Assembly: GCA_018266775.1 (NCBI GenBank) | Contig: JAFDZS010000005.1 | Span: forward strand, 62,257 to 126,256 | DNA: 64,000 nt | Reading direction: 5' to 3' | DNA from: Bacteroidota bacterium | GTDB taxonomy: Bacteria > Bacteroidota > Bacteroidia > Chitinophagales > Chitinophagaceae | Shown: one piece after another, positions 1 to 64,000 of the stretch | How the letters are laid out: each line of letters begins with the position of its first letter | Numbering within the stretch: position 1 is the first letter of the stretch | Notes under the pieces: generated by a model | Told to the model about the DNA's origin: nothing | Database searches by the model: none | What the model saw: the letters and a program-made list of their open reading frames with translations, nothing else | Program-made: the position numbers and the translations under genes

Positions 1-1266
1 CCCAACATCTTTTTTTCATTGACCAGCAACGGACAGCAAATGTTTCACCTTGAAAAAGGTACACTGAAGCAACGTATTGTGCAGATACTCGGCAACACGT
101 ACAACAGCAAACTGGTAAGCGTGCAGGAACATACTGACTATATGAATATTTATGGTTTTGTTGGTAAACCTGAAACTGCCAAGAAAACCCGTGGCGACCA
201 GTATTTTTTTGTCAACAACAGGTTTATTAAAAGCGCATACCTTAATCATGCTTTGATGAACGCCTTTGATACCATGATTGCCAAAGACAGTTTCCCGATG
301 TATGCTTTGTTTATTGACCTGGATCCATCGCAGGTGGATATCAACGTGCACCCCACCAAACAGGAAATAAAATTTGAAGATGAAAAAATTGTGTATGCAT
401 TTGTGCAGTCAGCGGTAAAGCATGCACTGGCGCAGTTCAGCATTACACCAACGCTCGATTTTGACCTGGATGCTTCCATTCAGCAATTAGATGCAGTAAG
501 CAAACCATTTACTGAAGAAAAAAAATCGAGTGCTTCTTCATCTTCTTTATACAATACGTTTACGCAAAAGAACCAGTCGCATTTTATAGAAAGTAAAAGC
601 GGGTTAAAACACTGGAAAGATTTTTACGAAAAAGACACACCGAGAGCAATACCTGTACAGCAGGAAGAAGCGGTGCTGATGCCTTCCGGCTATCATCCGC
701 AAACAGAAAACCTGGTGCAACTGCATAACAGTTTTATTGTTGCACAAACCGTAAGGGGTTATTATCTTGTTCACCAGCAGAATGCCCATGAACGCATCCT
801 GTATGAACAATTCATGCAGGCGCTGGATGGCAAACCCATTGCCACACAGCGCAGCCTGTTCCCGGTAACATTAAACTTATCAGCCACAGATGCCGTTTTA
901 CTGCAGGGGCTGATTCCCGATATGCAGCAGTTGGGATATTTGCTGGAACCTTTTGGCAGCAATACTTTTGTAATACAGGGTGTACCGGCAGACGTAAGCG
1001 ATGGCAATGAAAAAATTGCTGTAGAAAAAATGCTGGAGCAGTACAAGCATTTCAGCAGCGATTTAAAATTTTCTAAAAGAGAAAAATTATTACGCTCTAT
1101 GGCATTGCAGCAATCAGTCAAAGCAGGAACAACTTTATCTGCAATTGAAATGACTTCATTAGTGGACAATCTTTTTCATTGCATAACACCTAATATAACG
1201 CCCAACGGCAAACCCACTTACCTGGAATTTAAGAAAGATGAACTGGATAAAATGTTTGGGCGTTAA
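1..1266 (+). CDS. mutL: DNA mismatch repair protein MutL, 5'-truncated by window edge
   Basis: MutL couples mismatch recognition by MutS to strand removal. The reading frame is open from base 1 (P-N-I-F-F-S-L-T), so the GHKL ATPase start lies outside the window. What remains is the end of the N-terminal domain (KxRGDQYFFVNNRF and VDINVHPTKQEIKFEDE, typical of MutL), a variable linker (about residues 150-230 of this fragment) and the dimerisation domain. The C-terminal motif that is DQHAxxExxxxE in endonuclease-type MutL reads HQQNAHERILYE, and the CPHGRP-type motif reads TPNGKP, so the nicking metal site looks incomplete. It ends at a strong bidirectional terminator. Identity is secure; loss of the endonuclease is inference. 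Confidence 0.93.
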   Translation, partial: PNIFFSLTSNGQQMFHLEKGTLKQRIVQILGNTYNSKLVSVQEHTDYMNIYGFVGKPETAKKTRGDQYFFVNNRFIKSAYLNHALMNAFDTMIAKDSFPMYALFIDLDPSQVDINVHPTKQEIKFEDEKIVYAFVQSAVKHALAQFSITPTLDFDLDASIQQLDAVSKPFTEEKKSSASSSSLYNTFTQKNQSHFIESKSGLKHWKDFYEKDTPRAIPVQQEEAVLMPSGYHPQTENLVQLHNSFIVAQTVRGYYLVHQQNAHERILYEQFMQALDGKPIATQRSLFPVTLNLSATDAVLLQGLIPDMQQLGYLLEPFGSNTFVIQGVPADVSDGNEKIAVEKMLEQYKHFSSDLKFSKREKLLRSMALQQSVKAGTTLSAIEMTSLVDNLFHCITPNITPNGKPTYLEFKKDELDKMFGR

Positions 1267-1269
1267 GAG

Positions 1270-1313
1270 ATAAAACAAGAATGCGGCTCCTCAAAGCCGC
1301 ATTCTTGTTTTAT
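1270..1313. terminator. Bidirectional terminator between mutL and a convergent gene
   Basis: A perfect 19-bp stem (arms 1270-1288 and 1295-1313) encloses a 6-nt loop. The outer bases are A/T-rich, giving T-rich ends in both directions. It starts three bases after the mutL stop and 18 bases before the end of the minus-strand gene, so it probably serves both. Confidence 0.85.
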
Positions 1314-1331
1314 AGCGTATTTGAAATTCGG

Positions 1332-2168
1332 TTAATCCACATCTACCGGTGCAGCAGGGTTCTTCTCTTCATCCAAAGCAAAAAACAATTTGCGCAGCAT
1401 TTCTTTATACTGGTTGGTTTTGCCAAACTGTGTTTCAATGTTAATGTAGCGTTTGTTCTGTTCGCCATAATACACACTCAGCGATCCATCTTTAAATACT
1501 TTTACATTATCCTGCAAAATACTGTTGTAACCCAATGAAGACATTTTGGTAAAAATATAATCATCTGTGGTAAAAGCAATATCATCAGAATCCTGCCAGT
1601 CGTTAGCATATACCTGTTTGGCATCGTTGGTTCTTTTACCGCCGGGCTGGTAACTTTTTACAGAGTAATCACCATCCGTATTATTGTGCAGTGCCACCAC
1701 GCAGGAAACAGTATCCGGTATCAGTTCCAGCAAATGGTTGGCAAATTTTTCCACTTCTGCAAAAACACCCGGGTTAACCTTGCCAGTGGCTTTTAAAGTA
1801 AGCTTGATACCCGCCATGGAAAAAATCCTGTTGGGGTCAAAAGTGTACATCACACCTTTATAGGGAAAACTGACCATCCTTTTTGAACCGTTCTCAATTT
1901 TTACAATCAGCCCGCCTTCCATTTCCAGCACATCACGTGCGGCCTGAACAGCAGTGGCCTCATTATCGTGAAGGTTTATACAGCAGGTATGAATGGTTTC
2001 GCCATACTGAATTACTTTAAAGGAAATCGTTTTATCACCCAGCTTATGGGTGATGACCCTTTCATTAGCCTTAAAATTGCCTTTTAGGCTCGGTAAGCTT
2101 TTAGATAAAGGAGAAGTTGCACTAAGCAGCACTGCTGCAACGGGAGTTAGTAAGGTTTTAGGTAACAT
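1332..2168 (-). CDS. Secreted protein with zinc-carboxypeptidase-like HxxE...H pattern
   Basis: A 278-aa protein with an N-terminal hydrophobic segment (about residues 5-25) that looks like a signal peptide. I recognise it as a conserved family of Bacteroidota without an assigned function. Visible landmarks are INLHDNEATA (HxxE), an FDPNRIFSMAGI block, VVALHNNTDGDYSVKSY (a second histidine) and RYINIETQFG (a late glutamate). The order HxxE, Arg, His, Glu is that of M14-type zinc carboxypeptidases, so a metallo-peptidase or amidase of the cell envelope is possible. This is a motif-level inference only. It is transcribed alone, away from the PKD gene, with a TATATTTG promoter element 18 nt before its start. 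Confidence 0.7.
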   Translation of the reverse strand: MLPKTLLTPVAAVLLSATSPLSKSLPSLKGNFKANERVITHKLGDKTISFKVIQYGETIHTCCINLHDNEATAVQAARDVLEMEGGLIVKIENGSKRMVSFPYKGVMYTFDPNRIFSMAGIKLTLKATGKVNPGVFAEVEKFANHLLELIPDTVSCVVALHNNTDGDYSVKSYQPGGKRTNDAKQVYANDWQDSDDIAFTTDDYIFTKMSSLGYNSILQDNVKVFKDGSLSVYYGEQNKRYINIETQFGKTNQYKEMLRKLFFALDEEKNPAAPVDVD

Positions 2169-2186
2169 CAGGAGATGCTTTTAGAA

Positions 2187-2194
2187 CAAATATA
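2187..2194 (-). promoter_or_regulatory. -7 promoter element TATATTTG
   Basis: Exact match on the minus strand to the Bacteroidota -7 consensus TAnnTTTG, ending 18 nt before the ATG at 2168. No clear -33 TTTG was found at the expected distance. Confidence 0.4.
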
Positions 2195-2278
2195 TTTGAT
2201 TAATAATTTTTCCGGTAAAAGAAGATAGTCACGTATGTGAATAAACCACCTGCAGGGAGCAAAATGATGGGCACAGGC

Positions 2279-2315
2279 AAAAAAAGATCCTGCTGCAATA
2301 ACTGCAGCAGGATCT
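2279..2315 (-). terminator. Rho-independent terminator of the PKD protein gene
   Basis: A 13-bp perfect stem (2285-2297 with 2303-2315) and 5-nt loop. On the minus strand it is followed by a T-run (complement of the A-run at 2279-2285). It lies 32 bases beyond the stop of the minus-strand gene. A T-run also follows on the plus strand. Confidence 0.8.
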
Positions 2316-2347
2316 GTCTTTTTTCAATTTATAAAGAAACCGGGTAC

Positions 2348-4573
2348 TTACATTTTGGTAAAACGGGCATAACAAACTTTACCGCCATACACCAGTTTGA
2401 TGGTATATATTCCAGCAACCAAATCACCAATGCTGAGTGTTACTGTATTGGTTCCGGCAATACCGCTCTGGTGTTTTTCTTTTACCAGTACATTCATGCT
2501 GTTGTATACATAAGCGTCAATCATTCCGGGTGTGGTGAGTATTACATTTACACTTACTGCAGTGGTGGCCGGGTTTGGCGTAGCCTGTAATTCACAAACA
2601 GTACTCGCCACATGCTCAATATGAATTACTGAACAATATTCTTTCACACAACCGCCGGAAGTGATGGCTTTCAAACAAACATTGTAATAACCGGTATCCT
2701 GGAATACGTAAACAGGATTGTTTTGATGCAGGATCACCGGAGGTGTGGTTGCAGGTGCCAGTTTGGTAATCGTCCATGTTTGATCCAGTATGGTTGCATT
2801 GGCATTTGCATAGAAGTATACTTTATTCGGGATAACCGGATCCCTCTGATAAACATAACTTACATGAATGCTGTCGCAATTAACCTGTGGCAATACCCTT
2901 ACTTCTTTGCAGGTGGTGGTGGCGCAAGTGGCACTGCGCCATGCAGTCAGACATGCAGTATATAAACCGGGTTGGGCATAACGATGAACTGCAATCGGGT
3001 CGTGGCTGCCTGTGCCGTCACCAAACGTCCAGGTGTACAGTGTTGTGGTCTCAATGAAGTTAGGGGTGAAGGTAAACTTCTGGTTATCGTTCGGCGCTTT
3101 CACAAAAGTGAATTGCGAAAGCTGTTCGCATGTTGGTGGTGGTGGCAGAATGATCACACTGTCGCAATATTCCCTTACACAATTGGTGGCGTTGTTTAGC
3201 ATAACTGTAAGGCATACCCTGTAGCTGCCTGGCTGTGTGTATACATGCGCCGCATTCCAGGTAGTGGCTGATGTACCATCTCCAAAATGCCAGATGGCCG
3301 TTGCAGTAGCTGTAGATACCAGTGTGGTATTGGTAAAATACACCAGGTTATGGTTAACAGAATCCCTGTGTATGGTGAAGCTTACAGTGAAGTTGCACGG
3401 AGTTTGTACAAATACTGTTTTACAGAATTCTCTTACGCAGGGTGCAGTACCGGTTGCATTATCATTTTTCTTCACCCTGATACATACTGTATACAGGCCG
3501 CCCATCGCATAATCGTGTGTTGGGTTGGCAATGTTGGGGTCTCCCTGTACACCACTTACACTTGTGCCATCGCCAAACGTCCAGCGTACAGAGTCTGTAG
3601 CACTAACAGGTGTACTGGTATTGGTGAATTTAATTCTTAAAGGATGAGACGAATCGGGTTGCGACGTAAAGTTAGCCACCAGGTTGCATGGGTTGCTAAC
3701 AGTTACTGTTTTGCAGATCTCGCTCACACATGGAGGCACACCTGCAACAGTGATATTTTTTTTCACCCTCAGGCAAACGGTATAAATGCCGGGTTGGGTA
3801 AAAGTATGTGTTGGATTAATGTCATAAGAAACGGAACCATCTCCAAACGTCCAGCGGATGGAATCACCAGGCGTTAATGGCACACTTAAATTCTGGAAGG
3901 CCAGTGTCAATGGAGAAGAAGCCACATTCGTCCAGCTGAAATTAGCGGAGAGAATACAAGCCGGCGCAACAATAACTGTTTTGCAAATTTCGCTTATGCA
4001 GGGTGTGGCAGTAGCGTTTACATTTTTCTTTACACGGATACAAACATTGTACACACCCGCATTGGCATATACATGTGTGGGGGTGGAAAGGCTGCCCACT
4101 AAACCATTAATGGGTGCTGAACCATCGCCAAAATTCCAGCGGATGGAATCACCCGGCGCATTGGGCAACGACTGGTTGAAAAAATGAATGGTATTCCAGT
4201 TCAGAGAATCGGCATTGTACGTAAAATAAGCCTGCAGGTTACACGCAGTTGTGGGTGGAATGGTTACCACTTTAGTAACAGAGTCGGTACAGGTAATAGT
4301 ACCATTGGCATTATGCCTGACCATGTAATGTTTTACATTGTAACTGCCCGATGCGCTGTAGGTATGTAAAGGCGCAACAGCAGAAAGCACCCCGCCATCT
4401 CCAAAGTTCCAGTAATGAACGGTGTTGATGGAGTCTCCCACCATAACGGGAGTAAACTGCACTGTAAAAGCGCTTATACTAAAGTTGAAGTCGGCATTAC
4501 AGGTAGTTTGGGCCTTGGATTTAAAACTTAACGCCGTGAGTACGAACAGCATTAGTGTAGATAGTCGTTTCAT
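2348..4573 (-). CDS. Secreted multi-PKD-domain protein with T9SS type A sorting tail
   Basis: A cell-surface or secreted protein of about 741 aa. The ATG at 4573 gives MKRLSTLMLF, a good signal peptide ending near SKAQ; a TTG three codons upstream is less likely. Six PKD-type Ig-like modules of about 85-95 residues each carry the FGDG hallmark (WNFGDGG, WNFGDGS, WTFGDGS, WTFGDGT, WHFGDGT, WTFGDGT). A seventh module has lost it. Most modules end in a cysteine-flanked CxxEICKTV-like strand. The last 80 residues (LQATPNPATTAVSV...GIYTIKLVYGGK) are a T9SS type A tail. PKD domains usually bind polysaccharide or other proteins; no catalytic domain is visible, so an adhesive or structural role is likely. 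Confidence 0.88.
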   Translation of the reverse strand: MKRLSTLMLFVLTALSFKSKAQTTCNADFNFSISAFTVQFTPVMVGDSINTVHYWNFGDGGVLSAVAPLHTYSASGSYNVKHYMVRHNANGTITCTDSVTKVVTIPPTTACNLQAYFTYNADSLNWNTIHFFNQSLPNAPGDSIRWNFGDGSAPINGLVGSLSTPTHVYANAGVYNVCIRVKKNVNATATPCISEICKTVIVAPACILSANFSWTNVASSPLTLAFQNLSVPLTPGDSIRWTFGDGSVSYDINPTHTFTQPGIYTVCLRVKKNITVAGVPPCVSEICKTVTVSNPCNLVANFTSQPDSSHPLRIKFTNTSTPVSATDSVRWTFGDGTSVSGVQGDPNIANPTHDYAMGGLYTVCIRVKKNDNATGTAPCVREFCKTVFVQTPCNFTVSFTIHRDSVNHNLVYFTNTTLVSTATATAIWHFGDGTSATTWNAAHVYTQPGSYRVCLTVMLNNATNCVREYCDSVIILPPPPTCEQLSQFTFVKAPNDNQKFTFTPNFIETTTLYTWTFGDGTGSHDPIAVHRYAQPGLYTACLTAWRSATCATTTCKEVRVLPQVNCDSIHVSYVYQRDPVIPNKVYFYANANATILDQTWTITKLAPATTPPVILHQNNPVYVFQDTGYYNVCLKAITSGGCVKEYCSVIHIEHVASTVCELQATPNPATTAVSVNVILTTPGMIDAYVYNSMNVLVKEKHQSGIAGTNTVTLSIGDLVAGIYTIKLVYGGKVCYARFTKM

Positions 4574-4670
4574 AACAAACAATTTTGATTTAAGGTTATT
4601 GTTGGTTTTTCGTTTGTAAAGGATAGATACCCTGTTGTTGGGTTTGTGTTGCCTGAGGGGGAGAAAAATT

Positions 4671-6095
4671 CTAATATTTTTCGCGGATGGATTCTAAAAA
4701 ACGCTCCGTTGCCCTGCGTACGGGCGTGGCCCCGGTGATGTAATTATTAGCTAAGATAGAAAAAATGAGCAGTTTTCCTTTACGGGTGATGAGATAGCCG
4801 CTTAAAGCGCAGTTGTTACTTAGTGTGCCCGTTTTGGCATAAATATATCCTGAATCTTTTTTAAAGTAAGATGCAATGGTTCCTTCACCGCCGGTAGCTA
4901 AAATGTTTTTCATACGGGCAATGCCAAATTCATCTTTCATCTTATTTAATATATATACAAAACTCTGCGGTGTAAATAAATTATAGCGGCTGAGTCCACT
5001 GCCATCCACCCATTTGGGGCGCTGGGGTACATCTTTTAAATCGGTTTTTAAAATGGTGTCAATTATTTTTTCATCATTCATGATGCCGAGGTGTTCATTG
5101 CTTACCATGAGTAAGGTTTGCTCTGCAAAAAAATTATCGCTGCGGTGCATCATGGGTTTGAAAAGGGAATCGGTGGGTTGGGAGTGAATGGTTCTAACAA
5201 CAGTATCATTCAAATAACGGCTCTTAACTTCTTCATATCTTAACATAGCGGTCAAATCTGTTTTTTCTTCATTACTCCTATTATTCTGCACTATTTGTTT
5301 TGATGCCAATGGTGTGACCAGTGGACTGGTTACAAAAAAAATATTTAGTCCTGGTATGTTTTCTTCTAACAGTTTTATTTGTGTATCTACATCCGGTTCA
5401 AAAGTAGTGTTCCAGCTTTTATACGTTCCGGAAGTAAATATCAAATGATTACTTCCCATTTTTTTAAAAGCTGAAAGTCCATTTTCAAAAGCATACATTT
5501 TTTCGGCTTCGTTCCAAAAGTATTTTGGCGTTACCGATATACTGTCTTTATTGATCCACCTGATATTAATGACATCTCCATACATAGGAAATGTACTTCT
5601 CGGTGCCATAAATGGTTCTTTATAATCATCCCATGCCCAGCCCATTCCCCAGGGATTGATGTCTGGCAAATTGTGCAACACAATTTTTTTTCTTGTCTTT
5701 AAAAAATCTAAAACAGGCTGGCGCTGAAATTCACTCAACAAAAAAGTGGGGTCTCCCGAAGGGGTTATTTCAGTTATCGTATCGTGAGGCATATTAAAAA
5801 CCTGGTACCTCAACCCCACCAAACTATCTCCCAAATATTTCATTCCTGCATACAGTGTAAACAATTTGGTATTGCTGGCCGGGATGAAGTAATGTGTATC
5901 ATTATGACTGTACCAGTATTTTCCTGTAGCGGGTTCATAAATGCTGATGCCGATATTGCCGGTGTTTACTGCACTGTCCTTTAAAATCGTTGCAGAAGCC
6001 TGCCTGCTGATTTGTTTGCTGATGCTGCAACTGTACAAACTACTGATGGCAAGTATGGCAGATAGATAAATAATTGATGTAAGAAACTTCAGCAT
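4671..6095 (-). CDS. dacB: D-alanyl-D-alanine carboxypeptidase/endopeptidase, PBP4 (DacB) family lipoprotein
   Basis: A peptidoglycan peptidase that trims or cleaves peptide cross-links. It has a lipobox (LYSC, Cys23) after a hydrophobic leader, so it should be anchored in the envelope. The class C penicillin-binding triad is complete: SNTK at about residues 74-77 (catalytic Ser and Lys), SDN in HRSDNFFAEQTLL, and KTG in YAKTGTLSN. The SGYL and SGLSRYN motifs also fit S13 peptidases. At 474 aa the length is normal. It sits alone between a T9SS gene and a divergent K+ channel gene. Confidence 0.87.
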   Translation of the reverse strand: MLKFLTSIIYLSAILAISSLYSCSISKQISRQASATILKDSAVNTGNIGISIYEPATGKYWYSHNDTHYFIPASNTKLFTLYAGMKYLGDSLVGLRYQVFNMPHDTITEITPSGDPTFLLSEFQRQPVLDFLKTRKKIVLHNLPDINPWGMGWAWDDYKEPFMAPRSTFPMYGDVINIRWINKDSISVTPKYFWNEAEKMYAFENGLSAFKKMGSNHLIFTSGTYKSWNTTFEPDVDTQIKLLEENIPGLNIFFVTSPLVTPLASKQIVQNNRSNEEKTDLTAMLRYEEVKSRYLNDTVVRTIHSQPTDSLFKPMMHRSDNFFAEQTLLMVSNEHLGIMNDEKIIDTILKTDLKDVPQRPKWVDGSGLSRYNLFTPQSFVYILNKMKDEFGIARMKNILATGGEGTIASYFKKDSGYIYAKTGTLSNNCALSGYLITRKGKLLIFSILANNYITGATPVRRATERFLESIREKY

Positions 6096-6430
6096 GGAAT
6101 AAAAAATAATTAATAAAGAAACGCCGCAGCAACTAAGATAAAATTTTTCCGGTTATGCAATGGAAGGGATTTGCCGCAGATGCCCAGATGAGTCCCACGC
6201 AGATGCGCAGAGGGCGCTGAACATGATCTGATGTCCCCGTCTGATCATGTGGGAGAAAAAGCTTAAAGCGGCACAGCAATACATTGCCACCGTGCCTTTG
6301 TGCCGCTGTGAGCATTTATCTGCGCATCTGCGGCACTAATTTTAATGCATCCTTGATCAGCCGCATCTTCCGCACTGATCAATATCTTTTTTTATTCCAT
6401 GCAGATGTTTTAATTTTCAGCCATTCATTT
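6096..6430. repeat. Intergenic palindromic repeats between dacB and the K+ channel
   Basis: No gene is visible in this 335-nt stretch. It contains copies of CGCAGATGCGCAGAGG-like text (about 6170-6215), the reverse form TCTGCGCATCTGCGGC (from 6319; also at 39358) and a 28-nt palindrome at 6222-6249 with a GTCCCCGTC core. The palindrome is the reverse-orientation relative of the copies at 10786, 39285 and 39331. Confidence 0.7.
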
Positions 6431-7426
6431 ATGCCATTCGCCAACCGCCTATATCTTTTTAAAGGATTGCTGCAACCATTACTGCTGTTATCAGGACTGA
6501 TCCTCGGCGGTACAGTGGGCTATATGATCATTGAGCACTACCATTTTCTTGAAGCGCTGTTCATGACGGTGATTACAGTAGCCTCGGTGGGGTTTAATGA
6601 AGTGCATCCATTAAGTGAAGCAGGACAGGTGTTTACCATTATCTTAATACTGGTGAACCTCGGTTTGTTCACGTATTTTATTACGCTTTTATCGAAATAT
6701 TTTTTTGATACCGATGTGGTGAATAAATATAAACTGATGAAAATGGAAAACAGGATTCAGCAATTGCAGCAACACGTGATCATCTGCGGCTTTGGCCGTA
6801 ATGGTAAAGAAAGTGCACAGGTATTGCACGATAATAAAATTCCTTTCGTGGTACTGGAATCTAAAGACGATGCCAGTGATTCATTGGGGTTTGATGTACC
6901 CTATCTTTTAAAAGGCGATGCCACCAAAGATGAAGTACTGCTGCAGGCAGGCATTAAAGATGCCAAAGCCATCATCGTTACTTTACCGGTAGATGCGGAT
7001 AATTTATTTGTTGTGCTTACGGCAAGGCAACTGAACCCCGGTATTACCATCATCAGCCGCGCCTCTAATGATTCTTCTATCAAAAAATTAAAAATTGCAG
7101 GAGCAAGCAATGTCATCATGCCCGATAAAATCGGCGGTGCACATATGGCCACATTGGTGATGCTGCCCGATGTGGTTGAACTCTTGTCCATCATGAGCAC
7201 CCGCAACAACGCCGATTTTCGTGTGGCCGAATTGAAAGCGCAAAAAACATTTGTGTTAAGTGAAATGGATCTGTGGAAGAAAACCAATTGTACAATACTG
7301 GGTATAAAAGATTCCAGTGGTCATTATACTGTTAACCCTCCCGCAAGTTATGCCGTAAATGCCGGGCAAAGCATGATTGTAATGGGCAGTGATGCGCAGA
7401 TTGAAAATGCGAGGAGGATGGTGTGA
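6431..7426 (+). CDS. Two-TM potassium channel with TrkA-N (RCK) regulatory domain
   Basis: An inner-membrane ion channel. From the ATG at 6431 the protein is 331 aa. Two hydrophobic segments (about residues 10-32 and 68-90) flank a pore helix and filter. A cytosolic Rossmann domain starts at HVIICGFGRNGKESAQVL (GxGxxG) and continues with the acidic ribose contact in VVLESKDD. A small C-terminal TrkA-C-like domain follows. The filter reads TVASVGFNEV: the usual TVGYG or TVGFG is replaced by SVGFN, so the second glycine is Asn. Potassium transport is the family function; the altered filter makes selectivity uncertain. An upstream in-frame ATG at 6284 runs through repeat DNA and was rejected. 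Confidence 0.82.
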   Translation: MPFANRLYLFKGLLQPLLLLSGLILGGTVGYMIIEHYHFLEALFMTVITVASVGFNEVHPLSEAGQVFTIILILVNLGLFTYFITLLSKYFFDTDVVNKYKLMKMENRIQQLQQHVIICGFGRNGKESAQVLHDNKIPFVVLESKDDASDSLGFDVPYLLKGDATKDEVLLQAGIKDAKAIIVTLPVDADNLFVVLTARQLNPGITIISRASNDSSIKKLKIAGASNVIMPDKIGGAHMATLVMLPDVVELLSIMSTRNNADFRVAELKAQKTFVLSEMDLWKKTNCTILGIKDSSGHYTVNPPASYAVNAGQSMIVMGSDAQIENARRMV

Positions 7427-7528
7427 AGGTGAATGGGCAATGGCGAATAGTGAATGGTCAATGAACTATCAACTTTCAACCTTCAATCTTTAACTTTCAA
7501 CAGAACAGAACACGCCACAGGCGTGTTC
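7427..7528. repeat. Low-complexity TCAACTTTCAACC-type repeat and a 9-bp hairpin
   Basis: The spacer holds an AT-rich run of ACTATCAAC/TTTCAACC/TTCAATC units (about 7465-7501). Related text lies inside holB at 25346-25384 on the other strand. A perfect 9-bp hairpin follows (7508-7516 with 7520-7528) directly at the stop of the arginase-like gene. It may terminate minus-strand transcription, although its T-run is weak. Confidence 0.6.
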
Positions 7529-8659
7529 CTACAAACTCCGCTCCAGCGCCCTTAACCAACGTTCCGGTATGGCATTCTGGCTGGCCTGTACATAATCGCG
7601 GTAGCTGCTGGCAATAAATTTTTTATTGGGCAACTGCATCCACCAGCGGCCGGTTTTTTTGCTCTGCAGAAACATTGTATCCACTTCAGTAAAATTGCAA
7701 TGGTATTCATTAAAATGGCCAAGGTCGTCTAATGCTGCTTCCTGTAAGGCCCTGTTCTTACCATCAATAAAATACCACAGCATTTGTGCAATTTGTTTTG
7801 CGGTAAGGTCATGCAAATCCTGTTGCGGCAGGTAACCGTAAATGCCCATGCTGCTCAGTTGTGCACTCATACCAGCGTAGCGGGTGAGCATGCAGGCTTC
7901 TTCACCGGTAAAACCATTGGGGCTTTGAACAGAAGCCGGGGAGTCGCCGTATTTAAGTGCATTGATGTCGAAGCTGAGCAGGTTGGTGTTGCGCAGTACG
8001 GGTTCCATTTCTTCCATTTCATCTTTCACCATCCCAACACGGAAACAATCAAAACGCAGTTTGTCCATCGTTTCCAGCATACGCGGATGAACAAAATAGC
8101 TCTGGAAGCCGATATGATTGTAATGCCTTACCAGGTTGGGTTCGCCGGTAAGCATTTCCATTAAAAAATTTTCACTGCGCTCAGGGCTTTCGCCACGCAG
8201 GTTAATGTTGGAGTCGATACAGGTGGCTTCAACCGTTTGTTTTAAATCGGCGTAAGCAAAATACTGGGCCAGTGTAATATCATGCGATCCCCCCAATAGT
8301 ACAACTGTCTTCTTCATTTGTATTAAAGAAGACAGTACGGTTTTAATGGCTGCATAGCTATCGCTGAGGGTGGCGCCGGTTTTAATATTGCCAATATCTG
8401 CAATATTGATTTCTTTATGCCAGTAATGCAATTGGTACAATTGCCTGCGGATGGCATCGGGTGGGGAAACGCTCATATCAAAAGCCCCGGCACCACGGGT
8501 TTCATTAACGCCAACCAATACAATACCGGCGCCGGTAATATCTGGTATTTCGGTTTCAAAAATGGAAATATTTTTGGCAAACTGGCCGTCGTTATAGCTG
8601 TTGTCTCCGTTAATATCACTCAGCACCACGGGGGCTAAAAAATCCTGCAGGTCGTACAT
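7529..8659 (-). CDS. Arginase/formimidoylglutamase-fold protein with degraded metal site
   Basis: A 376-aa member of the ureohydrolase (arginase, agmatinase, HutG) fold. Blocks in order: GGSHDIT (metal His kept), CIDSNINL where active enzymes have DAHxD (Asp kept, His and second Asp replaced by Asn), and SFDINAL where active enzymes have SxDxD (second Asp replaced by Asn). SPNGFTGEEACMLTRYAG is also conserved. With three ligand positions changed, a normal dinuclear manganese centre is unlikely. I recall similar degenerate proteins in other Bacteroidota, often labelled arginase. The role is unknown: a non-catalytic or redirected function is more likely than arginine breakdown. It is monocistronic, with its own promoter. 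Confidence 0.78.
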   Translation of the reverse strand: MYDLQDFLAPVVLSDINGDNSYNDGQFAKNISIFETEIPDITGAGIVLVGVNETRGAGAFDMSVSPPDAIRRQLYQLHYWHKEINIADIGNIKTGATLSDSYAAIKTVLSSLIQMKKTVVLLGGSHDITLAQYFAYADLKQTVEATCIDSNINLRGESPERSENFLMEMLTGEPNLVRHYNHIGFQSYFVHPRMLETMDKLRFDCFRVGMVKDEMEEMEPVLRNTNLLSFDINALKYGDSPASVQSPNGFTGEEACMLTRYAGMSAQLSSMGIYGYLPQQDLHDLTAKQIAQMLWYFIDGKNRALQEAALDDLGHFNEYHCNFTEVDTMFLQSKKTGRWWMQLPNKKFIASSYRDYVQASQNAIPERWLRALERSL

Positions 8660-8673
8660 CTAAAAAATTTGGG

Positions 8674-8706
8674 CAAACCTAACAGATAAATTTCAGATTG
8701 CGCAAA
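8674..8706 (-). promoter_or_regulatory. Bacteroidota promoter of the arginase-like gene
   Basis: On the minus strand TAGGTTTG (8681 to 8674) matches TAnnTTTG, and TTTG (8706 to 8703) lies 21 nt upstream. The predicted start is about 8 nt before the ATG at 8659. Confidence 0.55.
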
Positions 8707-8786
8707 CGTTACCGTAAAAATTGTGTGTTCATCAGTTTTTTGCAAGGGTAAAAATCGGTAACTTCGTCACCACAATTTTAATAACG

Positions 8787-10631
8787 ATGAGCTATAAAGA
8801 AGAAGTATTAAAGGACGTAGTGATCAAATTTGCCGGCGATAGCGGTGATGGGATGCAATTGACCGGAAACCAGTTTACCAACAATACCGCATTACTGGGT
8901 ATTGACCTGGCCACCTTCCCCGATTTCCCTGCAGAAATTCGTGCCCCAATAGGAACGCTTCCCGGTGTGAGTGGATACCAGTTGCGGTTCAGCAGCGACA
9001 GGGTGTTTACCCCCGGTGATGCCTGCGATGTACTGGTGGCAATGAATGCCGCTGCATTAAAAAGTAACCTGAAACAATTAAAACCCGGCGGTAAGGTTAT
9101 TGCCAATGTAGATGGCTTTGATGCGAAGAACCTGCGTTTGGCCAATTACCCGGAAGGTGTAAATCCTTTAGAAGATAACAGCCTCGGTAATTTTGAAGTG
9201 ATCAAGATGGATGTTACCAAGATGACCCGTGAGGCATTGAAGGACATTACTATGGGCGTGAAAGAAAAAGACCGAGCAAAGAATATGTTTGTACTGGGCT
9301 TTTTGTACTGGATGTACAACCGCAACATGGAAAACACCATCGACTTTTTGCGTGATAAATTTGGTAAGAAAGCAGAAATTTTAGAAAGTAATATTAAAGC
9401 CTTACAGGCGGGATATAATTATGGCGATACCACTGAAACTTTTACCACCCGTTTTAAAGTGGAAAAAGCGAAGATGGAACCCGGCACTTACCGCTCCATC
9501 ATGGGCAACCAGGCGGTAGCTTATGGCTTGATCGCTGCTTCGCAAAAAAGCAACCTGCCTTTATTCCTCGGCAGTTATCCCATCACACCAGCAAGCGATA
9601 TTCTGCATGAATTAAGCAAGTACAAAAACTTTGGTGTAAAAACATTCCAGGCCGAAGATGAGATAGCAGCAATCGCTTCGTCTATAGGAGCCAGTTATGG
9701 TGGCGCTTTAGGCGTTACCACCAGCAGCGGACCGGGTATTGCATTAAAAGGTGAAGCGATGGGTTTGGCTGTAATGCTGGAAATACCTTTGGTGGTGATC
9801 AATATTCAGCGTGGCGGCCCATCAACCGGTTTGCCCACCAAAACTGAACAAAGCGATTTATTGCAGGCATATTATGGCAGAAACGGCGAATGCCCCATGC
9901 CGGTAATTGCCAGCAGCACACCCAGTGATTGTTTTGATTCCGTGTATGAAGCGGTGCGTATTGCAGTAACACACATGACACCGGTAATGTTCCTGAGCGA
10001 TGGTTATATTGCCAATGGTGCAGAACCCTGGAAATTTCCAAAATCTGCCGACCTGCCCGAAATAAAAGTCAATTTCGCAAAGCCTGAAGATGTGAAAGAC
10101 GGCAAATTCATGCCTTACCAACGCGATGAAAAATTGGCCAGGCCCTGGGCAATACCCGGCACTGCTGGATTAGAACACCGTGTGGGTGGTTTGGAAAAAC
10201 AGGATGGAACCGGTAACATCAGTTACGACAGCGATAACCATCAGCACATGGTAAAAACAAGGCAGGCTAAAGTTGATAATATTGCGGATTATATTCCTGA
10301 ACAACAATTAGACAGCGGTGCAGAAAAAGGTAAAGTGTTGGTGTTAGGCTGGGGCAGTACGTACGGTTCTATCAAAAGTGCCTGTAAAGAATTGCAGGAT
10401 CAAGGTCAGGCAGTAAGTCACGCACATTTGCGTTACATTCGTCCATTTCCTAAAAACCTGGGGGCGATGTTGAAAAATTTCGATACGGTATTGGTTCCTG
10501 AAATTAATAATGGACAATTGATCAAAATCATCCGTGATGTTTATTATGTAGATGCAAAAGGATACAATAAAATTATGGGTGTGCCCATCACCAAGTCTGA
10601 ACTGGTGGAAGCCATCAAACAATATTTATAA
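8787..10631 (+). CDS. korA: 2-oxoacid:ferredoxin oxidoreductase, fused gamma-alpha subunit
   Basis: It oxidises 2-oxoglutarate (or a similar 2-oxoacid) to the acyl-CoA and passes electrons to ferredoxin. The 614-aa protein from ATG 8787 starts with the gamma domain (KFAGDSGDGMQLTGN, residues about 11-190). The alpha/pyrimidine-binding domain follows (GNQAVAYG, YPITPASDILHEL, EDEIAAIASSIGASYGG, TSSGPG, QRGGPSTGLPTKTEQ). The C-terminal VLGWGSTYGSIKSA block is typical. The beta subunit with the TPP site, normally the next gene, is absent here: a terminator and a repeat array follow directly. A longer start at 8721 was rejected because MSYKEE matches the family. Confidence 0.9.
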   Translation: MSYKEEVLKDVVIKFAGDSGDGMQLTGNQFTNNTALLGIDLATFPDFPAEIRAPIGTLPGVSGYQLRFSSDRVFTPGDACDVLVAMNAAALKSNLKQLKPGGKVIANVDGFDAKNLRLANYPEGVNPLEDNSLGNFEVIKMDVTKMTREALKDITMGVKEKDRAKNMFVLGFLYWMYNRNMENTIDFLRDKFGKKAEILESNIKALQAGYNYGDTTETFTTRFKVEKAKMEPGTYRSIMGNQAVAYGLIAASQKSNLPLFLGSYPITPASDILHELSKYKNFGVKTFQAEDEIAAIASSIGASYGGALGVTTSSGPGIALKGEAMGLAVMLEIPLVVINIQRGGPSTGLPTKTEQSDLLQAYYGRNGECPMPVIASSTPSDCFDSVYEAVRIAVTHMTPVMFLSDGYIANGAEPWKFPKSADLPEIKVNFAKPEDVKDGKFMPYQRDEKLARPWAIPGTAGLEHRVGGLEKQDGTGNISYDSDNHQHMVKTRQAKVDNIADYIPEQQLDSGAEKGKVLVLGWGSTYGSIKSACKELQDQGQAVSHAHLRYIRPFPKNLGAMLKNFDTVLVPEINNGQLIKIIRDVYYVDAKGYNKIMGVPITKSELVEAIKQYL

Positions 10632-10659
10632 CCCGAATCAATAAATGAAGTTTGCTTAA

Positions 10660-10686
10660 CCCCGGTAATGAATGCCGGGGTTTTTT
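10660..10686 (+). terminator. Rho-independent terminator after korA
   Basis: CCCCGG (10660-10665) pairs with CCGGGG (10675-10680), followed by six T. It sits 28 nt after the korA stop, so korB is not co-transcribed from here. Confidence 0.85.
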
Positions 10687-10693
10687 CATGGCC

Positions 10694-11059
10694 AGACCAT
10701 CTTGTACCTTCAAGCTCCAGCTTGAAGTTGTTGTTATGTTGGTTCATCTCCTTGCCTTTGCGCCTCTGTCAACAAATTACTTATCATGGTCAGACGTCGA
10801 CGTCAGACCATCTTGTACCTTCAAGCTCCAGCTTGAAGTTGTTGTTAAGTTGGTTCATCTCCTTGCCTTTGTGCCTCTGCAAGCAAATCGCTTATCATGG
10901 TCAGACGTGGGCGTCAGGCCATCTTGTACCTTCACGCTCCAGCTTGAAGTTGTTCTTTAATTGCTATACTTCTGCGCCTTTATTCTCTGGGGTAAAATCA
11001 AATCTGACCATGATTATTTTCAATCCCAAAAGGCTTCAGGCTGGATCTTGAAGGTACAA
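10694..11059. repeat. 111-bp tandem repeat array with terminal inverted repeats
   Basis: Two full units start at 10694 and 10805, and a third diverging unit starts at 10916; the period is exactly 111 bp. Each unit holds the palindrome TTCAAGCTCCAGCTTGAA (copy 3 has one change). The unit junctions hold a palindrome with arms TGGTCAGACG and CGTCAGACCA (10786-10811; a weaker one near 10898). A 13-bp inverted repeat bounds the array: TTGTACCTTCAAG at 10702-10714 and its exact complement at 11047-11059. Open frames across it exist only because 111 is divisible by three; no real gene is seen up to 11159. Confidence 0.85.
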
Positions 11060-11159
11060 TGCACCGCTGCGTGTAAATATTTTACTTGTCAACATTTATT
11101 CAAAATGGCATTGATATTGCAGAAAAATCCCATTGAACCACCATCCAATGTAAAACGCT

Positions 11160-11657
11160 ATGAACAAAAACTTCGTTGCCGCCTCTGTCTGTATTACCAT
11201 ATTGCTCATCAGTTCCTGCAATAAACAAGATGCACTTACACCAATTCCGGAACCGGAAGTAAAGCAATCGTACATCAATTTTAAACAGGATACTGTTTTG
11301 TTTTCATTATTGGTAACCACAGCATTAAAAGAAAGTGTGGGCAATATTAATGTTACTACTATAGAAGGAAATTATCCAGATACAACATCACACAAAAACA
11401 ATCTCGTGATCAGGATTACCGGCGACAGTGCAAGAACATATCTGCCCGCCGAAATACTCGCCAGTTATACCGATTCATTGGGAGTTACATATGCCAACAG
11501 CAGTACCGATACCATGAATAAAGTAACGGTTACCAAACTGCAAAAAATAAAACAAGGTATTGTTGAAGGTAATTTTACGATACGGGTTAGTAATACTACC
11601 AAAACAAAAACCATTTTATTAAGTGAAGGAAAATTTGCCACCAGTTTTTTTGAATAA
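11160..11657 (+). CDS. Hypothetical lipoprotein
   Basis: A 165-aa protein I do not recognise. Its leader MNKNFVAASVCITILLISSC ends in a lipobox with Cys20, so it should be exported and lipidated. The mature part is rich in Thr, Ser, Val and Ile, with no motif I can name; a beta-sandwich is plausible. It stands alone after the 111-bp repeat array and 176 nt before the DUF1800 gene. Confidence 0.7.
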   Translation: MNKNFVAASVCITILLISSCNKQDALTPIPEPEVKQSYINFKQDTVLFSLLVTTALKESVGNINVTTIEGNYPDTTSHKNNLVIRITGDSARTYLPAEILASYTDSLGVTYANSSTDTMNKVTVTKLQKIKQGIVEGNFTIRVSNTTKTKTILLSEGKFATSFFE

Positions 11658-11833
11658 AACCGTCTTTGGCAAACTATTTGTAAAAAAAATAATACAAAGA
11701 ACTGCCCTTTCATTCATACCCATTCATCAAGCTTTGGCCTGAGTGACCGTTCTTCCCTTCAAAAAAATCAGCATCAACAGCAGAGCAAAAACAGCTGCTG
11801 AAAATCATTACGCTGTTAAACCACTATCCGTTT

Positions 11834-13510
11834 ATGAACGAAACAATGCCCAACACAACTGTATCAAGCCGTACAAAGAAAACTGTGGTATCGCCATTTG
11901 CCCCGCCAACAGCAGGCCTCCAGGAATATTCAGGCGCATGGGATACTCTGCAAGTGGTACACCTGTTAAAACGTACTTTGTTTGGCGCCAGTCATAACAA
12001 CATCAATTACTTTAAGGGAAAAACCATGCAGCAGGCGGTAGATGAATTACTGCAACCTGCTGCAGCACCATCAACTGTACCGCTGAATAATTATAGTGTG
12101 AATGGTTATGTGGATCCCACCGGTGTTCCATTATGGCAAACCTGGATTAATACCGGCATCAGCCTTGCAGATAAAGATTTAAATCAAAAAAGAATTGACG
12201 CATTAAAAACATGGTGGCTGGGTCAGTTGTTACAACCATCACGCTCTATTCACGAAAAACTTACCCTGTTCTGGCACAATCATTTTGCCACCAATTTCGG
12301 AACAGCGGCAGATAAAATTAAAGCCCGTTTTTGGTACAATCATTATCTTACACTCCGGCAAAATGCATTGGGCAATTTTAAAGCTATGGCAAAAGCAATT
12401 ACGCTTGACCCTGCAATGCTGTACTTTTTAAATGGCGACAGTAATATTAAAGGCGCTCCCAACGAAAACTATGCCCGCGAGTTACAGGAATTATACAGTG
12501 TGGGCAAAGGCCCCAATTCCCATTATACTGAAGACGATGTAAAAGCAGCCGCGTTGGTACTAACAGGCCATACCGTTAGTTCAACAACTTTCATGTATAC
12601 ATTTGACGCAGGTAAGCACGATGCCACCAATAAAGAGTTCTCTTCTTTTTACGGCAATACCATCATAACCGGTTATAGTGGTGCCACAGGTGCAACAGAA
12701 GTGGATGCATTACTGAATATGATTTTTGCACAGGATGAAGTGGCAAAATTCATTTGCCGTAAACTGTACCGCTTTTTTGTGTATTACAAAATTGACGATA
12801 GTATTGAACAGGCGGTGATTACGCCCATGGCGCAAATCTTCCGCAGTAATAATTATGACATTCAACCCGTGCTGTCAGCTTTATTTAAAAGCCAGCATTT
12901 TTACGACCTGGTATATGCTTCAGCCTGCATTATTAAAAGTCCGCTGGATTTTGTAATCAGCAATATCAATGAGTTTGACGTTCAACTGCCTCCCATTACA
13001 GACAGTGAAGCAACGTATTCAGCATGGCAAACCATTCAGCTTGAAGCAGCAGATATGCAGCAGGAAATTGGTGCTATACCTGAAGTAGCGGGTTGGTATG
13101 CCTACTATGAAGCGCCCGCTTTTCATGAATTGTGGGTGAACTCGGCTACGTATACACGAAGAAACATTTTTACAGACCGGATGATTGCTGACGGCATCAC
13201 GAATAACAATCAAACCCTGGTGATAGACCCCATCAGCTTTGCCGATCAATTGGCTAATCCCGGCGATCCGAACTTACTCATCGATCAGTCGCTGGAAATA
13301 TTGTTGCGGTATCCTTTATCATCCAGTGCCAAAGAACTCATCAAACGCTCCATTTTATTAAGCGGACAATTGCAGGATTCATACTGGACCAATGCCTGGG
13401 ATGCTTACAAAGCTGTGCCAACTGATGCCGGCAATAAAGCCATTGTGCTCAGCCGGCTGAAAGCTTTCTATAAATACATTATGAATCTTCCCGAATACCA
13501 TTTGTGTTAA
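11834..13510 (+). CDS. DUF1800 domain protein
   Basis: A 558-aa member of DUF1800, a family known mainly as the partner of DUF1501. Family blocks are visible: VVHLLKRTLFGAS near residue 42, RSIHEKLTLFWHNHFAT, then AKAITLDPAMLYFLNGDSN and NENYARELQELYSVGKG, and later AALVLTGHTV and FICRKLYRFFVYY. No clear signal peptide is seen with either ATG (11834 or 11846). The DUF1501 gene follows 18 nt downstream, so the two are co-transcribed and probably act together. The biochemical function is unknown. Confidence 0.85.
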   Translation: MNETMPNTTVSSRTKKTVVSPFAPPTAGLQEYSGAWDTLQVVHLLKRTLFGASHNNINYFKGKTMQQAVDELLQPAAAPSTVPLNNYSVNGYVDPTGVPLWQTWINTGISLADKDLNQKRIDALKTWWLGQLLQPSRSIHEKLTLFWHNHFATNFGTAADKIKARFWYNHYLTLRQNALGNFKAMAKAITLDPAMLYFLNGDSNIKGAPNENYARELQELYSVGKGPNSHYTEDDVKAAALVLTGHTVSSTTFMYTFDAGKHDATNKEFSSFYGNTIITGYSGATGATEVDALLNMIFAQDEVAKFICRKLYRFFVYYKIDDSIEQAVITPMAQIFRSNNYDIQPVLSALFKSQHFYDLVYASACIIKSPLDFVISNINEFDVQLPPITDSEATYSAWQTIQLEAADMQQEIGAIPEVAGWYAYYEAPAFHELWVNSATYTRRNIFTDRMIADGITNNNQTLVIDPISFADQLANPGDPNLLIDQSLEILLRYPLSSSAKELIKRSILLSGQLQDSYWTNAWDAYKAVPTDAGNKAIVLSRLKAFYKYIMNLPEYHLC

Positions 13511-13528
13511 ACCATCCAATACCATTCT

Positions 13529-15106
13529 ATGCAAAGAAGATCCTTTTTAAAAAGAACTGTGCAGGGTGCTGTATTGCCTGCAGTGCTGGGCAACCTTTCA
13601 GTAAATGCATTCGGCCATACTGCATTTCTGCAGGCACTCGGTAACGTGGATAATGATCATGTGCTGGTGCTGATTCAACTATCCGGAGGTAATGATGGTT
13701 TAAATACATTAATTCCACTGGAACTGTACAGCGATTATTACCGCATCCGTTCCAATATTGCGATTCCTGAAAACAAAGTACTGCCACTGAATAATAATGT
13801 AAAAACAGGTTTGCATCCTTCCTTAACCGGCATGCAGCAATTGTATAATGATGAAAAATTATGTGCCATACAAGCGGTAGGTTATCCCTCAGCAAATGGA
13901 TCACACTTCCGCTCGATGGACATTTGGTTAACCGGTGCAGATGCAGATCAATATTTAACCACAGGTTGGGCCGGCCGTTTTTTAAATCATCAATATCCCA
14001 ATTATCCCGTTGGTTTTCCCAACGATATTATGCCAGATCCTTTGGCCTTGCAGATTGGTTCTGTATTATCTCCGGTGTTTTTAAGTCCGACCGGTTTTGA
14101 TGCATTGGCCATTGACGAAAGTTTGAATTTTTATAACCTGATTGATGCGATACAGGATCCGGTACCGAATACGCCCAGCGGTGTTGAGTTGACTTACCTG
14201 CGCACCATTGCACGGCAAACCAACCGCTATGCCGATGTAATTAAAGATGCTGCAGCGAAAGTAACGCAGCAATCAGCATATCCTGCAGATAACTATCTCG
14301 CTGCGCAATTAAAAGCAGTGGCAAGATTAGTAGCCGGTGGATTGAAAACAAAAATTTACATGGTGGGCATGGGCGGTTTTGATACGCATGCCGGGCAGGT
14401 GAACGGAGGTAATACACTTACCGGCAACCACAGCGCCTTATTGAAACAAGTATCGGATGCCATCAGTGCTTTTATGAAAGACCTGGAATTTTTAGGTGTA
14501 TCAAAACGGGTGATGGGTATGACGTTTTCTGAGTTTGGAAGGCGCATGCAAAGCAACGGCAGTTTGGGAACAGATCACGGTGCCGCACAACCGGTTTTTT
14601 TATTTGGAGAAGCAGTGAAGCAGGGCGTGTTGGGAAAAAACCCTGATATGCCAACAAGCAACCAGGCTATTGACAATGTGCCGATGCAGTACGATTTCCG
14701 TTCCATTTATTCCACCATTTTAAGAGATTGGTTTTGTTTGCCGCCACAGGAAGTGGATGGTGTGTTGCTGAAAAATTATCAATACCTGCCGGTAATTGAA
14801 GCTTCAGCCTGTAATATGAATATGGATGAGCTGAATAATATCGGGAATAACCTGATCATTAATTCGCCCAACCCGTTTGTGAATTCAACCCGGATCACTT
14901 TTAAAACAGAAGGTGGTCATACACTCGTACAAATTTTTGATGCGCTGGGAAAAATCATCACCACATTGGTAGACCAGGTGTATGCAGGGCCGGGAACTTA
15001 TACCGTTACATTCAACAGTATGCAAATACAATCTGGTGTATATTATGCAAGGCTGCAGAATGGTGCTTTGCAACAAGTAAGGCCAATGTTGAAAGTGCAG
15101 GGATAA
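13529..15106 (+). CDS. DUF1501 domain protein with Tat-like leader and T9SS tail
   Basis: A 525-aa exported protein. The N terminus MQRRSFLKRTVQGAVLP has the twin-arginine pattern RRSFLK. The body matches DUF1501, a relative of the sulfatase/alkaline phosphatase fold: IQLSGGNDGLNTLIP, GLHPSLTGMQQLYNDEKLCAIQAVGYPSANGSHFRSMDIW, MGGFDTHAGQ and EFGRRMQSNGSLGTDHGAAQPVFLFG. The last 80 residues (NSPNPFVNSTRITF...GVYYARLQNG) form a T9SS type A tail. A Tat-type leader combined with T9SS implies export folded or cofactor-loaded; whether Tat is really used is inference. It is the second gene of the DUF1800-DUF1501-CHU_C set. Confidence 0.87.
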   Translation: MQRRSFLKRTVQGAVLPAVLGNLSVNAFGHTAFLQALGNVDNDHVLVLIQLSGGNDGLNTLIPLELYSDYYRIRSNIAIPENKVLPLNNNVKTGLHPSLTGMQQLYNDEKLCAIQAVGYPSANGSHFRSMDIWLTGADADQYLTTGWAGRFLNHQYPNYPVGFPNDIMPDPLALQIGSVLSPVFLSPTGFDALAIDESLNFYNLIDAIQDPVPNTPSGVELTYLRTIARQTNRYADVIKDAAAKVTQQSAYPADNYLAAQLKAVARLVAGGLKTKIYMVGMGGFDTHAGQVNGGNTLTGNHSALLKQVSDAISAFMKDLEFLGVSKRVMGMTFSEFGRRMQSNGSLGTDHGAAQPVFLFGEAVKQGVLGKNPDMPTSNQAIDNVPMQYDFRSIYSTILRDWFCLPPQEVDGVLLKNYQYLPVIEASACNMNMDELNNIGNNLIINSPNPFVNSTRITFKTEGGHTLVQIFDALGKIITTLVDQVYAGPGTYTVTFNSMQIQSGVYYARLQNGALQQVRPMLKVQG

Positions 15107-15135
15107 AACCATAATAAACTTTAAACCACCACCCG

Positions 15136-16884
15136 ATGCGGCGATTTTTATTTTTCATATTGGTTATGTTTTGTTCACTGGCTGTTCAAAAAACAACGGC
15201 ACAAATGAATTATGTCATTCAGCATAGCACAACCTGTGCCGGTACCGCGGTAACATTTAACGCCACTGTTTTTGAAACAGCACCTTTCCCGGATTCTGTT
15301 TTTTGGAATTTTGGTGATGCAGCCAGCGGCCTGCTCAATACAGCATCGGGTATACAGGAGCCTGTACATACTTATAATACACCAGGTACGTATATTGTAT
15401 CGTTGCATGTAGTAGATGGTGGGGCAGGAACGATCAATTTGACCGATACATTGCAAATTGTTACACCGGTGGCATACAATTTTGGCCCAGATGTTTTTTT
15501 ATGTGGCGACACCGGCACTTATATCATCAGGGCGCCAATAATACCTAATGCCACTTATGCATGGAATGATGATACCACTACACTGGGGCCGGTACTAACG
15601 GTGAAGAAGAGTGGTACTTATACAGTGAAAATTGATGGTTGCGAAGTAACAGATACTATTGGTGTTTTCTTTACCAGGAAACCCCAATTGGATTTGGGCA
15701 GAAATCATATTCTCTGCCAGGGTGAACAGCTTACGCTGGATGCCAGCAGTGAAAATGCTACCTATCAATGGTTGCTGAATGGAGCCGTGTTGCCAAATAC
15801 ACAATCGCAGTTACCGGTAATAGCACCGGGCGGACAATATATTGTACAGATTAATGTAGCAGGTTGCGGCAATTATTCCGATACCGTGAATATTACATTT
15901 AGCAATACAGCTGCGCCACCGTTCTATCTTGGGCCAGATACTTTATTGTGCCCCAAAGAAATTTTTCATCTTACAGCGCATGTTCCCGGTGCCACCCGTT
16001 ATGCATGGAGCACTAAAGGGCTGGACGTGTATGACGCAGTTTCTTATAATATCGATACAGATTCCACCATTACCATTAATAACCCCGGCCGTTACTGGGC
16101 ATTTGTAACAGTGGCCAACCAGTGCGAAGTGGTAGACACTATGGTTGTACGTTACCGTGGCAATAAACAACTCAACTTCAACGATACTTCTTTATGCCTG
16201 GGGAATACGCTTGTTCTGGATGCAGATTTTGGAACCGGTGTGTATAAATGGGAATCGATACCGCCGCAGCGGGACGATCAAAATAATACCAATCAATCTA
16301 CTTACTTTATTTATAAACCCGGCTTTTATACGGTAACAGCAACCGTAGGGCATTGTGTGTTTAAAGACAGCCTGCATGTTTATTTTAATGATACCTTACA
16401 GTTAAAACTGCCTTCAGACACTACGCTCTGCGTTGGGGAACCATTCACCATACATCCTTCGGCCAATGTACCAGATTATATTTGGCAGGATGGAAGTACA
16501 GGCGGGTATTATAATGCAACAACTTCAGGGCAGTACCGCATTACTGCACAAAATGGCTGCGGAAAAGATACAGCCACCATGCATATTGTGTTTGAAAACT
16601 GCCCCTGTGCCTTACTGTTACCCAATGCCTTTACACCAAATGGAGACGGCATGAATGATATTTTTCGCCCCCTGCATGCCTGTGATATGAAAGACTACAG
16701 CATGATCATTTTTAACCGGTATGGAGAAGCTATTTTTAAGAGTAATGATCCGTTGTATGGCTGGGATGGAAAATGGAAGAGTTCATTACTGAATATGGGC
16801 AGTTATGTATGGCAGGTAAAGTATACCAAAATAAGTACGGAACAGGTGGTGCAAAAACAGGGCACAGTATTGCTGTTGCGATAA
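15136..16884 (+). CDS. PKD/Ig-like surface protein with gliding-type (CHU_C, T9SS type B) C terminus
   Basis: A 582-aa secreted protein. A signal peptide ends at about residue 22 (TTAQ). Next comes a PKD-like module (VFWNFGDAASG), then about five short Ig-like modules of 80-90 residues. Each of these starts with a cysteine-containing strand such as LCGDTGTYII, LCQGEQLTLDA, LCPKEIFHL, LCLGNTLVLDA and LCVGEPFTI. This is the pattern of SprB-like adhesin repeats. The C terminus LLPNAFTPNGDGMNDIFRP to GWDGKWKSSLLNMGSYVWQV is the gliding-motility-associated CHU_C domain, the type B signal for T9SS. It follows the DUF1501 gene by 29 nt and is probably the third gene of that operon. Confidence 0.88.
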   Translation: MRRFLFFILVMFCSLAVQKTTAQMNYVIQHSTTCAGTAVTFNATVFETAPFPDSVFWNFGDAASGLLNTASGIQEPVHTYNTPGTYIVSLHVVDGGAGTINLTDTLQIVTPVAYNFGPDVFLCGDTGTYIIRAPIIPNATYAWNDDTTTLGPVLTVKKSGTYTVKIDGCEVTDTIGVFFTRKPQLDLGRNHILCQGEQLTLDASSENATYQWLLNGAVLPNTQSQLPVIAPGGQYIVQINVAGCGNYSDTVNITFSNTAAPPFYLGPDTLLCPKEIFHLTAHVPGATRYAWSTKGLDVYDAVSYNIDTDSTITINNPGRYWAFVTVANQCEVVDTMVVRYRGNKQLNFNDTSLCLGNTLVLDADFGTGVYKWESIPPQRDDQNNTNQSTYFIYKPGFYTVTATVGHCVFKDSLHVYFNDTLQLKLPSDTTLCVGEPFTIHPSANVPDYIWQDGSTGGYYNATTSGQYRITAQNGCGKDTATMHIVFENCPCALLLPNAFTPNGDGMNDIFRPLHACDMKDYSMIIFNRYGEAIFKSNDPLYGWDGKWKSSLLNMGSYVWQVKYTKISTEQVVQKQGTVLLLR

Positions 16885-16926
16885 CATATTTTACAGCGCG
16901 ACCATTATCATGTACACCCCCAAAGA

Positions 16927-16952
16927 CAAGGCTTCGCATTTGCGAAGCCTTG
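16927..16952. terminator. Bidirectional terminator hairpin
   Basis: A 12-bp perfect inverted repeat (16927-16938 with 16941-16952) sits between the stops of two convergent genes (16884 plus, 16979 minus). T-runs are short on both sides. Confidence 0.65.
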
Positions 16953-16978
16953 ATCATATAAAATAAGGTGAGAAAGAA

Positions 16979-17905
16979 TTATCTTTTATCTCTGCCCAGT
17001 ACCAGGCTTATCTTAACATTGAAGGTAAAATACGCATCATTGTTTTTTGGATTACCTCTCTGGTCTCCGGGTGTGGTGATGTGAGTGGGATCCAGTTCAT
17101 ACTGGCGGTCGTTCAGCAGCAAAGCATTGGTAAGCCTGGTACCGCTGAAGTAGTTGGCGTATAAGCTTGGATCAATGTAGGTTGTACTTACATCATCAAG
17201 GTAGTCGGTACTTAAAATGCGGTATACAAATTCTGCCCTGATGTTGAACATGGGAGACAGATCGTATTTAGCACCCACACCCACAGGAAAATTAACCTGG
17301 TTCAGCGAGTAGGGCTTTCTGTTAGGGTATTCTGCAAAACCCTGCCCTTCGGTACTTAAGGGCTGCAGATCAACCCAGCGATTTTGCAGTTTTGCCTGAG
17401 GATTAAAATGAAAGAAACCAATACCCCCGAGTAAATAAGGAGATACTTTAGGAGGCAGATTGTCCTCATCGTATTTCATGAAAATATACAAGGGATGAAT
17501 TTCTGCCATGGCAGAAAATTCGCTGATCGGACTTCTGAAACTCAGGTTACGTTCATACCGTCCGTAAGTGGATGCTTTAACACTTTTTAAAATGCTGTCG
17601 TATGCTTTCACCTGTCCAAACGTACCTTCCAGCCGCACACCAACTGCATTTTTAATCATTACATTAAAAAACAGGCTTCCGGAAACCTGGGTATTACCAA
17701 AGTTGAGGTCTTTAATAAATTTCTTACCAATACCTTTTTTACCCCCCACATCTGTGAGGCAGTTCATTGCGCCAAGAGATGCACCAATTTCATACACAAC
17801 AGGATTATCATAATACCTGTTATCATAAAAATAATATTGTGCGGCTGTCTTCTGGGTAAGACCAATACAAAATACCAATGCTCCGATGAAATGCAGTTTT
17901 CTCAT
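16979..17905 (-). CDS. Outer-membrane beta-barrel protein, paralog A
   Basis: A protein of about 308 aa with a signal peptide ending at TAAQ; the ATG at 17905 (MRKLHF) gives the best leader, and one at 17914 is possible. It alternates aromatic and small residues in strand-like patterns (YLLGGIGFFHF, NFPVGVGAKYDLS, NIRAEFVYRILSTDYLDDVSTTY). This is typical of DUF6089-like outer-membrane barrels of Bacteroidota. It is about half identical to the next gene on the same strand, so the pair arose by tandem duplication. The function is unknown; a structural or transport role in the outer membrane is likely. Confidence 0.75.
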   Translation of the reverse strand: MRKLHFIGALVFCIGLTQKTAAQYYFYDNRYYDNPVVYEIGASLGAMNCLTDVGGKKGIGKKFIKDLNFGNTQVSGSLFFNVMIKNAVGVRLEGTFGQVKAYDSILKSVKASTYGRYERNLSFRSPISEFSAMAEIHPLYIFMKYDEDNLPPKVSPYLLGGIGFFHFNPQAKLQNRWVDLQPLSTEGQGFAEYPNRKPYSLNQVNFPVGVGAKYDLSPMFNIRAEFVYRILSTDYLDDVSTTYIDPSLYANYFSGTRLTNALLLNDRQYELDPTHITTPGDQRGNPKNNDAYFTFNVKISLVLGRDKR

Positions 17906-18079
17906 TATAGACATGTCCTTTTTTTAATGTATATGCAGTCTTCGGAAGGGAGGATGGGATTATACACAAATAAAACAATAATTCACTAAAAACCGTTCAG
18001 GTTTACACGATTTGTTTACACATTTTTTAGTAAGATTCCTGCATTTAATGTTTAGTTGCTTTAACCCTAAAAACAATTG

Positions 18080-18991
18080 CTAAAAAGTTATGCCAATTTT
18101 GAAATTGACAGAAAAATACGCATCATTATTTTTAGGATTTCCCCTTACATCACCTGCAACAGGTTTATAGTTTGGATCAATTTCACCCTGCCGGTTATAT
18201 AATGCCTGTGCTTTGTCCAGTTCATCACCGGCAAAATATTTCGAAAACAATGTTTTGTCAACATAAGTAGTGCTTACATCATCCAGGTAATCGGTATTTA
18301 AAATCCGGTACACACACTCCACGCTGAAATTCATTTCATCTGATAATTTGTATTTAAAGCCTGCACCAACGGGAAAATTGATTTGTTTTAATTTGTATAT
18401 TTTCCTGTCCGGGTATTCGGCAAATCCTTCGCCTTCGGTATTGAGCGGCCTTAAATCCTGCCATTGGCCATTCAATTTTGCTCTGGGGTTAAACTGAAAA
18501 TAACCAATGCCCCCGAGTAAATAGGGAGAGATTTTGGGTAACTTATCACTCAAGGTATACTTTCTGAAATACAATGGATGAATTTCTGACACCAACGAAA
18601 TTTCAAAAATGGTACTTCTGAAACTCAGGTTTCTGAAATAGCGGCCATCTGAATTGTCTTTTACATTCTTTAAAGCCGCATCGCTGGCTTTTACCACACC
18701 CCAAACAGCTTCAGTGCGTAATGCAACAGCATTATGATAAGCCATACTCCAGTAAATGCTGCCTTCGGGTTCCGTATTGCCAACATTCAGGTCCTTAATG
18801 AATTTTTTGCCGGGGCCTTTCCCTCCGCCCAGGTCAGTAAAGCAATTCATAAATCCTGCGGATGCGCCCACTTCGTACACAAATTTGTTAGAAAAATAAG
18901 GATCGTCAGAATAGGATTTCTGTGCGGCACAGTGCTGGTTAGGTAAAGCCAATGCAACAACTGTTCCCGCAATGATAAAAATATGTTTCAT
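18080..18991 (-). CDS. Outer-membrane beta-barrel protein, paralog B
   Basis: 303 aa with a signal peptide ending at CAAQ. It shares blocks with the downstream paralog: VYEIGAS/VYEVGAS, KKFIKDLNFGNT/KKFIKDLNVGNT, RNLSFRS, EIHPLY, SPYLLGGIGYFQFNP, STEGEGFAEYP-like text, DYLDDVSTTYVD and the end GNPKNNDAYF. The two are separated by 174 nt without a recognisable terminator, so co-transcription is possible. The pair may be differentially expressed variants of one porin-like or scaffold barrel. Confidence 0.75.
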   Translation of the reverse strand: MKHIFIIAGTVVALALPNQHCAAQKSYSDDPYFSNKFVYEVGASAGFMNCFTDLGGGKGPGKKFIKDLNVGNTEPEGSIYWSMAYHNAVALRTEAVWGVVKASDAALKNVKDNSDGRYFRNLSFRSTIFEISLVSEIHPLYFRKYTLSDKLPKISPYLLGGIGYFQFNPRAKLNGQWQDLRPLNTEGEGFAEYPDRKIYKLKQINFPVGAGFKYKLSDEMNFSVECVYRILNTDYLDDVSTTYVDKTLFSKYFAGDELDKAQALYNRQGEIDPNYKPVAGDVRGNPKNNDAYFSVNFKIGITF

Positions 18992-19067
18992 GAATAAGGT
19001 TTCCTTTGTTAAAAATGGAGGTTATTAAAGGATACCAGCAGGAGTTTGACGATGGAATATGGAAATT

Positions 19068-19703
19068 TTATTTTACTACAGGAAATTTACAGGCAGTTTT
19101 GATGCCGCATTCGCTGCATTTGGGATTACGTGCAGTACAAATGTATCTGCCATGTAAGATAAGCCAATGATGGGCTTTATGTACATATTCGGGCGGTAAA
19201 TTTTTTATTAACTGTTTTTCTGCTGCAAGCGGGGTGGTGGCATTTGCCGTTAAACCAATACGGGCACTTACCCGGAAGACATGTGTATCCACAGCCATAT
19301 TGGGTTGCTGGTCAATAACTGATGTAATTACATTGGCAGTTTTTCGCCCCACACCGGGCAACCGTACCAGTTCCTCCACGGTCATGGGCACCTGGCCATT
19401 AAATTTTTCCACCAGCATATTGGCCATACCAATCAGGTGTTTGGTTTTATTGTTTGGGTAAGAAATGCTTTTAATAAATGGAAAAAGTTCATCAAAACTG
19501 GCTTTTTGCATAGTTTCCGCATCAGGGTATTGTTCAAAAATGGCCGGGGTGGTAAGGTTTACCCTCTTATCTGTGCATTGTGCAGAAAGTATTACAGCTA
19601 CCAACAGCTGAAAGGGATTATCATAGATCAGTTCAGTTTCTGCATTGGGGGCATGGTGCAAAAAATAATTGATGATAAACTGGTAACGTTCCTTCTTAGT
19701 CAT
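19068..19703 (-). CDS. nth: Endonuclease III
   Basis: A DNA glycosylase/AP lyase that removes oxidised pyrimidines in base-excision repair. The 211-aa protein has the normal length. Visible parts are ILSAQCTDKRVN, the helix-hairpin-helix LPGVGRKTANVI with its catalytic Lys, VDTHVFRVSARIGL with the catalytic Asp, and the 4Fe-4S ligands CTARNPKCSECGIKTAC (C-x6-C-x2-C-x5-C). The start MTKKERYQF fits the family. The ATG directly abuts a hairpin with a T-run on the minus strand, an odd arrangement that suggests control. Confidence 0.95.
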   Translation of the reverse strand: MTKKERYQFIINYFLHHAPNAETELIYDNPFQLLVAVILSAQCTDKRVNLTTPAIFEQYPDAETMQKASFDELFPFIKSISYPNNKTKHLIGMANMLVEKFNGQVPMTVEELVRLPGVGRKTANVITSVIDQQPNMAVDTHVFRVSARIGLTANATTPLAAEKQLIKNLPPEYVHKAHHWLILHGRYICTARNPKCSECGIKTACKFPVVK

Positions 19704-19737
19704 AAAAAAATCCCCTCAACGGTAATTGTTGAGAGGA
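19704..19737 (-). terminator. Terminator or attenuator ending at the nth start codon
   Basis: On the minus strand a 9-bp stem with one mismatch (TCC.CTCAAC arms, 19711-19720 with 19728-19737) is followed by seven T that touch the nth ATG. It may terminate the transcript of the 79-aa gene, or act as an attenuator or translation block for nth. Confidence 0.6.
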
Positions 19738-19763
19738 CTAAATTACGTTAAATTGAACTGATC

Positions 19764-20003
19764 TTATACCGGGGCTGTAAGCTCGCTTACAGCTTTTTCA
19801 GCATACTGCAGAATATTATCTATAGTTTGCTGGCTGGGTGACAGTTGCAATGTTTCAAGTTGGTTTTGAGCGGAAGTGATTTCCTCAAATTTTTCACGTA
19901 AACTCCAGTCATTTTCCAGTGCCGTTTTTATAGCGGCTGTCTGTTCTGGGGAAGTTTCGTTGTATAAATACAATAGTAAATCTTCCGGGGTAAAATTGTG
20001 CAT
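19764..20003 (-). CDS. Small acidic hypothetical protein
   Basis: A 79-aa protein, MHNFTPEDLLLYLYNETSPEQ..., mostly helical and acidic. I do not recognise it firmly. The start resembles the first helix of anti-sigma-factor N-terminal domains (DLLLYLYNE), but there is no zinc motif and no membrane segment. It lies between the divIC-like gene and nth on the same strand and is followed by a terminator-like hairpin. Codon use looks like its neighbours, so it is probably a real gene. Confidence 0.6.
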   Translation of the reverse strand: MHNFTPEDLLLYLYNETSPEQTAAIKTALENDWSLREKFEEITSAQNQLETLQLSPSQQTIDNILQYAEKAVSELTAPV

Positions 20004-20095
20004 AGCAAAATGTGGCTTGTGTTAAAAAATTAAATATCCATTATCCGACATCTTAAACGGTAATTTTACGGCGATATTGTATTTAATACGTAAAA

Positions 20096-20443
20096 TTATT
20101 TGCTTTCACCTGGGGAGATGATGAAAATATCTTCATTATCTTTTTTCATCATATAGTTTTCACGGGCGTATTTCTCGATTGTTTGAGGGTTTGTTTTCAA
20201 TAATTCCAGGTCTTTTTTGGTTTCGGCAATCATTTTATCAAGATGTTGCTCGTTTTGCTGCAATTTATGATAAGATTCAGCCCGGTTGATATTGGAGGGA
20301 ATGTCTTTGGGATCAAAGAATAAAATCCAGGCCAAAAAGGCCAATCCGGTAATCAGGTACTTATTAGCAAGCCAGGAAAGCATTCCCAAACCCCTCTTCA
20401 GGAAGGGCTTGGGAGCTTCTTGATATGTTTGGTTGTCTTCCAT
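20096..20443 (-). CDS. Septum formation initiator (FtsB/DivIC) family protein
   Basis: A bitopic cell-division protein of 115 aa. A short cytosolic N terminus is followed by one membrane segment (about residues 31-45, ITGLAFLAWILFF), then a coiled coil (YHKLQQNEQHLDKMIAETKKDLELLKTN) and the family ending IEKYARENYMMKKDNEDIFII. FtsB/DivIC bridges FtsL/FtsQ-type proteins at the division site. It starts 8 nt after the eno stop, so it is co-transcribed with eno. Confidence 0.88.
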   Translation of the reverse strand: MEDNQTYQEAPKPFLKRGLGMLSWLANKYLITGLAFLAWILFFDPKDIPSNINRAESYHKLQQNEQHLDKMIAETKKDLELLKTNPQTIEKYARENYMMKKDNEDIFIISPGESK

Positions 20444-20451
20444 TAATTTGC

Positions 20452-21756
<1,305 letters not shown>

Positions 21757-22671
21757 TTAATTATTACTAGAGGTTAATTGTCTGAATATTTCTTCCAGGC
21801 TGTTACTTTCACTTTGCAAAGAAACAATGTTCCAGTTATTCTGCAAACTCAGGGCGAGTAATTGTTTCCGCACATCTTCTGCGTTAGCGGTACCGAGTTT
21901 CCAGCTGTAATCATCCATTTTTTGTACCTGCGCAACGCCGGTTACCTGTTGCAATGCCTCAGCACCAATCTTTTCTTTAAACTGAATTATTACCACCTGG
22001 TTGCCTGCCTTTCCCTGCTGCAGGTGGCTTATTGAATCATCTGCAACAATCTGGCCTTTATTGATGATGATCACCCTGTCGCAAATGGCTTCCACTTCCT
22101 GCATAATGTGCGAGGAAAATAACACCGTTTTATCTTTCCCCAATTCTTTGATCACTTCCCTGATCTCAACAATCTGGTTGGGATCCAGGCCACTGGTGGG
22201 TTCATCAAGGATCAATACTTCCGGGTTATGAATTAATGCAGCGGCTAAGCCTACCCGTTGTTTATAACCTTTACTCAACTGACTGATTTTTTTATTGGCT
22301 TCCAGTTTCAACCCAACGGTAAGAATTACTTTTTCAATTTGTTCTTTCAGGTTGTCCACCTCATGTACATTGCCCACAAATTGCAGGTATTCCCTTACGT
22401 ACATATCGTAATACAAAGGGTTTGCTTCGGGCAGGTAACCTATCTTTTTTTTGCTTTCATTATTATTTTCATTTACTGCAATACCACACACCATAGCATT
22501 ACCATCATCTGGCTGTAAATAACCGGTGATGATTTTCATTGTTGTGGATTTACCTGCACCATTGGGGCCAAGAAAACCAACGATCTCACCTTTGTTAATA
22601 GAAAACGAGATGTTATTAACCGCTTTTTGAGCGCCGTAAATTTTGGTAAGATGATTTACAGTAATTGACAT
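21757..22671 (-). CDS. gldA: Gliding-motility-associated ABC transporter ATPase GldA
   Basis: The ATP-binding subunit of the GldA-GldF-GldG exporter, needed for gliding and surface-protein handling in many Bacteroidota. 304 aa: Walker A GPNGAGKST (about residue 36), Q-loop, signature LSKGYKQRVGLAAAL, Walker B VLILDEPTSGLDPNQ, and H-loop SSHIMQE. The C-terminal 80 residues (VVIIQFKEKIGAEALQQVTGV...LQSESNSLEEIFRQLT) match the GldA-type tail. The permease and auxiliary genes gldF and gldG are not in the window. Likely driven by the TACTTTTG element just upstream and read through into eno. Confidence 0.88.
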   Translation of the reverse strand: MSITVNHLTKIYGAQKAVNNISFSINKGEIVGFLGPNGAGKSTTMKIITGYLQPDDGNAMVCGIAVNENNNESKKKIGYLPEANPLYYDMYVREYLQFVGNVHEVDNLKEQIEKVILTVGLKLEANKKISQLSKGYKQRVGLAAALIHNPEVLILDEPTSGLDPNQIVEIREVIKELGKDKTVLFSSHIMQEVEAICDRVIIINKGQIVADDSISHLQQGKAGNQVVIIQFKEKIGAEALQQVTGVAQVQKMDDYSWKLGTANAEDVRKQLLALSLQNNWNIVSLQSESNSLEEIFRQLTSSNN

Positions 22672-22687
22672 GGTTACATTTATGCTG

Positions 22688-22695
22688 CAAAAGTA
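22688..22695 (-). promoter_or_regulatory. -7 promoter element TACTTTTG upstream of gldA
   Basis: Exact match to TAnnTTTG on the minus strand, 16 nt before the gldA ATG. No good -33 element was found. Confidence 0.4.
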
Positions 22696-22738
22696 AAAAC
22701 GTCAGGCAATAAAACCCGACGCTTGTTTAATCATTTCG

Positions 22739-24121
22739 TTATTTATTGGCACCATCATTTTTATTGGGGTTCTGCTGCCCTCTTTGTTGCCCCTGCTGCT
22801 GACCACCCCTGTTTTGTGGCGGCCTTTGCGGGCCCCTGTTTTGTGGCGGGCGGTTACCATTTTGCTGGTTGCCCTTTTGCTGTTGCTGACGTTGCTGATT
22901 TTGTCCGCCTTTATTAGGCTGATTGCCGCGGTTTTGATTATTGCCTCCTTGTCCATTTCCTCTTTGTTCACCACGTTTAGCCTGTTGCTGGTTGCGTTCC
23001 TGTTCTCTTCTTTTGCGGCTGGTTTTTTCCAGGCTTTTTAAACTGATTTGTCCTACCACATCAGCATAAACCGGTTCAATTTCTTTAGGTTTATTGCTTA
23101 CTACTTCTACCGGCTCCAGGTCTGCAGGTCTTATTCCCTGCTGGTTCAACGACTTTATTTTTCTAACCCTTTCCAATGTAAGCGGATACTGTTTCGTACT
23201 GTCTGGCAGCGTATACCACATCAGGTTATTGAAAATATCTTTTTTGGCAAGAAAAGCCCTGCTTTTCTCCATTTCCAGTACATCGCAATTTTCGGGGAAA
23301 TGCTGCAATGCATCCAGGTAAGTATCCAGCTCGTAATTAAGGCAGCATTTTAAACGGCCGCACTGCCCACTGAGTTTGGTTTGATTGATACTTAAATTTT
23401 GATAACGTGCTGCATTGGTGTTTACACTTTTGAAATCGGTTAGCCAGCTGCTGCAGCATAACTCCCTGCCGCAACTGCCAATGCCGCCCACTTTCCCGGC
23501 TTCCTGCCGTGCACCAATCTGGCGCATTTCCACTTTTACTTTAAACTCAGAAGCGTATAATTTAATGAGTTCCCGAAAATCAACGCGGTCATCAGCGATA
23601 TAAAAATAAGTGGCTTTACGGCCATCGGCCTGAATTTCCACTTCAGCCATTTTCATTTCTAAGTTGAGTTGCCGGGAAATTGCCCTGCTGCGGATCAGCA
23701 TTCCAGCTTCACGGGCTTTGCTTTCTTTCATTTTAGAAAGATCCGTTTCGTTAGCCCTGCGCAACACCTTTTTCATGTCGGGGTTCTTTTCATCCACATT
23801 TCTTTTTTTCATCTGCAGGCGAACCAATTCCCCGGTCATATTCACCATACCCACATCATAACCACTAATGCCTTCAACGGCCACCATATCTCCTTTTTCA
23901 AAAAACTGGCTGGAAGTATTCCTGAAAAAATCTTTACGGCTGCCATTATTAAAGCTTACTTCCATAACGCGGCAATTGCTTTCAGGATCGCTGAAAGGTA
24001 AATTGGCCAGCCAGTCGTGAACATTCATCCTGTTACAACCACCGGAGCTGCAACTGCCGTGGTTTTGGCAACCACCCGGCGTACCGTTTTTAGTACCGCA
24101 GGCTCCACTTCCACATCCCAT
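22739..24121 (-). CDS. PSP1-domain (RicT/YaaT-like) protein with low-complexity tail
   Basis: From the ATG at 24121 (MGCGSGACGTKNGTPGGC) the protein is 460 aa; a start at 24181 would add an unlikely leader. A Cys-rich N terminus (about 30 residues) is followed by the PSP1 core (residues about 65-260), with GGIGSCGRELCCSSWL and SGQCGRLKCCLNYELDTY. PSP1 proteins such as Bacillus RicT act in a complex that affects RNA processing and may bind an Fe-S cluster. The last 110 residues are almost only Gln, Asn, Gly, Arg and Pro, a disordered tail likely to bind RNA. Pairing with holB, as here, is common in Bacteroidota and Firmicutes. Confidence 0.87.
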   Translation of the reverse strand: MGCGSGACGTKNGTPGGCQNHGSCSSGGCNRMNVHDWLANLPFSDPESNCRVMEVSFNNGSRKDFFRNTSSQFFEKGDMVAVEGISGYDVGMVNMTGELVRLQMKKRNVDEKNPDMKKVLRRANETDLSKMKESKAREAGMLIRSRAISRQLNLEMKMAEVEIQADGRKATYFYIADDRVDFRELIKLYASEFKVKVEMRQIGARQEAGKVGGIGSCGRELCCSSWLTDFKSVNTNAARYQNLSINQTKLSGQCGRLKCCLNYELDTYLDALQHFPENCDVLEMEKSRAFLAKKDIFNNLMWYTLPDSTKQYPLTLERVRKIKSLNQQGIRPADLEPVEVVSNKPKEIEPVYADVVGQISLKSLEKTSRKRREQERNQQQAKRGEQRGNGQGGNNQNRGNQPNKGGQNQQRQQQQKGNQQNGNRPPQNRGPQRPPQNRGGQQQGQQRGQQNPNKNDGANK

Positions 24122-24165
24122 ATAGTAAACAATTAATGGTTTATAAATTGATAATAAAGTACTAA

Positions 24166-24383
24166 GAGGAAAATGCAGCAACGGATGGGCGCTATGCCGT
24201 GTACAATGGCTCGCTGATATTGTTCGGTCTGGCAGAGATATTTTATGTGTACCTGCCGGGCAAAACGGTATGTCTTTGCCTTATTAACATCCCCGTAAGG
24301 GAAGTGAGTTGAACAATGACTATATGCGAATACAAAATAATCGTACCGGGTAGTAATGCGCCGTCTCTCCGTTCGCTTTCCTC
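24166..24383 (-). ncRNA. Candidate structured RNA between holB and the PSP1 gene
   Basis: About 218 nt without a gene. Nested complementary arms close one long stem: 24166-24172/24377-24383 (7 bp), 24180-24185/24368-24373 (6), 24188-24192/24358-24362 (5), 24197-24204/24343-24349 (7 with a bulge), 24211-24214/24326-24329 (4), 24219-24225/24311-24317 (7). Inside lie three local hairpins: 24231-24257, 24259-24280 and 24290-24302. On the minus strand TAATTTTG (24398 to 24391) matches TAnnTTTG about 6 nt before the first arm. No known RNA class (RNase P, tmRNA, SRP, 6S, common riboswitches) was recognised. It could be an independent RNA or the leader of the PSP1 mRNA. Confidence 0.5.
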
Positions 24384-25629
24384 AATGCACCAAAATTACT
24401 GATTTGTTGCTAATAATGTGATATAACCTGATGGAAAGCGCATGAAAAAGCATTTTGGCGTTGGCATTGCGCTCAATGTAGTAGCTGGCTTTGTCCAATT
24501 CGGTTATTATAGCCTCCTGCTGGCCGATGGCGCAGATTTTATTCAGGCGGGCGGCAAAATCCAGGTCCGCTGAAGTTTGGTTGTTGTATAAACCGGGTAT
24601 GGACCGTACCCTGATAGCCAGCTCCAGCAGGTGAATAAAGTATTTTAAAAATTGTTTTTGTTTTTCCCTACCCAGTTTTGCGGCGTCTTCAATCCATTTT
24701 ACCTGCGCAACGGGCCCGGTTTTTAATACCGCATTCAGCCATTCCCTCAGCATGGCCTGCCAGTCATCATCGGCATGTTGTAATAATTGCAAGGCTTCCC
24801 TGTAATTACCTTCTGCCAATGTTGCTACTTGCGCTGCTTTTTCAATGCTTACCCCTTCCTTGATTTCAAGTGCAGCTTCCACTTCCTGGTTGGTGAGCAG
24901 TGGAATTTTTACCAATTGTGTCCGGGAAAGAATAGTAGGAAGTATGAGTCCTTCATTTTCTGCAACAAAAATAAAGAGGGTGTTGGCTGGCGGCTCTTCA
25001 ATCAGCTTCAATAATTTATTGCCTTCTTTACCCAGAAATTCCGGCAGCCACATGATCAGAATTTTATATTCACTCTCAAAACTTTTTAAACTCATGGTGC
25101 GGTTAATGTCATTGCATTCCGCAGCTGTAATATTGCCCTGTTTATTTTCTGCACCAATAAATTGCAGCCAGTCATATACATTACCATAAGGTTCTTTGGT
25201 AATGAACTCCCGCCACTCTTTAATGAAATCAGCACTGATGGGTTTTTCGCCTGCCTTTTTTGTAATAACAGGATAGGAAAAATGAATATCAGGATGAATC
25301 AGTTCATTTGCTTTTTTGCAGGATGCGCATTCACCACAGGAATCGTGTAAAGTTGATGGTTGATAGTTGATAGTTGATAGTTCGGAGTGCTCAGTTAATT
25401 CAGTGCCCCCAAATAATGATGGGCCTGTTGACTGCTCACTTTGGCTTGTCGTCTTTTTCCCATTCACTTTGTCACATACAATATACTGGGCGAAAGCCAT
25501 TGCCAATTGTAATGCACCGCTCCCTTCTTTGCCTAAAAACAATAGTGCATGGCTCAGCCTGTTCGACTGGATCATGTTTACCAATTGTTCTTTGGTATCT
25601 TTTTGCCCGGTGATGGAGTGAAACTGCAT
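24382..25629 (-). CDS. holB: DNA polymerase III subunit delta' with in-frame repeat insert
   Basis: Clamp-loader subunit of the replicase. The ATG at 25629 (MQFHSITGQKDTKEQLVNMI) starts a 415-aa protein; an upstream start at 25653 was rejected. The AAA+ core shows HALLFLGKEGSGALQLA, the zinc-module cysteines CGECASC, IHPDIHFSYP, MWLPEFLGKEGNKLLKLIEEPPANTLFIFVAEN and LPTILSRTQ (sensor 1). Between QYIVCDKVNG and DSCGEC lies an extra segment of about 40 residues, low in complexity. Its DNA (25346-25384) is a run of AACTATC units like the intergenic repeat at 7465-7501. The insert sits beside the zinc module and keeps the frame. Confidence 0.88.
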   Translation of the reverse strand: MQFHSITGQKDTKEQLVNMIQSNRLSHALLFLGKEGSGALQLAMAFAQYIVCDKVNGKKTTSQSEQSTGPSLFGGTELTEHSELSTINYQPSTLHDSCGECASCKKANELIHPDIHFSYPVITKKAGEKPISADFIKEWREFITKEPYGNVYDWLQFIGAENKQGNITAAECNDINRTMSLKSFESEYKILIMWLPEFLGKEGNKLLKLIEEPPANTLFIFVAENEGLILPTILSRTQLVKIPLLTNQEVEAALEIKEGVSIEKAAQVATLAEGNYREALQLLQHADDDWQAMLREWLNAVLKTGPVAQVKWIEDAAKLGREKQKQFLKYFIHLLELAIRVRSIPGLYNNQTSADLDFAARLNKICAIGQQEAIITELDKASYYIERNANAKMLFHALSIRLYHIISNKSVILVH

Positions 25630-25634
25630 GGCTG

Positions 25635-25642
25635 CAAATATA
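25635..25642 (-). promoter_or_regulatory. -7 promoter element TATATTTG at the holB start
   Basis: Exact TAnnTTTG match on the minus strand, only 5 nt before the holB ATG. If used, transcription would begin at or next to the start codon (leaderless mRNA). Confidence 0.4.
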
Positions 25643-25648
25643 GGTATC

Positions 25649-25970
25649 TTCAAGCTCCGGCTTGAAGCAAAAAAATATTGAGACGAAGTCTCAAAACCAA
25701 ATCGTCCCCGTCTCTGACGGGGACGATGTACCTGTGAGCTCCGGCTCGCAGCAATATCTACATATCGATCTTTTAAATTTTACTCAAATGCCGGAGCTTG
25801 AGACAGAGTCTCAAAACCAAAACGTCCCCGTCAGAGACGGGGACGATGTACCTGTGAGCTCCGGCTCGCAGCAATATTTACATATCGACCTTTTAAATTT
25901 TACTCAAGTGCCGGAGTTTGAGACACAGTCTCAAAACCAAATCGTCCCCGTCAGAGACGAGGACGATTTT
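25649..25970. repeat. 120-bp tandem repeat array of nested palindromes
   Basis: Units begin at 25680, 25800 and 25920, an exact 120-bp period (about 2.5 copies). Each holds GAGACxxAGTCTC-like, CGTCCCCGTC/GACGGGGACG and GAGCTCCGGCTC palindromes. The array is preceded by TTCAAGCTCCGGCTTGAA (25651-25668), also the heart of the 111-bp array. Within the second palindrome the loop appears as TCT in unit 1 and AGA in unit 2. No gene is seen from 25643 to 25995; open frames across it result from the period being divisible by three. Confidence 0.85.
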
Positions 25971-25995
25971 ACCCGAACTGTTTTAATTGTTCTAT

Positions 25996-26571
25996 TTACA
26001 ATTTACTGGTAATCTCTTCACTCATCGGTTCCACTTTGCTGGGAAAATAAGCCAGTAAATTTCCTTTTTCATCTAATAAAAATTTACCAAAGTTCCATTT
26101 GATCTCTGCGTCCAGCACACCATTTTCTGATTTATTGCAAAGCCATTTAAAGATCGGCGCAGTATCATCTCCTTTTACAGATACTTTAGCTGCCATGGGA
26201 AATGTTACCCCGTAATTCTTTTTACAGAATTCTTTTATTTCCGTGTTGGTGCCAGGTTCCTGGCCGCCGAAATTATTTGCGGGGAAACCAACGATTACCA
26301 GTTTGTCTTTATACTTTTCATATAATTTTTCCAGGCCTTCATATTGCGGCGTAAACCCGCATTTGGAAGCCGTGTTCACCACCAGGATTTTCTTCCCTTT
26401 AAATTTGGAGAAGTCTATTGAACCGCCATCAAGTGCTTCCACTTTAAATTCATAAATAGATTTTAAAGCTTTTACGTTTGTTGTTTTTGGAGCAGGATTT
26501 GACAACGCCTCATTGTTTTTTGCAGGCGCCATGCAGGATAATGCTGCTGCAATAGTTATTGTCTTTAACAT
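25996..26571 (-). CDS. Glutathione/thioredoxin peroxidase, exported
   Basis: Reduces peroxides. From ATG 26571 the protein is 191 aa with a hydrophobic leader (MLKTITIAAALSCMAP), so it probably acts in the periplasm. The peroxidatic Cys is in NTASKCGFTPQYEGLEKLY, followed by FPANNFGGQEPG (Gln) and IKWNFGKFLLD (Trp, Asn), the catalytic tetrad. It is a Cys type, not a selenoprotein. A start at 26607 would add 12 residues ahead of the leader and is unlikely. In bacteria this family usually uses thioredoxin rather than glutathione. Confidence 0.9.
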   Translation of the reverse strand: MLKTITIAAALSCMAPAKNNEALSNPAPKTTNVKALKSIYEFKVEALDGGSIDFSKFKGKKILVVNTASKCGFTPQYEGLEKLYEKYKDKLVIVGFPANNFGGQEPGTNTEIKEFCKKNYGVTFPMAAKVSVKGDDTAPIFKWLCNKSENGVLDAEIKWNFGKFLLDEKGNLLAYFPSKVEPMSEEITSKL

Positions 26572-26669
26572 GATATAATAATATTTAGGTTTATAAACAT
26601 GAAACAAAAATGAGAGTCTAAAGTTCTGTCAAAAATTAATACTGTTTAATACCATTCATCCATTACGGA

Positions 26670-28073
26670 TTACTTTTCATAACAACCAAGGTCGGGCAGG
26701 CCATTGCTGCGGTTTTTATCGTCAAGGTCTTTAGTAAAAGCCGTTGGTAAACCTTTATTAATGCCCGGGGCGGCACTGTTTTGCGTGATCCTGAAATTGT
26801 AAATATGTCTGAATACATCAATAGCATCGAATGACGGGTCCTGGTTGCGGATATTATTATTTAATGTACTGTTTGCCGGGTCCGCTCCGCGGTACAGGTT
26901 ATTATCGAAAGAAACTGCAAAAGCGTTGCTTCCCTGTTTATCTACCATTACTTCATTACTTACAAAGCCTGAACTATCTGCCCAAAAAATATTGTTACGG
27001 AAAACTGCGGATAGATTAGCAGTAGTGGTACCACTGCCGGTGGTTGCGAAATTGCTTATAGATAAAACCGGGTTTTTGTGAATGATATAACTGTTGGAAT
27101 AACTGGTAACCGTACAATTGGTAAAATTATAATCGCCACCATTTATGATGGCGATATTACTGCCGCAGTTGCTGATCAAACTGTTGTTTGCATATACGCT
27201 GGAATTGGAGCTGAGTATGCCTGCATCGTACGCATTGTCTATAATGGTTTGCTGCAGGGTTAATTTAGGATTGGAGTTTGAGGGTAAATCAACCAATACA
27301 ATTCCCTGGTATGCATTTTTAATAATGGCAAAGTTGGCTGTATTGTTTTTACTGTTACTGCGAAAGATGATGCCGGGCCATGATGCAGGTAAATCTTTAT
27401 AATCATTATCCAAACGGTCTCCGGTAAAAACCACTTCATTGTTTTTTACGCCGTTAATGATTAATGTGCCATCAACAAGAAATGGCGCATCAGCATGAGA
27501 ATATATTTTACAGCCGGGCTGTATGGTTAATGTTGCAGCAGCATCAATGGTGATACCTTTTAAAATGACATACGGCAAATTGTTTGTCCAGGTTACGTTG
27601 CCGGTAATAACTTTATTGGTTAAGAAGTTGGCATTTTGACCATAAGCCTGTAGTTGAACAAAATTATTGTTCCCGTTATAGTTTATTAAAATACTATCGC
27701 TCACAATAAATGGCTGATTGGCGGCATTGGGATTGATGGTTACCATTACAAAAACATACATGCTGTCGTTGGCGGCCAGTTCAATATTATTTTGTTCTGT
27801 TGCGGCAATGCCGTTAATATTTATTTTAAATGGAGAAGTGGTACCGCCCATTAATTTAATGCTGCTGATGCGCAGCTTCTGGTCATTAAGGTTAAATATC
27901 TTGAAGGATTTGGTTACAGAACCTGTAGTGGTAAAAACGGTATCATACTTTAATGTGTCTGCAGTGATGTTTATTCTTGCATCTGCACTGGTATTAAAAC
28001 TATCTTTTCTGCAGGCAGAAAAAAGAGCAATAACAGCAACTATAAATAGTCTAAATAAGCTGTGCGGTTTCAT
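26670..28073 (-). CDS. Lipoprotein with parallel beta-helix domain
   Basis: 467 aa. A leader with lipobox FSAC (about Cys20) anchors it to a membrane. Residues about 30-140 look like an Ig/ASPM-like sandwich (KSFKIFNLNDQKLRISSIKL). From about residue 155 a right-handed beta-helix is likely: WTNNLPYVILKGITIDAAATLTIQPGCKIY, then repeats such as VYANNSLISNCGSNIAIINGGDYNFTNCTVTS. It ends with NGLPDLGCYEK, the usual end of such Bacteroidota proteins. Surface polysaccharide binding is possible; no catalytic residues are obvious. The comF gene lies 20 nt upstream on the same strand, so they may share a transcript. Confidence 0.75.
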   Translation of the reverse strand: MKPHSLFRLFIVAVIALFSACRKDSFNTSADARINITADTLKYDTVFTTTGSVTKSFKIFNLNDQKLRISSIKLMGGTTSPFKININGIAATEQNNIELAANDSMYVFVMVTINPNAANQPFIVSDSILINYNGNNNFVQLQAYGQNANFLTNKVITGNVTWTNNLPYVILKGITIDAAATLTIQPGCKIYSHADAPFLVDGTLIINGVKNNEVVFTGDRLDNDYKDLPASWPGIIFRSNSKNNTANFAIIKNAYQGIVLVDLPSNSNPKLTLQQTIIDNAYDAGILSSNSSVYANNSLISNCGSNIAIINGGDYNFTNCTVTSYSNSYIIHKNPVLSISNFATTGSGTTTANLSAVFRNNIFWADSSGFVSNEVMVDKQGSNAFAVSFDNNLYRGADPANSTLNNNIRNQDPSFDAIDVFRHIYNFRITQNSAAPGINKGLPTAFTKDLDDKNRSNGLPDLGCYEK

Positions 28074-28077
28074 ATTT

Positions 28078-28085
28078 CAAATGTA
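28078..28085 (-). promoter_or_regulatory. -7 promoter element TACATTTG at the beta-helix lipoprotein start
   Basis: Exact TAnnTTTG on the minus strand, 4 nt before the ATG at 28073, in the 20-nt gap after comF. It implies a leaderless or nearly leaderless mRNA. Confidence 0.4.
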
Positions 28086-28093
28086 ATATAAAA

Positions 28094-28795
28094 CTATTTA
28101 GCTGCATAAGCGAGTGATGCAATATATAAGTGCACACCCGGAATTTTCTGCATGATACTGCCGCAGGCTTCTAATGTAGCGCCGGTAGTGATCACATCAT
28201 CTATAAGCAGTGCATGTTTGCCGGCCAATGCTTCCGGGTTGCGAACCATAAAACTTCCTTCCACATTTTCCCAGCGTTCGGTACGGTGCTTGCGGGTTTG
28301 CGTTTCAGTAAACCTCCGGCGGGTAATATTGCCTGTGATGACAGGAATATTCATTGCGCTGGCTATACCATTACAAATAACCGCGGCCTGGTTGTAACCC
28401 CTCTTATGTTCTTTATCAGGAAAAAGGGGAAGTGGCACCAGTGCTTCCACATTGCTGAACCTGCCACTGGCAAGTAAACGGTTGCCCATTATTTCGCCTA
28501 AATAAAAACCAATAGCGGTATTGTTTTTATATTTCAGCGCATGAATGAGTTCCTGTATCAATCCGCCTTTGGAAAAGTAAAACTCGCTGTGTGCTGCAAC
28601 AAGCGGCATACGTCCCCAGAAAATTTTTTCTATGGGATTGTTGGCATGGCTTTCAAAATTGGTGTGGGGCAGTTCATTGATGCAATGCAGGCAAAGCTGG
28701 TTATCGTTTTCGATAATATCGCTGCCGCAACCGGTGCAGGTATGCGGGTAGAAGAGATGCAGGGTACTGCTGAAAATTTCTTTTAATGATTGCAT
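28094..28795 (-). CDS. comF: ComF family phosphoribosyltransferase-like protein
   Basis: A 233-aa cytosolic protein. An N-terminal zinc module (CTGCGSDIIENDNQLCLHC) is followed by a type I phosphoribosyltransferase fold with the PRPP loop HALLIDDVITTGATLEACG. Bacteria with natural competence need ComF for uptake of single-stranded DNA, though the enzyme activity is not settled. It follows radA by 28 nt on the same strand; RadA also acts in recombination of incoming DNA, so the pairing fits a competence or recombination role. Confidence 0.87.
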   Translation of the reverse strand: MQSLKEIFSSTLHLFYPHTCTGCGSDIIENDNQLCLHCINELPHTNFESHANNPIEKIFWGRMPLVAAHSEFYFSKGGLIQELIHALKYKNNTAIGFYLGEIMGNRLLASGRFSNVEALVPLPLFPDKEHKRGYNQAAVICNGIASAMNIPVITGNITRRRFTETQTRKHRTERWENVEGSFMVRNPEALAGKHALLIDDVITTGATLEACGSIMQKIPGVHLYIASLAYAAK

Positions 28796-28823
28796 GTTTT
28801 TAGGGAATGTTTAAAAAGGGGTA

Positions 28824-30197
28824 CTAAAATAAATACTGGTACACTTCTTCCACTTTACTTAAAGCAATCACTTCAATATTCATTTTTTGTTTGGGTAAAC
28901 TTTTAGCGTTATACCGGCTCACAATAATTTTTTCGAAACCCAGTTTTTCTGCTTCTGCAATACGTTGTTCAATACGGTTTACCGCACGTATTTCTCCACT
29001 CAGCCCCACTTCACCTGCAAAACAAATATGCTGCGGCAGCGGTACATCTTCATAACTGCTGAGCAATGCACAAACAATAGCAAGGTCAATGGATGGATCT
29101 TCAATTTTTAATCCACCTGCAATATTTACAAAAACATCTTTCACACCAAAATGAAACCCGCCGCGTTTTTCCAATACTGCTAAAAGCAATTGTAAGCGGC
29201 GCAAATCAAATCCGCTAACGGTGCGTTGCGGCGTGCCATACACACTTTGTGTTACCAATGCCTGCGTTTCTATCAGCAGCGGGCGCATGCCTTCAATAGT
29301 GGCTGCAATGGCAATACCACTAAGGGCATCTTCTTTTTGCGTAATTAAAATTTCACTGGGGTTGGTTACGGCACGCATACCATCACCACTCATTTCATAA
29401 ATACCCAGTTCTGCAGTTGAACCAAACCTGTTCTTTAATGTTCTTAATATACGGTAAGCATAATGACGGTCGCCTTCAAACTGTAACACCGTATCCACCA
29501 TGTGCTCCAGGATTTTTGGTCCGGCAATGGTGCCATCTTTGGTTATATGGCCAATTAAAAAAACGGGTGTGTTGGTTTCTTTGGCAAAGCGCTGCAGTTC
29601 TGCTGCTGTTTCCCTGATCTGGCTAATGCTGCCGGGGCCGCTTTCAACAAAAGGTGATTGTAATGTTTGAATCGAATCAATAATCACCAGTTGCGGTTTC
29701 AGTTTTTTAATTTCCTGGAAAATGGTTTTGGTATCGGTTTCTGTAAGCAGAAAAAAAATTTCGCTTTTAATACCAACGCGGTCGGCACGCATTTTTATTT
29801 GCTGTTCACTTTCTTCACCGCTCACATATAGGGTAACAATATCCTTCAATTGTAAACCCACCTGCAAAAACAAAGTTGATTTACCAATACCCGGTTCGCC
29901 GGCAACCAACACAATACTGCCGGTAACAATGCCGCCACCAAGCACACGGTTCAACTCACTGTCATACGTGAATATTCTTTTCTCTTCTGCACTGCTGACT
30001 TCATTAATGGAAATGGTTTTGATTTTAGGATCACGTTTGTAAGATGCCCATTCATCTTTTTCTTTTTTATCAGAACCTTTAACAATCACTTCTTCAACAA
30101 ATGTGTTCCAGTTATTGCAAGATGGACATTTACCTAACCACTTGGCACTTTCATAACCACAGCTTTGACAAAAGAATGCCGACTTTGTTTTACTCAT
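28824..30197 (-). CDS. radA: DNA repair protein RadA
   Basis: A RecA-like ATPase and branch-migration helicase in recombination. The 457-aa protein has the four-Cys zinc finger FFCQSCGYESAKWLGKCPSCNNW (residues about 9-30), Walker A GEPGIGKST (about 100-108), the RadA hallmark LKNRFGSTAE, and a C-terminal Lon-like domain (FVNIAGGLKIEDPSIDLAIVCALLSSY). It is full length. A weak -7-like TATCTTTA lies 4 nt before its ATG. comF follows downstream. Confidence 0.95.
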   Translation of the reverse strand: MSKTKSAFFCQSCGYESAKWLGKCPSCNNWNTFVEEVIVKGSDKKEKDEWASYKRDPKIKTISINEVSSAEEKRIFTYDSELNRVLGGGIVTGSIVLVAGEPGIGKSTLFLQVGLQLKDIVTLYVSGEESEQQIKMRADRVGIKSEIFFLLTETDTKTIFQEIKKLKPQLVIIDSIQTLQSPFVESGPGSISQIRETAAELQRFAKETNTPVFLIGHITKDGTIAGPKILEHMVDTVLQFEGDRHYAYRILRTLKNRFGSTAELGIYEMSGDGMRAVTNPSEILITQKEDALSGIAIAATIEGMRPLLIETQALVTQSVYGTPQRTVSGFDLRRLQLLLAVLEKRGGFHFGVKDVFVNIAGGLKIEDPSIDLAIVCALLSSYEDVPLPQHICFAGEVGLSGEIRAVNRIEQRIAEAEKLGFEKIIVSRYNAKSLPKQKMNIEVIALSKVEEVYQYLF

Positions 30198-30651
30198 TCC
30201 GTAAAGATAGAATATGAAGATTGATTGACTGCGGCAACAAATTTTTTTTTAGCGCAATGATTAATTTGATGTAGTATAAAAACAAAAAACGCCTGATGAA
30301 GCGATGTATATTTTTTTATGCAACAAAGTATAAATGATGATGTGATTACAAAGTAAAAGGGCCATCATTTCTGATAGCCCTTTGTACTTACTAACCCATT
30401 AAATTCTGTTGCTAAATTACAATTTACGGCCACATAAAAAAATATATTTTGGGCGATGTTGATAAGTTCTAAGCAGGCTAAGCCATGTAAATTAAAATTG
30501 AATTTCTTTTATAAAATAAATGTAATCAATATTTTACGGCAAAAAACCTTAAAACTTTGCAACTGCTGATTCTGCCCAAAGAAATTTTTTTTTCCAGAAA
30601 TAATTTGGTTTATAATATAAACTACTTTACGTTTGTGTAAAATTTATAGCC
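30198..30651. other. Divergent intergenic region between radA and the TonB receptor
   Basis: 454 nt, AT-rich, no credible gene. It holds an 11-bp hairpin with one mismatch at 30356-30383 (AAAGGGC / GCCCTTT arms) that terminates neither flanking gene. It could end an unseen short RNA. The right end holds the receptor promoter. Confidence 0.5.
30604..30635 (+). promoter_or_regulatory. Canonical Bacteroidota promoter of the TonB receptor operon
   Basis: TTTG (30604-30607), 20-nt spacer, then TACGTTTG (30628-30635), exact matches to -33 and -7. The predicted start is about 10 nt before the ATG at 30652. Confidence 0.75.
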
Positions 30652-32910
30652 ATGAAATCTGTATTGCTTTTATTGTTCACCAGCCTGATTTTTTCGGTCA
30701 GTGCGCAGGTTAAAATCAGCGGTAAAGTGACCGATGCAAAGAACAGGCCGGTAGCAGGTGCCAGCATTACGCTGAAGAATACTTATGATGGTGCTACCAC
30801 GGATTCAACCGGAAATTATGCCTTCACCACTACAGAAAAAGGAGAACAGGTGATTGAAATAACCTCAACCGGGTTTAAGTTGTTTGAACAAAAAATAACC
30901 ATCGCCAATACTGATATTAAAGTTTCTGCTACTTTAAAGGAACTTGTAACTGAACTTACAGCCGTGGTAATATCTACAGGCTCGTTTGAAGCCAGCGATA
31001 AAAAGAAGGGCGCTGTACTGTCTGATATCGACATTGTTACCACACCCAGCGCCAACGGCGATATTACCAGTGCCTTTAAATCATTACCAGGCTCACAACA
31101 GGTTGGGGAAAGTGAAGGTTTGTTTGTAAGGGGCGGCACCGCCACAGAAAGCAAGATATTTATTGACGGCACCCAGGTAAACAACTTCTTTTTTTCCGGT
31201 AGTCCGGGTGTGGCACAGCGGGGCAGGTTCAATCCGTTTTTATTTAAAGGCACTGTGTTCAGCACGGGTGGTTATTCAGCATTGTATGGGCAGGCCTTAT
31301 CCTCTGCATTGATTTTGGAAAGTAAAGACCTGCCGGAAAGAAGTGAAGCCGATCTTGGTGTAAGCGTAGTGGGAGTTGGCGGGGGTATGCAGCACCTGGC
31401 TAAAGATAAAAAATCAAGCTGGGGTTTCAGTGGCAATTATACCAACCTCTGGCTGGCTTTTAATGTGATCAAGCAAAAACTGGATTATTTCAAAATTCCT
31501 GTCATCAGCGATCTGGATGCCAACTTCAGGTTTACCACAAAAGGTGGGGGTATGATCAAGATGTATTCTTACATCAGCCAAACCACGCTTGGCAGCCGCA
31601 CGTACGACCTGGATTCGCTTTCCATGAAAGATGCCTTCACTTTAAAAAACGTAAACCAATACCACAACATCAGCTGGAAACAACCGATGAAAAATAAATG
31701 GAAGTTCAGTACCGGTTTATCTTACAGTAATAATAAAGACAATATTGATAATGAATTGCAGGATGGCAATAATGTGAAGCAGGTGATCACTAACCCGAAT
31801 TTTTATGCCTACAAAAATTTTTCATTGCATACCAATGGTGATTATTTCCAGAACAGGATCATGTTTGATAAGAAGCTGAAAGGGTTGAGTGGCCTGCGCT
31901 TCGGATCGGAACTGAGTGTGAGCAATGAACAATCTACCTATACATTATATGATGGTTCTTCTTATAAAGGAACGGTGAAGGAAACCATGGCAGCATTATT
32001 CGGCGAATCGGATATTTACCTCACCAATTCACTTGCAGCTAAAGTGGGTGTGCGTACCGAACATTCAGATTTGTTGAAAAAATGGAACATTGCACCAAGG
32101 GCTTCATTAGCTTATCAATTGGGTAAATACAGTTCAGCAGGGTTTGCGTATGGCATTTTCTATCAAAACCCCGAAAGAAAATATTTGCCCACTACCAGTG
32201 TGCTGGATTTTTCAAAAGCCACACACTATATTTTACAATACCAGATGCTCACAAGTGTACAAACTTTGCGTATGGAGTTGTTCTATAAAAAATATAACGA
32301 CCTGTACAAAACCGGTTTCAATAATTTTAACCAGGAAGTGGTGATTGGCAACGGCGGTTTTGGCTATGCAAAAGGTTTTGAATTATTCTGGCGGGATAAA
32401 AAAACAATTAAAAATGTAGATTACTGGATATCTTATTCATACCTGGATACCCAGCGTGATTTCCTTAATTTTCCTGCATCTATACAACCGTCATTTGCGG
32501 CAAAACATACAGCAGCATTTGTGTTTAAAAAGTTCATCATGCCGTGGAAAACGCAATTCAACCTCAGCTACAATTTTGCCACCGGAAGGCCCTACTACCG
32601 AATTGCTTATGATAATACGTTGCAGAAAAATGTATTTACCGACCGCGGCACCACTATTAATTATAACAGCTGTAGTTTTAGTGCCAACTACCTGCCCAAT
32701 ATTGGTAAAAAGAATCCTAAAGTATTTGCAGTGTGGGTACTGGGTATTAATAATGTGTTTGGGCAAAAACAAATATACACGTACAATTATTCAACAGACG
32801 GCACAAGAAAGCAACCGGTAACAGCACAGAGTACACGATTTGCATTTATCGGCTGTTTCCTGAGTTTTGGTACAGACAGAACACAGGATGCAATAAATAA
32901 TAATTTATAG
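30652..32910 (+). CDS. TonB-dependent outer-membrane receptor with carboxypeptidase-like N domain
   Basis: 752 aa. After a signal peptide (ends VSAQ) comes a carboxypeptidase regulatory-like beta-sandwich (KISGKVTDAKNRPVAGASITLKNT...GNYAFTTTEKG, residues 20-100). The plug domain (GSQQVGESEGLFVRGGTATESKIFIDGTQV) and a 22-strand barrel follow, ending in an aromatic-rich strand. Such receptors take up siderophores, vitamin B12 or glycans using TonB energy. The barrel is short for the SusC type and no SusD partner follows, so a metal or small-molecule substrate is more likely. It heads a possible five-gene operon. Confidence 0.88.
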   Translation: MKSVLLLLFTSLIFSVSAQVKISGKVTDAKNRPVAGASITLKNTYDGATTDSTGNYAFTTTEKGEQVIEITSTGFKLFEQKITIANTDIKVSATLKELVTELTAVVISTGSFEASDKKKGAVLSDIDIVTTPSANGDITSAFKSLPGSQQVGESEGLFVRGGTATESKIFIDGTQVNNFFFSGSPGVAQRGRFNPFLFKGTVFSTGGYSALYGQALSSALILESKDLPERSEADLGVSVVGVGGGMQHLAKDKKSSWGFSGNYTNLWLAFNVIKQKLDYFKIPVISDLDANFRFTTKGGGMIKMYSYISQTTLGSRTYDLDSLSMKDAFTLKNVNQYHNISWKQPMKNKWKFSTGLSYSNNKDNIDNELQDGNNVKQVITNPNFYAYKNFSLHTNGDYFQNRIMFDKKLKGLSGLRFGSELSVSNEQSTYTLYDGSSYKGTVKETMAALFGESDIYLTNSLAAKVGVRTEHSDLLKKWNIAPRASLAYQLGKYSSAGFAYGIFYQNPERKYLPTTSVLDFSKATHYILQYQMLTSVQTLRMELFYKKYNDLYKTGFNNFNQEVVIGNGGFGYAKGFELFWRDKKTIKNVDYWISYSYLDTQRDFLNFPASIQPSFAAKHTAAFVFKKFIMPWKTQFNLSYNFATGRPYYRIAYDNTLQKNVFTDRGTTINYNSCSFSANYLPNIGKKNPKVFAVWVLGINNVFGQKQIYTYNYSTDGTRKQPVTAQSTRFAFIGCFLSFGTDRTQDAINNNL

Positions 32911-32948
32911 TGTATAACCAGTTACATTCATCACTTAAAATAAAAAAT

Positions 32949-33251
32949 ATGTCACACCAATTTGAACCCGCTCCTGAGGGAAAAGACCCTGAACTCTGGG
33001 AGCTTGCGCAAAAAAGAGCTGATTTAAAAGATCACCTGGTTGCCTATATACTTCTTAATGGAATGATGTGGATATTTTGGTGTTTAACATCATTCCACAG
33101 TGGTGCCGGATTACTGGATGCCTGGCCGATATGGTCTACAGCAGGATGGGGAATTTGGCTGGCTTTCGAATTTGCCGAAGCGTACATTTTTACACAGTCT
33201 AATTCAACTGAAAAAGAATATCGAAAATTAAAAAATCAACTAAACAAATAA
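32949..33251 (+). CDS. 2TM domain membrane protein
   Basis: A 100-aa protein from ATG 32949 (MSHQFEPAPEG). A charged amphipathic segment (ELWELAQKRADLKDHLVAYIL) leads into two membrane helices separated by a short turn (HSGAGLLDAWPIW). It matches the 2TM domain family of Bacteroidota, often linked to sensor kinases or DNA-binding proteins. The function is unknown. It lies 38 nt after the receptor gene and 11 nt before the next gene. Confidence 0.75.
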   Translation: MSHQFEPAPEGKDPELWELAQKRADLKDHLVAYILLNGMMWIFWCLTSFHSGAGLLDAWPIWSTAGWGIWLAFEFAEAYIFTQSNSTEKEYRKLKNQLNK

Positions 33252-33262
33252 AATAACACACC

Positions 33263-33904
33263 ATGAAAAAATTCATCATCGCTTCTGTTTTAGTAACGCT
33301 TTCCATTGCAGCATCTGCGCAAAGCGATAAATATGTTGCGGCCATGCAAAAAAACCTGGCTGCAATGGATACTGCGTTTGCCAATCCCGCAAATCTGCTG
33401 GTACTGGCCAATAATTTTGAGCGTATTGCCAATGCAGAAAAAAATCAATGGTTGCCTTATTACTATGCTGCTTTTTGCCAGGTAAATTATGGTTTTATGC
33501 TTCAGGATAAAGATAAAGTGGATGATGTTGCCGATAAAGCCACTGACTTTATAAATAAAGCTGATTCTTTAATGCCGAATAACTCTGAAATATCCTGCAT
33601 AAAAAGTATGATTGCCAGTTGCCACATGATGGTAAACCCCATGCAACGCTGGCAGGAATATGGTGCTGAAAGCAATGGCAATATGGAAAAAGCCATGCAG
33701 CAGGATCCAGCCAATCCAAGGCCATATTTTTTGAAAGGCCAGGGCTTAAAATATACACCTGAGCAATTCGGAGGCGGCTGTAAAACAGCACAACCTGTAC
33801 TGCAAACTGCATTAGAAAAATATGCTGCGTTTAAACCTGCCAGTGAGCTGGACCCTAACTGGGGTAAAAAACAGGTGGAACAGCTTTTAGCAGGATGTAA
33901 ATAA
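33263..33904 (+). CDS. Periplasmic TPR-like hypothetical protein
   Basis: 213 aa with a clean signal peptide (ends ASAQ). The mature part is helical and alanine-rich (YYAAFCQVNYGFML, ADSLMPNNSEISCIKSMIASCHMMVNP, RPYFLKGQGLKYTPEQFGGGCKTA), like TPR helix pairs. I know similar proteins as conserved hypotheticals in Bacteroidota. It may hold partner proteins in the periplasm. Co-directional with the receptor operon. Confidence 0.7.
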   Translation: MKKFIIASVLVTLSIAASAQSDKYVAAMQKNLAAMDTAFANPANLLVLANNFERIANAEKNQWLPYYYAAFCQVNYGFMLQDKDKVDDVADKATDFINKADSLMPNNSEISCIKSMIASCHMMVNPMQRWQEYGAESNGNMEKAMQQDPANPRPYFLKGQGLKYTPEQFGGGCKTAQPVLQTALEKYAAFKPASELDPNWGKKQVEQLLAGCK

Positions 33905-33986
33905 TGTTTCCCGTATGCCGGAAGCGTAATATCAAAATGGCTTATTGCGCTTCCGGATTTATACATTCATCATCAAAACTACTTTT

Positions 33987-34577
33987 ATGTCTGAAGAACA
34001 ATTTTCACCGGAGGAAAGTTTACAGTTGATACAAAACATGATTGCCAAAACCCGCAGGGATATGGGGGATAACAGCAGCCATTTTTTGCTTTGGGGCTGG
34101 ATCACTTTTATTGCATGCACGGGCCAGTTTATATTAAAGCATGTACTGGAGTATCCGAAACATTATTTGGTGTGGTGGATCATTGTTCCCGGTGTATTTG
34201 CCAGTATTTACCTGGGCATGAAAGAAGGTAAGAAGCAAAGGGTGGAAACTTATATTGGTGAGAGTATGAAGTACCTGTGGATGGGGATGGGCATTTCTTA
34301 TTTTGTATTGAGTATGATATTGAGCAAAATGGGATGGAACACCAATGTATTTCCATTTTTTATTTTATTGTACGGGCTGGGCACTTTTGTATCCGGACAA
34401 TTTTTGCAGTTTCGCCCATTGATATGGGGCGGTGTAACAGCATGGGCTTTGGCTATTACATCTGCCTATTTCAGTTACGATTACCAGGCATTATTTGCAG
34501 CGGGTGCCATAATGGTAAGTTATATTATTCCTGCCTATATGCTGAAAAGTAAAGTGGAGCAGGTAAATAACGCATAA
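33987..34577 (+). CDS. Multi-pass membrane protein of unknown function
   Basis: 196 aa from ATG 33987 (MSEEQFSPEESLQLIQNMIAKTRRDM). A cytosolic helix is followed by about five membrane segments (FLLWGWITFIACTGQFIL, WWIIVPGVFASIYLGM, YLWMGMGISYFVLSMI, FPFFILLYGLGTFVSG, and a last segment near YIIPAYML). Its stop overlaps the start of the regulator gene (TAATG), so the two are translationally coupled. Probably a sensor or partner of that regulator. Confidence 0.72.
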   Translation: MSEEQFSPEESLQLIQNMIAKTRRDMGDNSSHFLLWGWITFIACTGQFILKHVLEYPKHYLVWWIIVPGVFASIYLGMKEGKKQRVETYIGESMKYLWMGMGISYFVLSMILSKMGWNTNVFPFFILLYGLGTFVSGQFLQFRPLIWGGVTAWALAITSAYFSYDYQALFAAGAIMVSYIIPAYMLKSKVEQVNNA

Positions 34578-34915
34578 TGTTATGGAGAAAGAAAATAAAT
34601 CCTGGAAAAATTGTACAGCTGATGTTTAAAGACCTTGATCCTATATTACATTCACAACTGCGGCTGGCAGTGATGAGTTTACTTATCAGTGTAAAAGAAG
34701 CAGAGTTTACTTTTCTGCGGGAGAAAACCAATTCCACAGCGGGCAACCTCAGTGTGCAGATCAATAAATTGAAAGATGCCGGGTATATCGAGGTTACCAA
34801 ACAGTTCAGTAATAACTATCCGCAAACGATGTGTAAAATCACACCTAAAGGCACCGATGCTTTTGAAACCTATGTAAAGGCACTGCAAACTTACATGAAC
34901 CCCGGTGGAAATTAA
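34577..34915 (+). CDS. Winged-helix transcriptional regulator
   Basis: 112 aa, a short MarR-like winged-helix protein. FKDLDPILHSQLRLAVMSLL, EAEFTFLREKTNSTAGNLSVQINKLKDAGYIEV and ITPKGTDAFETYVKAL fit the one-domain HTH family (HTH_34) often found beside small membrane proteins in Bacteroidota. The start overlaps the stop of the membrane protein by one base. Likely regulates its own operon and possibly the receptor. A longer protein starting at another site is not possible. Confidence 0.85.
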   Translation: MLWRKKINPGKIVQLMFKDLDPILHSQLRLAVMSLLISVKEAEFTFLREKTNSTAGNLSVQINKLKDAGYIEVTKQFSNNYPQTMCKITPKGTDAFETYVKALQTYMNPGGN

Positions 34916-35038
34916 AAAAGGGTCGCTTCAAATATTCCGTTGCATTTCAGACAAGCATTGATGATCTGCAACCGGACGTACCAACCTGTACTCATTCCGT
35001 ACACTAATGCTACAGGTTCGCTTTGAAACAACCCTTTT
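34916..35038. other. Branched inverted-repeat structure, terminator-like
   Basis: Outer arms 34916-34932 and 35022-35038 pair over 17 bp with two mismatches. Inside are two hairpins: 34937-34944/34967-34975 (8 bp, one bulge) and 34983-34990/35011-35018 (8 bp perfect). Together they form a three-way junction. T-runs follow on both strands, so the outer stem can terminate the regulator gene (plus) and the T9SS gene (minus). The inner hairpins are unexplained. No gene lies between 34916 and 35067. Confidence 0.6.
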
Positions 35039-35067
35039 GTTTTGTGCCTGGTTTTTAATAATCCTTT

Positions 35068-36438
35068 TTATTTCCAAATTAATAATCTTGCTGTGTACGT
35101 TTCATTGTTTACAGCAAGTGTAATGGTATAATATCCTTCGCTAAGTTTTTGTGTGTTGTTTAATGGCAGTATATTATTGCCCTGCAATAAGGTAACCTGC
35201 TGCGTGCTGACCAGGCTGCCCGCAACATCTGTAATGGTAACAACCCCCTGCCCGGCTTTTTGCACTGTAATACGCAGTTGTGTATTATCATTCGAGGGGT
35301 TGGGAAACACCGTCATTACTGCTGCTTTTGAACTCACGGCTTTAATGATCACCGTATTGGTGAGTTTCATGCTGTGTTCAACATCCACTATCCTGATGCG
35401 GTAATACACATTCTTTGCAGCTAAACTAGTTTCAGGGTCAGTAAAACTGTATTGCTGTTCTGATGTTAGTCCGTTGGCTTTTACATTGCCCGCCACTTCA
35501 TAATTAGTGCCATCAATGCTGCGCTGTATTTCGTAACTGGTTACATCATGTTCCTGTAAGCTTGTCCAGCGCAGCACATTTTTTCCTGTAATATTACTGC
35601 CGTTAAAATTGATCAGCGAAACAGGTAATGGCCCGGCGGCGGGAAGATAGAAGCATCCCATTCTTACCGCATAATCTCTTGTTGGCTGCAATGCAGCGTT
35701 ACAACCGGTTGATGGCGCTTTAAAATCATACCCCAACCTGAAACTGATTCCCGTTTGTGGGTTGCTGTAAATGGTTTTTTCTGTAACCTCATCGCAATAA
35801 GCCAGCCCGGTTCTTTCTTTGGTGCTGCCATAAGCCAATATCCATCCGGGTGTAAAATTGGCGGCCTGCAATTCAGTACCGGGAGCATAATAATTGGCAG
35901 GGTCTGCACCAGACATTTTTACACTATGTAGTTCTCTTACCCAGCCATCGTTGCCGGTAGTAAATCCATCCATATCGTAATTGAAAAGATGTAAACCTGC
36001 CACGGCAATTTCAGCGCCGGCGGGAGGGAGTACTGTTCCATTATAATGGGTATAAAACTTAATCGTGAATTCAGCATAACCGGTTGAAGCGGTGCAACCC
36101 AGTTTTTGCGCGGGCATTATTTGCGGTGCAAACATTGAAGGTTGTTGTATGCCGCCAGCAGTGGTATTGTCATCATCCAGTTTAACTATGGCCACATTCA
36201 CCACATCGTCTATAGAAAGTACAGCATCTAAATTTAAAAAGGGAATGGCGTATTCATATTTATATTTTGCCCCGGCCATCAACGCATTGCCCGTGCCCGG
36301 AATTAATGTGGCATTGATAAAGTTACCGGTAACGGATTTATTGCCGGTACAAACATCAAAACTGCCAGTGGTGCATTGCTGTGCGGGCACAAGCAAATAG
36401 AATAATAAAAGGGTTGCCAGGGTAAAAGAATGTTTCAT
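35068..36438 (-). CDS. Secreted protein with T9SS type A tail
   Basis: 456 aa with a signal peptide (ends PAQQ). The first 265 residues hold cysteines and a beta-rich domain (KYKYEYAIPFLNLDAVLSIDDVVNVAIVKLDDD, GYAEFTIKFYTHYNGT) that I cannot assign. A linker and the block LRWTSLQEHDVTSYEIQRSIDGTNYEVAGNV follow; this fibronectin-like segment precedes many T9SS tails. The end is FPNPSNDNTQLRITVQ...YTARLLIWK, type A. The last block is shared in style with the proteins at 41377, 43949 and 54513. Confidence 0.82.
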   Translation of the reverse strand: MKHSFTLATLLLFYLLVPAQQCTTGSFDVCTGNKSVTGNFINATLIPGTGNALMAGAKYKYEYAIPFLNLDAVLSIDDVVNVAIVKLDDDNTTAGGIQQPSMFAPQIMPAQKLGCTASTGYAEFTIKFYTHYNGTVLPPAGAEIAVAGLHLFNYDMDGFTTGNDGWVRELHSVKMSGADPANYYAPGTELQAANFTPGWILAYGSTKERTGLAYCDEVTEKTIYSNPQTGISFRLGYDFKAPSTGCNAALQPTRDYAVRMGCFYLPAAGPLPVSLINFNGSNITGKNVLRWTSLQEHDVTSYEIQRSIDGTNYEVAGNVKANGLTSEQQYSFTDPETSLAAKNVYYRIRIVDVEHSMKLTNTVIIKAVSSKAAVMTVFPNPSNDNTQLRITVQKAGQGVVTITDVAGSLVSTQQVTLLQGNNILPLNNTQKLSEGYYTITLAVNNETYTARLLIWK

Positions 36439-36735
36439 TGTTGTGCTATTTCAAATCAGTAAGTGCGGTGCGGCCGCATGGCTTATTGGTCATATCACAA
36501 ATAATGGATCAATGAATGGAATGTTACTGCATGCAGTACTGCATTACATTAGTTCATAAAAAGATTGCTCTGTGGGGATTGTGGTTGAATCAAGAATACG
36601 GAGTGAGGTTCAAGCTGTACAAACATAGCTTGTTTTTCCCGCTTATGCAAGTTTTTACGCTGTTTTCTGAATCCATCACTTACTTTTGTAAACCATTGCC
36701 GGCAAAATCCGTTGTACCTTAATTCATAATATATT
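36439..36735. other. Divergent intergenic region with ABC operon promoter
   Basis: 297 nt without a gene. On the plus strand TACTTTTG at 36681-36688 matches TAnnTTTG, about 47 nt before the ABC ATPase start. No -33 TTTG at the right distance. The minus-strand gene has no clear element. Confidence 0.45.
36681..36688 (+). promoter_or_regulatory. -7 promoter element TACTTTTG of the ABC transporter operon
   Basis: Exact match to TAnnTTTG; predicted leader about 40 nt. Confidence 0.45.
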
Positions 36736-37665
36736 ATGCCCGAAATACTCCGCGTTCAGCATCTTACTAAAAAGTTCAGCGAGTTTGTTGCTGTGGATGA
36801 TCTTTCATTTACAGTAAACAAGGGAGATGTGTACGGTTTCCTGGGGCAAAATGGTGCAGGAAAATCAACTACAATCCGCATGCTGTTATCGCTGATTACA
36901 CCTACATCGGGCAGTATTAATATTTTTGGCGAAGAGCTTGCTGCAAAGCGCAGTACAATTTTACGGCAGGTGGGTGCAATAATCGAAAAGCCCGACTTGT
37001 ATTTGTATTTATCTGCTTATGAAAACCTGTCCATCTTTGCACGTATGAGCGGCATAACGGTTACCAAAAAAATACTGATGGATCAGCTGGAGATGGTGGG
37101 CCTTGCTGAAAGGGCAGGCAGCAAAGTGGAAACCTTCAGCCAGGGAATGAAACAGCGTTTAGGCATTGCTGTGGCATTGGTGCATAACCCGGGTTTGATC
37201 ATACTGGACGAACCAACCAACGGCCTGGATCCGCAGGGTATTGCCGATATGCGTAACCTGATATTACATTTAAGCAGGGAAGGTGGAAAAACAATTGTGG
37301 TCTCATCGCACCTGCTGAGTGAAATTGAGATCATTGCCAACCGCATACTCATTATCGATAAAGGAAAGAAAGTGGCTGAAGGAGAAGCAACCGCATTGCT
37401 TGACCCTTCTAAAACCATTGTAAAAATTACCACTGCAGATGACGGCTATGCAACGGGTCAGCTGCAGGCATCGGCATGGGCCAATAACCTGCGGCAGGAG
37501 AAAGGCATTGTATTACTGATGCACAAAGATGACATCCCATCTGTAGTGGCGTTTTTAATAGAACGCAGGGTACAGGTATTAGCTGTAACACCGCAACATT
37601 CACTGGAAAATTATTTTTTGTCACTCACCAATCAAACCGGCCATGTGGAAGCTTTTTCAAATTGA
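36736..37665 (+). CDS. ABC transporter ATP-binding protein
   Basis: 309 aa, ABC-2 exporter ATPase. Walker A GQNGAGKST (about residues 37-45), Q-loop VGAIIEKPDLY, signature FSQGMKQRLGIAVALVHNPG, Walker B LIILDEPTNGLDPQG, H-loop SSHLLSEIE. A C-terminal regulatory segment (ITTADDGYATGQLQAS...TPQHSLENYFLSLT) follows. The IEKPDLY and HNPGLIILDEPTNGLDP blocks resemble bacitracin- and lantibiotic-type (BcrA) exporters. It overlaps the permease gene by 23 nt. Confidence 0.92.
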   Translation: MPEILRVQHLTKKFSEFVAVDDLSFTVNKGDVYGFLGQNGAGKSTTIRMLLSLITPTSGSINIFGEELAAKRSTILRQVGAIIEKPDLYLYLSAYENLSIFARMSGITVTKKILMDQLEMVGLAERAGSKVETFSQGMKQRLGIAVALVHNPGLIILDEPTNGLDPQGIADMRNLILHLSREGGKTIVVSSHLLSEIEIIANRILIIDKGKKVAEGEATALLDPSKTIVKITTADDGYATGQLQASAWANNLRQEKGIVLLMHKDDIPSVVAFLIERRVQVLAVTPQHSLENYFLSLTNQTGHVEAFSN

Positions 37666-38524
37666 AGTATATAAAATATTCCGTAAACCACGCACGTACC
37701 TGGCCTTTGCCATTATCACCGGTTTTATTTTTTTGATACAACTGGGTTTACTGGTAAATGGAAAAGAGTTTTTAGGTTTTATGTTGGGTACTGTAAATGA
37801 CATGATGGAGTTTAATGCGAAAGATATTTTAAATGGATACTGGGTTTGTTTTGCCATACTTAATTTATTATTGATTCATGTTCCTATTTTAGTTGCACTG
37901 GTGGCAGGAGATATTGTTTCCGGTGAAGCTGCTATGGGTACATTAAGGTTAATGGCGATAAAACCGGTAAGCAGGGCAGCAATTATCTTAGCCAAGTTTT
38001 TCGCCTCGGCAGTGTATGTTTTTCTTTTATTGTTGTGGATCGCTTTTATATCACTTTTTGTAAGCCTTTTAGTTTTTGGTTCCAATAATTTAATGGTAGC
38101 TAAAGTTGATGATCTGCGTATCATTGAGACAGGTGATATCCTCTGGCGTTATTGTTGTGCGTTTGGTTTTGCCTTTATTGCTATGATGGTGGTGGCGGCA
38201 CTGGCGTTATTATTGTCTACGGTTTCCAAAAATTCTATCGGGCCAATTGTGGCCACAGTGGGCATTGTTATTTTGTGTACGCTCATCAGTGAAATGGAAA
38301 TTCCGCTGTACCAAAAATACATCAGGCCTTACCTGTTTACTTCTTATATGCTGGGGTGGAAGGGTTTCTTTTATATTAATTATAATGAAGACAATGAAAC
38401 CATCAGGGGATCCATTGAAAACCTGCCGGCTATTTTAAAAAGCATCGGGGCGCTGCTGGCGTACATTGTATTATTTGTAACCGCTTCTGTAATGATCTTT
38501 AAACGAAAAGATATTTTATCTTAA
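37643..38524 (+). CDS. ABC-2 type transporter permease
   Basis: 293 aa with about six membrane segments. It has the ABC-2 pattern: a short N-terminal amphipathic helix (MWKLFQIEVYKIFRKPRTYLAFAIITGF), a large extracellular loop after TM1, and VALVAGDIVSGEAAMGTLRLMAIKPVSRAAIILAKF at the coupling region. It pairs with the overlapping ATPase. The substrate is unknown; a peptide or lipid is typical. It is 2 nt from the next gene. Confidence 0.88.
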   Translation: MWKLFQIEVYKIFRKPRTYLAFAIITGFIFLIQLGLLVNGKEFLGFMLGTVNDMMEFNAKDILNGYWVCFAILNLLLIHVPILVALVAGDIVSGEAAMGTLRLMAIKPVSRAAIILAKFFASAVYVFLLLLWIAFISLFVSLLVFGSNNLMVAKVDDLRIIETGDILWRYCCAFGFAFIAMMVVAALALLLSTVSKNSIGPIVATVGIVILCTLISEMEIPLYQKYIRPYLFTSYMLGWKGFFYINYNEDNETIRGSIENLPAILKSIGALLAYIVLFVTASVMIFKRKDILS

Positions 38525-38526
38525 TT

Positions 38527-39222
38527 ATGAAAACAAAAATAATAGCCCTGCTATCAGCAATACTGCTGCTGCCTGTGTTACTTGCGGCGCAGGATGTAAA
38601 ACAACTGGTGGAAAAAGTAAAAGCCAAACTGGATAAGGTAAGTGATTACCAGGCGTCGGGCAAAATGAAAACCAATGTTACTTTTTTAAAAGTGCCCATT
38701 GCCAATATTACCATGTATTATAAAAAGCCGAATAAAATGAAGATCAAAAGTGAAAAAGGCTTTTCATTCATCCCCAAGGGAGCGGTAAACATTAACATGA
38801 GCAACAGTTTAAGCAGTGGCAAATACAGTGTGCTGGATGCCGGTACGGATAATATTAACGGCACCGTTGTTAAAGTGGTTAAACTGCTGCCGGAGGATGA
38901 TAATGCAGACGTGGTGTTATCTACTTTATATATAGATGAAACCAACCTGGTGATCCGTAAGGCAAAAACCACAACACGTGAAAACGGCAGTTATGAGCTG
39001 GAAATGAGTTATGGAAAATATACTGAATTCGGATTGCCGGATAAGATTGTCTTTTCTTTCAACACTAAAGATTATAAACTGCCTAAAGGCGTAACGTTTG
39101 ATTTTGATGATGGCACTGCTAAAAAAACTGAAGACAAAGCAAAAAATAAAAAAGGCCGTGCAGAAATCAGTATCAGTTCTTATACGGTAAATAAAGGTGT
39201 TGACGATACGGTGTTTCAATAA
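38527..39222 (+). CDS. LolA-like outer-membrane lipoprotein-sorting protein
   Basis: 231 aa with a signal peptide (ends LAAQ). The body is a half-barrel of the LolA/LppX type: DVKQLVEKVKAKLDKVSDYQASGKMKTNV, then MYYKKPNKMKIKSEKGFSFIPKGAV, then YIDETNLVIRKAKTTTRENGSYELEMSYGKY. Such proteins carry hydrophobic molecules across the periplasm. Being third in the operon after the ABC exporter, it probably receives the exported substrate. Confidence 0.8.
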   Translation: MKTKIIALLSAILLLPVLLAAQDVKQLVEKVKAKLDKVSDYQASGKMKTNVTFLKVPIANITMYYKKPNKMKIKSEKGFSFIPKGAVNINMSNSLSSGKYSVLDAGTDNINGTVVKVVKLLPEDDNADVVLSTLYIDETNLVIRKAKTTTRENGSYELEMSYGKYTEFGLPDKIVFSFNTKDYKLPKGVTFDFDDGTAKKTEDKAKNKKGRAEISISSYTVNKGVDDTVFQ

Positions 39223-39402
39223 CAGGCTTGTTGTGTAAACCAACAAAAATTTTCCATTGTAAATTTTAGCGGTATCTTCTCTCGTGGTCAGGCGGGGACG
39301 TCAGGCCATCTGCGGCAATCTACCCTTACGTGGTCAGACGGGGACGTCAGACCATGTCTGCGCATCTGCGGCAATTATTTTCAGTGAAAAGTTAGTCTTA
39401 TG
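39223..39402. repeat. Palindromic repeat cluster between the LolA-like gene and pdxA
   Basis: Two palindromes with core GGGGACG and arms TGGTC/GACCA or TGGTC/GGCCA (39285-39308 and 39331-39354), spaced by CTGCGGCAATCTACCC-like text. TCTGCGCATCTGCGGC (from 39358) also occurs at 6319. No gene. The cluster sits between convergent genes. Confidence 0.75.
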
Positions 39403-40503
39403 TTACTCCGGTATCTCCGTAATCCTTTCATCCACCGCCCTGGCCAGCATACCGGCGCTGATCTTCTTCAGCGGGTTTTTATACTGGTCTTCAAATTCGT
39501 AACGGCTGTTGATGATGTCCACACATGTAAAAATGGCTTCGCGGAAAGAGGCTTCATCGGCCTTGCCTTTACCGGCAATGTCAAAAGCCACACCATGATC
39601 CGGCGAAGTTCGAACTGCCGGTAAACCTGCGGTAAAATTCACCCCTTCACCAATAGCCAGCGATTTGAATGGGATCAATCCCTGGTCGTGGTACATGGCT
39701 AAAATGGCATCAAATTTTTCGTATTGGCCGCGGGCAAAAAAAGCATCGGAAGAATAAGGGCCGAAGCAAAACACATCTTTTTGTTTCGCTTCTTTTATGG
39801 CCGGCCTGATGATGTCTTCATCTTCTTTGCCAATCAAACCTTCATCACCTGCATGCGGGTTTAAACCCAACACTGCAATTTTGGGTTTGGTGATGCCAAA
39901 ATCTTTTTTCAGTGAACTGTTGATGAGCTGCAGTTTACTAATGATATGCTCTTTGGTAACATATTGTGCCACATCTTTCAGCGGCACATGTTCAGTCAAT
40001 AATGCCACACGCATATTTTCTGCCACCATAAACATTACCACATCCTGTGCGCCAAAAAGCTGTTTGAAATAAGGCGTATGCCCTGTAAAATTAAAGTCGG
40101 GGCTTTGTGTATTTTTTTTATGAATGGGAGCAGTTACCAGGCCATCGATCTTGCCCTCTTTTAAAGCCTGTGCAGCAGCAGTAAGGCTTTTAACTGCATA
40201 ATTGCCGCCGGTTTCATTCAGTGTGCCAGGTGCAATGTTCACTTCTTCTTCCCAGCAGTTAAACAGGTTTACCTGTTTGTGGCTGATGCGGCTGAAATCT
40301 TTCTGGATGGTAAAATTGATATTAATATCCGGGACACTTTTACGGTAAAAGTTCAGCACTTTGTTATTGGCAAAAACCATGGGTGTGCAAATATCCAGGA
40401 TGCGGTTATCGCCCAGTGTTTTGATGATCAGTTCAATTCCGATGCCGTTGATATCGCCACAGCTGATGCCGATAACGGGTTTATGTTCTGCAGTTGTGCT
40501 CAT
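39403..40503 (-). CDS. pdxA: 4-hydroxythreonine-4-phosphate dehydrogenase
   Basis: Pyridoxal phosphate synthesis (DXP-dependent route): oxidises 4-phosphohydroxy-L-threonine. 366 aa. GISCGDINGIGIELIIKTL at the start, then VTAPIHKK, FTGHTPYFKQLF, LLTEHVPLKDV, LGLNPHAGDEGLIGKEDEDIIRPAI, MYHDQGLIPFKSLAIGEGVNFTAGLPAVRTSPDHGVAFDIAGKG. The metal ligands are the histidines in TGHT, YHDQG and SPDHG. Usually found with pdxJ; here it is alone. Confidence 0.95.
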   Translation of the reverse strand: MSTTAEHKPVIGISCGDINGIGIELIIKTLGDNRILDICTPMVFANNKVLNFYRKSVPDININFTIQKDFSRISHKQVNLFNCWEEEVNIAPGTLNETGGNYAVKSLTAAAQALKEGKIDGLVTAPIHKKNTQSPDFNFTGHTPYFKQLFGAQDVVMFMVAENMRVALLTEHVPLKDVAQYVTKEHIISKLQLINSSLKKDFGITKPKIAVLGLNPHAGDEGLIGKEDEDIIRPAIKEAKQKDVFCFGPYSSDAFFARGQYEKFDAILAMYHDQGLIPFKSLAIGEGVNFTAGLPAVRTSPDHGVAFDIAGKGKADEASFREAIFTCVDIINSRYEFEDQYKNPLKKISAGMLARAVDERITEIPE

Positions 40504-41376
40504 AATAATGATCTGTTAAGGGAGTAAAAATACAATAACTTATTTAACTATGCCCACCCGGCCCTGAAATGAAAAAAGGCAGCTAAAAGCTGCCAGGGGA
40601 ATTGTCCATATAATAAAACAGGTTAGTATATTTTGATTGCTATACTACGGGCGGTTTTGTGCTGCTGAGCACTCAGCATATTTACAAGCGTTGTGCTGAT
40701 TTACTGAAACAGTGCGTAATAAATATAACTACAGTTAAAACGTATAGCAGCAATAAATATTGTAGAAAAATTTTTACTATACCAGTAAATTTTATCTGTA
40801 GTTTTTTTAATGTATGAATTGTAGAAAAGAAGCAGGGTAATTACTGTTGGGGAATGTAATTTTTCAGTACTGCTGCAATAAGTGTGGCTGTACAATGTGC
40901 GTAAAAACAAAAAGTAAAATTACTAATGCCGCTCTTTTAACGTACACAAAACATGGAGCCAGGGTTATCAGTAAGCCATAAACGCCCCGGAGTGTTTTTC
41001 CTGAATTTGGAAAAGCAGTTGGTAGGTGAGGCAACAGCATATCAAAATTTTTCGCTTTAATTTGGTTTTCAATGATTTGCTTTTTGGGTATTGAAATGGA
41101 GAAAATGATGCGGTAAATAATTTCATTCGTCCCGTGCTGCGTTTACCCGTATTTTTTATACACCACGAAAACAAACCAATCACGATAAATAACACAGAAG
41201 CAAAAATGCATACTGCAGCGGCTTTTCAGCTTTAAATAGTATTTCTACGTAGTAGTTTATCATCATGATGTAGTAAAAAAATGACATCAAATGTAATAGG
41301 AAATACAATTTATTTTCTTTCTTTACGTTTCCAATGTCAACCTAAATATCCATTAAAAACCAGAAAACCTTATCCG
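40504..41376. other. Long intergenic region upstream of the M1 peptidase
   Basis: 873 nt with no convincing gene: two short minus-strand open frames (40701-40910, 40968-41195) have no recognisable features and atypical composition. It holds a minus-strand terminator with two more hairpins (40572-40678). The part nearest the peptidase is AT-rich with short inverted text (ATCATCATGAT). Confidence 0.55.
40572..40678 (-). ncRNA. Candidate small RNA with three hairpins and a terminator
   Basis: Read on the minus strand: a 7-bp hairpin (40663-40678), a 7-bp hairpin (40624-40647) and a 7-bp hairpin GGCAGCT/AGCTGCC (40578-40594) directly followed by six T. The terminator has no protein gene upstream on this strand. 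The promoter is not clear; TACGTTTT near 40750 is one mismatch from consensus. Confidence 0.4.
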
Positions 41377-43908
41377 ATGATGAAAAAGTGCTACCCTTTA
41401 ATAGCAATATTCGTACTGCTCATTACTACAGCTTTTGCCCAGTTTAAAAACTCGGACAAAGGAGCGCCCGGCAAAGAATATTACACCAATTCAGCATTTG
41501 CTGTTTTTAGTGGTGAGAAAGTCAATACCACTCCCAATACTTCATACCAGATTGCTGCCACATCGCCTGTTACCCAATTGAAACATGCAGATGTACAGCA
41601 GGCCCGCAAACAATGGGGCGCCAACGTGCCCAGTACCGGCACTGAATATGATGTGAAGTATTACCGTTTGGAATTGCGCATCAACCCGGATACTTCAAAG
41701 GGAAACTATGTAAAGGGTAAGGTGACCACTTATTTTACCACGGCACAGGCAAACTTTACACAGATCAAATTTGATATGGCCACTGCTTTAACAGCAGATT
41801 CTGTGTATTACCACGGGGTGAAAGTTACCGCAGGTAATATCAGCCGTACTACCGACCTTATTACGATTACCGTTCCCAATATTGCCACTTCAGGCACACT
41901 GGATTCTGTTTCTATCTGGTACCAGGGCGTTCCGCCAGCAGTGGCGGGTTTGGCCGGTACGGGTTATGTAACTGCCAAGCACAATACCACACAAAACTAT
42001 GTGTACACATTATCTGAACCTTATTCAGCATATACCTGGTGGCCCTGTAAATCATTTATTGTAAATGATAAGGCAGACTCAATGGATATGTATACCAGCA
42101 CTCCGCTTAACTTCAGAAGTGCAAGCAATGGTACACGTGTGTATGAAGTAACACAGGGCTCTGATGTGTTAACTTACTGGAAAGAAAGGTATCCTGTATC
42201 GTCTTACCAGGTTTGTGTTGCAGTGGCCAATTACCAGCAATACCCCACCACACCAGATACGGTGGTGTTAAGCGGCACCAAAATGCCGGTGTACAACCTG
42301 ATCTTTCCTGAAACCAATACTACCAATGCACATACCTCGCTGGACAGGGTGCCGCTGATGATCACCACTTACAGCAGCCTGTATGGCGATTATGCTTTTA
42401 AAAATGAAAAATACGGCAACTATACTTTTGGTTTTGGCGGTGGTATGGAACACAATACATTCAGCGGAGAAAGTAACAGTGGTGTATACACGGCAGCAGG
42501 CAACTGGGATGTACTGGCACATGAACTGGCACACCAGTGGTTTGGTGCCAATGTAACCTGCGGCAGCTGGCATGATATATGGCTGAACGAAAGTTTTGCT
42601 GATTTTAGCGAAGCTTTATGCCTGGAATTTGCGCCCAGTATTGCCACTTCTGTTGGTACCACAGCACAAAGCTGGAGGGCAACCAAAAAATCAAACTCTA
42701 TCAGTGCAACATACCAGTCGCAATCTACTTATGTAACGGATACTTCAACCATCTTAACCATCTTTACCCCATCTGTATATATTTATGACAGGGGTGGTAT
42801 GATATTAAATATGCTGCGTGCTTTACTGGGAGATACTAAATTCTTCCAGGGATTAAAGGATTATCAAAGTGATCCTTTACTGAAGCTCGGCAATGGTTTT
42901 ACTGCCGATATCAAACGCAACCTTGAAAATGCATCAGGCTTAGATTTAACCAACTTTTTTTACGAATGGTTATATAATACCGGTTATGCCAAATATTCTG
43001 GTATTACAGGTTCTGTTTGTCAATGGAATAACTCTGGCAACAACATTGCGATTAAGCTGGTACAAAAATTACAGAGTGTTACTGCAAAAGTGACTACTCC
43101 ATTAACACCTGTAACCCACTTGGATATGCCGGTGGTAGTGCGTATTCAGGGTAGTGTACCCGCAACACAGGATACCACTGTGATCATTTATGATAACGCC
43201 GGTACCTTATATTACGATAACAATGGTGTACTGACAAGTACTGGCACCAATATCATCAACTACCATTTATCATTTACCCCGGTAACTATTACGATGGACG
43301 CTTTCAGCCAGACACTGGCTACAGGAACGTTTACCAAAAACACCGGCATCCCTGTAACTGTACTGGCTACCAATATCCTTTCATTTAACGGATATAAAGA
43401 TGGTACCTATGGAAAACTGAACTGGGTAATAGATCAGTCGCTGGATTATTCTTCATTCAGTATAGAAAGAAGTGCTGATGGCAATAATTTCAGCTCAATC
43501 GGCACAATGAATGCAGTTGATTACCCTAATGCAACCAGTTTTAATTTCACTGACTATAATATGCTCAGCAGTATTAATTATTACAGGGTGAAAATTATTG
43601 ACAAGAATGGTGAAGTGATCTATACCAAAACCATTACCATCAACAACAGAAAAGATAACAATTTCACTGTATCTCCCAACCCGGCAAAAGACTTTATACA
43701 GGTTTATGCCAACGGTATAAAAGATGCAGCCGATATAAAAATTATAGATGCAGGCGGAAAAGTGGTGAAGCAATTGAATAAGCAATCGTTTGCAAACAAT
43801 AACACTGTGCGTATACCGGTAGCAGATATGAATACAGGAATGTATTTTGTTCAGATCCAGTTACCTGATGCGGACATGATAATAAAGCAAATTTCAGTGA
43901 TTCGTTAA
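41377..43908 (+). CDS. M1 family metallo-aminopeptidase with T9SS tail
   Basis: A secreted zinc aminopeptidase of about 844 aa. The start is ATG 41377 or 41380 ([12 protein letters not shown]), giving a signal peptide ending FAQF; the upstream ATG at 41281 is unlikely. The beta-sandwich domain is followed by the exopeptidase motif GGGMEHNT and the zinc site [27 protein letters not shown] (HExxH near residue 382, then the distal Glu). From about residue 665 comes the [37 protein letters not shown] block, then the T9SS type A tail ([13 protein letters not shown]...[12 protein letters not shown]). Probably degrades peptides outside the cell. Confidence 0.92.
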
Positions 43909-43948
43909 TAACGTATCCTGTTAATTTATATACTTAAACTCCTGTACA

Positions 43949-46900
43949 ATGAAACACATTTACACCGTACCATTGAAAGCCGTGTGCCTGTTAATAAGCA
44001 CGGTAAGCATGTTACTTTGTGTTATTAACCCTGTTAAAGCCCAACCGGCCACAGTCGCCATTCCGGTAGCAATCGGAAGGCCCTGCGGTGGCAGCTCCAC
44101 AAAAGATTCTGTAAAGTATTTTAACTACTCAGCATCGACCAATACGTTAACACACCGCAGTTTGTGTAAACCCAGTCTTGCATCACCGGGTTTCAGCAGC
44201 AGCCTTGCTACTATTACCTATAACTCGTATGATGGATACCTGTATTTTATGCAGATCGCTTTAACTGGTGGTCACTATAATACCTCAGCGTACCGCTGGT
44301 TGCCAACTGGTTGCCCTACCGGCAGCCAGGCGGTGTATAAAACCTTTACCAACCAGTTTGTGGCGGGTGTTGAATTTGATCCTTCTACCGGTTTGGGTTA
44401 CCAGCTGAACTTTGTAGACACGACCGGATGGGCGCCAAATGCCATTGACCAAACTGGTACGGTAGGTCAGTATGCATCACATGCAATGGTAAATGGAAAC
44501 CCTGCTGTAGCTTATTATGATGGAACAAATAAAAGACTGAAATTTATCAGGGCAGATGAGAATAATGGCAGTTCATGGACCAGTGCAGCTGTAGTGGTGT
44601 CGGCAACAGGTGATGTAGGTAAATATGCCAGCCTGCTTGTTGTTGACGGAAACCCGGCCATTGCCTATTATGATGGGCTGGCAGGTAAACTTAACCTGAT
44701 GTATGTGAGGGCGAATGATGCTGACGGTACTTCATGGGGTACACCGGTAGTAGTTGAATCCACCAATGATGTGGGACAATATGCTTCCCTGGCCATAGTA
44801 AACGGAAACCCGGCCATTGCTTATTATGATAATACAAATGGAGATTTGAGATATATCAGGGCCACAAATATAGATGGTACTGCATGGGGTACACCCGTTG
44901 CCGTGGAAACTATTAATAATGTGGGCTGGTATGCTTCACTGGCGGTAGTAAACGGTAACCCTGCCATCGCATTTTATGATGTTACTAATGGAGACCTCCG
45001 GTACACCAGGGCCAACGATGCCAATGGTACAAGCTGGGCTGCAGGTATGGCGGTACAAACCACCAACAATATTGGCCAGTATGCCTCACTGTTAGTGGTA
45101 AATGGTAACCCTGCTATATCTTATTACGATGTGTCAAATACCGATTTAAGGTACATCAGTGCTACTGATGCAAACGGAACCACCTGGGGAACCTCGGTGA
45201 ATATATCATCATCCGGTACCGTTGGCCAGTACACCAGTATGGCGATTGTAGACGGGAACCCCGGCATATCTTATTATGATGCCACCAATAAAGATTTGAA
45301 ATTTGTACGGGCTAACGATGCCGGTGGTACTGCATGGGCCACTCCTGTTTCAGTAGAAACCACCAATGATGTAGGGCAGTATTCTTCGTTGATAATAGAT
45401 AATGGAAACCCTTCCATTGCGTATTATGATGCCACTAACGGCGATCTTCGGTTCATACGTGCGTATGATGCCGATGGTACATTATGGTATAAGAACAGCT
45501 CAGTATATAATATGGAACTGCAGCAGGTTAACTTTACCACAGGCATATTAGGCAATTCTTACCCGCTTGATTTTGGTGGCCGCCACATTTACCTGCAAAA
45601 TGGAGACGTGGTGATGACGCCCAGCCAGCAATTGCTTGCCATCTTCGATAATAAATATTTTACGGTAAACTGGCAGGCGTATGGTACAGCAACACCATTG
45701 GTTGCCACTTACATTGATACGATCATGCTCGGCACAGGCAATAACCTGGTGGGCCTTGCCTACTCGGATGGTAAACTTGTTGCTGCGATTTCACCATCTT
45801 CCGGATGTTATTCGTATAAGCAAATCGATATCTTAACCGGTGCACAATCTGCTGTAACTTATAGTGCAGGTGCAACAATATTTGGTTCAGCTGATATGAC
45901 CGATATCACTTCAGGTATTGGTGCAGCAAAAAAACTGGTATCTGCAACAGAAAATCCTGTTGGTTCCGGAACGTATGATATTGTGTACGACGTCTTCATA
46001 AAAAATTATGGCGGAACGCCGGTCACGAATGTGCAGGCCTATGATACATTGTACCAGATCAATGGCCTGGTCAACCTTATAAGTGGCTCAATTGTTTCTG
46101 TAACAGGCCCTGCAGGGTTTAACGCCAACCCATCTTTTAATGGTAAAACAGTATTTACCTTATTTAATACACCACTGGCCACTTTATCCAATATACCGGG
46201 GCAGAATACTGTTACTATTCGGGTAACCGCAAAGGTAAGTAATATTGTAAAGGGGGTGGTATATTATAACCAGGCATATGTAACGGGTAATGGATTGTTT
46301 GGGGATGCTTTGAAAGATGCCTCCACCGATGGATCGAACCCTGATCTGAACAACAACTCCAAACCTGATGATGCGAGTGAAAGTCAGCCTACGCCATTCC
46401 TGGTTTCTGTAACAGCACAAACACCGCCTTGCTCCAGCCTGACGAATGTATTGTATACACAAAACTTTGGCAGCGGAACCACAGGATTGTCCACCACTAT
46501 TCCTGCACCCACATTGGGCACAGGGGTAACATTGCCTGTTGGTACATCATTATATACAGGCAGTGCATCGGCACCAATAGCAGAGGAAACTTATGCAGTG
46601 GCAAATAATGCCAACCTGGCCAACAGCACAAAGTATGTGAACCTGACCGATCATACCGGCGGACCAATAAACCCCGGCCGTTTCCTTATCGTGAATGCTG
46701 ATGCCAACACCAACGTATTGTACAAAGGCGGGTTCACTTATTCATTATGCCCCAACCAGCAGTATTCCTTATCCTTCTATGCTGCTTTCCTGGGTAACAA
46801 TACTTATCATACACAGTGTGATGCATTGGGTGGTTTTGTATATTCTAAAATAAAAATGAATATTAAAGATGGTGCAACAGGCTTGATCATCACGCAGGTA

Positions 46901-49900
46901 TCCACCAGCGATATTACCAGCAACAGCTGGCAGCAATTTGGTTTGAAATTCATCAGTCCCGCATCGTATACTTCCATCATCATTGAACTGGTGAACGACC
47001 AGGTGGGTGGTTGTGGAAACGTTTTGGGTATAGATGATGTGCAGTTTGGCAGCTGTGATGCGATGCCGGTGGTTAACTCCAGCTTTTCTTACGGATGTAT
47101 TGGCAATTCTGTGTCATTTACGTCATCCCTGAGTGACCCAACTGCATTACCGGGTACAAAAGATTACCAATGGCAGGTAGCCACTTCGGCTTCCGGCCCA
47201 TGGATAAATATTATAGGGGCAACATCTGCCAATTACACCATTGCCAGCACAACGGTTGCTGATACGGGTAAATATTATCGTGTACTCGTTGCCGCAACCG
47301 GCAATATCGGTATGCCTAATTGCCAGTATGCATCGCCAGGTTTATACCTGCCGGGTGTAATGCCGTCTACAGCACCATCAGGTGTGTCAGCATCGGCAGC
47401 AACAATATGTGCATCAAGTTCATCAACACTTACGGCAACAGGCGGTGTATTGGGTACAGGCGCCAACTATCAATGGGGTACGGGTTCAACAATAGGATCC
47501 AACCCGATTGTCGGGGCTACCAGTTCCACATTAATTGTAACACCAGGCAGTACTACCACGTACTGGGTGCAGATACAAAATACCAATGCAGCCTGTGCGC
47601 CCGCTAATAGTGGTGTTACTACTGTAGTGACTGTGAACCAGCCATCCACAGCGCCAACCAGCGTAACGGGTGCAGATGTTTGTGCCGGTACCGCCACTAC
47701 ATTAACAGCAGTTGGCGGTGCATTGGGTACTGGCGCCAACTATCAATGGGGTACCGGTTCTGTAGTAGGCACTAACCCTATTGCAGGAGCCACCAGTGCT
47801 ACTTATACTGTGTCGCCCGCTACCACTACAACGTACTGGGTACGTATACAAAACAACAGTGCACCATGTACGGCCACCACATCTGGTGTAACCAAAACCA
47901 TTACAGTAAGCCAGCCATCGGTAGCCGCAACCAGTGCCACCAGGAATAAGAATAATATTTGTGCAGGTATCAGTGTAAACCTCGGTATAACAGGCGGTAC
48001 GCTGGGTACATCAGCCAGCTGGAAATGGTATACCGGCAGCCCGGGCGGTACACTGGTGGGTACAGGTGCTTCAATTAGTGTAACCCCTGCTGTTACCACC
48101 ACTTACTACGTAAGGGCAGAAGGTACCTGTAACACTACAGCTGCACAGTCGGTAACCGTATTTATTTCATGTAACATTGATAAAGACCAGGATGGTATTC
48201 CTGACTGGGTGGAGAGTAACATGAGCGCAGCATTTGCCGATGCCAATGCCAACGGTGTCATCAATGCTTACGACCCAACCTATGCAGGTTTTGTAGATAA
48301 TAACAATGATTATATCAACGATAACTTCCAGGCAGATGGCGACTCCGATAATGACGGTATCCCCAACTATCTTGATACTGATTTCCCCGGCCGTATAGAC
48401 AGCAACAGTGACGGTGTTGATGACCGCTTTGATAATGACCTTGATGGTGTGATCAACATGCTTGACCTGGACAGTGACAATGATGGTATTCCTGATGTTG
48501 TGGAAGCCGGCGGTGTGGATACAGATGGTAATGGTAAGATCGACAACTTCAGTGATACTGATAACGATGGTTTATCTCAAAATGTGGATGTGAATAATAC
48601 CGGTGCTTATAATACAGGTTTAGGTTTAGGTAAAAAAGATACTGATGGTGATGGTGTACCAAACTATCTTGACCTGGATAGTGATAACGATGGTATCCCT
48701 GATGTACGTGAAGTACTGGGACCCGATACCAACAACGATGGTAAAGCCGATGGATTTGTGGATGCGAACGGTGATGGCTTAAACGATAATTATATAAACG
48801 GAACGGCATTGCTGAAAACCGGTGCTGACATCAACAGTGACGGTAAAGCAGACAGCTATCCGAATAAAAACTTAGACCAGGATCCTTACCCCAATGCTTA
48901 TGATATAGACAGTGATGGTGACGGAATTGTGGATGTAATTGAGGCCGGTTTACCAGATGCTAACCTGGATGGTAAGGTGGATGGTGTATTGGGAACCAAT
49001 GGATGGTCAACCACGGTATCTGCAATGGCTGCATTAACCCTGCGCAATACCGATGGTGCAGGCAATCCGGACTTCCTGGATATTGATTCCGACGATGACG
49101 GTATTCCTGATAACATCGAAGGCCAGTCAACAGCAGGATATAAACTGCCTGTTACAACAGATACAGATGGTGATGGCCTGGTGAATACTTATGATAATGT
49201 AGTGGGCTTTGGCGGTTCCGGTATATTTGTTTGGGACCAGGATGGGGATGGTATTCCAGACTACAGGGATTTGGATACTGACGCTGACGGACAACCGGAC
49301 ATTGTGGAAGGTAACGACTTTAACCTGAATGGCATTGCCGATGATGTGGTAACATTAACCGGGCTGGATACAGATGGTGATGGTTTGGATAACCGCTTCG
49401 ATTCGCTGAACTCCACCACTAACCTGAAAGGTACATCGTACATGATGGGTAACAGTGGCAGCCTTACGGGTGATCCAGCACCGGGAACACGGTCTCCGGT
49501 GCAGAAGAAAACAGCTATGCAGTCAGACAGGGACTGGAGGTTCACCAGCTCCGTACTGCCGATACAATTCCTGACGTTCACCGGCAATGCACAAGCATTG
49601 AACGTATTGCTGAACTGGACCATCATTACACCAAACGATGTGGATCACTTTGAAGTAGAACGCAGTACAGACAACAGTACTTACACCAAAGTGGGCACCG
49701 TAAGCGATAAGGTAAAACTGAATGAAGCACAAAGCTTCAGTTACCTGGATGATATTTCAGGAGTAAGCGCAGAGATCATCTACTACAGGCTTAAAGTAAT
49801 TGGTGCAAACGGCGAGATCAAATACAGCAATGTACTGGTAGTGCGCCGCAACCTTACCAAAACACCGGTTAGCCTGATGCCGAACCCTGCATCTGAATAT

Positions 49901-50119
49901 GTGAATGTGAAATTCTTTGCAGAAAAGGAATCTGAAGTAACCATACGCTTAATGGATAACCTGGGCAAACTGGCCCTGGTGCAAAAACAAAAAGTACTGA
50001 AAGGAAACAACGTACTGCAATTGATTGGTTTGACGAAGTACAGCGCAGGCGTATATATAGTTCAGATATTTGTAAACGATGAAGTGATCACACAGAAACT
50101 CATCATCGGCAAACAGTAG
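43949..50119 (+). CDS. Giant T9SS surface protein: propeller head, DUF11, Ig modules, TSP3 stalk
   Basis: 2056 aa. After a signal peptide (ends VKAQ) and an N-terminal domain come seven repeats of about 50 residues (residues about 165-515), each with VGQYASLxxVNGNPAIAYYD and LRYIRAxDxDGTxW; seven such units suggest a seven-bladed beta-propeller. Next are a DUF11-like domain (about 650-800), a lectin-like domain (about 830-1030), an Ig-like domain and three Ig-like modules with GTGANYQWGTGS (about 1130-1400). A calcium-binding TSP3 stalk follows (DSDNDGIPDxxE and similar, about 1410-1840), then a T9SS type A tail. Adhesion or surface binding is likely; no catalytic motif is seen. The stalk is nearly the same as in the protein at 54513. 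Confidence 0.88.
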   Translation: MKHIYTVPLKAVCLLISTVSMLLCVINPVKAQPATVAIPVAIGRPCGGSSTKDSVKYFNYSASTNTLTHRSLCKPSLASPGFSSSLATITYNSYDGYLYFMQIALTGGHYNTSAYRWLPTGCPTGSQAVYKTFTNQFVAGVEFDPSTGLGYQLNFVDTTGWAPNAIDQTGTVGQYASHAMVNGNPAVAYYDGTNKRLKFIRADENNGSSWTSAAVVVSATGDVGKYASLLVVDGNPAIAYYDGLAGKLNLMYVRANDADGTSWGTPVVVESTNDVGQYASLAIVNGNPAIAYYDNTNGDLRYIRATNIDGTAWGTPVAVETINNVGWYASLAVVNGNPAIAFYDVTNGDLRYTRANDANGTSWAAGMAVQTTNNIGQYASLLVVNGNPAISYYDVSNTDLRYISATDANGTTWGTSVNISSSGTVGQYTSMAIVDGNPGISYYDATNKDLKFVRANDAGGTAWATPVSVETTNDVGQYSSLIIDNGNPSIAYYDATNGDLRFIRAYDADGTLWYKNSSVYNMELQQVNFTTGILGNSYPLDFGGRHIYLQNGDVVMTPSQQLLAIFDNKYFTVNWQAYGTATPLVATYIDTIMLGTGNNLVGLAYSDGKLVAAISPSSGCYSYKQIDILTGAQSAVTYSAGATIFGSADMTDITSGIGAAKKLVSATENPVGSGTYDIVYDVFIKNYGGTPVTNVQAYDTLYQINGLVNLISGSIVSVTGPAGFNANPSFNGKTVFTLFNTPLATLSNIPGQNTVTIRVTAKVSNIVKGVVYYNQAYVTGNGLFGDALKDASTDGSNPDLNNNSKPDDASESQPTPFLVSVTAQTPPCSSLTNVLYTQNFGSGTTGLSTTIPAPTLGTGVTLPVGTSLYTGSASAPIAEETYAVANNANLANSTKYVNLTDHTGGPINPGRFLIVNADANTNVLYKGGFTYSLCPNQQYSLSFYAAFLGNNTYHTQCDALGGFVYSKIKMNIKDGATGLIITQVSTSDITSNSWQQFGLKFISPASYTSIIIELVNDQVGGCGNVLGIDDVQFGSCDAMPVVNSSFSYGCIGNSVSFTSSLSDPTALPGTKDYQWQVATSASGPWINIIGATSANYTIASTTVADTGKYYRVLVAATGNIGMPNCQYASPGLYLPGVMPSTAPSGVSASAATICASSSSTLTATGGVLGTGANYQWGTGSTIGSNPIVGATSSTLIVTPGSTTTYWVQIQNTNAACAPANSGVTTVVTVNQPSTAPTSVTGADVCAGTATTLTAVGGALGTGANYQWGTGSVVGTNPIAGATSATYTVSPATTTTYWVRIQNNSAPCTATTSGVTKTITVSQPSVAATSATRNKNNICAGISVNLGITGGTLGTSASWKWYTGSPGGTLVGTGASISVTPAVTTTYYVRAEGTCNTTAAQSVTVFISCNIDKDQDGIPDWVESNMSAAFADANANGVINAYDPTYAGFVDNNNDYINDNFQADGDSDNDGIPNYLDTDFPGRIDSNSDGVDDRFDNDLDGVINMLDLDSDNDGIPDVVEAGGVDTDGNGKIDNFSDTDNDGLSQNVDVNNTGAYNTGLGLGKKDTDGDGVPNYLDLDSDNDGIPDVREVLGPDTNNDGKADGFVDANGDGLNDNYINGTALLKTGADINSDGKADSYPNKNLDQDPYPNAYDIDSDGDGIVDVIEAGLPDANLDGKVDGVLGTNGWSTTVSAMAALTLRNTDGAGNPDFLDIDSDDDGIPDNIEGQSTAGYKLPVTTDTDGDGLVNTYDNVVGFGGSGIFVWDQDGDGIPDYRDLDTDADGQPDIVEGNDFNLNGIADDVVTLTGLDTDGDGLDNRFDSLNSTTNLKGTSYMMGNSGSLTGDPAPGTRSPVQKKTAMQSDRDWRFTSSVLPIQFLTFTGNAQALNVLLNWTIITPNDVDHFEVERSTDNSTYTKVGTVSDKVKLNEAQSFSYLDDISGVSAEIIYYRLKVIGANGEIKYSNVLVVRRNLTKTPVSLMPNPASEYVNVKFFAEKESEVTIRLMDNLGKLALVQKQKVLKGNNVLQLIGLTKYSAGVYIVQIFVNDEVITQKLIIGKQ

Positions 50120-50143
50120 TCATCATTGTCACGGATAATACAC

Positions 50144-50172
50144 GGGCTGTCTTACAGGGGCAGCCCTTTTTT
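50144..50172 (+). terminator. Rho-independent terminator after the giant protein
   Basis: GGGCTG (50144-50149) pairs with CAGCCC (50161-50166), extended by two more pairs, followed by six T. It lies 25 nt after the stop. Confidence 0.85.
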
Positions 50173-50189
50173 ATTGTAGAAAGCTTTGT

Positions 50190-50222
50190 ACAAATGTAAT
50201 TGCCTGCATGTGCTACATTTGT
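50190..50222 (+). promoter_or_regulatory. Inverted repeat and -7 element before the peroxidase gene
   Basis: ACAAATGTA (50190-50198) and TACATTTGT (50214-50222) form a perfect 9-bp inverted repeat with a 15-nt spacer. The right half contains an exact TAnnTTTG (50214-50221), 17 nt before the ATG. It could be a promoter overlapped by an operator. Confidence 0.45.
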
Positions 50223-50238
50223 TTTTCAAACCTTGTTA

Positions 50239-52050
50239 ATGCCCAAACTATTACTTATCATTTGCAGTATTGTGAGTATCGTAATGGCGTATGCATTTTT
50301 ACAACCGGCACAGGCAAATAAAGAAGTAAATGTAAAACAATGGTACCGGCAGCAGGCCAAAGCATTGGAGCAGGAAGTGGTTAACCTGCAACAATTATCA
50401 GCTAAAGGATCAACAGCAGCATTACAACAGCAATTCATCCGCACCAGGCTTGCGTATAAAAAAATAGAAACCCTAACAGAATACTATTACAGTTTCTTTG
50501 CGGTAAAACTGAATGGCCCTGCCATTCCTTTTTTTGAAGAAGATGAACCCGACAGGGGTCAACAGGAACCCGCCGGTTTGCAATTGGCAGAAACGTATCT
50601 TTTCCCTGCATGGCATAAAAAAGACAGTGCAGCCTTCAATGCGGTATTAACTGAGCTTTTGCAGGATATACAAATGCTGCAGGCCACCGATGAATCCAAT
50701 GCTTTCAGTAATGAGCTGGTGGCCGATGCGGTGATGGAAGAACTGTACCGCATTACAGCATTGGGCACTACAGGTTTTGATGCTTCATTAAGTGGTAATG
50801 CCTTATCCGAAACTGCTGCAGCACTCAATGGCGTACAACAAATGGTACAGCTTTATCAAACTGATTTTGAACGAACACAGTACGACAGCCTGCAGCAGTT
50901 ACTGCAACAGGCGCAGCAATACCTGCAGCAGCACAACAACTTTAATGCTTTCAGCCGCATGGAGTTCATTATTCAATTCATGAACCCTGCGACTGCTTTA
51001 ATGGCGAAATACACCGCACAACATGGGTTTAAAGAAAATCCCTCACCGATGTTTTACAGTACAGTGAATAAAACCAATACACTGTTTGCCGCAGGCGCAT
51101 TTAATGCCAATAAATACCTGGATGATAATACCACATCTCCCGAAAAAATTGCATTGGGTAAAATGTTGTTTTATGAGAAACAACTATCAGCAGATGGTAC
51201 ACGAAGCTGTGCCACCTGCCATAACCCACAAAAAGCTTTTACAGACGGGCTGCCCACCAGCCTTGCACTGGATGGGCACAGCGTTTTGCCCCGCAATGCC
51301 CCCACACTCATCAATACAGCTCTGCAGCGGAATTTGTTTTTAGATAACCGCAGCCCGTCACTGGAAGACCAGGTGATGCAGGTACTGAACAATGCGAAAG
51401 AAATGCATGGTTCCGCTCAAAAAGCAGCGCAGCATATCATTGGCCAGGCGGCATATATTTCTTTATACAGTAAAGCCTATGCCAACGCAGATACCAGCCT
51501 TGCAGCAAAAAATATCTGCAATGCCATTGCCTGTTATGAGCGTACTTTAATAGCACTCAATGCCCGGTTCGACAGGCAGCTGCGTGGAGAAAAGATCATG
51601 ACCACAGCAGAGATCAATGGATTCAATCTCTTCATGGGAAAAGCCAAATGTGGTACCTGCCACTTTATGCCGCTGTTCAGCGGGGCAAAGCCACCCCGGT
51701 ATTATTATAACGAAACTGAAGTGATTGGCGTGCCGGCAGCCAATACCAATGCAACAAAGCTGGATGCAGATCCCGGCCGGTATGCCATAACTCAACTGCC
51801 GGTTCACCACTATGCGTTTAAAACACCTACACTCAGAAACATTGCACTAACGGCACCGTATATGCACAATGGCGTTTTTAAAACTTTGGATGCTGTGCTT
51901 GATTTTTATAACAAAGGTGGGGGAAGAGGTTTACACCTGCAGTTGCAACAGCAAACTTTGCCGTCAATGCCCCTTCACTTAACTGCAACAGAACAAAAAA
52001 ATATCATTGCCTTTCTTCAATGCCTGACCGATACTGCAACTACCCGATGA
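50239..52050 (+). CDS. Di-haem cytochrome c peroxidase/MauG-like protein with imelysin-like N domain
   Basis: 603 aa from ATG 50239 (MPKLLLIICSIVSI...), signal peptide to about residue 25. Residues 30-260 are helical and resemble imelysin-type domains (RTRLAYKKIETLTEYYYSFFAVKLNGPAIP, PAGLQLAETYLFP). Residues 290-600 form the di-haem peroxidase domain with CATCH and CGTCH haem sites, SADGTRSCATCHNP, LPRNAPTLINTAL and FKTPTLRNIALTAPYMHNGVF. It probably reduces H2O2 or modifies a substrate in the periplasm, taking electrons from a c-type cytochrome. Imelysin domains are linked to iron handling, so the fusion hints at an iron or oxidative-stress role. Confidence 0.9.
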   Translation: MPKLLLIICSIVSIVMAYAFLQPAQANKEVNVKQWYRQQAKALEQEVVNLQQLSAKGSTAALQQQFIRTRLAYKKIETLTEYYYSFFAVKLNGPAIPFFEEDEPDRGQQEPAGLQLAETYLFPAWHKKDSAAFNAVLTELLQDIQMLQATDESNAFSNELVADAVMEELYRITALGTTGFDASLSGNALSETAAALNGVQQMVQLYQTDFERTQYDSLQQLLQQAQQYLQQHNNFNAFSRMEFIIQFMNPATALMAKYTAQHGFKENPSPMFYSTVNKTNTLFAAGAFNANKYLDDNTTSPEKIALGKMLFYEKQLSADGTRSCATCHNPQKAFTDGLPTSLALDGHSVLPRNAPTLINTALQRNLFLDNRSPSLEDQVMQVLNNAKEMHGSAQKAAQHIIGQAAYISLYSKAYANADTSLAAKNICNAIACYERTLIALNARFDRQLRGEKIMTTAEINGFNLFMGKAKCGTCHFMPLFSGAKPPRYYYNETEVIGVPAANTNATKLDADPGRYAITQLPVHHYAFKTPTLRNIALTAPYMHNGVFKTLDAVLDFYNKGGGRGLHLQLQQQTLPSMPLHLTATEQKNIIAFLQCLTDTATTR

Positions 52051-52263
52051 TTTTCTGAATCCTTTTATTTTGAAGCCGTTATCTCAGATATACAGCAGTA
52101 CTGTATTCTACAGGTTGTGTAGACAATTATCCAGACGACAGTAATTTAGAAAAAATTCTACGCACTTAAATTAGCAGACGCAAAAATTATCTTCTATTTT
52201 TCGTTTTGAATTTTGTGGATAAGTGGATAAGTGTGTCTTATTCCGTCCTTGAAATCCAGTAAT
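52051..52263. other. Intergenic region with DnaA-box-like sites
   Basis: 213 nt, AT-rich. TGTGGATAA (52214-52222) is the complement of an exact DnaA box; AGTGGATAA (52222-52230) overlaps it with one mismatch, and TTATCCAGA (52127-52135) has one mismatch. A short palindrome ATACAG/CTGTAT lies near 52089-52105. No gene. Confidence 0.45.
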
Positions 52264-54456
52264 ATGAAAACCTATACCTTGAACCAACCCTTTGTGTGTA
52301 TTGCCATTTTTATCGCTTTCCTGGCTAATAACACGCATGCACAAACGCTTACCCGCGGGCCTTACCTGCAGGTGGGTAAGCAGGATTCCATAACTATAAG
52401 GTGGCGTACCAGTACGGCAACAGATTCCAAAGTAACCTGGGGCAGCAGTTATATTGCCACACCCGGAACGTACAGCAATACTTTTACGCAGGATGGCGGT
52501 ACGCCGGTAACCGAACATATAGTGCGTATCGGTGGTTTATCAGCTGATACCAAATACTGGTATTCCATTGGCTATACCGGCACTGTATTACAACAAACCA
52601 GTACCAATTATTTTTTAACCCTTCCGCCAAATAATACCACACGCAAGCTCCGCTTTTTGGCGATTGGTGATTGTGGTAATAATTCCACCAACGAAGTGAA
52701 TGTAAAAAATACTTTTTTAAACTACATCGGTTCCAATGATGTTGATGGTATGATATTACTGGGCGATAATGCCTACAACTCCGGCCTGGATGCAGAGTTT
52801 CAAACCAATTTTTTTGATGTATATAAGAACGACCTGCTACGGAATATCAAACTCTATCCTGCACCCGGCAACCATGATTATGGCAACAGTACATCCAATA
52901 CCGGCAACACCGGTACCACACCGGCATTGAGTATGCCTTATCATTTAAACTTCACTGTAGCTTCCAATGGTGAAATAGGAGGCGTGCCCTCTTACGCAAA
53001 AAACTATTATTCTTTCAATATCGGCAGTGTGCATTTCATCTCCTTAGATTCTTATGGTAAAGATGATGGCAATACCACCAATTTATATGATACTACGGGC
53101 AAGCAGGCCACGTGGTTAAAAGCTGATTTGGCTGCCAATACACAACGGTGGACGGTGGTGTACTTCCATCATCCGCCCTATACCAAAACCAGTCATACTT
53201 CTGATACAGAAATGGACCTGGTCGCCGTGCGTGAAAAGTTCATCCGCATACTGGAACGTTTTGGTGTGGACCTGGTGTTGTGCGGCCATGCACATGGCTA
53301 TGAAAGAAGTTATTTACTGAAAGGTTTTTATAATACCTATGCATCACCATTGCTGGATGCCAATTTTAATGCAGCCTTATATACTGCCACCGGCAATACC
53401 CAGAATGGTGTGTATGATGGAACCACGGGCAATTACAAATCATTTACCTACAACTCCGGGCAGTATAATCACGGTACTGTGTACACGGTAGCCGGATCAG
53501 CGGGCCAGGTGGGCGGTACATCATCAGGTTATCCGCAGGATTGTATGTATTATTCCAACGCCACCAATGGCGGCTGTTTTTATTTTGAGGTGGACAATAA
53601 CCGCCTCGATGCCAAATTTGTTTCTTATACCACTGCACCCACACCGCTCATACGTGACCAGTTTACCATTTTTAAAGATGTAAAAAAGAAAACCAACTAT
53701 AGTATTACGGTGGGGCAATCGCTGCCGGTAACAGCATCGTGGCCGGGCACGTATTCCTGGACAATACCACCGGGAGATGGCGCCACACCAGCAGGGCAAA
53801 CCACCCGTACCATAACTGTAACGCCCAATGCCACAGGTACATTTGATTATATTGTTGCTGACAACTATGGCGATTTGAAAGACACTTTTAGTGTAACCGT
53901 AAGCGCTGTGCCATTGCCTGTTGTGGTAAGTGCATTCAATGCCACGCTGAATAATAATAAAGTGCAGTTAGACTGGTCAACCGAAGTGGAACAGGACAAT
54001 AAATATTTCACCATAGACCGCTCAACAGACGGCGTTAACTTTCAATTACTGGGTAATACTGACGGTGCTGTAAATACCAATACCACGCATTGGTATCATT
54101 TAACAGACCTTGCCCCGGCAGAAGGCGTGAATTACTACCGCTTAAGTGAAACCAGCCTGGATGGCAATAAAAGATATTTTGATACCCGGAGGGTAACGTA
54201 TAAAAATGGAAAAACACTCAGCTGTCTGGTGATCAATCAGCAAAGCGGTGCAGCGAAATTAGTGATCAGTACGAATAAGCCCGGTAAAATTGATTGCACG
54301 GTAAATGATATTTCAGGCCGTGAAATATTGAGAAGTACGTATAGTTTGCCTGCAGGAAATACCATAAAAGAATTGCCGCTGCAAGCCGGTGTTTACATTG
54401 TAACGCTGGTAAATGCTGCGGGAGAAAAAATCAGTAATAAAATAATAATTGAATAA
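52264..54456 (+). CDS. Purple-acid-phosphatase-like metallophosphoesterase with T9SS tail
   Basis: 730 aa from ATG 52264 (MKTYTLNQPFVCIAIF); signal peptide ends THAQ. An N-terminal fibronectin-like domain (RGPYLQVGKQDSITIRWRTS) precedes the metallophosphoesterase domain. Its metal-binding blocks are FLAIGDCGNN, GMILLGDNAYNSG, YPAPGNHDYGN, VVYFHHPPYTK and LVLCGHAHGYERS. After an Ig-like module (residues about 475-560) the block LDWSTEVEQDNKYFTIDRSTDGVNF leads to a T9SS type A tail. It probably releases phosphate from organic phosphates outside the cell. The ATG at 52231 would precede the signal peptide and was rejected. Confidence 0.9.
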   Translation: MKTYTLNQPFVCIAIFIAFLANNTHAQTLTRGPYLQVGKQDSITIRWRTSTATDSKVTWGSSYIATPGTYSNTFTQDGGTPVTEHIVRIGGLSADTKYWYSIGYTGTVLQQTSTNYFLTLPPNNTTRKLRFLAIGDCGNNSTNEVNVKNTFLNYIGSNDVDGMILLGDNAYNSGLDAEFQTNFFDVYKNDLLRNIKLYPAPGNHDYGNSTSNTGNTGTTPALSMPYHLNFTVASNGEIGGVPSYAKNYYSFNIGSVHFISLDSYGKDDGNTTNLYDTTGKQATWLKADLAANTQRWTVVYFHHPPYTKTSHTSDTEMDLVAVREKFIRILERFGVDLVLCGHAHGYERSYLLKGFYNTYASPLLDANFNAALYTATGNTQNGVYDGTTGNYKSFTYNSGQYNHGTVYTVAGSAGQVGGTSSGYPQDCMYYSNATNGGCFYFEVDNNRLDAKFVSYTTAPTPLIRDQFTIFKDVKKKTNYSITVGQSLPVTASWPGTYSWTIPPGDGATPAGQTTRTITVTPNATGTFDYIVADNYGDLKDTFSVTVSAVPLPVVVSAFNATLNNNKVQLDWSTEVEQDNKYFTIDRSTDGVNFQLLGNTDGAVNTNTTHWYHLTDLAPAEGVNYYRLSETSLDGNKRYFDTRRVTYKNGKTLSCLVINQQSGAAKLVISTNKPGKIDCTVNDISGREILRSTYSLPAGNTIKELPLQAGVYIVTLVNAAGEKISNKIIIE

Positions 54457-54512
54457 AGGAAGAACACTTATGGTAAACGGCGGCGCTAAGAAACTATTTA
54501 AACCTTATTCCT

Positions 54513-57500
54513 ATGAAACCATTTTTACTCATCCTTGCTGTACTGCTGGCTTTTGCTATTCCTGAAAGCCAGGCACAGGTACTGCGTTCCTTCGGGCCAA
54601 GGTATTATAATCCTTCGGTGCGGGGAAGCATTGTCTATGTGGCTAACAGCATCATCTCCACAACGGGTATCAGTACGGGTAACCCCGGTACTGCAGAGCC
54701 GCCTCCGGGAGGCAGCACTGTAAATGGTGCTGCGGGCATTAACCTGGATGTGGATAATCCTGCACCCACCACCAAATTGGCTTTTGGCAGTACGTGGAAT
54801 TATTTTGCCACGGGTGCAGCACCGGCAAATGATGGGTCGGGCAATACATGGAAGCAATCTGCCTATACTTTAACCGGCTCATGGAATACAGGAGGCTCTC
54901 CCGTAAACGGTGCCGGTAAATATGGTTATAATGCATCACAAACCACCTGTATACCCAGCGGCATTACACCCGTATGTTCACCAGGTGCAGGAACAAAATA
55001 CACCACTTATTATTACCGCAATACGGTAAGCTTTACTGCAACAGAACTGTCCACTACATTCTATAGCATCCAAATGGATTTAAAAAGAGATGATGGTATT
55101 GTAGTGTACATAAACGGTGTTGAACAGGTAAGGAATAATATGCCAGCAGGAACCATCAGTTATTCCACGCTGGCATCATCTGCTATTGCCACCGGTTCTG
55201 CAGAAAATGTAACCGTAAACTTAAATCCGTCAGCATTTACAGCCGGTACCAATACCATTGCAGTGGAAGTACATTTAAGCAGTACATCAGCATCCGACAT
55301 GTCTTTTGATATGGATATACTGGGGCTGGATAATAACGGTACTTTTAATTCCACCACAGCAGACCTGAATCTTTCCAGTTGCTCCACTGTTTTATTTGCA
55401 GGGTTATACTGGGGAGCGGGGCAGGGTGGCGGCGGTGGCAATACCGGCTGGATCACTGGAGAAACCACCTGTAAACTGAAAGTGCCCGGAGCCTCTTCCT
55501 ATACCACTATTACATCAGGCAAAACTGATTACTGGAACAATACATTGATATCCGGGTATGCACATACCGGCTACCAGTGTTTTAGTGATATTACTTCATT
55601 AGTCAACACCACCAGCCCCAACGGCACTTTTACGGTGGCTAATGTATTACCTCCGCTTGGGTTAAATGATGCATATGGCGGCTGGACGATTGTTATCGTG
55701 TATGCCAATCCGTCACTACCGCCCAAAAATTTAACGGTATTTGATGGTTGTGCGATAGTGAAAAGCGGCAGTCCGCCGGCAGACGTGGGCATATCAGGAT
55801 TTTTAACTCCTCCATCCGGTACGGTAAGTTGTGAACTGGGCGCAGTGGTGTACGATGGTGACCGCACTTCCAAAGACTCCTTTTTATTTAAGCAGAATGG
55901 GGCAGCTGCATTTTATAATCTTACCCCCAATGCCACTGCCAACCTGAATGATATGTGGAACAGTACGATTTCATATAAAGGTGCTGTGGTAACCACCAGG
56001 AACCCCGCATATCAAAATACCATTGGGTACGATGCAGACATTATAGACCTGCCCAATACCCTCAATGCCCAGTTGGGCAATAATAAAACATCGGCCACGG
56101 TACGTTTTGCATCGCCGAGTGAAAACTATATTGTGCATGTGCTAACCACGGCCATATCGCAATACACGCCCACTTTTGCCATAGATAAAACAGCAACAGA
56201 TGTGAACGGAGGCACATTGGTGCCGGGCGATGTGCTGCGGTATGTGATCAACTACAGCAATGCCGGTAACGACTCCAGCACCAATACTATTATTACTGAT
56301 AATATTCCCACCGGCACCACTTTTGTACCCGGAAGTATTAAAATCAATGGTGTGGCAAAAACGGATGCATCGGGAGATGACCAGGCAGAGTACGATTTTA
56401 CCGGTAATAAAATAGCATTTCGTTTAGGCGTTGGCGCTACATCCTCTGTTGGTGGTAATGTAGGTTCAGGTGTCAGCGGAACGGTGCAGTTTGATGTAAC
56501 CACCACTTCATCCTGCGATGTATTGTCCTGCATCGGTACCATACAAAACAGTGCCCGTATTGATTATAATGGCAAAACATCCGGCGCGGTTTTATACGAT
56601 TCCAGCGGGGTTAACAGTGCAGGCTGTATCACAAAAGGCCCGGTGATCAATACGGTAACCGGAAGTTGCTTCTCACCAAAAGATACCGTGCTTGTGAATC
56701 AGTGCAACAATTTTACTGTGCCATTACCGTACAGTAAATATGCAGGTTATACCTTTTATTCAGCCATGCCATTTATACCGGCAAATGTGTACAACCAGTT
56801 TAACCCTGTATCGATACCCGGTGTGTACTATGCCCATTTCTCCAATGGAGCAGGCTGTTCTGATACGGCAAAACTTACTGTAAAAATTACCGGCTGCCCG
56901 GATATTGATGATGATAATGACGGTATACCGGATTACGTGGAATTCAATAACCCGCTTGCTTTGCAGGATGCCAACAGTAACGGCATCCCCAACTGGAACG
57001 ATCCCACGTACCCCGGTTATGTGGATCATAATTTTGATGGCGTGAATGATAATTTTGATTACGGTGCAGATTCAGACAACGATGGCATTCCCAATTTTTA
57101 TGATACTGATTTCCCCGGCTTTGTTGATGCCAACGGAGACGGTGTAAATGATAATGCGGATAAAGATTTGGATGGTATTCCTAATCAATATGATTTAGAC
57201 AGTGATAATGACGGCATACCCGATGTGGTGGAATCGTATGGTGTGGATGTGGATGGAGACGGCATCATTGATAATTATACCGATACGGATAATGATGGAT
57301 TCTCTCAAAACGTAGATGCCAACAACACCGGCGTTGCCGGTTCATCTGTAGGTTTGGGTGCACAGGATTTTGATGGCGATGGTGTGCCGAATTATTTAGA
57401 TACAGACAGTGATAATGACGGCATACCCGACGTAGTGGAAGCCGGAGGCAGCGATACCAATAACGATGGCAGGATAGACGGCTTTGTGGATGCGAACAGT

Positions 57501-58844
57501 GATGGTATTTCTGACAATGATGTCAGCGGAACTGCATTGATGAAAACGGGGCCTGATATTGCACCGGTGGATGGCCGTGCAGACAGTTATCCTAATAAAA
57601 ACCTTGATATGGATTTCCGCCCCAATGCGTATGATATGGACAGCGATGGAGATGGTATTGTGGATGTGATAGAAGCCGGCCTGCCCGATGCCAACCTGGA
57701 TGGAAAAGTGGATGGCACCATCGGCACCAATGGCTGGTCAGCAACCATATCTGCAATGGGTACACTAAATTTACGTAATACAGACGGCTCCGGCAATCCC
57801 GATTATTTGGATATTGATTCAGATGATGATGGAATACCGGATAATATTGAAGGGCAATCCACCGCAGGCTATAAATTACCCGGTACCACAGATACCGATG
57901 GCGACGGTTTGGTGAATACTTACGATAATGTTTCCGGCTTTGGTGGCTCCGGTATTTTTGTATGGGACCAGGATGGAGATGGTATACCCGACTACCGCGA
58001 CCTGGATACTGACGGCGACGGGCAACCGGATATTATTGAAGGCAACGATTTTAACCTTAACGGTATTGCCGATGATAATGTAAGTTTAATGGGTTTAGAT
58101 ACAGATGGAGACGGGCTTGATAACCGTTTTGATTCATTGAACTCCACTACCAATATCAAAGGCACTTCTTACCGCATGGGTAACAGCGGCAGCCTTACCG
58201 GCGATGCAACACCGGGCACAAGAGCTCCCGTACAGAAACGCACCGCGGGGCAAACTGACCGCGACTGGCGTTTTATCGGAACCGTGCTGCCGGTGCAGAT
58301 CATTAACTTTAGCGGCACCGATCAAGCTGCACAAATTGCATTGCAATGGACCATACTGGCCACACAGGAGGTGGATCATTTTGAAGTGGAAAGAAGTTTG
58401 GATAATACCTCGTATCAAAATGTTGCCACGCTTGCCACAACGGTATTGCTGAACCAGCAGCAAAGTTTCAGTGCTGTTGATAAAACAGTATACGCAACAG
58501 ATGAAATTATTTACTACCGTTTGAAAGTGGTGGGCAAAGATGGTGCAATCAAATACAGCAATGTACTGGTGATAAGAAGAACGCAGCATCAGCAGGTGAA
58601 CATTAAACCCAACCCCGCAAAAGATTATGTCACCATCAGTTTTTATACGGAGAAAGATGGTGCAGTGGGCATCAGGCTCATCAGCGAACTGGGTAAAACA
58701 GTGCTGCAGCAGCAGCGAAATGCCACAAGGGGCATGAATTCCATTGTGCTGAACAACCTCACCGTTTATGGTTCGGGTGTATACACGCTGCAGGTAATGC
58801 TGAATAATGAACTGGTAGCTAAAAAATTAATTGTTTCAAGATAG
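54513..58844 (+). CDS. Large T9SS surface protein: jelly-roll head, DUF11, TSP3 stalk
   Basis: 1443 aa. Signal peptide ends SQAQ. The head (residues about 25-270) looks like a ligand-binding jelly roll (FYSIQMDLKRDDGIVVYINGVEQVRNNMP). A second secreted beta domain follows (LFAGLYWGAGQGGGGGNTGW, GGWTIVIVYANPS; about 285-540), then a DUF11 domain (FAIDKTATDVNGGTLVPGDVLRYVINYSNAGNDSSTNT, about 555-690). The TSP3 calcium-binding stalk runs from about 790 (DIDDDNDGIPDYVE) to 1225, then the fibronectin-like block and T9SS type A tail. The stalk from DSDGDGIVDVIEAG to the end is nearly the same as in the 43949 protein. It lies 56 nt after the phosphatase gene. Confidence 0.87.
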   Translation: MKPFLLILAVLLAFAIPESQAQVLRSFGPRYYNPSVRGSIVYVANSIISTTGISTGNPGTAEPPPGGSTVNGAAGINLDVDNPAPTTKLAFGSTWNYFATGAAPANDGSGNTWKQSAYTLTGSWNTGGSPVNGAGKYGYNASQTTCIPSGITPVCSPGAGTKYTTYYYRNTVSFTATELSTTFYSIQMDLKRDDGIVVYINGVEQVRNNMPAGTISYSTLASSAIATGSAENVTVNLNPSAFTAGTNTIAVEVHLSSTSASDMSFDMDILGLDNNGTFNSTTADLNLSSCSTVLFAGLYWGAGQGGGGGNTGWITGETTCKLKVPGASSYTTITSGKTDYWNNTLISGYAHTGYQCFSDITSLVNTTSPNGTFTVANVLPPLGLNDAYGGWTIVIVYANPSLPPKNLTVFDGCAIVKSGSPPADVGISGFLTPPSGTVSCELGAVVYDGDRTSKDSFLFKQNGAAAFYNLTPNATANLNDMWNSTISYKGAVVTTRNPAYQNTIGYDADIIDLPNTLNAQLGNNKTSATVRFASPSENYIVHVLTTAISQYTPTFAIDKTATDVNGGTLVPGDVLRYVINYSNAGNDSSTNTIITDNIPTGTTFVPGSIKINGVAKTDASGDDQAEYDFTGNKIAFRLGVGATSSVGGNVGSGVSGTVQFDVTTTSSCDVLSCIGTIQNSARIDYNGKTSGAVLYDSSGVNSAGCITKGPVINTVTGSCFSPKDTVLVNQCNNFTVPLPYSKYAGYTFYSAMPFIPANVYNQFNPVSIPGVYYAHFSNGAGCSDTAKLTVKITGCPDIDDDNDGIPDYVEFNNPLALQDANSNGIPNWNDPTYPGYVDHNFDGVNDNFDYGADSDNDGIPNFYDTDFPGFVDANGDGVNDNADKDLDGIPNQYDLDSDNDGIPDVVESYGVDVDGDGIIDNYTDTDNDGFSQNVDANNTGVAGSSVGLGAQDFDGDGVPNYLDTDSDNDGIPDVVEAGGSDTNNDGRIDGFVDANSDGISDNDVSGTALMKTGPDIAPVDGRADSYPNKNLDMDFRPNAYDMDSDGDGIVDVIEAGLPDANLDGKVDGTIGTNGWSATISAMGTLNLRNTDGSGNPDYLDIDSDDDGIPDNIEGQSTAGYKLPGTTDTDGDGLVNTYDNVSGFGGSGIFVWDQDGDGIPDYRDLDTDGDGQPDIIEGNDFNLNGIADDNVSLMGLDTDGDGLDNRFDSLNSTTNIKGTSYRMGNSGSLTGDATPGTRAPVQKRTAGQTDRDWRFIGTVLPVQIINFSGTDQAAQIALQWTILATQEVDHFEVERSLDNTSYQNVATLATTVLLNQQQSFSAVDKTVYATDEIIYYRLKVVGKDGAIKYSNVLVIRRTQHQQVNIKPNPAKDYVTISFYTEKDGAVGIRLISELGKTVLQQQRNATRGMNSIVLNNLTVYGSGVYTLQVMLNNELVAKKLIVSR

Positions 58845-58866
58845 TGTGGTGTTATGGATTTGGTTT

Positions 58867-58893
58867 AGCCCCCCGCAATCGGGGGGCTTTTTT
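58867..58893 (+). terminator. Strong rho-independent terminator
   Basis: AGCCCCCC (58867-58874) pairs with GGGGGGCT (58881-58888), loop of 6 nt, then five T. It ends the large surface-protein gene 23 nt after its stop and lies 17 nt before rsmA. Confidence 0.9.
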
Positions 58894-58897
58894 ATGT

Positions 58898-58905
58898 TAC
58901 TTTTG
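58898..58905 (+). promoter_or_regulatory. -7 promoter element TACTTTTG at the rsmA start
   Basis: Exact TAnnTTTG, 4 nt before the rsmA ATG, just behind a strong terminator. This implies leaderless transcription of rsmA. Confidence 0.5.
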
Positions 58906-58909
58906 TTTT

Positions 58910-59662
58910 ATGTACACACTGAAAAAATCGTTGGGGCAGCATTTTTTGAAAGATGAAAATATGATCCGGAAGATCGTTGCTGCATTGCAGGAACAACCTT
59001 TTGAACGTTTGCTGGAAGTGGGGCCTGGTGCAGGGGCGCTCACCAAAACACTGGTAACATTACCCGGCATTGATTTTAAAGCAGTGGAACTGGATGATGA
59101 AAAAGTACAATACCTGTTACAGCATTATCCTGCACTGGAAGGAAAGATCATTCACAAAAGTTTTTTGGACATTGAGCAGCCTTTTGATGAAAGTTTTACG
59201 GTAATCGGTAATTTTCCTTACAACATTTCTACCCAAATTTTATTTAAGGTACTGGACTGGCGGGATGCAGTGCCCGCTGTAATCGGCATGTTTCAAAAAG
59301 AAGTGGCGCAGCGTGCAGCGGCAAAGGAAGGCAACAAGGTCTATGGTGTGCTGAGTGTGCTGGTACAGGCTTATTACGATGTGGAGTATTTATTTGATGT
59401 GCCCCCCGGATGTTTTAACCCGCCGCCCAAAGTAATGAGCGGCGTGATCAGGTTAACACGTAAGGCAGATACGTTAGCCGTAAAATCAGATAAAGCATTC
59501 TGGCTGCTGGTAAAAACGGCTTTCAACCAACGGAGAAAAACGTTACGCAATGCGGTAAAAGGTTTATTTGCAGCAGATGTATTGCAGGATGATATTTTTA
59601 ATAAACGTGCCGAGGCATTAAGCATAGCAGATTTTGCAGCCCTTACTTTTAAAATGAATTGA
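58910..59662 (+). CDS. rsmA: 16S rRNA (adenine1518/1519-N6)-dimethyltransferase
   Basis: Methylates two adenines near the 3' end of 16S rRNA during ribosome assembly. 250 aa from ATG 58910 (MYTLKKSLGQHFLKDENMIRKIV), the family start; the ATG at 58844 lies before the terminator and is impossible. SAM-binding LLEVGPGAGALTKTL, acidic VELDD, the catalytic VIGNFPYNISTQILFKVL, the MFQKEVAQRAAAKEGNKVYGVLSVLVQAYYDVE block and the end FNQRRKTLRNAVKGLF. The next gene starts right after the stop (GTG). Confidence 0.95.
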   Translation: MYTLKKSLGQHFLKDENMIRKIVAALQEQPFERLLEVGPGAGALTKTLVTLPGIDFKAVELDDEKVQYLLQHYPALEGKIIHKSFLDIEQPFDESFTVIGNFPYNISTQILFKVLDWRDAVPAVIGMFQKEVAQRAAAKEGNKVYGVLSVLVQAYYDVEYLFDVPPGCFNPPPKVMSGVIRLTRKADTLAVKSDKAFWLLVKTAFNQRRKTLRNAVKGLFAADVLQDDIFNKRAEALSIADFAALTFKMN

Positions 59663-60532
59663 GTGAAACAACACTGGTTATATTACCCGGCAATAGTATG
59701 CAGTGCGGCTGTGTTGATGAGTTCCTGTTATACGCCGCGGTATGTATACAGCCCGGCGGCACATAATGTACCGGTGTTTACACAAAAAGGCGAAACAAAA
59801 CTGGCCGCAAATTATTCCGTAAACCTGAATGATAATACGGTAAAAGAGAACGTGCCCACCAAACAAAAAGCAAGAGGGTACGATCTGCAGTCTGCGGTGG
59901 CCGTTACCAATCACTGGGCCATACAGGGCAATTTTTATCACCGTAAAGAAAGAAATGCCGGCGATTTTGATAATAACCTGAAAGATAGCGTGGTGATCAA
60001 TTATACCCGGAATTTGGGAGAAGTGGGGATCGGTTATTTTCATGGCCTGGCGCAAAACCAGTTGGCCGTGGCTCAAATATTTGTGGGTATGGGCTGGGGT
60101 AAATTCAGTTTTACCGATAATGGGCGGGATCAGAACAATGTATACCGCAGCAGGTATTTTTCATCTGGCGTAACCAAAGTTTTTATTCAACCTTCATTCA
60201 CGATACGCAGCCGCCACCAGTTTGCGGCGTCCTTATCTTCAAGGGTAAGTTTTATCTGGTTTCATCATATTCAAACCGATTATAACGCTGCAGAAATGAG
60301 CAATTATAATTTAGACAGTTTGAATTACAGTCCGCGGGTGTTTTGGGAACCCGCCACAGTATATCGTTTCGGTTTCAGGAAATTACCGGGTATGCAACTG
60401 GAGTTCCAGGCAGGCCTTGCCTTTTTGGCCAGTGCCCGTTTTGTTGATGCAAGGGCATTCAATTTTTCAGGTGGTTTGTTATTCGATTTACCAAAATTAT
60501 TTGCAAACAACCACCATTCATCTAAAAACTAA
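59663..60532 (+). CDS. Outer-membrane lipoprotein with beta-barrel-like body
   Basis: 289 aa. A GTG start directly follows the rsmA stop, giving MKQHWLYYPAIVCSAAVLMSSC with a lipobox. The body has barrel-like strands (KLAANYSVNLND, WAIQGNFYHRKERN, EVGIGYFHGLAQNQLAVAQIFVGMGWGKFSF, QLEFQAGLAFLASARF). I do not recognise a named family, but similar lipoproteins are common in Bacteroidota. It is co-transcribed with rsmA, although no functional link is obvious. Confidence 0.75.
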   Translation: MKQHWLYYPAIVCSAAVLMSSCYTPRYVYSPAAHNVPVFTQKGETKLAANYSVNLNDNTVKENVPTKQKARGYDLQSAVAVTNHWAIQGNFYHRKERNAGDFDNNLKDSVVINYTRNLGEVGIGYFHGLAQNQLAVAQIFVGMGWGKFSFTDNGRDQNNVYRSRYFSSGVTKVFIQPSFTIRSRHQFAASLSSRVSFIWFHHIQTDYNAAEMSNYNLDSLNYSPRVFWEPATVYRFGFRKLPGMQLEFQAGLAFLASARFVDARAFNFSGGLLFDLPKLFANNHHSSKN

Positions 60533-60790
60533 CGGGTGTTATTTTTGTGAGGGTGTTTGAGGGTAAATTTGTGACAGGAACGCTGATGACACGGATGCGA
60601 CTGATGAACACTGATTTTTTTCCTCAGCGCCCTCTGCACCTCTGCGTGAAATAAAACGGAACGCTGATGACGAAATAGGAACGCAGATGACGCGGATGCA
60701 ACTGATGAACACGGATTTATTCTCTGCACCTCTGCGGCAACATCACTTTGCCGATTGCTTTGAAACTAAAACTAAATACGCCATTGAAGT
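60533..60790. repeat. Direct repeats with AACGCTGATGAC-type text
   Basis: Two copies of an element of about 40 nt (from about 60579 and 60679): GGAACG(C)TGATGAC, CGGATGC, ACTGATGAACAC and GATTT. Copies are about 80-85% alike. CTCTGCACCTCTGCG-like text follows both. The same style of text occurs at 6170-6215. No gene; this is the leader of icmF. Confidence 0.7.
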
Positions 60791-63700
60791 ATGAGCCTTA
60801 CACTAAAAAATAAAGTACGTATTGTAACTGCTGCCAGTTTGTTCGATGGGCATGATGCTGCTATTAATATCATGCGCCGTATTATGCAAGCCAAAGGTGC
60901 AGAGATCATTCACCTGGGCCACAACCGCAGCGTACATGAAATTGTGGAATGCGCTATTGAAGAAGATGTACAGGGTATTGCCATTACCAGCTACCAGGGC
61001 GGCCACGTGGAATTTTTTAAATACATGAAAGACCTGCTGGATGAAAATGGATGCGGGCATATTAAAATATTTGGCGGCGGCGGCGGAACCATATTACCAT
61101 CAGAAATAGAAGAACTGCATCAGTATGGCATTACAAGAATTTACAGCCCTGATGATGGCCGCAAAATGGGACTGGAAGGAATGATTGAAGATGTGGTATA
61201 TCAATGCAGCGGCGCCCACTCAACGCCAACAGAAGATCCATACTGGAAAGCGGCTGAAAGCTGGAATGGAAAACTGCCGTTAGATGAATGGAGAGATGTG
61301 CGCCGCGTTGCCCGTGCCATCACCCTCGCCGAAGAAGGAAAACCATTCCAGGATTTACTGGTCACAATTAAGAATAAAGAAAAGAAAATACTACCATCAG
61401 GGTCTTCACAAGCCCCTCCTTTGGAGGGGTTGGGGGAGGCACCGGTTTTGGGCATCACCGGTACCGGCGGCGCCGGAAAAAGCAGTGTAACGGACGAGAT
61501 TGTACGCAGATTCCTGAATGCGTATCCTGATAAAACGATTGCTGTAATTTCCGTTGATCCTTCCAAAAAGAAAACCGGCGGTGCATTACTGGGCGACCGC
61601 ATCCGCATGAATGCCATATCATCTCCCCGTGCGTATATGCGCAGCTTAGCCACAAGGGAAAGCGAGAAAGCGCTGAGCAGCCATGTACAGGAAGCCATTG
61701 ATATTTGCAAAGCGGCCGGTTATGATTTTGTAATATTAGAAAGCGCAGGCGTGGGACAAAGTGATGCCAGCATTTTAGACTATTGCAATATCAGCATGTA
61801 TGTGATGACGCCGGAATACGGCGCTGCATCGCAATTGGAAAAAATCAACATGCTGGATTATGCAGATGTGGTATGTGTAAATAAATTTGATAAAGCCGGT
61901 GCGCTGGATGCACTGCATGATGTACGCAAGCAATACAAGCGCAATCATAATTTATGGACGGCTAAAGATGATGACCTGCCCGTCATCGGCACCATTGCCG
62001 CACAATTCAACGATGCCGGCGTGAATGAATTGTTTGAACGCCTGATGGAAAAAGTGGCAGAGAAAACCGGCGTTCACTTTCATGGCGATATAGAACACCA
62101 TGCGCATATAAAAGACACCGTAAACCAATCCACCATCATACCCCCCAAGCGGGTGCGCTACCTTGCAGAAATTGCAGAAGCCATTAATCATTATGATGCA
62201 TGGGTAAAAGAACAAAGTGCATTGGCCAGCCAGTTGTACCAACTGGAAGGCACCCTGCAGCATGCGCAACTTTCTGCCACGGCAAAAGAAGAATTGCAAA
62301 AAATAAAAACCACGCTGGAAGTGCAGCTGCATCATGAAGCTAAAAAACTGATCAGTTCCTGGCCACAAACCCTGCAGCGGTATGCACAACCCTTCTATGA
62401 ATTTAAAGTAAGGGATAAGGTTATTAAACAACCGCTGACTTATAAAAGTTTATCCGGCACCGTTATACCCAAAGTGTTGCTGCCCAAATACAAAGACTGG
62501 GGCGATATTTTACAATGGCAATTACAGGAAAATGTACCGGGAGAATATCCTTATACCGCCGGTGTGTTCCCGTTAAAACGGGAAGGTGAAGACCCCACCC
62601 GCATGTTTGCCGGTGAAGGCGGGCCGGAACGCACCAACAAACGTTTTCACTATGTAAGCCTGGGGCAGCCTGCAAAACGTTTGTCTACTGCATTTGACAG
62701 TGTAACGTTATACGGAGAAGACCCCGGTTACCGCCCTGATATTTATGGTAAAGTGGGCAACAGCGGGGTAAGTATTGCCACAGTGGACGATGCAAAAAAA
62801 TTATACAGTGGTTTTGATCTCTGCGATCCCAAAACATCGGTGAGCATGACCATCAATGGCCCGGCACCGATACTGCTGGCTTTCTTTATGAATGCCGCGA
62901 TAGATCAGCAATGTGAACAATACCTGGCCTCCCCAAACCCCTCCAAAGGAGGGGCTTTGAAAGCTCTTTTAAGAGAGAAGACTAAAGATTTAATGCCGGC
63001 ATTAAAGGGTTCATTTGGGAGAATACCATTTGCATTCGAAAGGTCTTCGGAAGCCCCTCCTTTGGAGGGGTTTGGGGAGGCTTTACCCGAAGGCAATGAT
63101 GGTTTAGGTTTGCGCCTGCTGGGTTTAAGCGGTGCAGATGTGTTGCCTGCGGATGTGTATGCACAGATCAAAGCACAAACACTGGCAACCGTGCGTGGTA
63201 CAGTGCAGGCCGATATTTTAAAAGAAGACCAGGCGCAGAACACCTGCATCTTCAGTACCGAGTTTGCATTAAAGCTGATGGGAGATGTGCAGGAATATTT
63301 TATTGCTAACAAGGTGCAGAATTTTTACAGTGTGAGCATCAGCGGGTATCATATTGCAGAAGCTGGTGCCAACCCCATTACGCAATTAGCATTCACACTG
63401 GCCAATGGGTTTACTTATGTGGAATATTATTTAAGCCGTGGCATGCACATTGATGATTTTGCACCCAACCTTTCCTTCTTCTTCAGCAATGGTATGGACC
63501 CTGAATACAGTGTGATTGGCCGCGTGGCAAGGCGCATCTGGGCCAAGGCCATGAAGCATAAATACATGGGCAACGACCGTTCTCAAAAACTGAAATACCA
63601 TATACAAACATCCGGCCGCTCATTGCATGCGCAGGAAATTGACTTTAACGACATCCGCACCACGCTGCAGGCATTGTACGCCATTTACGACAACTGCAAC

Positions 63701-64000
63701 AGTTTGCATACTAACGCTTACGATGAAGCGATTACCACACCCACAGAAGAAAGCGTACGCAGGGCGATGGCGATACAGCTCATCATTAACCGCGAACTGG
63801 GCACCGCCAAAAATGAAAATCCCAACCAGGGGTCTTTCCTAATTGAAGAACTGACGGACTTAGTGGAAGAAGCGGTGCTGCAGGAATTCAACCGCATTAC
63901 CGAACGCGGTGGTGTACTGGGCGCCATGGAAAGAATGTACCAGCGTAATAAAATACAGGAAGAAAGTTTGTATTATGAAACGCTGAAACACACCGGAGAG
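60791..64000 (+). CDS. icmF: Fused B12-dependent acyl-CoA mutase IcmF, 3'-truncated by window edge
   Basis: Isobutyryl-CoA/butyryl-CoA mutase (or a close acyl-CoA mutase), B12-dependent, with its own G-protein chaperone. The frame is open for 1070 codons to the edge. Order: B12-binding domain ([18 protein letters not shown] at residue 19), MeaB-like GTPase (GTGGAGKSS at about 224-232, [35 protein letters not shown]), linker, and mutase barrel ([55 protein letters not shown]). Three palindromic 30-nt inserts lie in frame at residues 208-217, 713-722 and 755-764. The first is in the linker before the GTPase; the others lie in a loop of the mutase domain. Whether the enzyme remains active is not known, but no stop or frameshift is seen. 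Confidence 0.92.
61411..61440 (+). repeat. In-frame palindromic element, copy 1
   Basis: 30 nt with core GCCCCTCCTTTGGAGGGG, then TTGGGGGAGGC. Encodes [10 protein letters not shown] in icmF. One base differs from copy 3. Confidence 0.9.
62927..62956 (-). repeat. In-frame palindromic element, copy 2 (inverted)
   Basis: The exact reverse complement of copy 3 over 30 nt; encodes [10 protein letters not shown] in the icmF frame. Confidence 0.9.
63052..63081 (+). repeat. In-frame palindromic element, copy 3
   Basis: 30 nt, same orientation as copy 1; encodes [10 protein letters not shown]. With copy 2 it forms a 30-bp perfect inverted repeat around a 95-nt segment. Confidence 0.9.

Follow-up and report, generated by a model that had tools for sequence, protein, structure and literature searches.

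Results

We read the spacer between holB and a PSP1-domain (RicT-like) gene, on balance and with some reservation, as the 5' leader of the PSP1 mRNA, which in long-spacer lineages would be built from copies of a dispersed repeat and would likely affect the life time or processing of the message. The repeat belongs to an apparently undescribed family, and this family is a more general find than the leader itself. Positions below are those of the window, the whole 64,000-nt stretch of DNA that was analyzed.

The host genome is 5.08 Mb in size, and by comparison of PSP1 its closest named relatives are Ferruginibacter. It contains one full copy of the holB-PSP1 spacer and a gene for RNase Y. The main features of the locus are as follows.

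24382 to 25629, minus strand: holB, the upstream gene, encoding the DNA polymerase III delta' subunit (ORF list; Pfam PF13177, E 1.1e-36)
22739 to 24121, minus strand: PSP1-domain (RicT-like) gene, with its ATG at 24121 (Pfam PF04468, E 2.9e-24)
24391 to 24398, minus strand: -7 promoter element TAATTTTG (TAnnTTTG type), within the last holB codons (conservation; consensus of PMC6847099)
24122 to 24386, minus strand: predicted 5' leader of the PSP1 mRNA, about 265 nt, with its start placed by geometry from the -7 element (spacers of 81 relatives compared by length)

On the minus strand, the TGA stop of holB lies at 24384-24382, and a gap of 260 nt separates the two genes. PSP1 is present in 92 of 93 genomes of the genus. 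Upstream of holB, a 120-bp unit containing the palindromes CGTCCCCGTC..GACGGGGACG and GAGCTCCGGCTC occurs in 2.4 tandem copies (25678-25967). A heptamer array, (AGTTGAT)4.6, lies within the holB reading frame at 25351-25382, where 7-bp steps could shift the frame.

A conserved -7 element in the last codons of holB

An exact Bacteroidota -7 element on the minus strand had been reported by the first-pass annotation, and we found TAATTTTG at 24398-24391. The match alone proves nothing, because the octamer occurs 7 times in the window, compared with 9.4 occurrences expected by chance. Its conservation, which we observed directly, is another matter: among the 81 genus members with a readable spacer, the octamer is identical in 80. 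In these 80 genomes the codons over the box always read (N)TA-ATT-TTG. The first of them is GTA, TTA, CTA, or ATA, encoding V, L, or I, while ATT and TTG are each found in 80 of 80, TTG being one of six Leu codons. The adjacent Ile codon is not fixed (ATT in 63, ATA in 16, and ATC in 1). Judged by codon usage, the box is under more constraint than the protein sequence requires. Since the octamer is kept in 80 of 81 members and synonymously variable codons are fixed, the promoter is very probably real.

In Flavobacterium johnsoniae, the -7 consensus is TAnnTTTG, and the G of the box lies at -5 (PMC6847099). From this geometry we infer a start site at about 24386, which precedes the first paired base of the fold described below by 3 nt. 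One detail of the earlier placement of the box needs correction: the octamer falls within the final codons of holB. No TTTG -33 box was found at the matching position of the window promoter. The box is also retained where the spacer measures only 52 to 115 nt; the most fitting reading is therefore a promoter for PSP1, not the mark of a small RNA gene. The spacer lies directly before PSP1 (PF04468) and behind this promoter, as expected of the leader that had been suggested as one possibility for this region.

Leader length and repeat content in relatives

Spacer lengths vary widely among the 81 members: 22 have at most 115 nt, 13 have 116 to 210 nt, and 46 have more than 210 nt. The spacer of F. 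paludis (L172) measures 287 nt. The first-pass annotation had named conservation of the spacer as a check on its candidate, and this was borne out in the 46 long spacers and not in the 35 of at most 210 nt. Since 22 of 81 have no more than 115 nt behind the same promoter, the structured leader is optional. Relatives do have the promoter upstream and a leader before the same gene, PSP1. The leader interior varies between them, without conservation.

Many of the long spacers have two blocks, CAACATCGTTGTGTCACTCACTTGTACGGCATACC and GTACAAGAGTGCGACGCCAATGAAGCTTAATAGTAATTCTGCCGCCCGG, in common, which are diverged, inverted copies of one unit. We observed that these spacers are made up of a 70- to 90-nt repeat, typically one inverted (type A) and one direct (type B) copy that pair with each other. 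An opposite-orientation copy in the same spacer was found in three genomes (L071, L107, and L109). The PSP1 leader of Sediminibacterium and that of another Chitinophagaceae genome carry the unit as well, two of the three matches being weak.

The window retains a trace of one copy.

24308 to 24341, minus strand: remnant of an inverted (type A) repeat, ATTATTTTGTATTCGCATATAGTCATTGTTCAAC (blastn to the G021 spacer; 5' half alignment)

By blastn, 24308-24410 matched the spacer of G021 at 79%. Homology of the 5' half is an observed feature, with alignment z scores of 6 to 12 for five near relatives and 2.1 for a sixth. For the 3' half, the scores against near relatives were -1.2 to 1.2, and homology is not recognizable. 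The unit profile does not detect the window copy, which, judged by these alignments, is decayed.

A dispersed repeat family in Chitinophagaceae

The 16-nt core of the unit, GTACAAGWGWGYGACR, was found in 140 of 299 Chitinophagaceae genomes, representing 67 of 104 genera; the reversed pattern, which served as the control for the core count, gave near zero. Counts per genome ranged from 0 to 1,881 (962 + 919, in one 5.4-Mb genome), and the host genome has 5 copies. High-copy genomes, such as G524, G464, G384 (genus g210), G456, G372 (g198), and others, carry from hundreds to 1,881 exact cores, equally on both strands. Beyond Chitinophagaceae, a class-wide sample yielded one match only, at a single site of one genome.

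Units are dispersed genome-wide as single and paired copies, with single copies far more numerous than pairs. Of 69 copies classified in two high-copy genomes, where long ORFs take up about 87% of the sequence, 65 were intergenic. Copies within 400 nt of each other in high-copy genomes stood head to head in five of five cases, which is the order seen in PSP1 leaders. Conservation is much stronger in the core than in the flanks, and on the 3' side it continues past the core over tens of bases. We considered a single fixed orientation relative to genes and rejected it, as both orientations occur: in a Ferruginibacter sample, units of both orientations lay mostly between codirectional genes, and in high-copy genomes orientation was near background.

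No conserved RNA structure was predicted within the single unit (0 pairs in 23 aligned units), and neither type of unit has a consistently open frame; for the latter reason, we discarded a hydrophobic reading frame that had seemed to be present. The family thus consists of dispersed, short, noncoding intergenic repeats of a MITE-like kind, with unit ends defined by alignment only. An autonomous element between close unit pairs was also rejected, as three nearby pairs enclosed ordinary genes. So was mobilization by RAYT: a clear unit was present at 2 of 20 RAYT loci and with one RAYT type only. The RAYT loci of this genus (L151-L170; e.g., L155 and L156) adjoin REP-like palindromes of the CGTCCCTACGGGAC type. 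Searches of phage and plasmid collections gave no meaningful match. Separately, an exact 19-mer, GTACAAGTGTGCGACGCAA, was seen in twelve IMG/VR viral contig stretches (L303-L314), and the repeat may therefore travel on phages or prophages. We found no description of the repeat in the part of the literature covered, and Rfam has no entry for it.

Fold of the spacer and probable maintenance of pairing

The long-range fold at 24166-24398 is real. On the minus (holB/PSP1) strand, the minimum free energy was -62.8 kcal/mol (z -2.27), with 2 of 200 dinucleotide shuffles equally good; on the plus strand, it was -74.4 kcal/mol (z -3.14), with 1 of 200. In the minus-strand structure, a branched interior is enclosed by a long terminal stem that pairs 24383-24358 with 24192-24166.

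24358 to 24383, minus strand: 5' arm of the terminal stem, with first bases GAGG at the holB stop (MFE fold; arm-swap test)
24166 to 24192, minus strand: 3' arm of the terminal stem, with last bases TTTCCTC (MFE fold; arm-swap test)

We thus recovered, on the minus strand, the branched multistem fold that the first-pass annotation had described. Two of its further statements also held. The first paired base coincides with the holB stop, the 5' arm starting at 24383 within the TGA, and the region lacks an open frame of note: the window's ORF list contains no ORF of at least 60 aa confined to the spacer.

We assessed the pairing of the arms across relatives. In an arm-swap test with 42 species, arms paired better with their own partners (mean residual, -3.0 kcal/mol), and none of 20,000 permutations was as low. 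The window arms still pair, at -36.5 kcal/mol, though the 3' half has lost recognizable similarity to relatives; their residual of -10.6 ranks second among 42 possible right arms. For the outer stem, aligned over 14 species, two-sided changes numbered 7 by pairs, compared with 3.4 in shuffles (2 of 500), and 11 by cells, compared with 4.8 (0 of 500); the sequences are related to one another, and the structure behind these counts was laid out by eye. Some observations pointed the other way. The near-identical pairs L040/L041 and L047/L048 differ by one-sided arm changes that break pairs. The covariation proposed earlier as a check gave a mixed picture, with a modest excess of two-sided changes but also broken pairs in near relatives. 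Mismatches in the outer stem comprised 30 G-U and 25 A-C; with the two so similar, they give no signal singling out RNA on the transcript strand. Over 42 orthologs, the mean fold z was -2.17 for the transcript strand and -1.62 for the other strand. Together, the arm-swap and covariation results modestly support conserved pairing, and maintenance of the pairing is likely, though unproven.

The main rival to a leader with a role for the mRNA is that the hairpin is a functionless by-product, that is, a decayed inverted repeat pair tolerated in an untranslated region, with complementarity left from its inverted-repeat origin and perhaps corrected by template switching. We consider this unlikely, though it deserves serious weight. 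The dispersal and highly variable copy number of the element fit it, as do the surplus of single copies over pairs, the broken pairs in near relatives, the lack of a G-U excess, and the absence of the structure from a quarter of the genus (22 of 81). However, pairing in the window survives where homology of the 3' arm is no longer recognizable, and both the arm-swap and the shuffle tests favor maintained pairing.

The first-pass annotation had also raised the possibility of a new small RNA, and a stand-alone gene between holB and PSP1 would suit the closed, branched fold with a conserved promoter just ahead of its first paired base. We judge it improbable. A consensus scan, which may miss Bacteroidota terminators, detected no intrinsic terminator-like site on the minus strand, and the leader continues directly into PSP1. 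The structure is absent in at least a quarter of the genus despite the kept promoter, and the interior is not conserved between relatives. Since the relatives' leaders are built of dispersed repeat copies, an mRNA leader is the better reading. The statement that the region matches no known RNA family was confirmed: searches with the window and 10 relatives gave no Rfam family at the gathering score, and two window matches obtained by E value (E 6 to 7) were noise. Very improbable is the idea that the inverted repeat acts as DNA, as a cruciform or a protein or recombinase site, with RNA irrelevant: the window plus strand folds even better, G-U and A-C counts are about equal, and the core is far more conserved than the flanks, but the transcript strand is the better folder in 30 of 42 orthologs, and the stem is bordered by the predicted start site at one end and by the open initiation region at the other.

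Discussion

According to our model of a repeat-built PSP1 leader, transcription would begin at the conserved promoter in the last holB codons. In long-spacer lineages, the leader would have been formed or enlarged by one inverted and one direct repeat unit. The paired units would make a long stem reaching from the 5' end of the transcript to about 45 nt before the start codon, and the A/T-rich initiation region of about 45 nt would stay open. With its 5' end held in a helix, the mRNA would likely change in life time or processing, rather than in ribosome access. The stem could be cut by RNase Y or a double-strand-specific nuclease, or could protect against such cleavage, in a way resembling what has been proposed for ERIC and NEMIS. 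Synthesis of this RNA and its effect on PSP1 are steps that we infer.

An orphan RNA structure noticed in raw sequence is thus most likely a leader assembled from a mobile-like repeat. Following it exposed repeats that Rfam does not contain, that are limited to one bacterial family, and that reach extreme abundance in certain genomes. If selection maintains the pairing, these repeats have been recruited as the mRNA leader structure of an RNA-processing gene. A broader proposal, which we put forward tentatively and hold to be doubtful, is that the GTACAAGWGWGYGACR element is an undescribed, Chitinophagaceae-wide, hyperabundant intergenic class, unexplained by RAYT or other known systems, whose inverted pairs became leaders with selected pairing, as at PSP1.

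The uptake sequences DUS of Neisseria and USS of Haemophilus are present in very many copies on both strands, with some inverted pairs. The repeat described here resembles them in all of these respects. Unlike them, it is intergenic in 65 of 69 classified copies, and its conservation extends tens of bases past the core. With REP/BIME elements and their RAYT, it shares many intergenic copies that are single or in inverted pairs. However, a clear unit lies near only 2 of 20 RAYT loci, the RAYTs read here adjoin a different palindrome of the CGTCCCTACGGGAC type, and the single unit has no conserved hairpin; we therefore do not class it as REP/RAYT.

In Bacillus subtilis, RicT with RNase Y cleaves and stabilizes certain mRNAs (PMC10470536). 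The likeness of our locus to the RicT/YaaT-RNase Y system lies in its genes, namely, a downstream gene of the PSP1/RicT family and an RNase Y gene in the same genome. Since RicT and RNase Y process mRNAs in Bacillus and the RNase Y gene is present here, feedback of RicT and RNase Y on the PSP1 leader is an attractive idea, and the leader as their target is speculation.

Our working analogy for the leader is provided by ERIC of enterobacteria and Correia/NEMIS of Neisseria. These are short, intergenic, nonautonomous repeats that form stem-loops cotranscribed with neighboring genes, and they have been proposed to influence mRNA stability or cleavage by RNase III (PMC2229807). The repeat described here is likewise short and intergenic. 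In contrast to ERIC and NEMIS, its unit of about 70 to 90 nt is by itself nonpalindromic and restricted to Chitinophagaceae, and its hairpins arise from inverted pairs, not from single units.
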